NCBI GenBank assembly: GCA_964019415.1
Contig: OZ025888.1
Location: 585,001-649,000 of the forward strand
Source of the DNA: Ianthella basta
Taxonomy: Eukaryota; Porifera; Demospongiae; Verongiida; Ianthellidae
Direction: 5' to 3'
DNA length: 64,000 bases
Each line of letters starts with the position of its first letter. Positions within the stretch are counted from its first letter, which is position 1. Positions 1 to 64,000 of the stretch are shown piece by piece. The position numbers were made by a program, and so were the translations under genes. The notes beneath the pieces were generated by a model. The model made no database searches. It was not told the origin of the DNA and saw nothing but the letters and a program-made list of their open reading frames with translations.

Positions 1-280
1 TCGCTGAATCACTGCTAAGCGTCATCAAATCATTTAATGGGACCACTAAGTAAGCACATCTGGGCCAAGATATCGGTTACGTCAATCTGATCAAACATTG
101 TGAATTATATGAACAACAAGATGACATAGTTACATATAAATAAACTTTGTTACAATACATGAAAGGGTATGATTGTGACACACAAATGTGACACAGCACA
201 GGAGGAGAGGAGAGCATTAATGGAACTGTTGCAGGATATCTGACTTCTGCTTCCGTGTCCTGCAGTGATTTAACCAAGAC

Positions 281-690
281 AGTGCAGTATGATCCATACA
301 GCACACGTACACAGTGCAGTATGATCCATACAGCACACGCACACAGTGCAGTATGATCCATACAGCACACGCACACAGTGCAGTATGATCCATACAGCAC
401 ACGCACACAGTGCAGTATGATCCATACAGCACACGCACACAGTGCAGTATGATCCATACAGCACACGCACACAGTGCAGTATGATCCATACAGCACACGC
501 ACACAGTGCAGTATGATCCATACAGCACATGCACACAGTGCAGTATGATCCATACAGCACATGACCACAGTGCAGTATGATCCATACAGCACACGCACAC
601 AGTGCAGTATGATCCATACAGCACACGCACACAGTGCAGTATGATCCATACAGCACACGTACACAGTGCAGTTTAGTTTATACAGCACAT
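281..690. repeat. 32-bp minisatellite, about 13 copies
   Basis: The unit is AGTGCAGTATGATCCATACA followed by GCACACGCACAC. It starts at 281 and recurs every 32 bases to 665, where the last copy decays. Copies differ mainly at the CACACG/CACATG/CACGTA positions. Long reading frames across it on the minus strand are by-products of the repeat and not genes. Confidence 0.95.
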
Positions 691-1317
691 GTCCATCATG
701 TGACAACTCTTAGATAAAATGCAACAGAGTTTGAGTAAAATAATGTCTACATACAGTACTTACTGTAAGGACAGTGTACATTGACAGTGGTGTGCAGTCA
801 TGTGATGACAAGGAGTAGGGCTGACCTTGACCTGATGAGGAATGTGCAGGCCTTCATACTGCCCATGGCAGCACTGAAGAATTGACACATGTTTGTCACA
901 CCTGTGGTGACAGGAATGACAGAATGACTAGAGTGACAACACAATCATGGGAATTCACTAGTGACAGTGACAGATGGGGCAAATTGATAGTGAATGGGAG
1001 AGCAAGAGATACGTTCACTTCAGATACAAACAAAGAACCCATTGACCACCACAGAGCATGATGTGGAACAACCATACTCTAGTACGTACAGCGTAACCTG
1101 CCTAAGACAGCCATCTGTGGGCCAGTTTTAACTGACCTTTATAGAGAGGTGGCTGCTTTACAGAGGTAGACTGCAATGTTTTAGTGCTATTTGGGGCCAG
1201 AGAGGCTGGCTGTTTTAGAGAGGTGGCTGCCTAACACAGTGACCATCTTAGACAGGTTCATCTGTATACTCTCATGTCACTGAGAGAACTGTGACAGAAG
1301 ATGGGCGATCAATGATC
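691..1317. other. No gene seen; 3' flank of the RhoGEF
   Basis: No convincing exon was found. The segment holds the 3' flank of the minus-strand RhoGEF. Around 1080-1260 there are dispersed copies of a motif like AGAGAGGTGGCTGC, perhaps an old repeat. If the RhoGEF has further 3' exons completing its PH domain, they would have to lie here, but I could not identify them. Confidence 0.5.
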
Positions 1318-1431
1318 TCACACACCATCCGAGTCCGGTAGGTCCCTTGCCACACAGTTGCTACACAGCAAGATGGTCTTGTATCTGAGGTCCTCCAACA
1401 TTACCACCGGCACTGCCCCCACCAAGGATGC
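1318..1431 (-). other. Last RhoGEF exon, frame conflict in PH domain
   Basis: The acceptor CCCAG at 1432-1436 opens a frame that runs through LEDLRYKTILLC to a TGA at 1318-1320. One base out of frame, just past GGATGG, the sequence continues as VCEIID. This resembles the PH strand at that point in TIAM proteins. Either the true exon ends at a GTGTGT donor near 1324-1326 and further exons exist, or there is a one-base indel, or the PH domain is truly truncated. Confidence 0.45.
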
Positions 1432-2449
1432 CTGGGAGGGGAGGGGGCGATCACGACAAAGATGACTTCTCAAGCAAGTAAACTCAACCAGCTACGTAGG
1501 TATAGTGACTGTGTTGGGAATGTTACAAGTTCGTCTTAACACACAACTGTACACTTACTATAAGCTACGTACATAACTCTATATCTACAGTATGCATGTA
1601 TATTGACACTGCTAGGACTTCATCATGCATGCATCATGATCTAGTCTATTGGATGACACTGATGACAATTAAACAAAACGCTACTACTGAAGTGCTACTC
1701 ACTCTGGACGTTCTCCTTCGCTTCTTCTCTACCACAAACAACATGATCATTGCAGTGAAGACTGCAGTAGAGTAGGAATAGTGGAGACAGACGTGTTGCA
1801 GTGTGTTACATTGTGAACTGGGTATCTCCACACTACACTGCACTCACTCATGCACTACACCTCCCTACACTACACCCCTCACTGAAGCACTACACCTCCC
1901 TACACTACACCCCTCACACACGCACTGCACCTCCCCACACTACACCCCTCACTCAAGCACTACACCTCCCCACACTACACCTCCCTACACTACACCCCTC
2001 ACTCATGCACTACACCTCCCCACACTACACCCCTCACTCAAGCACTACACCCCTCACTCAAGCACTACACCTCCCCACACTACACCCCTCACTGAAGCAC
2101 TGCATATCTGGTCCTTGGCCCTTCCTCCAACCTTTGGCCAGCTCCTCTGGAGGGTTCAGCCATGTCACCATACCATGGTATTTCAGCTGTTGCATGTTCA
2201 CACACGAGTTCAGCTACCAGAAGGGAGGGGGAGGGAGGGAGGGAAGCTGTACATGACAGAATGGGCATTAGTACTGCTCCATCCACCCACCTTGGCCCCA
2301 CCCCACTGCCCCACCCAACCTCCAAGGTCCCACCCACCTTCCACTGCCCCGCCTCCCTGAGCATGCCATCCAGTACGTGAGTGTAGCTATCACTGATCCT
2401 CTGCATGTCATTGATGTAGTTGACAACACTGTCCATCTTGCTTATGGCA

Positions 2450-2499
<50 letters not shown>

Positions 2500-4556
2500 G
2501 TGTGTGTGTGTGTGTTTGTGTACATTTGCAAATAAAATGCAGTACTGTGCAGACATTCACATTAGAATCTCACTGCCTGTTTGTACTTCTGAAGACACCC
2601 ACTACAGCTACATACCAGCAGAGGCCACTAAAATCTGTCATTATCAGTTCTGTGCAGTCCACATCCCTACACTTCTCTCCTCCCTCCCTTCTCTCTCCTT
2701 CCCTCCCTCACCCTCCAGGTGTCTCCTCTCCTTGCTGTCAGCCCCCATCTGTTTGACAACCACATGTAAGTACAGTGGGTACTGCAACACACGCTGGATG
2801 GGCTTGGCCAGCATGGTCTCCAGGGAGAGGTCCAGCTGGTTGGAAGGAGCCAGTGATTGGAGGAATTGACGGAGGCCAGAAGTGGTGGTCTCCTCCACAG
2901 CTGCAGCAGGAGAGGAAGGGGAGGATCTGAATCATGTCACGACTCTATATGACGTGATATGACAAGACACAGGACATATGACACATTACATGACATGATC
3001 CTACATGAAACAACCCCTGTTGGTATGACAGTGTCAGCATGTGGGCAGTCTCCATCTTAACTAGACTCACTAGAACTGAATAGGTTGTTTCACACTTATA
3101 ACTTCGCTACTGACAGAACACTCAAGTATGTGGTGGTACAGTAGCTGCTAGGTAAGTTAGCTGGGAACTGAACAGAGCAAACCAACTGCCACAGTGTTGT
3201 CATCAACGCGTGTTGAGACACTGCTTCACCCACCTATACAGTGTTCCTACACCATCCTCACCACTCATCACACCATCACCATTCACCCTCACACCCACTA
3301 CTCACTATTTTCCCTCACCCACACCCACACCCTCACTACTCACCCTCACTACTCACCCTCACCACTCACCACTCACCCTCACTACTCACCACTCACCCTC
3401 ACCCTCACCACTCACCACTCACCCTCACCACTCACCCTCACTACTCACCACTCACCCTCACTACTCACCCTCACTACTCACCACTCACCCTCACCCTCAC
3501 CACTCACCACCCTCACTACTCACCCTCACTACTCACCACTCACCCTCACCCTCACCACTCACCACCCTCACTACTCACCCTCACTACTCACCACTCACCC
3601 TCACTACTCACCCTCACTACTCACCCTCACTCACCCTCACCCTCACCACTCACCACCCTCACTATTCACCCTCACTACTCACCCTCACTACTCACCCTCA
3701 CTACTCACCCTCACCCTCACTACTCACCCTCACTACTCACCCTCACCCTCACTACTCACCCTCACTACTCACCCTCACCACTCACCCTCACCCTCACTAC
3801 TCACCCTCACTACTCACCCTCACTACTCACCCTCACCCTCACCCTCACTACTCACCCTCACTACTCACCCTCACCCTCACCCTCACTACTCACCACTCAC
3901 CCTCACTACTCACCCATGATGTGCTGCAGTCGACAGTGAGAGGTGCAGAAAGAGCTGCACTGCCTGAACCGATCAGCATGGCGGAGGAAGACAGCAGACA
4001 ATCGATGGGCCAGGATCTGGAAGGGGGACAGAGGAAAGGTCATTATTCGTGAACAGATTGTGTTTCTACCCGTATGTTATAGAAAAAAGCTGTAATCAAG
4101 ATACACAACTGATGAAGACCTAAGTGCCTTGCACTCAGATTGTCTATGCTATTACATTGCATTGCATTCAGTCATGTACGTATGTAAATGGTGGCAATGA
4201 CCAACGACATCACTCTCACCTTGGTCCTCTGCAGTGGATTATGACTGGCAGCCGATGAGTCCAGTACAGTAGACACAACAGACTGTGATGGAGGATGGGA
4301 ACAGGAGGGGAGGGGGAGGAGATCTTAACAACACAGGACACACAATGTGTACACACACATGCACATTGTACAACATACACAAATCACTCATCATGCACAT
4401 GCAGTCACACACATGCGCACACACCTGAAGGTCTTGTAGAAATTGCTCCTTAAAGAAGATTGCCTCTGACAGTCCACCAAACAGGGCTGAGATCTGGGGA
4501 GGGCACACACCAGCTACATACACTGTCACACACAGTCTCTATTACACACACACACA

Positions 4557-4653
<97 letters not shown>

Positions 4654-7600
4654 TACCTCCTCATTTGGTACACTCTGTTTCTGCAATGGTTTGTAGTAGG
4701 TATCCACAACTGACTTTAAGTGCTGCAGAGACAACAGCAAGTAGACACTAGTCCACAACATGCTGCAACAGCTTCTCCCTCACACCCTCCAACCTGCCCC
4801 TCCCACCTCTCCCACACCTCCCACCCTACCCACCCCTCCCACACACCCTACCCTCCCACCCCTCCCACCTCTTCCACACCTCCCATCCCACCCACCCCTC
4901 CCACCCCTCCCACCCCACCCACCTCTCCTACACCTCCAACCCCACCCACCCCACCCACCTCTCCCACACCTCCAACCCCACCCACCCCACCCCACCCACC
5001 TCTCCCACATCTCCAACCCCACCCACCCCTCCCACCCCTCCCACCCCACACACCCTCCCACCCCACCCACCCCTCCCACCCACCCTCCCACTCCCCACTC
5101 ACTTGTAGAGAACTCCTCTCTGACTGCAGTAGGTCTCTGACAGTCTTATCCACTTTATCCACCATCTTCTGTCGCTGTGGATTGATGGTACCGGAGGGGA
5201 AGGAGTTTCCTCCCTCCAGGCTCTCAAAGCTGTCCTCATAATTGTTGGTGTCACCTGCAATGAGGTGCCAAGGAGGGAAGGTGTGAGAGAGGAGACATGG
5301 AAGGGGTAGTACAGTGAAAAGAGCAGGTTGGGAAAGGTGAACGTAAAAGTAATTGTGATACCACCTCCCTCCCTCCCCTCCCCTCCCCTACTCCTTTCCT
5401 CCCCTCACCCACCCACCTCCCTCCCTGTGATCAAGGAAGGCCTCCACCACATCATCACTCATCCCTATCATGAAGTCTTCTGAACACGACCGAGGCCGTC
5501 GCCGGTAGATGGAGGACCGTTTGCCTCGTGACTGGATGAGGGCCATTCGGCAGGAGCGCAGCGTGAGGGACACACTCGGACCTGACAGAACAGGGAGAGG
5601 AGCGTGTGGTGTTATAGCACTGTGTGGTAACCAGACCATGATAACGTCACATAATCCTGGTGACATTGCCATGACAACCCAATATCACCATGACAACCCC
5701 ACTCACTGTTGAGGAACGTGAGGACTTGTCCCCAGTTTAAATCAAACACTGCCTGATCTTGGAAGAAGACAATCTCATCAGAGGCCACCATCCCTGAGGA
5801 GGAGGGGGGGGGGGGGGAAGGGGGGAGGGGTATCACAAATTGACACAGTGCAAGTACAACTGAAAGAGTGAGCTCCATTTTGTGTCAAAACACCACACAA
5901 AGCAGTAAGAACAGTTCAAATAACACTGTAATACAAGACTGGTTAGACGTACATGTGACCACTCGCTCATTCCTCACTTCACCATTTGGTTAGTCTACAG
6001 CCACAGTACATGTGAAAGTGGTTAGCTACGTTGGACTACTCTACGTTATGCCTACCCTCTTGATGGGCAGGGCTCCCCGGTGCCACGTCCCTCACTACTG
6101 CTGCTAGCAACACCTCCTCGTCTTCTTCAGCGTAGAATGGTTCGAGGGTGAGTCCGAATCGCTCTCGAGAGGAGGTGGGCTGGGCCAGGTGGACAGTGCG
6201 GATGTCCTTCTCCCAAATCTCAATGCGGGAGAACTCCTGCAGTGAGTGACATGTTGGCTGACACAACTAAGGAGTGCCTACATATTTACTACTATTGCTG
6301 ACCACCAAGAGCCCTGCCCCCTCTGCCCCACCTCAGCCCCGCTCCTTCACCCCACCCCAGCCCCGCCCCTCCACCCCTCTGCCCCACCCCCTATTGCAAA
6401 TCCCTGCTCACCAGGGTGCATAGGAAAACAGCTTCACTTGGTACAGAGATGGCTGAAGGGGGAGGATGCGGAGAGAAGTCACAAGCATCACTGCTACACC
6501 TCACCCATTGCTACTCAAGTCCCCCCAACACACACACTGCACTCTGTGTAGTGCTGTCACCTACTGGAGCGTCCCCGGTGGTCTTCACTGAACAACACGG
6601 CAAAGTGCTCCTCAGGGACATAGTGGTTGGGCTGTGTAGAGAGGAGAGGGGAGGGGGAGGGGAGGGGAGGGGAGGGGAGGGGAGGGGAGGGGAGGGGGAG
6701 GAAGGGAAGGGAAAAGGAATAGGTAGAGGAAACATGGCACATAGGCTCCATTCTACATGAAATTGTAATTGGCAAAAGTATCCCAATTCCAGCTTGTCAT
6801 ACACACCTCACATGATTCCCACACAACATCTCGTACTGTGGTGTCACTGGCTACTGTGAGTACAACCTCCTGCAGGAGTGACAGGAGTGACAGGAGTGAC
6901 ACTGATGATATAAGCACAGTAAGAAATAGACAAGCAGACTGAATGTCACAAAACATTCAACCTACCTGGTCACTAGGCAACCGGACAGTCACAGAGAAGG
7001 CGACTGCTGCTTCATCCAATACCTCACCCTACGGACAAGTAGCAGATGTAGAAAAGGGCATGCATGAATTGTGAGTGACTGGAGTGGGGGGTGGGGAATA
7101 GCCATACTGACATACAGTACAATACATTGTACCTATGTGTGCAACACATTGATAGAGTGTATTCTGGTAGTTAGAACATTACACACACTAAGGCATATGA
7201 TTATGAGACATGATGCAACATACGGCTCAAGGTTCACACAATCACATGATGTACAGTACATAACACCTCTCCAATCACTTCCTGTTGGCTCACTTCCGGT
7301 TGGTCCACTTCCTGTTGGTCTACTTCCTGTTGGTCCACTTCCTGTTCATCCACGTCAAGTGAGAACCTCTCCATGTAGGTGACCACCTCTGAGAGGTAGT
7401 CCAAGCTGCGGCTGACCTTCAGCTGGGAAGATGTGCTCTCATTGCTTATTTTCCGCTGACGAGGGGAAGGTAACACTACATCTGCGCTATCGTCGTCAAC
7501 ATGGGGTTCTCCGTCACTGTCCCTACCCTCCCCCCTGAGGTGTTGCAGCATCGAGTGAAAGTCGCTCTCCTTGGTGGAGAGGTTAGTGGAGGTCCTCGAT

Positions 7601-10600
7601 ATGGGAGGACCGGGATAGTCTCCCGAGACTATCCTGTCCAAGCTAATGCTCTTGGACAGCTCCCGAAGGATTTCATCAAACTCGTGTATTGGGCTCTCGA
7701 CCGCATCAAATGTATCAAACAGTGCAGTGTAGCGAGGAGAACTTGCATCAGACACGTCCAAGGTGGGGGACATGAGATCCCCAGGGGCCGGGGAGAGGGG
7801 GAGGCTGGGTGGGCGTGTGCTGAAAGAATGGTCAGAGGAAACGAAGCTTGACTCAGACATGTTTGTTGGCAGAGTGAGGTGGGCTGGCGGTGCTCTTCTG
7901 TGCGACCACTCGCTCTCGCTCTCGTTCTCGCTCTCAAACTCCCTCCCCTCTTCGGCCTCAGGGATGTCATGCAGAGTAAAACTGAACCGCAGAGCAGGGT
8001 TATCTACGTCATAGGAGTCCCACTTGAAACTGGTATCAGAAGGATCTCCCGGTTGGGCAGGCTGGGTGACCTCCTCCTCCTCCTCCCCGTCACTCTGTGA
8101 TGACATATCGTCAATGTACGTCACAGGGTCACAGTCAGAACTAACATCACTGTCATGAACGGATCCTTCTCCATCCATCATCGGAGCACCAGCTGCATCC
8201 TGACAGACATCCACAACATTATGTGGGTGGCTGTCATAGAGGACAGACATGGTCCAGTTCATCTCCTCAGGAAAGAGCGGGGAGAGGGGACTGAAGGGAG
8301 GCTCTTCGCTGACACCGGGCCCTGTGTAGTCAGTGGTGACCTCCACATCCAGTGTGCTGTGATTGGGGACTGGAGTGATGTGTGATGAGTGGTTGGCCTC
8401 ATTGGTGGGCGTGGCAGGGGGCGGAGGCATGGCTCCCTGTTCGTTTGAGTCTTGTTGTGATAAAGCGGGAGGCGCAGGAGGGAGGGAGTGGGATGTGTGG
8501 GTGGTAGTCATGGCGAAGGTAGGGTGGATGTCAGGTGACACAGGCTGCATAGAGAAGAGTACACAGCAGAGTATGACTGACCAGCCTCACAACTCACCCA
8601 CCGGTTGCCACCACAGACCGATAGGGGACAAGTTGGGAGGACAGGTGGGGGGGGGGGGGGGGGACAGATGGCGGACAGGTAGGGGGACAGGTGGGGGGGG
8701 ACAGGTGGGGGGACAGGTGGGGGGGACAGGTGGGGGGACAGGTGGGGGGGGACAGGTGGGGGGGGACAGGTGGGGGGGACAGGTAGGGAGACAAGTGGGG
8801 GGGGACAGATGGGGCACAGGTGGGGAGGACAGGTGTGGGGACAGGCGGTGGAACAGGTGGGGGGAACAGGTGGGGGGACAGAGGGACAGGGGGGAGGACA
8901 GGAGGGGAGACAAGTGGGGGACAGGTGGGTGGGACATTCCCAATCATCCCCTCCGCTTCCCTCTTTCCTCCAGTCCACCCCTCTGTCCTCAAGTCCACCC
9001 CTCTCCCCCTACCCCATCCCTTCTACCTTCTCTCCTCACCGTGCATCCTGCCAGGAACCTGAGGGTGTCCCTCTCTGAGGCAAAGCTCAGACCGAGCACC
9101 TTCCCTTGGGCCACATCCTTCCAGAAGACAAAGGTGCTGCTGATCTTCCTCAGCCTCACCTGAGGCACCTCCAGGTAGGAGCAGAACTGGCTCCCATCCA
9201 CATTACTGGCCGACACCTGGTACACATAGCTAGCCTCAGACTCCTGTGTGAAGGAGAGCAGGGTGTCAATGAGGGTGAGTGGAGTGAAGGTGGTAGTGAT
9301 GGTGAGAGTGACCAACAGAGTGGTAGTCAGATGAATGTGTTTCAAGGAGAGAGAAGCTGCAATCTCATAAGCTGCACACTACAGACCAGACTGTAGCATT
9401 GTTCAGTAGGTCCACTAGTGTCTTAGCCTGGTCACAGTGAAGGGTAATAATATGGTAATGAGAGTGGGCGTGGCTCATGAATCTCATTTATCACCAGCCC
9501 TCAATGATAAACAAACCACTAATGTAGTTGCGCACTCCCAGGCAGCAAGCACAAAACAAACACCCCAACAGGACCAACACAACAACATGCACACACACAC
9601 ATCAGGTTAACAGAGAAGGCATCAAAATACAATCGGGGATCACCCTAACACCACTCTACCCCTGAAAGCAAATGCTCAAGGTTCACTCTGGGCTGGGAGT
9701 GTCAGTGAGGAACAAGTAACAGGTAACAGACACAAGAAATAGATATACAGCTGATCTCCTGCTGTACTGCGGGCAGTCTCACTGACACTGCAGTGCTAGT
9801 AAAGGAGGCTTGTGGTGGCAACACCAGACAAGGGTACATGTACCCCCGCCATAGCTGCACACTGTACAATGAAGTGATGTCAGCTGTGGTCACTGCATGC
9901 AGACTGTCGTCTGTTGGTTGTCGTCTTGTCCTTCACAAGCCTCGCCTATACTCTGCCTCATCTGCCAGACAGGAGCTTCAATTTACAACCTTAAGCGACA
10001 GACGAAAGTTTCACATGTGTCAAACAATGTACAAGTGTTTGAACTCCCTGTCTCCTCCGTACCTGACATGCCTTTTTGACACTCCATCAACCCACTACAC
10101 ACGTGCATCAACCACGAAGCAACTCAACCTCCCTGTAACTCGTTCCTCCTTTGGACAAAAAGCTTTCAGCTTTGCAGGTGCTTTGGCGTGGCAATCCCTA
10201 CCTAGCCATGTTCGGGTGTCCAAAGACTTTTCTACTTTCTGCAAACTGTACAATTTGATGAGCTAATTTTTCTTTGTATAAACATTTTGCATGAATTCCC
10301 TCATATTTTTCTCTGCCTTTTCTGCATGTACCATACAATTATTGATTTTGCTCTTTTAACCTAATATCTGACAAATGTATCTAACTCAACTCAAATCACT
10401 TTTCCCACTTATGCATCTTTTTCATTTACCTCATCCCACCCTTTTTCTCCTTTTATGTTGTGGGTGCCTTTGGTGTAGCCTGTGGCTAGTGGCTTTCCCA
10501 CGTCAAATAAGATAACCTAACCTAACCTAACTGTGCTGGTGCAAAGGACACAGCCAATTCAATAGTGGAGGCTCAAGTGGTGTCAGCATGAAGGAAGCAC

Positions 10601-11292
10601 TATGTACGCTGAGCATTGTAGCAATGAAGGACTTCACAGCAGAGCACTAGCAGTCCACATACGTATGCACCAAAACAACACAACCCAGATAAGGAAGTCG
10701 ACTGAATTCAACACTTTTGACAAAGTTGACATGCATTGCCCTTCCCCCACAGCCACTTCCTCTATCTCACACTGAATGCTCACAGCTGAGGCTGCTACTG
10801 TGCACAATACAGCAGACATGTCCTCCTACCTCCACTCACAGCGACTCAATGCCAAGGCCTACCTTAACGCATCTCAGTGCGACAAAGACGGCCTCCTTCA
10901 TCACCGGCAACCACTGGCCGGAGGAGGAGGGAGGAGCGAGGCCTCCCCCTGCTTCATTAGGTGCGTCGTATGATAGGTACAGCACCTGCGCCTTCACTCT
11001 GGGAGGACGAATGGCAGGAGGAGTGACGGAGAGGGTGCGCCGGCCATATGCAGAGCAGACGGGGGAGGAAGGCGAGTGTAACTTAAATATCACCAGGTGG
11101 GATCGTGCACACACTCTTTCCCCGTATAACTGCGGTTACCTAAGTGTGTGACACCACTGCCCTATCTTCTGTCCCCCTGTACCTTAGAATGTGTCTCTGT
11201 GGTCCTTCGCCGGAGACGTCTCCTTTTCCAGAAGCCGCATAGCCGACCAGCTTAACACCGTCCGGCTGCGCTGCAGAGCAACACCCACCCAT
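1318..11292 (-). CDS. Still-life/TIAM-type Rac guanine-nucleotide exchange factor
   Basis: Predicted RacGEF of about 1129 aa. Exons (minus): 11183-11292, 10863-10998, 9040-9243, 7267-8544, 6966-7028, 6807-6869, 6565-6631, 6412-6452, 6056-6236, 5707-5793, 5417-5581, 5103-5254, 4657-4722, 4425-4493, 4220-4228, 3914-4016, 2712-2900, 2338-2450, 2093-2213, 1703-1761, 1318-1431. The start MGGCC suggests N-myristoylation and palmitoylation. Domains: EVH1/WH1 about 37-150 (FVFWKD, GLSF); acidic disordered linker 151-576; Ras-binding domain about 585-655; PDZ about 670-760 (RFGLTLEP); DH about 830-1030 (FLRHADRF, LAKPIQRVLQYPL); PH from about 1040 (TWLNPPEEL), apparently cut short. EVH1 followed by RBD-PDZ-DH-PH is the arrangement of Drosophila still life. 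The N-terminal PH-CC-Ex module of TIAM proteins was not found. Phases agree at every junction. The last exon and the 9-bp exon are the weakest parts. Confidence 0.85.
1830..2105. repeat. Intronic minisatellite (CACTACACCTCCCCACACTA type)
   Basis: Variable tandem units built from CACTACACCTCCCCACACTA and CACCCCTCACTCAAG. The array abuts and partly supplies the 5' splice site of RhoGEF exon 2093-2213, because the donor TTCA|GTGAGG lies in its last unit. Long plus-strand frames here are repeat by-products. Confidence 0.9.
2451..2516. repeat. (TG)n microsatellite
   Basis: A TG dinucleotide run with a TTG interruption. It lies directly against the 3' splice acceptor of RhoGEF exon 2338-2450, so on the coding strand it forms the CA-rich tract before the CACAG acceptor. 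Confidence 0.95.
3255..3915. repeat. CACCCTCACTACT minisatellite in RhoGEF intron
   Basis: About 650 bp of CACCCT, CACTACT and CACCACT modules in varying order. It ends exactly at the donor of exon 3914-4016, whose CACTCACCC sequence is the last repeat unit. Plus-strand frames here (Thr/His/Pro/Ser-rich) are not genes. Confidence 0.95.
4220..4228 (-). other. Putative 9-bp microexon in the RhoGEF
   Basis: AGGACCAAG on the minus strand is bounded by CTGCAG upstream and GTGAGAG downstream, and it sits in a long intron between two DH-domain exons in phase 0. It would add Arg-Thr-Lys between the FLQDLQ helix and LAHRLSAVFL. The site pair is good, but a 9-bp exon cannot be proved without transcripts. 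Confidence 0.5.
4546..4651. repeat. (CA)n microsatellite
   Basis: About 106 bp of near-pure CA, interrupted once by CATACA. It lies in the RhoGEF intron just downstream (minus sense) of exon 4657-4722. Confidence 0.97.
4780..5098. repeat. CCCACCCCTCCCACC pyrimidine minisatellite
   Basis: C-rich repeats of CCCACC, CCTCCC and ACACCTCC modules fill the intron between exons 4657-4722 and 5103-5254. The opposite strand is G-rich and could form quadruplexes. Glycine- or proline-rich frames across it are repeat by-products. Confidence 0.9.
6638..6712. repeat. GAGGGG purine-rich array
   Basis: Repeated GGAGGGGA on the plus strand, within the intron upstream (minus sense) of RhoGEF exon 6565-6631. 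On the coding strand it supplies a long polypyrimidine tract before the acceptor at 6632-6633. Confidence 0.85.
8640..8935. repeat. GGACAGGTGGGG minisatellite, G4-prone
   Basis: Starts with a run of at least 16 G and continues as about 20 units of GGACAGGTGGGG with variable G length. It lies in the RhoGEF intron between exons 7267-8544 and 9040-9243. Many runs of four or more G on the plus strand give high quadruplex potential. Confidence 0.93.
9890..10531 (+). mobile_element. 3' end of a CR1/L2-like LINE (truncated)
   Basis: The frame 9793-10266 contains the C-terminal signature of many non-LTR reverse transcriptases: RRKFHMCQTMYKCLN, then LPVTRSSFGQKAFSF and ALAWQSLPSHVR, ending FCKLY. Only this tail is present and no polymerase domain precedes it, so the copy is 5'-truncated. 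The 3' untranslated part ends near 10531 with three copies of CCTAA, as expected of LINEs that end in short tandem repeats. It sits in RhoGEF intron 2. The family name is inferred from the motif only. Confidence 0.75.
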
Positions 11293-11460
11293 TGGCACTG
11301 CATGCGCACGTCGTCCCACCACTACAGGCGGACGCACTGAACTACAAAGGTAGAATGTATACTACCTAAAACTTGTTCAGAAAAGTATCAGAGGGGAGGA
11401 GCACGATTGTGTTTGCGTTTATTGGCGTGACTAACGTGATTGCGCAACACCGCTGGAGGA
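11293..11460. promoter_or_regulatory. 168-bp bidirectional promoter, RhoGEF / MGME1
   Basis: Only 168 bp separate the MGGCC start of the minus-strand RhoGEF (11292) from the ATG of plus-strand MGME1 (11461). Both genes must start transcription in or near it. No TATA box stands out. The core promoter and 5' UTRs could extend into either first exon. Confidence 0.6.
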
Positions 11461-12391
11461 ATGCAAACTTCTGTGGCACTTTGCAGTAGATGCTTTGCTT
11501 TCCTGCAACAAGGGAGCAACAAGGGGTGGCCCCTTCTCCTAGCACGACCCGCACCTGTGTTGTATAGAGGAAGGAGGAGGACACCGAGTAGAAGTTGCGT
11601 GAGGCTCAAGAGCTCGTCAAGAAAGAGGAAGAAGAAAGAGAAGCAAAGTGAATTACCTGCAGAGGGAGATGGTGTACCTGCTGTGGACTTCCCTCTAGAG
11701 GGGAACACTAGTAAGCCCGACTACAGAGCTAGTGCCGGGCCTACTCTTCCACTCTCTGTTGACGCCGAGCGCTACAAGAGCAGTGGAGCTGGTCGCTATT
11801 ACCTACACCACAGTGAAGAGGGGGGCGTGGTATCACTCCCCAGCGTGACTACCAGTGAGTGGGCACTAGGTCACGTGATTTATGGGGTATCACGTGACTT
11901 CTGTACATTTTATATATTAACTATATATTCTTTACAGTCTAATTCTGCATGTGGGCAAGATATTGATATGTACACCACATGTTCATGATGTGTCCATTCA
12001 GAAAATTTACTCAATCTTACAACAGTTCCCAAGCCTTGGGCTGTCATTACCGAGGGCACATACCAGTACAGCTGTTGTACAGCTGTCTTTGTCATCCTGT
12101 CTGTGTCCAGGGTATTGACTGCTCAGGGCTTGGGTAATGTAGCAAGGTTGCTTGAATCAACTGTAACTGCATGTGACCAATCCTCACCTATTGCTCCACC
12201 TCCCTCCCTCCCTCCTTCCCCTGCCGACCAGTCCTGGAGGAAACCATGTCGAAGAGCTCTTATTTTGCCCTTCGCCAGTGGCGGAGGTCAATGGAGCAGG
12301 AAGTGGGAGAGGATGAGTTCAGCACCTTTAGGAGGGACATTATGGGACAGGGAGCACGCTTCCATGGGGTGTGTGGTGTGCATACGATCTG

Positions 12392-12449
<58 letters not shown>

Positions 12450-14345
12450 TGCATGTGTGTGTGTGATGTAGTGGGACCAAATCAACCAGTACTGTTGCTC
12501 CCACCTGTACGTGTTTGTTCAGGCACCTGAAAGCAATCTACCAATCCGATTCAAATGTTTCTGATAGGGCAGTATACAATGAATCTGTGTAACTCAAAAC
12601 ACATACCTGTACACACACACACCACACACACCACACACAGCGCAGAAGGGCCAACATACTCTTATTGCTTTCCTTGTCCTCAGTTGGTTGAGAAGCAGCT
12701 GCTGGAGAAGCAGAAAGTGGAACTGAGTGAAGATGTGACCACTAAAGTGGATCATGCAACAGAGGTGACCGAAGAAGAACTAGTTGGTGCCAGTTCTGAC
12801 CAGTTGGGACAAGAAGAAAGTGAGTCAAAAGAGCTCAAAGATGACGATGAAGAGGGTGACCTTCCAGAGGAGGCAGTGGATGCAGAAGCACACAAGGTTT
12901 GTGACCATGTCATGTTGTCACCAATTGTGTGCCGTGCAGATAGGTGCTCTATATTGAACTATGTACACAACACACACACACTAATAGTACTAAATGTCCA
13001 TGTGTTGAGATGGTAGCTACATTAACAGTTTGCACCTTGCAGTGTTTTAGGAGACTGATTTTGCAAGTATTGAACAGATCAATTTTATGTCTGAGTTTTA
13101 TGCCATTCTTCTACAATGAGTCACTGATGATTTAGATTGCTGATTTTTGACTCACCAAAAAGTGATAGCTTGCAAAGGGAAGGCCAGGCCACTGTAGATG
13201 ACACACCACGCCCTGCTCCCCTCCCTTCACCTCTGCTTACTGGTGGTGCAGCTGCAGTTGGTCCTTGCGCGGTGCTATGAGAGTGTTCGTGAGGTTCTTG
13301 GTGAGATTGGTGAAGTGCTGGCTGTGGAGAGTGTTGTGCGGCACTTGGAGCTGGGCTACATGGGTCGAATGGACTGCATCGCTCAGTACAGGTGACCCAC
13401 ACATCACATCACACCACACCACTGTGCACACATGTAAGATGTGTGTGCACATCATGCATATAAGGATGTATCGTGTGTACAGGACAAAGCTTAAATACTA
13501 GCACACACACAGGCACTGTAAGAGTGGAATTATGTTTTAGGAGATACTAATTTTAGCAAATTTATCATAATATACCTTTGGTGGGCAATAATTTTACTGT
13601 TTTTGAACATTTTGGATTATAAAATTGACTGAATTGAAATTTGAATAAATCTTAGCAGGTACTACTTTAGCAAGTTTGCAAAATGTGCTAAATTAATTTT
13701 GATTTCTGCTAAATGGTATTTTTATGGTTAATACACATGCTCACATGTACATCCATGATACGTGTGTGTGTTGTGCGCGCGTGTGTGTGGGTGGGTGTTT
13801 GTGTGTGTGTGTGTGTATTAGTGTGATGTCTTCATGGTATCCTACTTGTAGAGGTGTATGGTGTATCATTGACTGGAAGACGTCCCGCAAGCCGAGACCA
13901 AAGCTGAGGGACATGTATGATGGTCCACTGCAGGTGTGTGCGTACATGGGGGCAGTCAACCAAGATGAGAGATACCCAGTGAAGGTTGGTGGGTGCACAG
14001 AACAGACATGGCACATGATGGATCCCTCAAACACTTCCAGTATAACCATAATACATTATGTGCACGCTAATGTACACAACTTTGTTTACCTGTTGTGTTA
14101 GGATGTCCATCTTCTTACTCAATTATTCCAACACCCATTTTCAATGACACACCCCTCCCCCTCCCCCTCCCCCTCCCCCTTTCCAGGTGACCCATGCGTT
14201 GCTGGTGGCTGCCTACGAGTCTGGAGCTCCATGTGACGTTCACTTCTTATCTGATGAGCAGTGCAGAGAACACTGGAAGAAGTGGTTGGCAAGATTAGAG
14301 CAGTTCAAGACCTGCTTCGCTCATGACATGAGCAATGTCTACTAG
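11461..14345 (+). CDS. MGME1: Mitochondrial genome maintenance exonuclease 1
   Basis: Single-stranded DNA exonuclease of the PD-(D/E)XK superfamily that processes ends during mitochondrial DNA replication. Exons: 11461-11854, 12232-12368, 12684-12896, 13252-13391, 13852-13984, 14187-14345, giving 391 aa (human MGME1 is about 344). The ATG at 11461 starts an Arg-rich, acid-free leader typical of a mitochondrial presequence. Family motifs appear in order: PSVTTILEETM across the first junction, VGEDEFSTFRRDIMGQGARFH, LGYMGRMDCIAQY, CIIDWKTSRKP (catalytic Asp and Lys) and PLQVCAYMGAVNQD. Exon 3 carries a long acidic insert (DDDEEGDLPEEA) absent from human. Exon 4 has two in-frame CAG acceptors six bases apart. 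It is divergent from the RhoGEF and convergent with TRP copy A. Confidence 0.93.
12393..12447. repeat. (TG)n microsatellite
   Basis: A pure TG run in MGME1 intron 2, starting 25 bases after the exon 2 donor. Confidence 0.95.
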
Positions 14346-14957
14346 CTCCATACATTGTAGAACACATTAATGTGTGTTCAAGGTGGCATATACAGGTGAC
14401 ATGTGTGTTATGCAGAGTGTACAAGGTAGCCAATGACATCAGTGTGTGGCCCTTGTAATATTATTTCTATATCATTATGCACTGTATTGCGTTATGTCAT
14501 GTTCCAACTGCTCTCAGTGATTATTTGCTAGTTAACAGCATGTTGATCAACTGTTGCTCCTATAGAGGAAGTTGTAAAATGTGGATCACATGGCTAGCTA
14601 TAATTAAAATACTATACGGCACTTTTACCTTGTACTTTAACAAGAGATAATTAAAGCAGTTTCACTGCAAATAACACACACACTATCAGTATTAATGCTA
14701 CACAGTGTAATGGAGTAGATTCCATGATCTATTTACATGCATGAGTTCTGTTTTGGTCACAAATGAACAGTTGGTCAATGTACTCCTTGCTGCCCACATG
14801 CTGCCCTCAGCTGTATCAATACTAGCTATGTACCTGCGTGGGAATATGTGAGCATTCAGTCACACTCATCCTCTTCCTTCCCCCCCCCCCCCCCCCCCAC
14901 TCAACCTTACCATTATCCAATTTGCTATAATTAACTACTATGTGTTCGTCCTTGCCA
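14346..14957. other. Intergenic, convergent 3' ends
   Basis: Holds the 3' flanks of MGME1 and TRP copy A, a run of about 18 C at 14881-14898, and no further exon that I can see. Confidence 0.7.
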
Positions 14958-17900
14958 TCAAATCTCTTCACTCCTATCATCACCTTTGTCATCAGCCTCG
15001 ATGTCACTCCACTCAAACACCAAGTCTGCATCTCCCTCCTCCCTCAGAGGCACGCTAGGTGTGGCTGCACCCCTCTCCACAGCTATGTGCTGTGTCAATG
15101 ATTCCACCATGGCAGTTAAGTGGAGGGTCCTTGTCTCCAACATTGTAGTGAGATTGTCAATCTGCTTCTTCATTAGACTGGCAGGAGGGGGAAGGTGTGA
15201 CAGCAGTTGACAGCAGGATTGTGATGGAGTGACACACGCAGTGATGGAGTGACACACACAGACAGTGACAGAGGTGGTATGGTGCATGTAAGTTGAGTGT
15301 TACAAAGAGTTGAACTGCTCACATCAGTCTCTCCTCTTGCTCCTGGGCCTTCTGCTGCTGCTTATTTCCCTCCTCAGAGAGCTCTGTGAGCAAGGGAGGA
15401 GTGGTGGTGTTAGGGAGGAGATAGCAAGGAGAGGTATATAGAACAGGGACCTGGCTGCAGGCACGATGAAAGAATTGTATACAACTCACCGATCGCTAAA
15501 TATTGCTTGTAGTATTTTTTCTTGTAGGTCTACGAATGAGAGAACAAACACATACGTATGTATAAACTTGGGTATACATTCAAAATGCAAGCAGCCTTGC
15601 TGGGCAGTTGCAGACTGCAGAGTGTGCCTGAGAACATGAGGAAGGAGAATGAAAGTGCACTGCGAGAAGTTGACAAGTTGCTCAGTTGATGGAAAATAGT
15701 TAGCCATCGCCGCGTGTGCTACGTCTTGCAGAGTGTAGCGCTAATCATGTCTAGTGAATCGGATTGGTAGCTGCTGGGTAACATAGTAGTGTGAACGTGG
15801 CTTGTGTTATAGTATCTGGACATTTGGCAAGCCTGAGCGACATGGCTGGGTGCAGGAAGCGTTTGTCAGACAACTTTGAAGGAGCAGGTCAACATTTGCG
15901 CCCGGTTAATTCTGAAGCCACAGCCCTGAAGCAGCGCTTCCGCAGGCACTGGCTTTCCAGCAAAGACTCCATAACGGCACAGGCGGTCACTCCATGTGTG
16001 CAAGTCCTCCGGCTAGCATTCTGTTATTCAGCCGATCTTTGTCCTTTTGGAAATAGATGCACTTGCACATGGAGCCCATGTGACTATTGCACAATCGGGG
16101 TGTTAGGAATTGAATGCTATGTATATCAGACTGCACGGTAGTGCTGTCTATGTAAGGATGGCAGTGGTTGTTTGTATGCTGTAATACAAACGAAAAGTCG
16201 CGCTACTCCTGAATAGGGCGAAAACCAGCAAACGAAGCATACCACGAGTAAGCAGGGACTGAACAGTGCATATAACTAACCTTACTTCACAGTGAAGGTG
16301 TGCCTACACATACAGAGCGCCCTCAACATTTCTCACGTTTCGTCATACACACGCACAACGACTAGGGCATTATGATTACTTGCCTCGCTTAACAGATCGG
16401 CAATAATGCAAATATGAGAAACAGAATATGTACCCCACTCGCAGTCCTCCTCACTTCCTTCCCAAAAAAAGGCCACTTAGTCTTCTGCAGCCTGGCGATG
16501 ATTCTGGCCCTTGCAATGATGAAGGTTCCCTCAACATCGTCCTGTAATTTAGTGTAAGTGTCACTCATCTGAGCAATGAGCAGGTTCAGTAGGACCACAA
16601 TCACACAGAATAGGAAGGCCAGGTACATGACAGTAGAGAACCAGCTGTGGAGGGGGAGGGGATGGGACGGGAGGAGAGGGGAGGAGAGGGGAGGAGAGGG
16701 GAGGAGACAGAAGAGGAAGGGATGGCAGGGCAGGACCATACCCATGATGTCACTGCACGCACACTCACTGGTAGCCGATGTAATTCCCTTCAGCATCATT
16801 TGCATAGTAGTCATCAATAACTCCTCCAGACTCAAACAAAATTCGGAAACCAGTGAACACCACATCCCAGGGGTACCTGCACAGGGTGGCGTCAAACACA
16901 TTATACTATGCAGGAACCTTCTGTGTGTGTGTGTGTGTGGTGTGTGTGGTGTGTGTGTGTGTGGTGTGTGTGTGCGTGTTTGTGATTGTGCGTGTGTGCG
17001 CGCGCATGTGTGTGCGTGTGTGTGTGTGTGTGTGTGTGCATGCATCACATGCTGATCTTACAAGGTCTCCAGTCTAAACAACTCCAAATCTGATACAATT
17101 TCTCCAGTAGATGTGATGACAGTCACCCCAGCCCTCAGGGCCAGATAGAAGGACCCAACAAAGATGTACAGTGCAACAGTGAATATCACCATGAACTTGA
17201 TCAAGTCTGACAAAATAATCTGAATGAGGATTCTCATATACACACCAGTGGTCCTGCAGAGGGAGGGCAGTACAGAGTCATGTAACAGTAGGTGCTCTGC
17301 TTAACCCACACAGCTGCCTGTGGTAGTTACCTGAACAGGCTAAGGAACTCCACAACCAGCATGGCATTGACCATGTAGGCCAGTGAGGCAAAAATCCACT
17401 GGACATGAGATGCAGCGATGCAATTCTGGTTGATGTCCAGGGTGATATTGGTGGAGTTGGGCAGGAGAGTGGGGTCAACACAGTAGCCATCTCCAGTGGA
17501 GGCACACCACGTGGTGGCTACCCGGAAAGGGACGATGAGTAAAGTAAGGATGGCCGAAAGCAGCTGCAAGTAGTTGTAGTGGTCCTTGAAGTAATCCTTC
17601 TTAAAGCTAAAGAAAAAAGAAAAATTAATTGCAGTTTGGAGACCATGGGGCTCATTTGGATTTTCAATGCGGCAACATACTCATGCATCTCCCGAATCTC
17701 ATCGGCAAATTTGCCGATAAAGAGAATGAGGGAAATCCCCTCAAAGATTCCCCTGAAGTAGTCCCATACACCCCTGTAGCAGCCAGGGTTGTCCAGGTCA
17801 GGCCGAGCAGCAAAGAGCAGGGCCATTCCAAATAGCAGCATTCGGACAGCATACAGTAATGCAGAGAGGCTGAGAGGACATGCAAGATGATTTTACAACA

Positions 17901-20381
17901 AAACAACTACAAATATCTTCAAAACAACAACAAAGCAACATAAGCAGCAAACAACAACAAAACAACAAGTAACAGCAACAAAGCCAATAGGCACAAGTGA
18001 TCCACAGTAACAATGTAATGGATTTGCATGCACATTTTGCATATGTACATAACCACTCACGCAAAGAGCCATCTCCCGTATTTCTTCCATTTGTAATCCA
18101 TGAGGGCTCTAATACAGGGGTGCTGGGCCAGCTCCTATATAGAAAGAGTATAAGATAACATGCACACAAGAATGATACCAACACACTGACAGTACCTCGT
18201 CATTCCTTGCAACAACAATGTCGAGCAGAGACCGGCTCTTTTCATTGTAGCCAATTTTATCCGGTGGAACTCCCTTCATGTCAGCCTCGAGCACCTCACA
18301 GTTGACACGTCTCTTTCCCAGCACAAACTTGTCCATGATGGTCCTGGTTGACTTCTGAGGAGTTATAAGTATTGAGTGCAAAAACATTGCCTATACTTCC
18401 AAGAGGCATTAAGTACTTGAACATACTTTCAGATTCTGGTTGGATGCAAAATCTTGGAGAAATAGGTAGTCCCCCTTCCCGCCGCACTCCTTTGACTTCA
18501 GCATAGCAGCCACACTGGTGGATGGTATCAGTAAAACTACTAAGTATGAAGGGCTCATCCTGTAACATGGCAATTGGTAACCCACCTAAATGGTGACATT
18601 GTCTGCACCTGCTCTGACACGAGTTCATCTTGAACCGTCTCTCCATCCATGGCCTTCTTGAGACTCCTCTTTGCCTTCTCATCCCTCTTGTTGGTGGCAG
18701 CATACTGAATGAGGATATCAAACCCCTGCTTCCAGTTGCCCTTGGCTGCAATGTCCAGAGGGGTGTTGCCAACAGCATCCGCCAGTCCTGTGTCTGCCTT
18801 GTTGTCTAGTAGCAACCTAAGCATATTTTCTTCATGTCCTTCAGCAGCAATGTGCAGGAGTGTCTTCCTTTTGTAGTCACTGGCATTCACATCAGCACCT
18901 ACAATGTAACAAGGACACACAAGACCGACAGAGCTAGCTAGGGCTGTCTCATGTGAAGGGGGAGACTCTTGTCGCGTATACCTTTCTGAATGAGTAACTT
19001 GGCTGCGTCCTCATTCCCGAAGTATACAGCCAGCTGGAGTGGAGTCCAGCCGTGGACATCCTTGGCCTCCAGATCAGCTCTTCTCAACAGCAGCTTCTTC
19101 ACTATATCCAGTCTCTCCTGCATTATGGCAAGGTGGAGCGGTGTGGACCCATCATGGCCTCTCTCCTTGTTGGGGTCGGCTCCACGCTTTAGTAGCTCAG
19201 TAGCCATGAGCTCCAGCTGAGGAAGAGAGTCACTGCTTTAATATGACATCAGTGCCACATGATGAAGCTAACAGCTCCCACCATGTATAGCTACCACTTA
19301 CGGGATAGCTGTTCAGGTTCTCCTCCAACACATACATCAATCCCTTGTGCACTGTGATCCCTTCCATATCAAGGAGGATGTCTACCATCACTTCAACAAT
19401 GATCTGCTTCCTTGGCTTCTCCTCTTCTGCCTGCAGCTGCTTCGAATTCTCTGCAACCTGTGTGCACACATGAGCAGAACAACGCATGGTATATCTATAA
19501 TAATAATAATAATAATAATAATGATAATAATAGTGCTAGCTATGCCCTGGCCTTACTGAGAGAACAATTGTTTTTTGTCTCCCGCTTCTAGTTCTGGGGC
19601 CCCTAATCCACGCACGCAGTTATGTCTCAGTCTATGATGGACCTAAACTGCACGCCTACGCCCGGTATGTTGTCTTTAACCAGAGGACCAGTTCATGGCC
19701 GAAAAACTGGCTTGGTCTTTAAGGTGTTGGGCCTGCCCCTGTGACTTTTGACCCTTGATCTACACCACTGACGTCTGGGCTTAGGTATCTGTTTCCTATT
19801 AGGTCACACCCACCTTGAGGGCAAGCCCAGACAACGTTTCATGCCCTCAGGGAGGGCGGAGAGAAAACATAAGAAAAAGGAAAACACAGCGCAGAACCGT
19901 TGTTGCCAGCTGGTTCACTCCAACAACATGAGGCAACCAACTGCGCATGCGAGGTGTGGCCTCACGCATGTCTGGTGGGAGTTGATTGCGCACACGTGGT
20001 TGCTGGTGGTTGTTGATGCGCGGCCACCAGCTGGCTTTAAGGCTGGCACTCACGCGAGTCCACTTATGTACGCGTGGGTACGTTCTCGCGTGTTGCTGCA
20101 CTTAGCCTTGCCATTAACCTTACTAAACATGTCGTCCAATTAAGTTGCCACAGCTCACCCCCACCCCACCTTCACACATCTACGGTGCGAAAAACTAATC
20201 AACAAACCTTCGATGCAAACGCTTCGTCCTTCTTCAGCTGAGCTTCCACGGCCTCCCACCAGTCCTTCTTGCCGTCGAACCGCTCCGCGAGCATGGTACA
20301 GAACCTGTCCTTGAACGGTGAGGAAGTGTCGCCGCAATCTGAAGTGTCCCCAGCGCTGTCCATCATGATACGCTCCTCCAT
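14958..20381 (-). CDS. Ankyrin-repeat TRP cation channel, copy A
   Basis: Non-selective cation channel of the TRP superfamily, 824 aa. Exons (minus): 20208-20381, 19302-19457, 18982-19216, 18586-18898, 18427-18514, 18196-18354, 18061-18134, 17681-17869, 17331-17606, 17062-17253, 16769-16876, 16455-16644, 15490-15529, 15323-15383, 14958-15177. Start MEERIMM is conserved in copy B. About four ankyrin repeats lie at 110-270 (DGSTPLHLAI, HGWTPLQLAV, GNTPLDIAA). A pre-S1 helix (ELAQHPCIRALMDYKWKKYG) is followed by S1-S4 at about 400-550, S5 about 565-600, a pore loop with YPWDVVFTGFRILFESGG, and S6 FLFCVIVVLLNLLIAQMSD. The C-terminus is a predicted coiled coil (KKQIDNLTTMLE). TRPV/TRPA-like by ankyrins and pre-S1 helix; subfamily not certain. 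Confidence 0.88.
15561..16416. mobile_element. 856-bp insertion in TRP A intron 12
   Basis: The same intron in copy B is only 66 bp. Alignment of the two introns breaks at CATACGTATG and resumes at AGAAACAGAA, with TATG on both sides as a possible target-site duplication. The insert has a plus-strand frame of 116 codons (15791-16141) with CPFGNRCTCTWSPC, which I do not recognise. Class unknown. Confidence 0.6.
16921..17040. repeat. (TG)n microsatellite with TGGTG variants
   Basis: Intron between the S5 exon and the pore exon of TRP A. The homologous position in copy B (23396-23580) has a longer, purer TG run. Confidence 0.93.
19498..19532. repeat. (TAA)n microsatellite
   Basis: About nine AAT/TAA units in TRP A intron 1. 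Confidence 0.95.
19570..20141. mobile_element. About 570-bp insertion in TRP A intron 1
   Basis: Absent from the matching intron of copy B (25964-26108). CAATT stands on both sides (19565-19569 and 20137-20141), consistent with a target-site duplication. The left end begins GTTTTTT, so an element on the minus strand would end in A6, as a short retroposon might. No tRNA-type box A/B could be recognised, so the family stays open. Confidence 0.55.
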
Positions 20382-20696
20382 GTTCACTGCAGGAATTGGG
20401 CGGGGCACAGGCTACTGACCAGACGGAAGTTACTTCGCGCGGACGCTCCTATGTGCCGAGAGTCCCACACGTCCGTGCACCTACTCAGTATCATATAGCC
20501 AGCTACGTACTGGTAGGCCTGTGAAAAAGACGACGGCTGGCCATGTTGCTGCTTGCAGTGCTTTCTACTCTTTTCCTGACGCCGGCGAGGCAATAGCCCA
20601 TGCACTTCCGTTCGCCAATACATATAGCTAGCTATGTTAAATATAGACTGAATTTGAATTTCCATAATTTTAGCTAGTCAGGCGTCGCGTGACTAA
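20382..20696. promoter_or_regulatory. Upstream region of TRP A
   Basis: Holds the promoter side of TRP A. GACGACGGCTGGCCATGTTG at about 20530 is also found upstream of TRP B at about 26455, so the duplication carried the promoter with the gene. No TATA box is evident. Confidence 0.45.
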
Positions 20697-21370
<674 letters not shown>

Positions 21371-22174
21371 CTCTCCCTCCCATTTTCTTTCCATACCATT
21401 ATGCACTGTATTGTACTATATTCTCATATTCCAACTTTCACAGTGATTGTTTCCTAGCTAACAGCATCCTCATCTGTTGCTCTAGGGGGTGTGGGTCACG
21501 TGATCACAGATCAGGGGGCAGGTCTCAATGCTAGCTAAAATTAAAATGCATGCATCTAAGCGAACTAAACCTGCAGCCATATAGCTAGATGTCTATGGTT
21601 CTGACTGCAACTGTACACTTGCATTCTCCTAGCTGTGTGCCACAGGAACAGTATAGCTGATTACTGACTTTAAACATTATTCGTGTACGTAACCTTAATG
21701 TCCATAGCTATGTAGTACGTATCTTGAATGGCTATAGTTGTCACAGATCTAGATTGATGTGCCATATCAGACAATTGACTCGTAAAACTGTAAAACTGTA
21801 AAACACAGCATAGTACTATAGCATTAGTGCATTATAGTATAAATTGTAATGACATTCATGACTATCTTGTACTGGTATTGAGGTACTAGTAAGAGATAAA
21901 GCAGTTTCACTGCAAATAATATACACACAAACAGTATTAAATGCCACACAGTGTAACTGAATAAATTCAATGATATACTGTATTAATGAGTCCGTTTGGC
22001 CACAAACAGTTGATCCATGTACTCCTGCCCACATGCTGCCCTTCCCTAAGCTGCATATCAATGCTATGTTGCTATGTACCTGCATGAAAATATGTAAGCA
22101 TAGTCACATTCATTCTCTTTCCTCCCTCCTCTCCCCTCGATCCACCCCTATCAACCTCACCATCATCCAATTCG
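21371..22174. other. Intergenic, no gene seen
   Basis: Corresponds to 14470-14957 of copy A plus copy-specific sequence. AT-rich, with no supported exon. It would contain the 3' UTR of TRP B. Confidence 0.6.
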
Positions 22175-26282
<4,108 letters not shown>

Positions 26283-26762
26283 GCCCGCTGTTGACAAGGT
26301 CACTGAAGTCGTGTTTGGGCCCACTACAGTATCACCGTGTGGGCGTGGCACGGCCTCCCCACCAAGCGGAAGTTATCTCACCCCTCTTGCCTCTGCCCAG
26401 TGTCTGGCCCACTCAGTGTACACAATACAACAGACATGTACTACTACCCGAAGAGACGACGGCTGGCCATGTTGCTACTTTGCAGTGCTGTACTTGCTCT
26501 TCTTTTCCTGACGTGGGTGAGCCAACCCAGCCCACTTCCGTTCGCCATTTTAAATGCCCATAATTAGGTACAAGTTATACGTAAAATGCAATGTCACTTG
26601 AGTACATAATCTTAAAAAGGATGGGCAGTATGTACAAGGACTTCTAAAGGTCAGTCTATTGAATACACTGCCAGATGAGGGTATATATATAGGTGTAGCT
26701 CTGTCCATTAACAAAGATACTATTCTCACTAAGTCCTAATTGAGGAATTCCTCTTATCGCAG
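26283..26762. promoter_or_regulatory. Upstream region of TRP B and unassigned sequence
   Basis: 26283-26555 is the duplicated upstream region of the TRP gene. 26556-26762 is AT-rich unique sequence with no gene I can support. Confidence 0.4.
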
Positions 26763-27090
26763 GGTCCTCTCCAGGTCTTGTCTGCATAGCCAGCTTTACT
26801 CAATGCTGTCAGGAGAGTGGACCACACCTGCTCCTCTTCACCATGCAGTGTGCTGCTCTTGTCTCAGCTAGTGGTCAAGCGTGTCTGACATGCCCCCTCA
26901 CAGTCCCCGGTGTGGTTCACTCAGATAGCTTCAATGACAAAGTCCTTCACTCCCAACATATTGCTAGGTTCTGCCATTTGGCTGCCAATCGAGAAAGAAT
27001 CAGCTCACACACGTCAGCCAGAATGGGAACACTGGCAGGTCTGGCCATGGGAGTAGAGGGATGGGAAGAGCTAATGCAGTTGGAGATCTC
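26763..27090 (-). pseudogene. Degraded death-domain fragment
   Basis: On the minus strand one frame reads ILSRLAAKWQNLAI. One base out of frame it continues as LGVKDFVIEAI, then a TGA, DCEGACQTRLTT, a TAG, and finally EEQVWSTLLTALSKAGYAD in another frame. The order matches helices 1 to 6 of a death domain (the W-x-x-LA and LGV-x-x-x-x-I motifs). Two in-frame stops and at least one frameshift make it a remnant unless several tiny introns are hidden here. No flanking exons were identified. Confidence 0.55.
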
Positions 27091-27290
27091 ACTATAGCAT
27101 ACATATATGTATAGGTATAGGTATAGCATGCAAATAGGTACCTCTTATTAACAGTTACTCTGTATTAGAAGTTTTTAAGGACAGCTTCAATTACATGGGA
27201 ACTGAAATCAACATTTGTTCCATTCCTGATGTACAGAGTGTGAGTTTATAGATGTATGTGTATATAAGGTGACTGGTGTCTGAGACTCAC

Positions 27291-28325
27291 GAGATGAGGG
27301 GGTCCTTCCACTGTGTGGTCCCTTTATGGTGGTCGACAAAGAAATGCCTTCCTCTTGGTAATTTCCATTTTTCTGTCGGTGAATGAAGCAGTAATGAATA
27401 GTTGATGTACACTGTACTAGGGGTGGCATTGAGAGATGTTCAGAGAGTACATCCTGACATTGAAACTATTGTCATAGGTGAATGCGAACAGCAACTGTTT
27501 CTCTTTCACTTCCGAATTGGCATGCGATAGGATGTGGTTACATGTATGTGCTGCATACATGTGTATAGCTGGCCACATATGTTCTGTACATGCACCCTCA
27601 CACCATCCATGTGGAGCATGTTAATCCACTAGTCTCGTTCCCAGACCCACCTCCGCCGTTCCACCATTTTTATTTAGATAGGGGGGCAGAGGCGGAACGG
27701 CGGAGGTGGGTCTGGGAACGAGACTACAGCACACGGGGGTCAGTCCACTGTGTTGTCTGCCTCTTGTGGTTGACAAAGAATGGCCTTCCATTTGGCAATA
27801 CCCACTTTTCTGTAGTTAGATAAAGAACTACAGATAAGCAGTGGTACACATTGTATAGTACAGAATCAGGTAGTCTCTAGTCTAGCTGCTAGCCCCTACT
27901 TTGTCGCGCGTAGGGGTATGTGATGACAGAGTAGGGGCTAGCAGCTAGACTAGGTAGTCTCGCGCACCAGCCGCGATTGTGCTATAAGGGGAAATAGGGA
28001 AGTAAGGGCTGGCGCGAGAGACTAAGAATCAGGGTGCATGGAAGGCAGTATGTAGAAGTGTACTTGTGGTACATAATAGAGGTGGTATACAGTAAGGTGC
28101 AAGCATATCCAGATTGGAAGTAACTGCATGCAATGAAAGCATAATTCCTCCTTCATTGCATGCAGGTGGATCTGGAACTGCATGGGTATATACGTATACA
28201 CATGCACATTTGTTGCACAGACTTCCATATACTGTACTGAATACATACCATAACCCTCACCCCATCCATGTGGTAGGTATCTTTTTCCGTCATCTTCCAC
28301 TTTGGATGGCCGGCTCAGACTCACC
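27291..28325 (-). CDS. WW-domain gene fragment with duplicated half-exon
   Basis: Partial. Exon 28261-28325 ends in phase 1 with YLPHGW and a GTGAGG donor. Two downstream exons, 27733-27809 and 27291-27372, each begin in phase 1 with AA-AAR-TGG. Joining either one completes a WW domain: LPHGWEKWVLPNGRPFFVNH or LPHGWEKWKLPRGRHFFVDH, followed by TTQW and a closing DP. WW domains bind proline-rich peptides. Only one first half is present, so the two second halves look mutually exclusive or one is dead. The donor of 27733-27809 is poor (GTGCTG) and lies seven bases from a foldback element. The remaining exons were not found, so this may be a gene relic. Confidence 0.5.
27630..27726. mobile_element. 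Foldback element 1, TAGTCTCG ends
   Basis: Perfect 33-bp inverted arms (27630-27662 and 27694-27726) beginning TAGTCTCGTTCCCAGACC, separated by a 31-bp loop. It has no coding capacity. The ends match three other elements in this window (27871, 27955, 40980). Confidence 0.8.
27871..27952. mobile_element. Foldback element 2
   Basis: 28-bp arms at 27878-27905 and 27925-27952 with one mismatch, containing TAGTCTAGCTGCTAGCCCC. An outer TAGTCTC precedes the left arm and the element abuts foldback 3. Confidence 0.65.
27955..28024. mobile_element. Foldback element 3
   Basis: A 70-bp unit starting TAGTCTCGCGC and ending GGCGCGAGAGACTA, with imperfect arms of about 18 bp. It directly follows foldback 2. 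Confidence 0.65.
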
Positions 28326-28484
28326 CTGTTGTTGTGCATGTGGAGAGTAAGTGGGCAAATGTTTAAGGTGTAGGAATTTGCAAATTGTGTTACAATTATT
28401 GCAAGGTGTAGGAATTTCACACTTCAAGGTGTGAATACCTCAAGGTTCGCCTTATGTAAACGAACTGGACATGTCCCACATGCG

Positions 28485-28547
28485 TATGCATGGATGAATA
28501 TGAATACTTGGTTGAGTTGTGTACATACGTATGCATTTGTGTGTTTA

Positions 28548-28604
<57 letters not shown>

Positions 28605-28937
28605 ATGTGTGTGTGTGTGTACGTGTGTGTGTGTGTACATCACATGCATGTGTCTGAGTGTAGGAATTTGCATAATTCCAACACTTGCATAATTGTATAT
28701 TCTAGCATAGCATATAATTCTTGTCCTTACCTTCTCTATATAGTTCAGTTGTCTTATATAATTGCTGCCTCAGTGGTAGCTGGATTTTTCTTCACTTGGT
28801 GTAATTAATGTTCATAATAGATTCTGAAACAATATTTCCACTAAACCTGCTCTGTGCTTCTTTTGCTACATCATGCAAATTGTACACACACGCACATACA
28901 CACGCACGCACACACACATGCACACATACGCACATAT

Positions 28938-28982
<45 letters not shown>

Positions 28983-29045
28983 TAAACACACAAATGCATA
29001 CGTATGTACACAACTCAACCAAGTATTCATATTCATCCATGCATA
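28485..29045. repeat. 560-bp inverted repeat with TG/CA arms
   Basis: The left arm, from 28485 (TATGCATGGATGAATATGAA, then TG repeats to about 28640), is the reverse complement of the right arm (about 28885-29045, CA repeats ending in ATTCATATTCATCCATGCAT). The roughly 240-bp centre is unique. Cys/Val and His/Thr reading frames here are repeat by-products. Confidence 0.88.
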
Positions 29046-29338
29046 GGGTTAATTCCCATGCAGTTCAAATACCCAAACTATGGTGAACTACTGCGCTGAC
29101 ACTGCAGACAATTTGCGTATACATTGCCACAATTCCCTAGATATCGCTCGAGCTCTGCAGGAAGTGCACCGATATGAACAACTTGTCATTTTGCCATATG
29201 CAGATACCTGGGCAGCAAGCCTGTGTATGAATTCAAGTTACTTGTGATCATAACATGTACCATAGATGCATGTGAAGTGAACTGTTTGAATGCATGCTAT
29301 ATAAAACTTATGCAGGCAGTATACTACGTATGTATAAG
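29046..29338. other. 3' flank of the ROCO kinase gene
   Basis: No gene seen. Contains the presumed 3' UTR of the minus-strand ROCO gene. Confidence 0.5.
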
Positions 29339-32300
29339 TTATGCATGATAAGAAGAAGTGTTAGAAGAGTGGGAGGAGCTTAAGGAAGTTGAGGCTGTAC
29401 TGGAGCTGCCCATGGATGTGTCCAGACGGAGTGATCGGTCCCTCATGTACTGTTCCACAACTTCCTCTGGGGTGGCCGGTCCAGGCACTGGCTCTTCCTC
29501 TATCACAACAGGAGGGAATTCAGGCTCACTCTCAGCCTCCATCAGGTGGCCAAACTGACGGAGTTCCTTCTCAACATACTGCAGGTCACTGTACGAGTCC
29601 CAAGTGTTACCTTTCTTGAGGTACTGAATCTGCTTTGCATGGTAGGCACCCACAGCCTCCATCAAAAGGAGTGTTCCTGCCACAGAAGCACCAGGGTCCA
29701 CCTTGTGGTTGCCTTCCCCTTGCTTGCCAGGAAGGCGGTTCACTGGGATAACGGGATCTCCCTCTACATCTAGCTCCAGGTTACCCACCTGCTCAATTTC
29801 CTTGCCTCCAATTAAGACCATTGCCTTCTCGCTATGGCAGGGTCCCACTTCTGGAATGGGCACCAAGAAATTGATGTATGACTTGAATGGCTTGAAGTAG
29901 GTTAGTATGTCACCATGATTCGAGAACTGCAGAATGTGGCCCGTGTCAAGGCCACACCAAAGTGTGTCCAAAACAGGGCAGAAGGCTGTAACAAGGGACT
30001 GGTGAAAGTCAATTTCTGTAGGGTAGGGCTTAGGAAACAAGACCTCATGTATGCTCCTCTTGAAAATCAGCTGCTTCTTCCCTGCATCCCAAGCTGACAT
30101 AGTGATCCCCCCAACATGTACTCCCCATACAACCCTCTCTTGGTGGTCCAGGGCAAGCCGCCCAACACTGTGTGGCCTCTCAATGGGGAGACACATTCCC
30201 CTTCTCTTCCAAAGTGTGACAGTCATGGAAGCTGATGGAGATCCCGTAGGAGACCCACAGGTCCCTGCCAACCACCTGCAGGCCACTGATATCTAGCTCT
30301 GTGAGCTTCTGCCAAGTCTGACGGCTTCCCAGTTCACAGTGAGCATCATCTGTCAGCACAAACACACATCCCTCCAGGGTACCAATGAAGATATTCTGGT
30401 CATTTGCTGACATGCAACACGGGGAGCAGTCCAACATGGGAATGGAGTGGGTATAAGATTTAGACCTAGCATTGAACACGTCGATCCTGGACTCCTTGTC
30501 ACCCCGGCTAGCCACCCATAGAAAGTCATTGTGGAAGGACATACAATTCACTTGCCATTTGTCACCAATCTGGAGGGTGTGCAAATGTTCAAAGTTTTCT
30601 CCACTGAAGACTTGAAGCTCTGCTCCTTTGTGGCTATCACAGCACACCCAGAACTCTGTGGGAGGAATGGTTTCCAGCATGTCTTTGCATGTGACTGGCT
30701 GCAGAGGACTGTGGTCGTGTCGGTGGCGTCTGTAGCATGCTTCCCTCATTGAGTGCTGGCTTCTCAGCCAGTGAGCCCCAATGGTGAGCTGCACCAGAGG
30801 GTTACAGAGAAGGGGGAGAATATGCGACATGGTAGGCCGATCTTTGGGCTGATAGGACAAACACTGCTTCATTATCATTGCAAGGTAAGGGACCCCAAAC
30901 TTGGCTACCTTCACATCATGAAGCATCGGAAGCTGCCCTTTTTCAACTGCAAAATTGATCAACTCTTTGTTGGGGCCCTTTGAGTTGTGAAAGTCATATG
31001 GTGGGCGCCGGGCAACCATCTGGTAGAGCACCATCCCAAAGGAGAATGTGTCCACTGACTGGTCATATGCGGGGTGCTCACTGCTCACCACTTCTGGTGC
31101 CATGAAGCCAGCAGTGCCACAGTGACTCTTTGCTCCACTTGGTGCTGCCTCTATCACCAAACCTAAGTCAGCAACCTTACAGTTGACCAGGTTGTTGGCC
31201 CGCATTGACCACAGCAAGACATTGTCTGCCTTCAGGTCACGATAAATGTAGGACTTTTGGTGAAGGAAGTCTAATCCAGCAGCAATCTGGGCCGCCATGC
31301 GAAAGAGGACGACGCGTGGCAGAGGTGCAGTCTTCTGTACTAGGGGGTCTTCAGGGTTCCCCCTGGAGCATACTCGAGTACTAGTGCAAGATGGGGTAGC
31401 TCTACAATCACTCCCAGCATTCCAGTGAGGGACGGGTGGTGGCATCTCTGGAGGATGATGGCCTCATTTCACAGCTCTCTCAGCGATTCACTCACACCCT
31501 TGATATACAGCTTGACTGCCACATCCTTCTCCTGATATGTACAAAGGTGAACTTCACTAAAATATCCACGCCCGAGCAACTGGCCATCTGTGTACACCAC
31601 TTCTGAGTGTGGGAGTAGGAAATCTCGGTGCAGGTCACCAAGGAGGATGTCTGGTGCCACCTCAAGAAGAGGAATGCTGTGCCCATTGCCGCATGAGAGA
31701 ATGAAAGGGTTAATTTTGGTTGCTGCATCTTCAGCAGAGCTATGTCCCACTTCCTCCACAGTGTGGTCAATCTGCTCCATGAGAATGTCCTTCTGGAAGA
31801 GAGCTGGTCTATAATGTTTCTCTTGCAGGCATGAGTAGCATGGGATCTGCTGTTTTGTGTGCTCCATGATTTCTGGATACCACTCAATCAGGAGCTTCTC
31901 ACAGAGGTCAATGATCTGGCCATAAATCCTCACACCCTCTGTAGTTGGGCTGGTTGTGATGCAGACACCGCTCCTTGGTGGGGAAGCTACACCCAAGACT
32001 TTCACATCCGCTGACCTTTCCTGGACCACTTCCTCTAAACCTTCAATACCTTCTAAAGACTCCACTCGGAAGAAGAGAGATGGACCTGTCACCTGCTCTG
32101 ATTCTACCAATGCAACACCCTGCCTTGGTCCCTGATAGAATATCCCTTTCTTCCAATACTTGAGGATGCTATCTCCGTCAGTGATGCTACACATGGGTGT
32201 AAAGGGGTATAGCTGCTGTGCCTCTCCCACCAGACCAAGAGAGCGCTGATAACTGTCATCGGAAGGAGACTGGATGCTGACTTTTTCCCATGGTGAGCTG

Positions 32301-35300
32301 GATAACTGCAGATCTATCTGTGTGTAGAGGTCAAGTAAGGCCTTCACACAGGGCACAAAGTAGAGTATGTGCACAAGGAATCGGCTCCAGAAGCCAGGAG
32401 GAGTCACGTGGCCAGGAGGGAAGATGAGGAGCCGTTGCCGGCACACCATGCCAGGAGGGTCACTGATGTCTGGTGGTTGCCCATCCGGTAGCATTGATGG
32501 GATGAGCAAGGAGTGCTTATCGACAGGGAGGGCCACCTCAAAGCGGTCCAGAAGAGCCATAAACTGGTCCAGAAACCCACTGTCTCTCCCTTTCATGAGG
32601 TCCTTGTAGAGGATGCCAAGGCACTGAATCCCCAGCACCCCATGCTTGATGTAAGGATTCTGCTTATGCACTGTGACAATGGCAGACATCATGTCAAACA
32701 GCCAGTGTGGGTCGATGAAGTAGAGGTCATCAAGGTTATTCTTGCGGTCATTGAAGTGCAGAATGGAGCCCAAATCATGGAGGAAAGTAGTTACTCTGTG
32801 TATGTCATCATCTGTGTACAAGTCGGCTTGCCCTAGGCTACTGATAAACTTCTTGTACTCAGTGCCATGCATCACTGCAGACAAGGCCCCCATCTTCACC
32901 TTCTTGTGCAGTGAGAGAAGGTGCTCATCCACAGCTTGGTACCTAGCAGGAATGGGCTGCTCCAGCAAAAGGTGAGGGTTTTCCAGTTTCTTGAGGAAGT
33001 GCTCCGGTTCAATGTACTTCCTTGCCTCCTCGTAGATGGAAGTGATCACGTTGTCCAAGTTGATCTTCTCCACAAGCCCAACATATGTGACTTTATCAAC
33101 TAGAAGTGAAAAGTGAACAGACAATGACAAGAGTGAATTAGGTGTTACTGTATGTTGTGCAAGTCTAGCAAGTTGTGCAAATGAAGAAAGTGAATTCCAC
33201 AATATGTCACGTACATAAAGGAGAATGCAGCAAAATCTAAAAATTCACAAGTACAAAATCCACTCACTTTGCAGTTTTGTATGCTGGGCTGCTAGGTCTG
33301 CAACCTCCTGGAGGTAGTCAGGCACTTTCTCCCTCTCCTCCTCCGACAGCCTGTCATAGTGAGTACCAATGATGACTACTCTAGACCCAGGGACACGTGC
33401 TGCAATATTGTCCAGCCAGGGCTTCAGCTCTGCAATGCCCTTCCTCTTATCTGTCATCTTCCAAAGCAGGAGGTAGAGGGAGCGCTTGGTGAAGAAGCAC
33501 TGGTAGGTAGCGTAGTACACATCTTGACCACCGAAGTCCCATAGTGTGAACAGAATGGGAGGACCAGCATCACCTTTGCAAGTCCATTCATTCACTTCAA
33601 TGCCAACTGTTGACTGGTTGTCAGCCTCTTTGACTCTCTTCCCAAGGAGACGTTTCATAAAAGTGGTCCTGCCACTTGCTGCCTGGCCAACAAGCATGAG
33701 CTTTATCCGGTAGTAAGGCTTCGTACCTTTGAGCAATGTTTCCAAGTACCCAATGCAGGCCTTGACATCTGCAGTAACTGGTTTGGGGGGATCAATGAGG
33801 TTGCCCAGTCCTTCGAGCTTCAGTGTGTGCAGGTTTTTCAAGCGACCCATCTCCTTAGGGAGCCTCTCAATGGCAGGGTTATTCTCAAGACTGAGGTACT
33901 CCAACCTTATAAAGCCCCCAAGACATTCCAGGTGTGTGGATAGCTGGTTGTGGCCCAGGTCGAGCCACTTCAAGCAATGTGCCTCTACCATGGGTGGAAG
34001 TGAATGGATCTTGTTGTGGGCAAGGTTGAGCCATTGCAGCTCAAATGACCACGCCTGGAGCTTCGGCAGGCTTGTGATGCGGTTGTGCAAGAGATTCAGC
34101 TCTTTGAGACTGGGTAGCGCAAGAAGTGCGGAAGGGATGGTGCAGAGCGAGTTGTGCTCCAAATTGATTACCACTGCATACCTCAGAAAGGCGCCCACGT
34201 CATCAGGGAGGCTGCAAATCCTGTTGTAAGAGAGGTAAAAGCGCTCCACAAAGATGATGCGACGCAGCCATGATGACTTCACAGACTCAATCTGCAGTCC
34301 CTTCCACTCAATAATATAGCTGTCTACATCCACCTTAGTGCGAACCAGTATTTCTTCATATACGCGTGAGTCCTGTATGTCCGAGGCCTGAAGGACGGCA
34401 TACTCGGTTGGGATCTTGCCTTCAGATACACGCTCTTGTACCAGTGGGAAGTCGGCATCCTGAATATCGGGGTTCTGGTATTGGCTGAGCTGGTGGCCAT
34501 ACAGCCACAGAACCAGCTGATAATCTCTGGTTTTGATAGCTTTAAGCATCAGCAACATGGCTCGAGCTGAGTGGCGCCTGCCCTCCAGGGAGTGGGAGAG
34601 GGCTAGCTCTAGGCTTATCTCCTTCCTGCTCTTCCCTTGCTCAATCATTAGGGCCACTGTCTCTGGGTTGTCTCGTTTAACTGATATGATGAGAGCTCTC
34701 TGCATGCATCCTGATTCCACTGGGAGGTCACTTCTCTCAAACAGCATCTTCATCAGTGGAGCATCATCTTGACTAGCAGCTCGGAGCACAGCTATGTTCA
34801 TAGGTAGAGAGGAGAGATGACACCGTTATACACCCTTACTGTATCACCTACTCATGAGTGCAGTCATTAATTTCATACAATAGTGTCATTAACCTGGCAG
34901 AATGGTAGGTGTGTTACTCGGTGATACCCTCCCATCAATTTTGCCTCTGCAGTGGAGTGATCACTGGTTGCCATTCATTGGGCTTCAAAGCTCAGCCTGC
35001 AGAGGCACTAATTCCAGTGTTACACTGTAACTGGCTGGTAGGCAGAATGCCCAGTAAACAATTTTGCCTCTGCAGTGGCTTACTGCAAGTATAACTGCCT
35101 CCTTTCAAAAATTTAACTCTGTACGTCAGCAGTTCCGTTTGCTACAATCACTAGACACACACTTCTGATTTTTTGGGGTGTTGTGACCATGGAGAATGTC
35201 TACAGCAAATCCATGCAGAACACAACATTACTGAATGGCTCCATAAAGAGCCTTCCCAAAGGCAAAAATATACGAGACAAACCTCACAGACACTCCAAAA

Positions 35301-36260
35301 CACAACCAATGGCAAGGCAACCAATTCACAATCACCCAAATATTATACACTAATCCAGGTAAATACTGTTTAGGACTTGCTGCAGTCGCTAAGGGGCGCC
35401 CAACTATGCATGGTGAAGGCTGTAAAGTAGCCTTTAAAGCAGTCCTACCCTACACACTAACCCAGGCCAGAGCAGAGAGACCCACCATAGCCTGGCCTCT
35501 CTGCTAATACATACAACTGCATTACCAACTGAACAATGGCAAACAGCAAACCAGACGAAACCCAGGCTACCCGAGCAGAACCCAACCCACTCCTGACCCC
35601 CCATCTATCCCTTTTATTGAAGTACTGACATACGCATATCCCTCACCTGCTGAAAACATTACACGCAGAGTCTCAAATCTTGCAGCTATCTCCGAGCTTC
35701 CAAGAGGAGTCTTCCCAAATTCATCTTCACAGTCTAGTTCCGCGCCCTGCTCAATGAGGAACTTGGCTACCATGGTGTGCCCTCCTGCCGCTGCCAGGTG
35801 CAGAGCACTGTACCTATTCTTAGTCCTGACATTCACGTAGCCGTTGTCTGAAGGGATGTACTGGTCGAACCCCAGTAGCATCTGGATCATGTCCAAGCGT
35901 CCTTCACATGCTGATTCATGCAGGGGTGTGTAGCCAAACAGCCCACCAGGCTGGAGTAGTAAGATGGGTATTTGGCCTGGGTTGCTCTCCTTCAAGTCTT
36001 CGAGATATGTTCTCGCCTCTTCAACCTTCCCTTCGTGGCAAAAGCGATTCAAGAGCTGCTCATCTGATAAAGAAATGGGTGCTGGGCTCTCTTCCTTAGC
36101 GTCAAACGATGTGTTAGAGGGTCGGAGAGGCATGCTCTCCACAAATTCCGTACCTTCCATTGTACTAGAGAGGCAGCGGGAGGAACAACTAGGCTGATTC
36201 ACAAGAGACTGAAAGACATCCACTGTATTCCTTTTATGGTGCTGTTGCTCACCAAGGACA
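29339..36260 (-). CDS. LRRK1: LRRK1-like ROCO kinase (ANK-LRR-Roc-COR-kinase-WD40), frame-damaged
   Basis: Exons: 35647-36260, 33268-34791, 29339-33099. A self-contained start at 36160 (MEGTEFVESMP) is possible. In order: ankyrin repeats (FGYTPLHESA, RYSALHLAAAGG); leucine-rich repeats (SLKELNLLHNRITSLP, LKWLDLGHNQLS); Roc GTPase with P-loop GQAASGRTT, LWDFGGQD and GTHYD; COR with DPHWLFDMM; kinase with LGRGYFSEV, VAVKLY, YRDLKADNVLL, VADLGL and GFMAPEV; WD40-like blades (DFLWVASRG, DTLWCGLDTG); Ser-rich tail. The P-loop lysine is arginine (33669-33671). The frame is broken three times: TGA at 31469-31471 inside kinase helix C (LREL-stop-NEAIILQ), a missing base near 31348-31355, and a shift in the C4 run at 30198-30201. 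Homology continues through all three, so decay or sequence error is likelier than introns. Confidence 0.8.
34802..35646. other. Intron of the ROCO gene
   Basis: Phase-1 intron between the ankyrin and LRR exons. It contains TTTTGCCTCTGCAGTGG twice (34938 and about 35060) and a plus-strand open stretch at 35173-35373 that I cannot relate to any family. Confidence 0.5.
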
Positions 36261-36735
36261 CTGATTGGAGGGGAATACAGACAGAAACAGAATATAAGGG
36301 CCTGCCCATGCACACTTGCCCATGAATGCGCATTGAATGTACATTCAATTAACTATGTACAATGCAAGTCACGCAAAATGTTATGGTGAAGCCATATATA
36401 TTATGATGATGTAATGCAATGTTAATGTTTTGGTAGTTCGGATGTCCTGAGGTACAGACGATTGACAAGATATGAAACATATGGAAATTTAATGGATTTT
36501 AAGACAATTTTAAGGCCTTCACTTCATGAAGGTGCAGCCAAAGTTGGAAATATAAATGCAATAGCACCTTATCATTGCCATGACACATGTTATTGCTGTC
36601 ACGTGATACATTTGTGCCACCATCTATATTACCCCTACATATCTCTGCATAATAACTAGATCCAACTTCTCACAGCTAGACCATACCCCCCCTACACGTA
36701 CATTTATGCCAACCGTCCTGAGCAGTCCAGGGTAC

Positions 36736-39703
36736 CGTAAATGAACTGCAAGCACTTCCATCTCCCACAGAGCAGCCAGTACTGGAGCGGACCTGCACTG
36801 GTTCACGATCCTCAAGCCTGTGTCACGTGATGCTAGCCATGTAACCATGAGGCTGTTGCATATGACAGCACTGAGGTACTCAATGTGTTCTGGCTCTACT
36901 TCAAACCGATCACGTAAGAATTCCATACAGGCAAGGACCTCCTTCACCAGCTTGCCTTCTTCCTTGTCACTGAAGACAAGTTGGATGATGCAGCTGTTGG
37001 CATCGGGGCGAGAGCAGGTGCCATTAGTGGACACATCCACCAGGTGAGCAACTGCCATGTGGACATTTGTCTTAAGGAATTTTTGGTATTTTGCTAAGAT
37101 TTTAACAGCTCGTTTGTTTTTTGAATCCTTCACCATCTGTTCAAGTGAATATATGTCTACCCAGTTTCTGTGGATGTGCAGATGACAGAAAAGTTGTCAA
37201 ACATTTTCAGCGTTATTGACATCTGCTTCATGGGGAGGGGATTATACATTGAAACTGCTGTCATTTTCAAGAATGCTTTTTTGCCATCAAGCTCCAAGAC
37301 AATATGTCCAACTGTGGTCTCAATTTTTTATCACTGCGTGAAGATTCTTAAATTCTCCCTTTGTAACTCGCACCTCTTGTGCCTTGTCCCTTGCACTGGA
37401 GGATGAGCTAGCCACTGCAAAGGGAACAGAACATGGACAGCACTCACAACAAAATCATACTCTATTTGATGCGTCATGCGTCAATCAACAATGCATTTTT
37501 ACTTGTGCTCTTGTATGCATGTATAGGAAGTATAAGAATTAATTGCACTTTTCACTGAAATTCTGTGCAGACCATAAGTAACTGAAGAATTATAACATTC
37601 ACAATGCACAACCAGCCTATTTGGGTTCAATTATAGGGCTGTATAGCTATTGTTTGTAAGATCCACAATTTTGCTTCTCTGTGTCTGCAGTTAATAGCTA
37701 CTTCCTATTTATAATCATCTGCGGGAACTCCATGGGGGTAATTATCATTGTAATATATATGACGTCATTCATGTGTACACCGTCAAGAAACGAGAGGAAG
37801 GCGAAATGATTGGGTAAGTGAACAGATCTGGATCTATATCACTTAAATGGCGACCAATCGGTGTCTCTATGTGATTTAGACGACTCAGCACTCGAGCACT
37901 TCGTGCCCTCAAGCTTCATGCTCTAATTCACTAAACCTCTTGGTCGGCATTCAACTATTACACAAAATTATAATGTATCATACTGCCAAATATATTATAG
38001 TTCATTAAGACAGCTAATTATAAGCTATAATAAACTAGCAATGTCAATAAAATTAAAATCAAAATTTATTGATGGTGCACTCATGCATGTGTGCCCACAT
38101 ACGTATATACATACATTACATACGTACCTGTGCTTTTTCCAACATTGTTAATGTTTCATAATTATACATACTATAGCAGACCATGTGCTTGTGCTAAATG
38201 ATTGGCTTTCATGCATGATGAATTAGCCACAGTAGACATTCCCCTAGCAGAACATAAGACCTCACAAGTGAGGGGACTGTATGGAACACTACTGCTGGAG
38301 CACCAGTGATGGCTCCTCAGTGAGTTTCCCTTGACACATACAAAGGAGAGATGCTGTCTTGGTGTGAACACTGGAGGGAACTACTAAAGGCTATAGTTGG
38401 TGGGATATGCTACTGACAGTAAATGAAGCCAAGGTTGATGGTAAATCAGTTTGATCATGGCGCTTTACTGCAAAGTACTTTGTCTGTTAATGAAGGTCTA
38501 CACAACCAAAACGTCCTCATCAAGTATTATGTCTTCCCCTCAAAAGCCAGAGCACGTGCCCATTGGTATACCTGCATGTAGCCATGAGTGTCAACGATAT
38601 ACGTACTGTACATGATCATGAAGGCAGTGAACAAGTGTACCTATAATGTGCTACATGGTCTTGCAAACAAAGGTGCATTACATCATTGCCTGATACCTCT
38701 AGTGTAGCTTGTGAACATACGTAGATGCTCAAAGAGGGTGTCATTGGCATCATCCATTGCTTCTGCTGCAAGGATTTTGTTTCGAACTTTCTCCGAAATT
38801 ACATCACGTCTTTTTGCCACTCGGGCAATGGCTTGGGCATTAACATTATTCATAAATTCACTCCGTACTTCTCTCAGTACATCTTCTGAAAAGCAAGAAT
38901 AAGAAAGTTGTCAAGGCTAGTTTGAGAGAGATCAGATTGCATGTCAATGTGTAGACAAGTACTAATCTAAGGTAGCTAAACCAGGGTGATTTCGTCACTA
39001 TTCCCATATTGAAAACCTGCCGGAAAAACTGTAGGAACAAGGAGGAGCGCCGGTCCATGCAAAGAGGGGGACCAGCCTGTCCCTGCAAACCCATGCAGAT
39101 CATTAACACTCACTGATTTGAATACATTTGCACCATCCCTACATCTGGCAACATTTTGCCACGCCTCCTAGCTACTACTGCACAACCATTCCGGCTATTC
39201 AGCTTCCCTTTTGCACCTACAAGTACAGCCTTACCATTCACCCATCTCTCTGTTTTGCTGTGCTCTATCTTCTCTTTCCAGAAGGTTTATCCCTGCAAAT
39301 TAAACTGCAATCTACTTTGCTGCGCTAAGCTCAAATGCAGTGTCAATACTTACCATAGCTACTCCATACAAGGAGGATCTATGCTATGCTGTTTCAAACC
39401 GGGGTAGCTACGTATTCCGTCACGTGTTCCTGTATCGAGCACAAAGGACGCAGCTAGGCTGTCTATTAGCGGTGTACTGAAAACACAGTGTTGTAAAAGG
39501 AGAATTAAGACCATATTAAAGTGATGAGATTTACTAGCTAGCTAGCTACCCTGGTATAGCTACCCAGTCTAACATACACATTGGGTGACGAACCATGGAG
39601 CTAGCTAGTTAGCTTCACCGCATACGTAGCTAATACCTTGGATATATAGCAGAGTACTATCCATGCTATACTCACCGGGTGTCTTTGCAATTGGTTTGGC
39701 CAT
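36736..39703 (-). CDS. CARD-like N-terminal exons, probably the 5' part of the ROCO gene
   Basis: Exon 39676-39703 starts MAKPIAKTP and exon 38721-38885 continues EDVLREVRSEFMNNVNAQAI, then RRDVISEKVRNKIL and DDANDTLFEHL. This resembles a CARD/death-fold helical bundle. Exon 36736-37414 (ASSSSARDKAQEV, later KNKRAVKILAKYQKFL and EGKLVKEVLACMEFL) has no domain I can name. It needs one base removed from an A6 run (37324-37329) and one added to a G3 run near 37165 to stay open. It ends in phase 2 at a weak donor (CG|GTACCC). A strong pyrimidine tract and CAG at 36261-36262 accept phase 2 and lead straight into the ankyrin exon, so both pieces may form one gene. If not, this is a separate, damaged gene. 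Confidence 0.5.
37415..38720. other. Intron, AT-rich, no feature recognised
   Basis: Lies between the CARD-like exon and the next exon on the minus strand. No open frame or repeat stands out. Confidence 0.45.
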
Positions 39704-40289
39704 TGTCTCCCCCTGCAATTGGCTTACACGCGGATGCCCCCGAAGACCGATTGCTCAGACGTCACCTTCCACGCCCTTGGCTTCACACCGTAAGGTAGAC
39801 TGACTATGATCGTCCTAAGCCAGGGGGGGTCGCACAAGGTCCTGGAGTTGCGCAAGACCAAGCCAATTTTAATTACATTCCTGACATTCCAATCGTGTCC
39901 CCGTGTATCGTGTATAGCTCCCTGTGATCCAAGGCCGATCGTGTGTCTACCCTGAGCGATGCCAGTGCCTTGTGCTTCTTTTGCGCCCCTGGCATGACCC
40001 ATACGCACGTTGCGGAGGGGCCAGACGATGGATTAGGCTTACCTGTTGGACTGATTTCACGATTTAGGAGTCACAAGTTTTGGGAACGTTTCTTGGGGAT
40101 TGCCAATACTAACTATAGCACTTCAGCCATTTCTGGCATCCCTGCTGGCTGTCGTAAGTGTGTACGGATCCCAAACGATTGTATGTTATTGTACGTGGCT
40201 GCCGATTATACTCCCTTTGCAGAAGCAGTCAACTTATCAGTCTTGCAGTCCTGAAGTGGTCAACGAGAACTCGCTACCAGCTTTCAAGG
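39704..40289. other. Upstream of the CARD/ROCO gene; no gene supported
   Basis: Would include the promoter of the minus-strand gene. A 103-codon plus-strand frame (39943-40254) has no recognisable motif and is not called. Confidence 0.4.
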
Positions 40290-40720
40290 AGTCACTTCCC
40301 CAGCAGCGCTTGCTCTGTCCTATCAACTTCATCATGGACAACTTTGGCTTTTCGTGCACTTCCTTCCTCCATTCGTCCTTTACATTTCTCCAAGCCACAC
40401 TCAGCAACATACATTTTCACTTCCGCCTCTGACAGCTCCCAGACCACACCACCACTCATGTCCTGCCACCCAAATCTACCAATACACCTGCCAATGCTTC
40501 TCATCCAGCTTCCCTACCACACTCCACTGCCTGCAACACGACCTTCCTCAGCAGTCTGCCTTCATATATCTTACTTGTCAACACCTTATACCAGAACTGC
40601 ACGCACCTCACTCTTACCTCCCACACTACTGGTAGAGATTCCAACTCCATCATCAATGATACCTTTGGGTGTAAGGTACCCACCCCAAAGAACAAGCAGA
40701 AGGCACACATCTGTACTTGT
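40290..40720 (-). mobile_element. LINE fragment, degenerate 3' coding end
   Basis: Minus frames 40501-40710 (GVGTLHPKVSLMMELESLP, VQFWYKVL, RLLRKVVLQAV) and 40292-40504 resemble the region after the reverse-transcriptase domain of many non-LTR elements (LGV-TP..L..ELG-P....R...FW..L). Stops and a frame change separate the parts. No polymerase core is present. Family uncertain. Confidence 0.5.
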
Positions 40721-41630
40721 TATAAGATTTGCATAAAATCAAACCATCCACAGAGAATACATTAATAATGTGTGCCTAATACATGTAATGTATTACAGCT
40801 GTGCATGTGATAAGCAGAAGAGATCACTCGGTCAAGCTACTAGTCTACTGTGCAATCCAGGTTGATGAGCTACCAGTTATAGCATTAGGATGAAGCCAAC
40901 ACAGACCGGAAGAGGGGTTAGGAATCTGAAGAGAGGTGAAACAGGAGGAAGTGTCAAGACCAGTAGTCACATGCTATTCTAGTCTCGCATCCAGCCCCCG
41001 GTTCTCTGTCAGCCTATATATTATTGCGCAGGAACGTCTGGATTCGAGACTAATACTATATAGCTAGCTACCCCTATGATATTGAAGAGAATGCAATACC
41101 ACTGCAAGCTACAAATAAATATATAGAAGACATGTACACATGCACACTGTGCACGTGCTCATCCAGTATTGGATGTGAAAAGAAAGCTATATAATCATAT
41201 GGTGAAGGTTCAGGATACTAGCCAAAAATTGACATATATTCTAATATCTCCAACATTAATTTTTGGTAGCATGCAGCTATCTTTAAATAGGGAATGATGC
41301 CCAGTGCATTGAGCACTCACTCATCTATAAAGATTATGGTAACAGAGCATGATGTGATACATGCACTAAAGTGCACATGTACAGTTTCAGGTGCATATGA
41401 GTACATATGCATGTGTCACCATTTGACACTCTCACTTCACTAAAGGTACATACGTATGCAGACTAGTCCATGAATCCATGTATCATGCAGTCAATCACAC
41501 AAAATGTATGAAATTTCATTGCACAATTATAACAATAAAATCGAGTAGCTATATATATAGCTAGAGTGTGTTAGCTAACAAAGTTTGACAGCTATTAGCT
41601 AGCTGGACTACTTGGTAACTAGCTAGCTAG
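40721..41630. other. AT-rich intergenic, no gene seen
   Basis: Contains foldback element 4 and otherwise unique AT-rich sequence with several AGCTAGCTAGC runs. Confidence 0.5.
40980..41052. mobile_element. Foldback element 4, TAGTCTCG ends
   Basis: A 73-bp unit from TAGTCTCGCATCCAG to CTGGATTCGAGACTA, with 15-bp near-perfect arms. It shares its terminal octamer with the foldbacks at 27.6-28.0 kb, 13 kb away. Confidence 0.7.
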
Positions 41631-41993
41631 CTATATAACTAGATGAACATTTCCACTCTTTCTCCGCTGGAACTGCCTGAGGCCACATTTAGAAGCAACC
41701 AAACCAGATACATGCACAGCTCCACTGCCTAAAGTAGTGCTAGAGGGCACTTCAATGGTGTCCACAGGACTAGCTATACTGATGCATGTGTCTGGGATCA
41801 AAACCTGATCACAACAGAAAGAATGAGAGCAGTAGATTGATGTGAATAGCCATAACAAAGAGACTCAGCCTTGACTTGCACAAGCACATGAGAAAGTCTA
41901 TAACTACAAGCATATACCACCGCAACACCCTCCACCCAAGAAACAGAATTAACAAGATCCATACTCGATCCATACCTTTGGTGGAGATGCCAT
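41631..41993 (-). pseudogene. Truncated tandem copy of the NHL gene
   Basis: Exon 1 (41976-41993, MASPPK then GTATGG) and exon 2 (41631-41804) mirror the start of the gene at 42495-43770. The shared block PVDTIEVP...SGLVASKCG is followed by an unrelated basic tail (RQFQRRKSGNVHLVI) and a TAG. The 63-residue product would lack the propeller. It could still be translated, so pseudogene is an inference. Confidence 0.65.
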
Positions 41994-42494
41994 TTTTCGT
42001 TGCAAAAATGGCTGCTAATTGGAAACCTTCTCATCAGGAAATGCCACGAGTTGTATTATTTAGTAATTAATTAGATAATCACACCAAAATTTTATTTTGT
42101 ATGGAATTTCAGTGTTATACTGAATTCAAAGAATGGACTAAATTCATTTCATTTAGCTAACTAGCTGTTAGCTAGGTAAATTGAATTTGTAGCTACAAAC
42201 ATAATTTTACAATTTCAAGGGCTGCATAGTTGAATAATAGTAAATAATTTTTATGTACACTTTCGAAAATAGTAATGTATAATAAAATGACATAAAATGA
42301 AACTCATAGTAGCTAGCTATAATATAATCATTGCTAAGTGACAGGGAAAACTATAGCAAGAAAAAGAGAAAAAACAGCTGTACAGATCATATAGATATAA
42401 ACATAATCATATAATTACACAAACATAATGATAACAATTTTAAAACAATGCTATCTTATTATTACAGTACAGTTAACTAAAGTTTAGTAATTAT
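41994..42494. other. AT-rich spacer between the two NHL copies
   Basis: No gene. Contains the 3' flank of the intact NHL gene and the upstream side of the truncated copy. Confidence 0.5.
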
Positions 42495-43770
42495 TTAAAA
42501 CACTTTAATATTACTATCCCCAGAATCAGAAATACACAAATATCCATCACAATCTACCGCTATTCCAAACGGTTCTGCTTCATCCCATGAAAACTTGTTG
42601 ACATAATCACCATTACTTTTAAACACGTGGATGCAATTGTCGTCACTGCTTAAGAATAGGTAATCATCTCCTGTTAAACAGATTGAAATCACTCGTGCTA
42701 TCACTCCATCCCTGTACTCATCACATCCAATCTGTCTCTTCAGTGTACCATCAAAAGTACTTAACACATTAATGCAGTTGTCAGCGGCAACAAACAGCTC
42801 ACCACCACTGCCAACAAACATCTGGCCTGGTGTAAATCGTTTGGGGTCAAAGTCCATGTCATCATTATCATCCTGATACTCATCATAGTCATCTTCATCA
42901 TCCTCATCATCTTGTCCGCAATAGATGGTCACCCACTCCGATTGTCCCACTGACTTCTTCACAATGGTATCCACATGATCATTGGATGAGACAAAAATGT
43001 CACCTTCGGGACTGCAAGCAACCCCAATTGGGTTGTCCACTGGCACCTCAAGGTGGGGTAGTGCCTTACCATTCATATTGAAACGCAGCAAGGAGTCCCG
43101 ATCACGCATGGCAATGATGATGTTGTTATGTCTATCAAAGGCCATCTGGAAGACGTAGGAGAACTTAGGACAGTTCAGTGGGAAATTGAGCACATGTTTT
43201 CTCTCGTGGTTGTAGATAAACATCTTCTCATCATTCTCCTCCAGAACTGCCATGAAGCCACAACTAGAAGCCACTAAACCAGACAGACTCCCTCGGCCTG
43301 GTCCATCGCTGTAGGGCACTTCAATGGTGTCCACAGGTTCACGGATGCGGCTGGGGTCAAGACCTGCTCGCAACTGCAAGGAGTAAGATTAGAGGAAGGA
43401 TTCTGGCATTCCGTTAGCTAGTGAATAACACACTCTCAAAGCGCATGCATCCCGCGCTCACACGCACACACACATGCACGCACACACACCAAACGAATTA
43501 CTTAACCACAACGTCTGTATCACTGGATAGCCTGCACAGAGACGTACTCCGTTGGACAAGGATGAATTTTAGCTATCTGAATAAGGGACGAAAACTATCC
43601 CTTTACGAACACGCGAATAGGCGCGTGTCACTTGGAAATACAGGGGAAAGGGAGATTTTTTAATGCAGGTCAAGTAGTATAGATCAATATACAGCCTGTA
43701 CCGCATCACATCCTGCCCAAACCACAGAACAAATAATTCCGTTACGGCATACCTTCGGTAGAGACGCCAT
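42495..43770 (-). CDS. NHL-repeat beta-propeller protein
   Basis: Two exons, 43753-43770 (MASLPK) and 42495-43373, giving 298 aa. Repeated propeller blades can be seen: FSYVFQMAFDRHNNIIIAMR, NPIGVACSPEGDIFVSSND, MFVGSGGELFVAADNCINVL, SICLTGDDYLFLSSDDNCIHVF and PFGIAVDCDGYLCISDSGDS. These fit the NHL/6-bladed propeller pattern seen in TRIM-NHL and related proteins, but no RING, B-box, signal peptide or membrane segment is present. An Asp/Glu-rich insert (DDEDDEDDYDEYQDD) lies between two blades. The 6-codon first exon is supported by the same arrangement in the truncated copy. Function unknown. Confidence 0.75.
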
Positions 43771-44479
43771 GGGTAGCTAGCTTGTAAAAATGCCTGCCAA
43801 TAACAGCAGTGATCTTTTATAGATGCATGTGTGGAAAGTTCTAGACAAAGTGACACTACACATTGTTACATGACAGCAGGTGATCGGAGCCTCTGGGAGA
43901 CGTGCCTTCACAACACAATTTTATTCAACCTCATGAGGGTGACAGCTCATGATTGCTTATGTCACGCGGGTTTTAATGGCACAGATAATAAGAAATCGAG
44001 TCGAAATGTATAGAAATGGTAAGTCTACTTTCCTTGAATAAAAGATAATTATAATTATAATACAGTAACTATGAGCAATGCATATATCACTGTAAAAATT
44101 GATGTGCTAAAACAGCACACTTAGGTGTGCTGTTTGCATGCATGTCTCCCAAAATAGCACATTTTTGCTGTGCTGTTTCAAGGTTTCAAGGCTCTATACA
44201 GAATTACAACGGACATGACACGAGCATACAAAAACTACGGAAGGAAAAGATGTGAATGTCCCACTGAACAACTTCTTTGCTTATTGCCGAGCTATTTGAA
44301 GGCATCCAAGAGACCTCAGTCAAACTGGAAATGAAACAATAGAAGCTTTTCTTCTAAAGTTTGGCAAAGGGCTCAATGATATATTGTAAGATTTAAAGCT
44401 GGGACTAGATCAGCCGACTGCATGATTTTCACACGATGAATACACAGCAACTGTTTTGGGTTTTGGTCGATAGGCTGAC
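43771..44479. other. Intergenic before the satellite
   Basis: Contains a perfect hairpin at about 44111-44134 (AACAGCACAC, loop TTAG, GTGTGCTGTT). The plus strand at 44180-44440 has the feel of broken coding sequence but no family is recognisable. Confidence 0.4.
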
Positions 44480-47400
44480 CCATCTTGTCTAATCTTACCT
44501 CTTACCTCTTCATATCCTGCCAGATCTTACCTTGTCATATCTTGCCTTATATTACCTTGGCGTATCTTGCCAAATCTTGCCTAATCTTACCTTGTCATAT
44601 CTTGCCAAATCTTGCCTAATCTTACCTCTGTCATATCTTGACAAATCTTACCTAATCTTACCTTGTCATATCTTGCCAAATCTTGCCTAATCTTACCTTG
44701 TTGTATCTTGCCAGATCTCACCTTGTCGTATCTTGCCAGATCTTACCTTGGCGTATCTTGCCAAAACTTGCCAAATCTTACCTTGTCATATCTTGCCAAA
44801 TCTTGCCTGAATTTACCTCGTCATACCTTGCCAAATCTTGCCTAATCTTACCTCTTCATATCCTGCCAGATCTTACCTTGTCATATCTTGCTAAATCATG
44901 CCTTATTTTACCTTGGCGTATCTTGCCAAATCTTGCCTAATCTTACCTTGTCATATCTTGCCAAATCTTGCCTAATCTTACCTTGTCATATCTTGCCAAA
45001 TCTTGCCTAATCTCACCTTGTCGTATCTTGCCAGATCTTACCTTGTCGTATCTTGCCAGATCTTACCTTGTCTTATCTTGCCAAATCTTGCCTAATCTTA
45101 CCTTGGCGTATCTTGCCAAATCTTGCCTAATCTTACCTTCAGTTGTTGCATCTTGCCAAATCTTGCCTAAACTTACCTTGTCATATCTTGCCAAATCTTG
45201 TCTAATCTTACCTCTTCATATCCTGTCAGATCTTACCTTGTCATATCTTGCCAAATCTTGCCTAATCTTACCTTGGCGTATCTTGCCAAATCTTGCCTAA
45301 TCTTACCATGTCATATCTTGCCAAATCTTGCCTAATCTTACCTCTGTTGTATCTTGCCAAATCTTGCCTAGTCTTACCTTGTCATATCTTGCCAAATCTT
45401 GCCTAATCTTACCTCTGTCATATCTTGTCAAATCTTGCCTAATCTTACCTTGTCATATCTTGCCAAATCTTGCCTAATCTTACCTTGGCGTATCTAACCA
45501 GATCTTACCTTGTCGAATCTTGCCAGATCTTACCTTGTCATCTCTTGACAAATCTTACCTCGTCATATCTTGCCAAATCTTGCCTAATCTTACCTTGGCG
45601 TATCTTGACAAATCTTGCCAAATCTTCCCTCTGTCATATCTTGCCAAATCTTGCCTAATCTTATCTTGTCGTATATTGCCAAATCTTGCCTAATCTAACC
45701 TTGTTGTATCTTGCCAGATCTTACCTTGTCGTATCTTGCCAGATCTTATCTTGTCATATCTTGCCAAATCTTGCCAAATCTTACCTTGGCGTCTCTTGCC
45801 AAATCTTGCCAAATCCAACCTTGTCATATTTTGCCTAATCTTACCTTGTTGTATCTTGCCAAATCTTACCTTTTCGTATCTTGCCAGATCTTACCTTGTC
45901 AAATCTTGCCAGATCTTACCTTGTCGTATCTTGCCAGATCTTACCTTGTCATATCTTGCCAAATCTTGCCTAATCTTACCTTGGCGTATCTTGACAAATC
46001 TTGCCAAATCTTACCTTGTCATATCTTGCCAAATCTTGCCTAATCTAACCTTGTCGTATCTTGCCAGATCTTACCTTGTCGTATCTTGCCAGATCTTACC
46101 TTGTCATATCTTGCCAAATCTTGCCTAATCTTATATTGGCGTCTATTGCCAAATCCTGCCAAATCTTACCTTGTCATATTTTGCCAAATCTTGACTAATC
46201 TTACCTTGTCGTATCTTGCCTAATCTTACCTTGTCATATCTTGCCAAATCTTGCCTAATCTTACCTTGTCATATCTTGCCACATCTTGCCTTGTCATATC
46301 TTGCCAGATCTTACCTTGTCATATCTTGCCAAATATTGCCTAATCTTACCTTGGCGTATCTTGCCAAATCTTGCCAAATCTTACATTGTCATATCTTGCA
46401 AAATCTTGCCTAATCTTACCTTGTCGTATCTTGACAAATCTTGCCTAATCTTACCTTGTCATATCTTGCCAAATCTTGCCTAATCTAACCTTGTTGTATC
46501 TTGCCAGATCTTACCTTGTTGTATCTTGCCAGATCTTACCTTGTCATATCTTGCCAAATCTTGCCTAATCTTACCTTGGCGTCTCTTGCCAAATCTTGCC
46601 AAATCTTACCTTGTCATATTTTGCCAAATCTTACCTTATCATATCTTGCCAAATCTTGCAAATTCTTACCTTGTCATATCTTGCCAAATCTTGCCTAATC
46701 TTACCTTGTCGTATCTTGCCAAATCTTACCTTATCGTATCTTGCCAGATCTTACCTTGTCGAATCTCGCCAGATCTTACCTTGTCGTATCTTGCCAGATC
46801 TTACCTTGTCATATCTTGCCAAATCTTGCCTAATCTTACCTTGGCATATCTTGACAAATCTTGCCAAATCTTACCTTGTCATATCTTGCCAAATCTTGCC
46901 TAATCTAACCTTGTCGTATCTTGCCAGATCTTACCTTGTCGTATCTTGCCAGATCTTACCTTGTCATATCTTGCCAAATCTTGCCTAATCTTATATTGGC
47001 GTCTCTTGCCAAATCTTGCCAAATCTTACCTTGTCATATTTTGCCATATCTTGACTAATCTTACCTTGTCGTATCTTGCCAAATCTTACCTTGTCATATC
47101 TTGCCAAATCTTGCCTAATCTTACCTTGTCATACTTTGTCAAATCTTGCCTAATCTTACCTTGTCATATCTTGCCACATCTTGCCTTGTCATATCTTGCC
47201 AGATCTTACCTTGGCATATCTTGCCAAATTTTGCCTAATCTTACCTTGGCGTATCTTGCCAAATCTTGCATAATCTTACATTGTCATATCTTGCCAAATC
47301 TTGCCTAACCTTACCTTGTCGTATCTTGCCAAATCTTGCCTAATCTTACCTTGTCATATCTTGCCAAATCTTGCCTAATCTTACCTTGTCATATGTTGCC

Positions 47401-50400
47401 AAATCTTGCCTAATCTTACCTTGTCATATCTTGCCAAATCTTGCCTAATCTTACCTTGTCATATCTTGCCAAATCTTGCCTAATCTTACCTTGGCGTATC
47501 TTGCCAAATCTTGCCTAATCTTACCTTGGCGTATCTTGCCAAATCTTGCCTAATCTTACCTTCAGTTGTTGTATCTTGCCAAATCTTGCCTAAACTTACC
47601 TTGTCATATCTTGCCAAATCTTGCTTTATTTTACCTTGGCGTATCTTGCCAAATCTTGCCTAATCTTACATTGTCATATCTTGCCAAATCTTGCCTAATC
47701 TTACCTTGTCGTATTTTGCCAGATCTTACCTTGTCGTATCTTGCCAGATCATACCTGGTCATATCTTGCCAACTTGCCTAATCTTACCTTGTCGTATCTT
47801 GCCAAATCTTGCCTAATCTTACCTTGGCGTATCTTGACAAATCTTGCCAAATCTTACCTTGTCATATCTTGCCAAATCTTGCCTAATCTAACCTTGTCGT
47901 ATCTTGCCAGATCTTACCTTGTCGTATCTTGCCAGATCTTACCTTGTCATATCTTGCCAAATCTTGCCTAATCTTATATTGGCGTATCTTGCCAAATCTT
48001 GCTAAATCTTACCTTGTCATATTTTGCCATATCTTGACTAATCTTACCTTGTCGTATCTTGCCAAATCTTATTTTGTCATATCTTGCCAAATCTTGCCTA
48101 ATCTTACCATGTCATACCTTGCCAAATCTTGCCTAATCTTACCTTGTCATATCTTGCCACATCTTGCCTTGTAATATCTTGCCAGATCTTACCTTGTCAT
48201 ATCTTGCCAAATTTTGCCTAATCTTACCTTGGCGTATCTTGCAAAATCTTGCCAAATCTTACATTGTCATATCTTGCCATATCTTGACTAATCTTACCTT
48301 GTCGTATCTTGCCAAATCTTACTTTGTCATATCTTGCCAAATCTTGCCTAATCTTACCATGTCATACCTTGCCAAATCTTGCCTAATCTTACCTTGTCAT
48401 ATCTTGCCACATCTTGCCTTGTCATATCTTGCCAGATCTTACCTTGTCATATCTTGCCAAATTTTGCCTAATCTTACCTTGGCGTATCTTGCAAAATCTT
48501 GCCAAATCTTACCTTGTCATATCTTGCCAAATCTTGCCTAACCTTACCTTGTCGTATCTTGCCACATCTTGCCTAATCTTACCTTGTCATATCTTGCCAA
48601 ATCTTGCCTAATCTTACCTTGTCATATCTTGCCAAATCTTGCCTAATCTTACCTTGTCATATCTTGCCAAATCTTGCCTAATCTTACCTTGGCGTATCTT
48701 GCCAAATCTTGCCTAATCTTACCTTCAGTTGTTGTATCTTGCCAAATCTTGCCTAGTAAATTTATCTTGTAATATCTTGCCAAATCTTGCCTAATCTTAC
48801 CTTTGCGTATCTTGCCAAATCTTGCTTAATCTTACCTTGCCATATCTTGCCAAATCTTGCCTAATCTTACCTCTGTTGTATCTTGCCAAATCTTGCCAAA
48901 TCTAACCTTGTCATATTTTGCCAAATTTTGACTAATCTTACCTTTGCGTATCTTGCCAAATCTTGCTTAATCTTACCTTGCCATATCTTGCCAAATCTTG
49001 CCTAATCTTACCTCTGTTGTATCTTGCCAAATCTTGCCAAATCTAACCTTGTCATATTTTGCCAAATTTTGACTAATCTTACCTTGTCGTATCTTGCCAA
49101 ATCTTACCTTGTCATATCTTGCCAAATGTTACCTTATCATATCTTGCCAAATCTCGCGAAATCTTACCATGTCATATCTTGCCAAATCTTGCCTAATCTT
49201 ACCTTGTTGTATCTTGCCAAATCTTACCTTATTGTATCTTGCCAGATCTTACCTTGTCGAATCTTGCCAGATCTTACCTTGTCATCTCTTGCCAAATCTT
49301 ACCTTGTCATATCTTGCCAAATCTTGCCTAATCTTACCTTGGCGTATCTTGACAAATCTTGCCAAATCTTACCTTGTCATATTTTGCCAAATCTTACCTT
49401 ATCATATCTTGCCAAATCTTGCAAAATCTTACCATGTCATATCTTGCCAAATCTTACCTAATCTTACCTTGGCGTATCTAGCCAGATCTTACCTTGTCGA
49501 ATCTTGCCAGATCTTACCTTGTCATCTCTTGACAAATCTTACCTCGTCATATATTGCCAAATCTTGCCTAATCTTACCTTGGCGTATCTTAACAAATCTT
49601 GCCAAATCTTTCCTCTGTCATATCTTGCAAAACTTGCCTAATCTTACCTTGTCGTATCTTGCCAAATCTTGCCTAATCTAACCATCTTGTATCTTGCCAG
49701 ATCTTACCTTGTCGTATCTTGCCAGATCTTACCTTGTCATATCTTGCCAAATCTTGCCTAATCTTACCTTGGCGTCTCTTGCCAAATCTTGCCAAATCTT
49801 ACCTTGTCATATTTTGCCAAATCTTACCTTATCATATCTTGCCAAATCTAGCAAATTCTTACCTTGTCATATCTTGCCAAATCTTGCCTAATCTTACCTT
49901 GTCGTATCTTGCCAAATCTTACCTTTTCGTATCTTGCCAAATCTCACCTTGTCAAATCTTGCCAGATCTTACCTGGTCATATCTTGCCAGATCTTACCTT
50001 GTCATATCTTGCCAAATCTTGCCTAATCTTACCTTGGCGTATCTTGACAAATCTTGCCAAATCTTACCTTGTCATATCTTGCCAAATCTTGACTAATCTA
50101 ACCTTGTCGTATCTTGCCAGATCTTACCTTGTCGTATCTTGCCAGATCTTACCTTGTCATATCTTGCCAAATCTTGCCTAATCTTATATTGGCGTCTATT
50201 GCCAAATCCTGCCAAATCTTACCTTGTCATATTTTGCCAAATCTTGATTAATCTTACCTTGTCGTATCTTGCCAGATCTTACCTTGTCATATCTTGCCAA
50301 ATCTTGCCTAATCTTACCTTGTCATATCTTGCCACATCTTGCCTTGTCATATCTTGCCAGATCTTACCTTGTCATATCTTGCCAAATATTGCCTAATCTT

Positions 50401-50963
50401 ACCTTGGCGTATCTTGCCAAATCTTGCCAAATCTTACATTGTCATATCTTGCCAAATCTTGCCTAATCTTACCTTGTCGTATCTTGCCAAATCTTGCCTA
50501 ATCTTACCTTGTCATATCTTGCCAAATCTTGCCTAATCTAACCTTGTTGTATCTTGCCATATCTTACCTTGTCGTATCTTGCCAGATCTTACCTTGTCAT
50601 ATCTTGCAATATCTTGCCTAATCTTACCTTGTCGAATCTTGCCAAATCTTACCTTTTCGTATCTTGCCAGATCTTACCTTGTCAAATCTTGCCAGATCTT
50701 ACCTTGTCGTATCTTGCCAGATCTTACCTTGTCATATCTTGCCAAATCTTGCCTAATCTTACCTTGGCGTATCTTGACAAATCTTGCCACATCTTACCTT
50801 GTCATATCTTGCCAAATCTTGCCTAATCTAACCTTGTCGTATCTTGCCAGATCTTACCTTGTCATATCTTGCCAAATCTTGCCTAATCTTATATTGGCGT
50901 CTATTGCCAAATCTTGCCAAATCTTACTTTGTCATATTTTGCCAAATCTTGACTAATCTTACC

Positions 50964-51034
50964 TTTGTTGCTTGAAGGATCACTGGGCTTATACCACCAA
51001 CCAACTACACCAGTATTGGTGTTACAGTTGGTTG
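50964..51034 (+). repeat. Left inverted repeat of the hammerhead element
   Basis: 71 bp, beginning TTTGTTGCTTGAAGG, inserted directly after a satellite ATCTTACC module. Confidence 0.9.
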
Positions 51035-51115
51035 CTTCTATGTGTTGAAACCACAAGTGTTTTAGCTTGTGGTGAATACATATGGAGGTGGCATTCATCC
51101 TATTACCATCAGTAC

Positions 51116-51160
51116 GCCACACTGATGAGCCCCAATCAGGGCGAAACAGCTGTCTGTGGC
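51116..51160 (+). ncRNA. Type I hammerhead ribozyme
   Basis: Stem I: GCCACA (51116-51121) pairs with TGTGGC (51155-51160). Core CTGATGA 51122-51128. Stem II: GCCC (51129-51132), loop CAATCA, GGGC (51139-51142). GAAA 51143-51146. Stem III is minimal: A-C-A against U-G-U around a GC loop, or pairing in a dimer because ACAGCTGT is self-complementary. The predicted cleavage site is GTC, after C51154. A distal part of stem I, CATCCTA (51096-51102) with TAGGATG (51174-51180), closes an internal loop, as natural type I hammerheads need for loop contacts. Every invariant core base is present, so self-cleavage of plus-strand RNA is expected. Confidence 0.85.
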
Positions 51161-51241
51161 TCTTCCATCTTTGTAGGATGTTAGGGGGAAGGGAATCACT
51201 GGCTGCCAACTTACCAACTTAATAGGGCCTTTTGGGCCTCC

Positions 51242-51312
51242 CAACCAACTGTAACACCAATACTGGTGTAGTTGGTTGGTGGTATAAGCCAAGTGATCCT
51301 TCAAGCAACAAA
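51242..51312 (-). repeat. Right inverted repeat of the hammerhead element
   Basis: Reverse complement of the left arm with one mismatch (TGGGC against TTGGC). Near-identity suggests a recent origin or conversion between the arms. Confidence 0.9.
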
Positions 51313-54300
51313 CCTAGCCTTTGCAGGGGCCTAACTGCAAGAGTCACTTTTGAATAATCTTACCTTGTCGTATCTTGCCAAATCTTGCCTAATCTTACCT
51401 TGTTATACCTTGCCAAATCTTGCCTAATCTTACCTTGTCATATCTTGCCACATCTTGCCTTGTCATATCTTGCCAGATCTTACCTTGTCATATCTTGCCA
51501 AATATTGCCTAATCTTACCTTGGCGTATCTTGCCAAATCTTGCCAAATCTTACATTGTCATATCTTGCCAAATCTTGCCTAATCTTATCTTGTCGTATCT
51601 TGCCAAATCTTGCCTAATCTTACCTTGTCATATCTTGCCAAATCTTGCCTAATCTAACCTTGTTGTATCTTGCCAGATCTTACCTTGTCGTATCTTGCCA
51701 GATCTTACCTTGTCATATCTTGCCAAATCTTGCCTAATCTTACCTTGGCGTCTCTTGCCAAATCTTGCCAAATCTTACCTTGTCATATTTTGCCAAATCT
51801 TACCTTATCATATCTTGTCAAATCTTGGAAATTCTTACCATGTCATATCTTGCCAAATCTTGCCTAATCTTACCTTGTCGTATCTTGCCAAATCTTACCT
51901 TATCGTATCTTGCCAGATCTTACCTTGTCGTATCTTGCCAGATCTTACCTTGTCGTATCTTGCCAAATCTTGCCTAATCTTACCTTGGCGTATCTTGCCA
52001 AATCTTGCCAAATCTTACCTTGTCATATCTTGCCAAATCTTGCCTAATCTAACCTTGCCGTATCTTGCCAGATCTTACTTTGACGTATCTTGCCAGATCT
52101 TACCTTGTCATATCTTGCCAAATCTTGCCTAATCTTATATTGGCGTCTCTTGCCAAATCTTGCCAAATCTTACCTTGTCATATTTTGCCATATCTTGACT
52201 AATCTTACCTTGTCGTATCTTGCCAAATCTTACCTTGTCATATCTTGCCAAATCTTGCCTAATCTTACCTTGTCATACCTTGCCAAATCTTGCCTAATCT
52301 TACCTTGTCATATCTTGCCACATCTTGCCTTGTCATATCTTGCCAGATCTTACCTTGGCATATCTTGCCAAATTTTGCCTAATCTTACCTTGGCGTATCT
52401 TGCCAAATCTTGCCAAATCTTACATTGTCATATCTTGCCAAATCTTTCCTAACCTTACCTTGTCGTATCTTGCCACATCTTGCCTAATCTTACCTTGTCA
52501 TATCTTGCCAAATCTTGCCTAATCTTACCTTGTCATATCTTGCCAAATCTTGCCTAATCTTACCTTGTCATATCTTGCCAAATCTTGCCTAATCTTACCT
52601 TGGCGTATCTTGCCAAATCTTGCCTAATCTTACCTTCAGTTGTTGTATCTTGCCAAATTTTGCCTAATCTTACCTTGGCATATCTTGCCAAATCTTGCCA
52701 AATCTTACATTGTCATATCTTGCCTGATCTTGCTTATAATATTACCTTGTCGTATCTTGCCAAATCTTGCCTAATCTTACCTCTGTCATATCTTGCCAAA
52801 TCTTGCCTAATCTTTCCTTGTCATATCCTGCCAAATCTAGCCTAATCTTACCTTGTCATATCTTGTCAAATCTTGCCTAATCTTACCTTCTCATATCCTG
52901 CCAAATCTTGCCTAATCTTACCTTGTCATATCTTGCCAAATCTTGCCTAATCTTACCTTGTCATATCTTGCCACATCTTGCCTTGTCATATCTTATTAGA
53001 TCGTACCTTGTCATATCTTGCCAAATTTTGCCTAATCTTACCTTGGCGTATCTTGCCAAATCTTGCCTAATCTTACATTGTCATATCTTGCCAAATCTTG
53101 CATAATCTTACCTTGTCGTATCTTGCCAAATCTTGCCTAATCTTACCTCTGTCATATCTTGCCAAATCTTGCCTAATTTTACCTTGTCATATCTTGCCAA
53201 ATCTTGCCTAATCTTACCTTGTCATATCTTGCCAAATCTTGCCTAATCTTATCTTGTCATATCTTGCCAAATCTTGCCTAATCTTACCTTGGCGTATCTT
53301 GCCAAATCTTGCCTAATCTTACCTTCAGTTGTTGTATCTTGCCAAATCTTGCCTAAACTTACCTTGTCATATCTTGCCAAATCTTGCTTTATTTTACCTT
53401 GGCGTATCTTGCCAAATCTTGCCTACTCTTACATTGTCATATCTTGCCAAATCTTGCCTTGTCATATCTTGTCAGATCTTACCTTGTGATATCTTGCCAA
53501 ATCTTGCCTAATCTTACCTTCTCATATCTTGCTAAATCTTGCCTAATCTTACCTTGGCGTATCTTGACAAATCTTGCCTAATCTTACCTTCAGTTCTTGT
53601 ATCTTGCCAAATCTTGCCTAATCTTACCTTGTCGTATCTTGCCAAATCTTGCCTAATCTTATCTTGTCGTATCTTGCCAGATCTTACTTTGTCGTATCTT
53701 GCCTTATCTTACCTTGGCATATCTTGCCAAATCTTGCCTAATCTTACCTTGGCGTATCTTGACAAATCTTGCCAAATCTTACCTTGTCATATCTTGCCAA
53801 ATCTTGCCTAATCTAACCTTGTCGTATCTTGCCAGATCTTACCTTGTCGTATCTTGCCAGATCTTACCTGGTCATATCTTGCCAACTTGCCTAATCTTAC
53901 CTTGGCGTATCTTGCCAAATCTTGCCTAATCTTACCTTGGCGTATCTTGACAAAATCTTGCCAAATCTTACCTTGTCATATCTTGCCAAATCTTGCCTAA
54001 TCTAACCTTGTCGTATGTTGCCAGATCTTACCTTGTCGTATCTTGCCAGATCTTACCTTGTCATATCTTGCCAAATCTTGCCTAATCTTACATTGGCGTC
54101 TCTTGCCAAATCTTGCCAAATCTTACCTTGTCATATTTTGCCATATCATGACTAATCTTACCTTGTCGTATCTTGCCAAATCTTACCTTGTCATATCTTG
54201 CCAAATCTTGCCTAATCTTACCATGTCATATCTTGCCAAATCTTGCCTAATCTTACCTTGTCATATCTTGCCACATCTTGTCATGTCATATCTTGCCAGA

Positions 54301-57300
54301 TCTTACCTTGTCATATCTTGCCAAATTTTGCCTAATCTTACCTTGGCGTATCTTGCCAAATCTTGCCAAATCTTACATTGTCGTATCTTGCCAAATCTTG
54401 CCTAACCTTACCTTGTCGTATCTTGCCACATCTTGCCTAATCTTACCATGTCATATCTTGCCAAATCTTGTCTAATCTTACCTTGTCATATCTTGCCAAA
54501 TCTTGCCTAATCTTACCTTGTCATATCTTGCCAAATCTTACCTTGGCGTATCTTGCCAAATCTTGCCTAATCTTACCTTGGAGTATCTTGCCAAATCATG
54601 CCTAATCTTACATTCAGTTGTTGTATCTTGCCAAATCTTGCCTAAACTTACCTTGTCATATCTTGCCAAATCTTGCTTTATTTTACCTTGGCGTATCTTG
54701 CCAAATCTTGCCTAATCTTACATTGTCATATCTTGCCAAATCTTGCCTAATCTTACCTTGTCGTATCTTGCCAGATCTTACCTTGTCGTATCTTGCCAGA
54801 TCTTATATTACCTGGTCATATCTTGCCAACTTGCCTAATCTTACCTTGGCGTATCTTGCCAAATCTTGCCAAATCTTACATTGTCATATCTTGCCAAATC
54901 TTGCCTAATCTTATCTTGTCGTATCTTGCCAAATCTTGCCAAAGGTAATCTTACCTTGTCGTATCTTGCCAGATCATACCTTGTCATATCTTGTCAGATC
55001 TTACCTTGTCATATCTTGCCAAATTTTGCCTAATCTTACCATGGCGTATCTTGCCTAATCTTGCCAAATCTTGCCAAATCTTACATTGTCATTTCTTGCC
55101 AAATCTTGCCTAATCTTACCTTGTCGTATCTTGCCAAATCTTGCCTAATCTTACCTCTGTCATATCTTGCCAAATCTTGACTAATCTTCCCTTGTCATAT
55201 CTTGCCAAATCTAGCCTAATCTTACCTTGTCATATCTTGTCAAATCTTGACTAATCTTACCTTGTCATATCTTGCCAAATCTTGCCTAATCTTACCTTCT
55301 GTTGTTGTATCTTGCCAAATCTTGACTAATCTTACCTTGTCATATCTTGCTACATCTTGCCTTGTCATATCTTCCCAGATCTTACCTTGTCATATCTTGC
55401 CAAATTTTGCCTAATCTTACCTTGTCATATCTTGCCAAATCTTGCCTAATCTTACCTTGTCATATCTTGCCAAATCTTGCCTAATCGTGCCTTGGCGTAT
55501 CTTGCCAAATCTTGCCTAATCTTACCTTGTTGTATCTTGCCAGATCTTACCTTGTCGTATCTTGCCAGATCTTACCTCGTCATAACTTGCCAACTTGCTT
55601 AATCTTACCTTGGCGTATCTTGCCAAATCTTGCCTAATCTTACCTTGTCATATCTTGCCAAATCTTGCCAAAGGTGATCTTACCTTGTCGTATCTTGCCA
55701 GATCTTACCTTGTCATATCTTGCCAGATCTTACCTTGTCATATCTTGCCAAATTTTGCCTAATCTTACCTTGGCGTATCTTGCCAAATCTTGCCAAATCT
55801 TACATTGTCATATCTTGCCTAATCTTGCCTATAATCTTACCTTGTCGTATCTTGCCAAATCTTGCCTAATCTTACTTCTGTCATATCTTGCCAAATCTTG
55901 CCTAATCTTTCCTTGTCATATCCTGCCAAATCTAGCCTAATCTTACCTTGTCATATCTTGTCAAATCTTGCCTAATCTTATCTTGTCATATCTTGTCAAA
56001 TCTTGCCTAATCTTACCTTGTCATATCTTGCCAAATCTTGCCTAATCTTACCTTGTCATATCTTGCCACATCTTGCCTTGTCATATCTTATTAGATCGTA
56101 CCTTGTCATATCTTGCCAAATTTTGCCTAATCTTACCTTGGCGTATCTTGCCAAATCTTGCCATATCTTACATTGTCATATCTTGCCGAATCTTGCCTAA
56201 TCTTACCTTGTCGTATCTTGCCAAATCTTGCCTAATCTTACCTTGTCATATCTTGCCAAATCTTGCCTAATCTTACCTTGTCATATCTTGCCAAATCTTG
56301 CCTAATCTTACCTTGTCATATCTTGCCAAATCTTGCCTAATCTTGCCTTGTCATATCTTGCCAAATCTTGCCTAATCTTACCTTGTCATATCTTGCCAAA
56401 TCTTGCCTAATCTTACCTTGGCGTATCTTGCCAAATCTTGCCTAATCTTACCTTCAGTTGTTGTATCTTGCCAAATCTTGCCTAAACTTACCTTGTCATA
56501 TCTTGCCAAATCTTGCTTTATTTTACCTTGGCGTATCTTGCCAAATCTTGCCTACTCTTACATTGTCATATCTTGCCAAATCTTGCCTTGTCATATCTTG
56601 TCAGATCTTACCTTGTCATATCTTGCCAAATCTTGCCTAATCTTACCTTCTCATATCTTGCCAAATCTTGCCTAATCTTACCTTGGCGTATCTTGACAAA
56701 TCTTGCCTAATCTTACCTTCAGTTCTTGTATCTTGCCAAATCTTGCCTAATCTTACCTTGTCGTATCTTGCCAAATCTTGCCTAATCTTATCTTGTCGTA
56801 TCTTGCCAAATCCTACTTTGTCGTATCTTGCCTTATCTTACCTTGGCATATCTTGCCAAATCTTGCCTAATCTTACCTTGGCGTATCTTGACAAATCTTG
56901 CCAAATCTTACCTTGTCATATCTTGCCAAATCTTGCCTAATCTAACCTTGTCGTATCTTGCCAGATCTTACCTTGTCGTATCTTGCCAGATCTTACCTTG
57001 TCATATCTTGCCAAATCTTGCCTAATCTAACCTTGGCGTCTCTTGCCAAATCTTACCTTGTCATATTTTGCCAAATCTTACCTTTTCATTTCTTGCCAAA
57101 TCTTGCGAAATCTTACCATGTCATATCTTGCCAAATCTTACCTTGTCATATCTTGCCAAATCTTACCTTATCATATCTTGCCAAAATCTTGCGAAATCTT
57201 ACCATGTCATATCTTGCCAAATCTTGCCTAATCTTACCTTGTGGTATCTTGCCAAATCTTACCTTATTGTATCTTACTGGATCTTACCTTGTCGAATCTT

Positions 57301-60300
57301 GCCAGATCTTACCTTGTCATCTCTTGCCAAATCTTACCTTGTCATATCTTGACAAATCTTGCCTAATCTTGCCTTGGCGTATCTTGACAAATCTTACCTC
57401 TGTCATATCTTGACAAATCTTGCCTAATCTTACCTTGGCATATCTTGCCAAATCTTGCCTAATCTTACCTTGGAGTATCTTGCCAAATCTTGCCTAATCT
57501 TACCTTCAGATGTTGTATCTTGCCAAATCTTGCCTAGTATACTGACCTTGTCATATCTTGCCAAATCTTGTCTAATCTTACCTCTTCATATCCTGCCATA
57601 TCTTACCTTGTCATGTCTTGCCAAATCTTGCCTAATCTTACCTTGTCATATCTTGCCAAATCTTGCCTAATCTAACCTTGGCATCTCTTGCCAAATCTTG
57701 CCTAATCTAACCTTGTCATATTTTGCCAAATCTTGACTAATCTTACCTTGTCGTATCTTGCCAAATCTTACCTTGTCATATCTTGCCAATTCTTACCTTA
57801 TCATATCTTGCCAAATCTTGCAAAATCTTACCATGTCATATCTTGCCAAATCTTGCCTAATCTTACCTTGTCGTATCTTGCCAAATCTTACCTTATAGTA
57901 TCTTGCCAGATCTTACCTTGTCGAATCTTGCCAGATCTTACCTTGTCATCTCTTGCCAAATCTTACCTTGTCATATCTTGCCAAATCTTGCCTAATCTTA
58001 CCTTGGCGTATCTTAACAAATCTTGCCAAATCTTACCTATGTCATATCTTGCCAAATCTTGCCTAATCTTACCTTGTCGTAACTTGCCAAATCTTGCCTA
58101 ATCTTACCTTGTCGTATCTTGCCAGATATTACCTTGTCGTATCTTGCCTTATCTTACCTTGGCATATCTTGCCAAATCTTGCCTAATCTTACCTTGGCGT
58201 ATCTTGACAAATCTTGCCAAATCTTACCTTGTCATATCTTGCCAAATCTTACCTTGTCGTATCTTGCCAGATCTTACCTTGTCGTATCTTGCCAGAACTT
58301 ACGTTGTCATATCCTGCCAAATCTTGCCTAATCTTACCTTGGCGTCTCTTGCCAAATCTTGCCAAATCTTACCTTGTCATATTTTGCCAAATCTTACCTT
58401 ATCATATCTTGCCAAATCTTGGAAATTCTTACCATGTCATATCTTGCCAAATCTTGCCTAATTTTACCTTGTCGTATCTTGCCAAATCTTACCTTATCAT
58501 ATCTTGCCAGATCTTACCTTGTCGAATCTTGCCAGATCTTACATTACCGTATTGTGCCAGATCTTACCTTGTCATATCTTGCCAAATCTTGCCAAACCTT
58601 ACCTTGTCATATCTTGCGAAATCTTGCCTAATCTAATCTTGTCGTATCTTGCCAGATCTTACCTTGTTGTATCTTGCCAGATCTTACCTTGTCATATCTT
58701 GCCAAATCTTGCCTAATCTTACCTTGTCATATCTTACAAAATCTTGCCTAATCTTACCTTGTCATATTTTGCCACATCTTGCCTTGTCATATCTTGCCAG
58801 ATCTTACCTTGCCATATCTTGCCAAAAATTGTCTAATCTTACCTTGGCGTATCTTGCCAAATCTTGCCTAATCTTACCTTGTCATATCTTTCCAAATCTT
58901 GCCTAATCTTACCTTGTCATATCTTGCCAAATCTTGCCTAATCTTACCTTCTCATATCTTGACAAATTTTTTTAATCTAACCTTGTCATATATTGCCAAA
59001 TCTTGCCTAATCTTACCATGGCGTATCTTGCCTAATCTTGTCATATCTTGTCAGATCTTACCTTGTCATATCTTGCCAAATTTTGCCTAATCTTACCTTG
59101 GCGTATCTTGCCAAATCTTGCCAAATCTTACATTGTCATATCTTGCCAAATCTTGCCTAATCTTACCTTGTCGTATCTTGCCAAATCTTGACTAATCTTA
59201 CCTTGTCATATCTTGCCAAATCTTGCCTAATCTTACATTGTCATATCTTGCCAAATATTGCCTAATCTTACCTTGTCATATCTTGCCAAATCTTGCCTAA
59301 TTTTACCTTGTCATATCTTGCCAAATCTTGCCTAATCTTACATTGTCATATCTTGCCAAATCTTGCCTAATCTTACCATGTCATTTCTTGCCACATCTTG
59401 CCTAATCTTACCTTGTCATATCTTGCCAAATCTTGCCTAATCTTACCTTGTCATCTCTTGCCAAATCTTGCCTAATCTTGCCTCGGCGTATCTTGCCAAA
59501 TCTTGCCTAATCTTACCTTGTTGTATCTTGCCAGATCTTACCTTGTCGTATCTTGCCAGATCTTACCTCGTCATATCTTGCCAACTTGCCTATTCTTACC
59601 TAGGCGTATCTTGCCAAATCTTGCCTAATCTTACCTTGCCATATCTTGCCAAATCTAGCCAAATCTTACCTTGTCATATCTTGCCAAATCTTGCCTAATC
59701 TTACTTTGTCGTATCTTGCCAAATCTTGCCTAATCTTACCTCTGTCATATCTTGCCAAATCTTGACTAATCTTACCTTGTCATATCTTGCCAAATCTAGC
59801 CTAATCTTACCTTGTCATATCTTGTCAAATCTTGACTAATCTTACCTTGTCATATCTTGCCAAATCTTGCCTAATCTTACCTTCTGTTGTTGTATCTTGC
59901 CAAATCTTGACTAATCTTACCTTGTCATATATTGCCACATCTAGCCTTGTCATATCTTGCCACATCTTACCTTGTCATATCTTGCCAAATTTTGCCTAAT
60001 CTTACCTTGGCGTATCTTGCCAAATCTTGCCAAATCTTACATTGTCATATATATCTTGCCAAATCGTGTCTAATCTTACCTTGTCATACCTTGCCAAATC
60101 TTGCCTAATCTTACCTTGTCATATCTTGCCAAATCTTGCCTAATCTTACTTTGTCATATCTTGCCAAATCTTACCTTGTCATTTCTTGCCAAATCTTGCC
60201 TAATCTTACCTTGTCATATCTTGCCAAATCTTGCCTAATCTTACCTTGTCATCTCTTGCCAAATCTTGCCTAATCTTACCTTGGCGTATCTTGCCAAATC

Positions 60301-63300
60301 TTGCCTAATCTTACCTTGTTGTATCTTGCCAGATCTTACCTTGTCGTATCTTGCCAGATCTTACCTCGTCATATCTTGCCAACTTGCCTAATCTTACCTT
60401 GGCATATCTTGCCAAATCTTGCCTAATCTTACCTTGTCATATCTTGCCAAATCTTGCCAAAGGTGATCTTACCTTGTCGTAACTTGCCAGATCTTACCTT
60501 GTCATATCTTGCCAAATCTTGCCTAATCTTACCTTGTCATATCTTGCCAAATCTTGCCTAATCTTACCTTGTCATATCTTGCCAAATTTTGCCTAATCTT
60601 ACCTTGGCGTATCTTGCCAAATCTTGCCAAATCTTACATTGTCATATCTTGCCAAATCTTGCCTAATCTTACCTTGTCGTATCTTGCCACATCATGCCTA
60701 ATCTTACCTCTGTCATATCTTGCCAAATCTTGCCTAATCTTACCTTGTCATATCTTGCCACATCTTACCTTGTCATATCTTGCCAGATCTTACCTTGTCA
60801 TATCTTGCCAAATTTTGCCTAATCTTACTTTGGCGTATCTTGCCAAATCTTGCCAAATCTTACCTTGTCATATCTTGCCAAATCTTGCCTAATCTTACCT
60901 TGGCATATCTTGCCAAATCTTGCCTAATCTAACCTTGTCATTTCTTGCCACATCTTGCCTAATCTTACCTTGTCATATCTTGCCAAATCTTGCCTAATCT
61001 TACCTTGTCATCTCTTGCCAAATCTTGCCTAATCTTGCCTCGGCGTATCTTGCCAAATCTTGCCTAATCTTACCTTGTTGTATCTTGCCAGATCTTACCT
61101 TGTCGTATCTTGCCAGATCTTACCTCGTCATATCTTGCCAACTTGCCTATTCTTACCTTGGCGTATCTTGCCAAATCTTGCCTAATCTTACCTTGCCATA
61201 TCTTGCCAAATCTAGCCAAATCTTACCTTGTCATATCTTGCCAAATCTTGCCTAATCTTACCTTGTCGTATCTTGCCAAATCTTGCCTAATCTTACCTCT
61301 GTCATATCTTGCCAAATCTTGACTAATCTTACCTTGTCATATCTTGCCAAATCTAGCCTAATCTTACCTTGTCATATCTTGTCAAATCTTGACTAATCTT
61401 ACCTTGTCATATCTTGCCAAATCTTGCCTAATCTTACCTTCTGTTGTTGTATCTTGCCAAATCTTGCCTAATCTTACCTTGTCATATATTGCCACATCTA
61501 GCCTTGTCATATCTTGCCACATCTTACCTTGTCATATCTTGCCAAATTTTGCCTAATCTTACCTTGGCGTATCTTGCCAAATCTTGCCAAATCTTACATT
61601 GTCATATATATCTTGCCAAATCGTGTCTAATCTTACCTTGTCATACCTTGCCAAATCTTGCCTAATCTTACCTTGTCATATCTTGCCAAATCTTGCCTAA
61701 TCTTACTTTGTCATATCTTGCCAAATCTTGCCTAATCTTACCTTGTCATATCTTGCCAAATTTTGCCTAATCTTACCTTGGCGTATCTTTTCGTATCTTG
61801 CCAGATCTTACCTTGTCAAATCTTGCCAGATCTTACCTTGTCGTATCTTGCCAGATCTTACCTTGTCATATCTTGCCAAATCTTGCCTAATCTTACCTTG
61901 GCGTATCTTGACAAATCTTGCCAAATCTTACCTTGTCATATCTTGCCAAATCTTGCCTAATCTTACCTTGTCATATCTTGCCAAATCTTGCCTAATCTTA
62001 CCTTGTCATCTCTTGCCAAATCTTGCCTAATCTTACCTTGGCGTATCTTGCCAAATCTTGCCTAATCTTACCTTGTTGTATCTTGCCAGATCTTACCTTG
62101 TCGTATCTTGCCAGATCTTACCTCGTCATATCTTGCCAACTTGCCTAATCTTACCTTGGCATATCTTGCCAAATCTTGCCTAATCTTACCTTGTCATATC
62201 TTGCCAAATCTTGCCAAAGGTGATCTTACCTTGTCGTAACTTGCCAGATCTTACCTTGTCATATCTTGCCAAATCTTGCCTAATCTTACCTTGTCATATC
62301 TTGCCAAATCTTGCCTAATCTTACCTTGTCATATCTTGCCAAATTTTGCCTAATCTTACCTTGGCGTATCTTGCCAAATCTTGCCAAATCTTACATTGTC
62401 ATATCTTGCCAAATCTTGCCTAATCTTACCTTGTCGTATCTTGCCACATCATGCCTAATCTTACCTCTGTCATATCTTGCCAAATCTTGCCTAATCTTAC
62501 CTTGTCATATCTTGCCACATCTTACCTTGTCATATCTTGCCAGATCTTACCTTGTCATATCTTGCCAAATTTTGCCTAATCTTACTTTGGCGTATCTTGC
62601 CAAATCTTGCCAAATCTTACCTTGTCATATCTTGCCAAATCTTGCCTAATCTTACCTTGTCGTATCTTGCCAAATCTTGCCTAATCTTACCTTGTCATAT
62701 CTTGCCAAATCTTGCCTAATCTTACCTTGTCATATCTTGCCAAATCTTGCCTAATCTTACCTTGTCGTATCTTGCCAAATCTTGCCTAATCTTACCTTGT
62801 CATATCTTGCCAAATCTTGCCTAATCTTACCTTGTCATATCTTGCCAAATCTTGCTTAATCTTACCTTGGCGTATCTTGCCAAATCTTGCCTAATCTTAC
62901 CTTCAGCTGTTGTATCTTGCCAAATCTTGCCTAAGGTTACTTTGTCATATCTTGCCAAATCTTGCCTAATCTTACCTTGTCATCTCTTGCCAAATCTTGC
63001 CTAATCTTATATTGGCGTATCTTGCCAAATCTTGCCTAATCTTACCTTGTTGTATCTTGCCAGATCTTACCTTGTTGTATCTTGCCAGATCTTACCTCGT
63101 CATATCTTGCCAACTTGCCTAATCTTACCTTGTCGTATCTTGCCAAATCTTGCCTAATCTTACCTTGTCATATCTTGCCAAATCTTGCCAAAGGTGATCT
63201 TACCTTGTCGTAACTTGCCAGATCTTACCTTGTCATATCTTGCCAAATCTTGCCTAATCTTACCTTGTCATATCTTGCCAAATCTTGCCTAATCTTACCT

Positions 63301-64000
63301 TGTCATATCTTGCCAAATTTTGCCTAATCTTACCTTGGCGTATCTTGCCAAATCTTGCCAAATCTTACATTGTCATATCTTGCCAAATCTTGCCTAATCT
63401 TACCTTGTCATATCTTGCCAAATCTAGCCTAATCTTACCTTGTCATATCTTGTCAAATCTTGCCTAATCTTACCTTGTCATATCTTGCCAAATCTTGCCT
63501 AATCTTACCTTGTTATATCTTGCCAAATCTTGCCTAATCTTACCTTGTCATATCTTGCCACATCTTGCCTTGTCATATCTTGCCAGATCTTTCCTTGTCA
63601 TATCTTGCCAAATTTTGCCTAATCTTACCTTGGCGTATCTTGCCAAATCTTGCCAAATCTTACATTGTCATATCTTGCCAAATCTTGCCTAATCTTACCT
63701 TGTCGTATCTTGCCAAATCTTGCCTAATCTTACCTTGTCATATCTTGCCAAATCTTGCCTAATCTTACCTTGTCGTATCTTGCCAAATCTTGCCTAATCT
63801 TACCTTGTCATATCTTGCCAAATCTTGCCTAATCTTACCTTGTCATATCTTGCCAAATCTTGCCTAATCTTACCTTGTCATATCTTGCCAAATCTTGCCT
63901 AATCTTACCTTGTGATATCTTGCCAAATCTTGCCTAATCTTACCTTGGCGTATCTTGCCAAATCTTGCCTAATCTTACCTTCAGCTGTTGTATCTTGCCA

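What the first reader, a model, noticed from the sequence alone, without database searches (positions are those of the whole stretch)
51096..51180. Complete hammerhead ribozyme inside an inverted-repeat element embedded in satellite DNA
All conserved hammerhead core residues, three stems and a GTC cleavage site are present in 45 bases, with a distal stem I helix (CATCCTA/TAGGATG) added. The two arms of the carrier are 70/71 identical and the element breaks an otherwise continuous 19.5-kb satellite. Hammerheads are known from Penelope-like elements and retrozymes. The inverted arms around one ribozyme, together with the satellite location, are unusual.
Basis: partly seen in the sequence, partly recalled or inferred. 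Interest (0 to 1): 0.85.

Follow-up and report, generated by a model that had tools for sequence, protein, structure and literature searches.

The report
Hammerhead retrozyme with Penelope-type insertion ends
A tiny gene-less mobile element that encodes a self-cutting RNA has inserted into satellite DNA, and the way its copies begin and end matches that of Penelope retrotransposons in the same genome, which suggests whose enzyme copies it.

Summary
The hammerhead is real: Rfam type I, 38.7 bits, over the gathering score. Its core is intact in 50 of 50 spanning copies read. The carrier is not a terminal-inverted-repeat element: it is two pieces of one 374-nt unit, head to head. The unit is multicopy and often tandem.

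In 19 of 19 distinct two-sided insertions one outer end lies near unit 270 (A), the other near 316 (B); one more insertion is one-sided, one is masked. Target-site duplications of 12-16 bp flank 20 of 20 searched.

Penelope-like elements (PLEs) of the same genome follow the same pattern: 7 of 7 complete insertions have one shorter and one longer end, 30-37 nt apart, with duplications of 12-14 bp in six and 9 bp in one.

Best explanation: a non-autonomous retrozyme, reverse-transcribed from both ends of a staggered cut by PLE machinery. Papers I could read leave the helper open, with PLEs favoured. Circular RNA, activity and the helper itself are unproven, and unit and PLEs share no detectable sequence. 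Insertions seem enriched in this satellite (5 of 21, against ~0.2% of the genome by rough estimate).

The parts
44500..63970 (+). Satellite array, ~35-bp unit, the target of the insertion
   Evidence: TRF; 144 exact copies of a 24-mer of the unit in the window, 3278 in the genome
50954..50965 (.). Left copy of the 12-bp target-site duplication TAATCTTACCTT (its last 2 bases are shared with the element end)
   Evidence: satellite spacing restored on removal
50964..51034 (-). A arm: unit positions 271 to 201 in reverse; outer end is site A
   Evidence: 71/71 match to the 374-nt unit
51033..51354 (+). B arm: unit 366-374 then 1-313 forward; overlaps the A arm by 2 nt of microhomology; outer end is site B
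   Evidence: 323/325 match to the unit over 51033-51357; end set by the duplication at 51354
51116..51160 (+). Type I hammerhead ribozyme, predicted cleavage after 51154 (unit 113)
   Evidence: Rfam RF00163, 38.7 bits; core intact in 50 of 50 spanning copies
51096..51102 (+). 5' strand of distal stem I (CATCCTA)
   Evidence: in the consensus fold of four units it is paired in the three near-identical ones, while the diverged L049 breaks 3 of the 8 pairs in that register
51174..51180 (+). 3' strand of distal stem I (TAGGATG)
   Evidence: as above
51312..51354 (+). 'Tail' segment between sites A and B, carried by one arm only
   Evidence: unit 271-313 by the mapping; A/B ends
51355..51366 (.). 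Right copy of the 12-bp target-site duplication

Best explanation
The feature is one insertion of a non-autonomous, gene-less retroelement: a 374-nt type I hammerhead 'retrozyme' unit. SHOWN by sequence: the typical insertion has two arms copied from the same unit, inverted and head to head, with variable inner junctions; one outer end is at site A and the other at site B, ~45 nt apart in the unit; duplications of 12-16 bp flank it. PLEs in the same genome follow the same kind of end rule. INFERRED: the RNA is cut by its hammerhead and circularised, or left as a multimer. A PLE protein (RT + GIY-YIG endonuclease) binds it, cuts both target strands about 12 nt apart, and starts reverse transcription from both target 3' ends, one at A and one at B, in unpaired AC-rich loops. 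The polymerases can go round or along more than one unit. The two antisense cDNAs then join inside, often by microhomology. The result is inverted arms with one 'tail'. The window copy is a short product of this process that landed in a satellite.
For: Unit and tandem copies. End rule: 22 insertions were aligned (window, L009-L028, L002); 19 distinct two-sided ones all have one A and one B end; set aside: L018 (one-sided), L026 (runs into N), L028 (mirror copy of L027). In a wider but capped listing, 6 of 6 further clusters with both outer ends listed also have one A-like and one B-like end (read by eye). TSD 12-16 bp in 20 of 20 searched, against 0 of 600 random pairs with a match over 9. Same-genome PLEs: RVT_1 and GIY-YIG in a frame of each of two families (L041, L045; L053 is 97% like L045); head-to-head arms up to 1554 bp at 100%; in 7 of 7 complete insertions one arm ends 48-53 nt and the other 80-88 nt past the same hammerhead-like motif, TSD 12-14 in six and 9 in one. 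Published PLE biochemistry: two adjacent internal RT start sites explain the 'tail', initiation lies in an AC-rich stem loop, both strands are cut and extended (PMC11167929). Sites A and B lie in some of the most open stretches of the predicted circular fold (4 and 13 of 374 windows as open or more). 29 of 38 arms read through the ribozyme cut site and 17 of 38 exceed one unit, so the template was circular or uncut there.
Against: The unit shares no sequence with the PLE loci examined, and the PLE ends differ from the unit's, so what the enzyme would recognise is unknown. The complete PLE insertions come from two families; the true helper may be another. The PLE hammerhead-like motif was found by eye and pattern; Rfam does not match it in four PLE loci even at E 5. 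L018 is one-sided. L023 copied a mixed dimer, so its template was not a monomer circle. Arm lengths do not correlate (rho 0.06, p 0.80) and inner-junction clustering is weak. The covariation term of the unit fold is unfavourable (+2.56). Insertions of LINEs in this genome were not examined as a control. Nothing shows RNA, cleavage or current activity.
Confidence: 0.8

Rival explanations
1. The retrozyme is moved by a LINE-type RT; the inverted arms are twin-priming products.
For: The retrozyme paper names LINEs beside PLEs as possible helpers (PMC7229834 discussion). TSDs of 12-16 bp would also suit a LINE (recalled).
Against: Inversion is the rule (19 of the 20 distinct insertions with both ends readable), and the outer ends are two fixed internal sites, one of each; no poly-A is seen at the printed ends (by eye). 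PLEs of the same genome show the same kind of rule. LINE insertions of this genome were not examined.
Confidence: 0.08
2. A cut-and-paste transposon or MITE whose 71-bp arms are terminal inverted repeats, with a captured hammerhead.
For: 71-nt arms, 99% complementary, with a flanking duplication.
Against: Arms differ in length between copies, the two outer ends are different unit positions, and tandem units and variable inner junctions occur.
Confidence: 0.02
3. Inverted arms are assembly fold-backs or local DNA rearrangements of ordinary direct tandem repeats.
For: Some loci are larger palindromes with flanks included (L011), and L027/L028 are mirror copies near the two ends of contig C15.
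Against: Duplications of 12-16 bp in 20 of 20 searched and the A/B ends point to insertion events, not fold-backs.
Confidence: 0.03
4. A variant of the best explanation, not exclusive with it: same PLE machinery, but the usual template is a linear uncut multimer instead of a circle, and the ribozyme plays no part in insertion.
For: L023: in both arms the outer unit is whole and the next one lacks the same 8 nt. In vitro, PLE insertion did not need hammerhead cleavage (PMC11167929).
Against: The passes of L020 (both arms) and of the long arm of L009 are identical, which suits repeated reading of one circle, though homogeneous genomic arrays would give the same.
Confidence: 0.4

Closest known systems
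Metazoan non-LTR retrozymes (Cervera and de la Pena, PMC7229834; PMC7761336)
   Same: Type I hammerhead, short unit (374 nt; published ~170-400), GC below 50% (48%), no ORF, tandem copies, TSD longer than 4 bp
   Different: Inverted head-to-head arms and two fixed outer ends one 'tail' apart; the word 'inverted' does not occur in the main text of PMC7229834. These papers leave the helper open.
Penelope-like elements with GIY-YIG (PMC11167929, PMC3846280)
   Same: Head-to-head inverted ends, one 'tail' at one end, TSDs of roughly 9-14 bp here and 8-10 bp in the passages read, RT start in an AC-rich loop
   Different: The unit has no ORF; it has a hammerhead that meets the Rfam model, unlike the PLE motif here; sequence unrelated; sites A/B lie ~156 and ~200 nt past the cut site instead of ~50 and ~85
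Plant LTR retrozymes (PMC4918200, seen only in search listings)
   Same: Non-autonomous hammerhead element thought to use circular RNA
   Different: Plant ones: type III hammerhead, LTRs with PBS/PPT, 4-bp TSD (as described in PMC7229834)

Membership tests
Metazoan non-LTR retrozyme | Type I hammerhead in the repeat | tested here: met
   RF00163 38.7 bits; 50 of 50 spanning copies keep the core, mirror copies and four relatives found by their hammerhead included
Metazoan non-LTR retrozyme | Short unit of a few hundred bp, dimer or longer tandem copies, GC below 50% | tested here: met
   374-nt unit, identical tandem units in L009; GC 48%; the window copy itself is about one unit
Metazoan non-LTR retrozyme | No protein-coding capacity | tested here: met
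   Longest frame 84 aa in three tandem units
Metazoan non-LTR retrozyme | TSD larger than 4 bp | tested here: met
   12-16 bp in 20 of 20 searched
Metazoan non-LTR retrozyme | Accumulates as circular RNA after self-cleavage | not testable with these tools
   No RNA data
Metazoan non-LTR retrozyme | Host is a metazoan | not tested
   The Wnt family search did not complete; LRR-Roc, kinase and NHL domains in the window do not settle it
Penelope-like element (autonomous) | ORF with RT and GIY-YIG | tested here: not met
   The 20 inserts measured are 389-1896 bp of unit sequence
Penelope-like element (autonomous) | 'Tail' at the 3' end of one of two inverted ends | tested here: met
   19 of 19 distinct two-sided insertions have exactly one tail
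Penelope-like element (autonomous) | Minimal hammerhead lacking helix III | tested here: not met
   The unit matches the full Rfam model. A by-eye minimal motif in the same-genome PLEs is not matched by Rfam
TIR DNA transposon / MITE | Fixed symmetrical termini | tested here: not met
   Two different end positions, variable arms

The most novel reading that the evidence does not exclude
Retrozymes are the 'SINEs' of Penelope-like elements, and each insertion records a double-ended target-primed reverse transcription: two RT subunits start at the two adjacent sites of one RNA, one on each cut target strand, sometimes circling a ribozyme-made RNA ring several times. L023, where both arms copied the same mixed dimer in the same order, fits one shared RNA per insertion. 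The same rule would explain why a PLE 'tail' sits on only one end.
Probability: 0.5. Interest if true: 0.78.

Novelty: new variant of a known kind. Interest (0 to 1): 0.62.

Why it matters
[quoted passage not shown] Here the insertion ends carry the kind of signature that PLEs leave, and PLEs of the same genome show it too. That turns a proposal into a testable assignment. The one-A-one-B rule also gives a sequence read-out of how PLE integration may be completed, steps that PMC11167929 calls yet to be validated.

Tried and rejected
Chance hammerhead: rejected. TIR transposon or MITE: rejected. Carrier PLE with RT inside the same element: rejected for the insertions measured. Sequence homology between unit and PLE loci: none found. 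Run-off at the ribozyme 5' end (unit 114): 1 of 38 inner arm ends falls exactly there (L015), so self-cleaved linear monomers are not the usual template. Inner-junction hot spots: weak. Of six looks, the best two gave 36 of 2000 and 54 of 2000 simulations at or above the observed value; not claimed. Arm-length correlation: none. Target motif at the nicks: TSDs beginning AC/AA (11 of 19) or ending GT/TG/TT (13 of 19) hint at pairing with AC-rich loops, but matching for the longest repeat biases this; not claimed. Rfam support for the PLE hammerhead: none. Naming the organism: not done; the Wnt search did not complete.

Full report
WHAT WAS CHECKED. The Rfam scan of the whole window returns one gathering-level hit, Hammerhead_1 at 51116-51160 (+), 38.7 bits against 34, over the full 45-position model. 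The 71-nt inverted arms and the 35-bp satellite from ~44.5 kb to ~63.97 kb are also there.

THE UNIT. The window lies at C21:585001-649000 of an unnamed 209-Mb, 96-contig genome, in which a query of the element gives 232 matches (a lower bound). They show a 374-nt unit, often in tandem; two successive units of L009 are identical. Against this unit the window element falls into two pieces: reverse 271 to 201 (50964-51034) and forward 366-374 plus 1 onward (from 51033 to 51354), overlapping by 2 nt. So the 'inverted arms around one ribozyme' are two copies of one unit, head to head, of which only the longer reaches the ribozyme.

THE END RULE. Twenty-two insertions were aligned to the unit (window, L009-L028, L002). 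L028 mirrors L027, L018 has one arm only, and L026 runs into masked bases. The remaining 19 are two-sided, and in 19 of 19 one outer end is at unit 265-280 (A) and the other at 313-321 (B). The extreme values, 280 in L022 and 321 in L021, are where satellite flank happens to match the unit; the duplications put those ends back at A and B. If ends were picked independently the chance would be about 2e-6. In a second genome listing, which is capped, 6 of 6 further clusters whose two outer ends were both listed (C4:8190002, C14:355948, C14:3752813, C23:3367108, C3:8575359, C18:394312) also have one A-like and one B-like end, though C4 and C18 stray to unit 262 and 325 (read by eye). Other clusters there had only one outer end listed. 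Inner junctions vary: of the 19, 11 overlap by 1-15 nt, 2 abut, and 6 have 2-8 extra nt (positions, listed in the script).

TARGET-SITE DUPLICATIONS. Of 20 insertions searched (L026 and L028 left out), 20 have an exact duplication of 12-16 bp; 600 random pairs of flank positions from 15 non-satellite loci gave at most 9. In the window the duplication is TAATCTTACCTT; leaving out the element and one copy restores the 35-bp spacing of the satellite across the join.

THE HELPER. A GIY-YIG search of the genome gave 55 matches, many in -/+ neighbour pairs, and 20 loci. Eleven of these loci make up six complete insertions of one family (five pairs and L039); the other nine were not tested for both ends. 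L053, fetched apart, is a seventh, of a second family (97% like L045). Frames of L041 and L045 carry RVT_1 and GIY-YIG. Head-to-head inverted arms reach 1554 bp at 100% identity. Each insertion has, in both arms, a motif that looks like a minimal hammerhead; this is by eye and pattern, and Rfam does not match it in L039, L041, L045 or L053 even at E 5. Measured from its presumed cut, in 7 of 7 insertions one arm ends at 48-53 nt and the other at 80-88 nt; TSDs are 12-14 bp in the six of family 1 and 9 bp in L053 (in shuffled flanks 0 of 210 reached 12 and 4 of 210 reached 9 or more). This is the published PLE pattern: in a bdelloid element an inverted pLTR, a 31-bp tail optionally present at one of the inverted ends and a 9-bp TSD (PMC3846280, passages), explained by two adjacent internal RT start sites in an anole PLE (PMC11167929, two of four parts and passages read). 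The unit and the PLEs share the rule but not the sequence.

TEMPLATE. In 29 of 38 arms the copy runs through the ribozyme cut site, and 17 of 38 arms exceed one unit, so the template there was a circle or an uncut multimer. Unit copies within an insertion differ little (41 of 7397 compared positions within arms; 61 of 4096 between arms, 41 of them one deletion in L021) against 1425 of 75925 between loci. The long arm of L009 and both arms of L020 are identical in every pass. L023 is not: in both its arms the outer unit is whole and the next unit lacks the same 8 nt. That suggests a mixed multimer copied by both arms from the same starting unit. I read this as one shared RNA, but two RNAs from one locus would look alike; the 8 nt lie in a short direct repeat, so repeated slippage is not excluded; and of the single-base differences, one (unit 22) does not follow the same order and two (147, 243) are private to one unit.

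RNA STRUCTURE. The circular unit folds at -152 kcal/mol against -97 (s.d. 5.7) for 50 mononucleotide shuffles. Sites A and B fall in unpaired stretches among the most open in the unit. A relative ~72% alike over its unit (L049, found through its hammerhead) keeps TTTGAACAACC at site B. Seven of 108 consensus pairs show a change on both sides in a set of four sequences of which three are near-identical, and the overall covariation term is unfavourable (+2.56), so comparative support for the fold is slight.

SATELLITE. A 24-mer of the satellite occurs 3278 times in the genome and 144 times in the window array, a rough estimate of 0.21% of the genome; 5 of 21 distinct insertions (window, L013, L021, L022, L027; flanks judged by eye) lie in it (binomial 8e-10; 6e-5 if the satellite is ten times commoner). 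The five have different inner junctions; L013 and L021 share the same duplicated 12-mer in opposite orientation. Whether this is targeting or better survival is open, and the sample was chosen by similarity to the window copy.

LIMITS. Literature was searched with the terms in an open-access library only. I saw no description of such paired ends in a retrozyme in the passages and sections read (PMC7229834, PMC7761336, PMC11722881, PMC8969392, PMC8490949), which is not proof of absence. Three papers that could hold it are not in the library.

Noticed in passing
genome C22:2908307-2932627 (coordinates only, not fetched): Two blocks of retrozyme-related units of about 317-366 bp (82-93% like the young unit), mostly on the minus strand at 2908-2924 kb and on the plus strand at 2925-2933 kb: the element seems to have grown into satellite-like arrays here, themselves head to head.
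   Followed up: no
L011 (C4:3403000-3412900): Two mirror copies of one insertion with mirrored flanks form a palindrome of about 2.2 kb or more.
   Followed up: partly
L027 and L028 (C15, ~74 kb and ~69 kb from the two contig ends): What looks like the same insertion with its satellite flanks occurs in mirror image near both ends of one contig, as if subtelomeric blocks had been exchanged.
   Followed up: partly
window satellite; L013, L021, L022, L027: All five satellite insertions have duplications that include the TTACC part of the 35-bp unit; L013 and L021 have the identical 12-mer.
   Followed up: partly
window 30180-34825 (-): Exons with LRR and Roc domains followed by a protein kinase domain, as in Roco-type proteins.
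   Followed up: partly
L051: A diverged relative with an inverted arm and, by eye, an AGTACAAGTGGG duplication at its ends: an older subfamily seems to follow the same architecture with a different tail sequence.
   Followed up: partly
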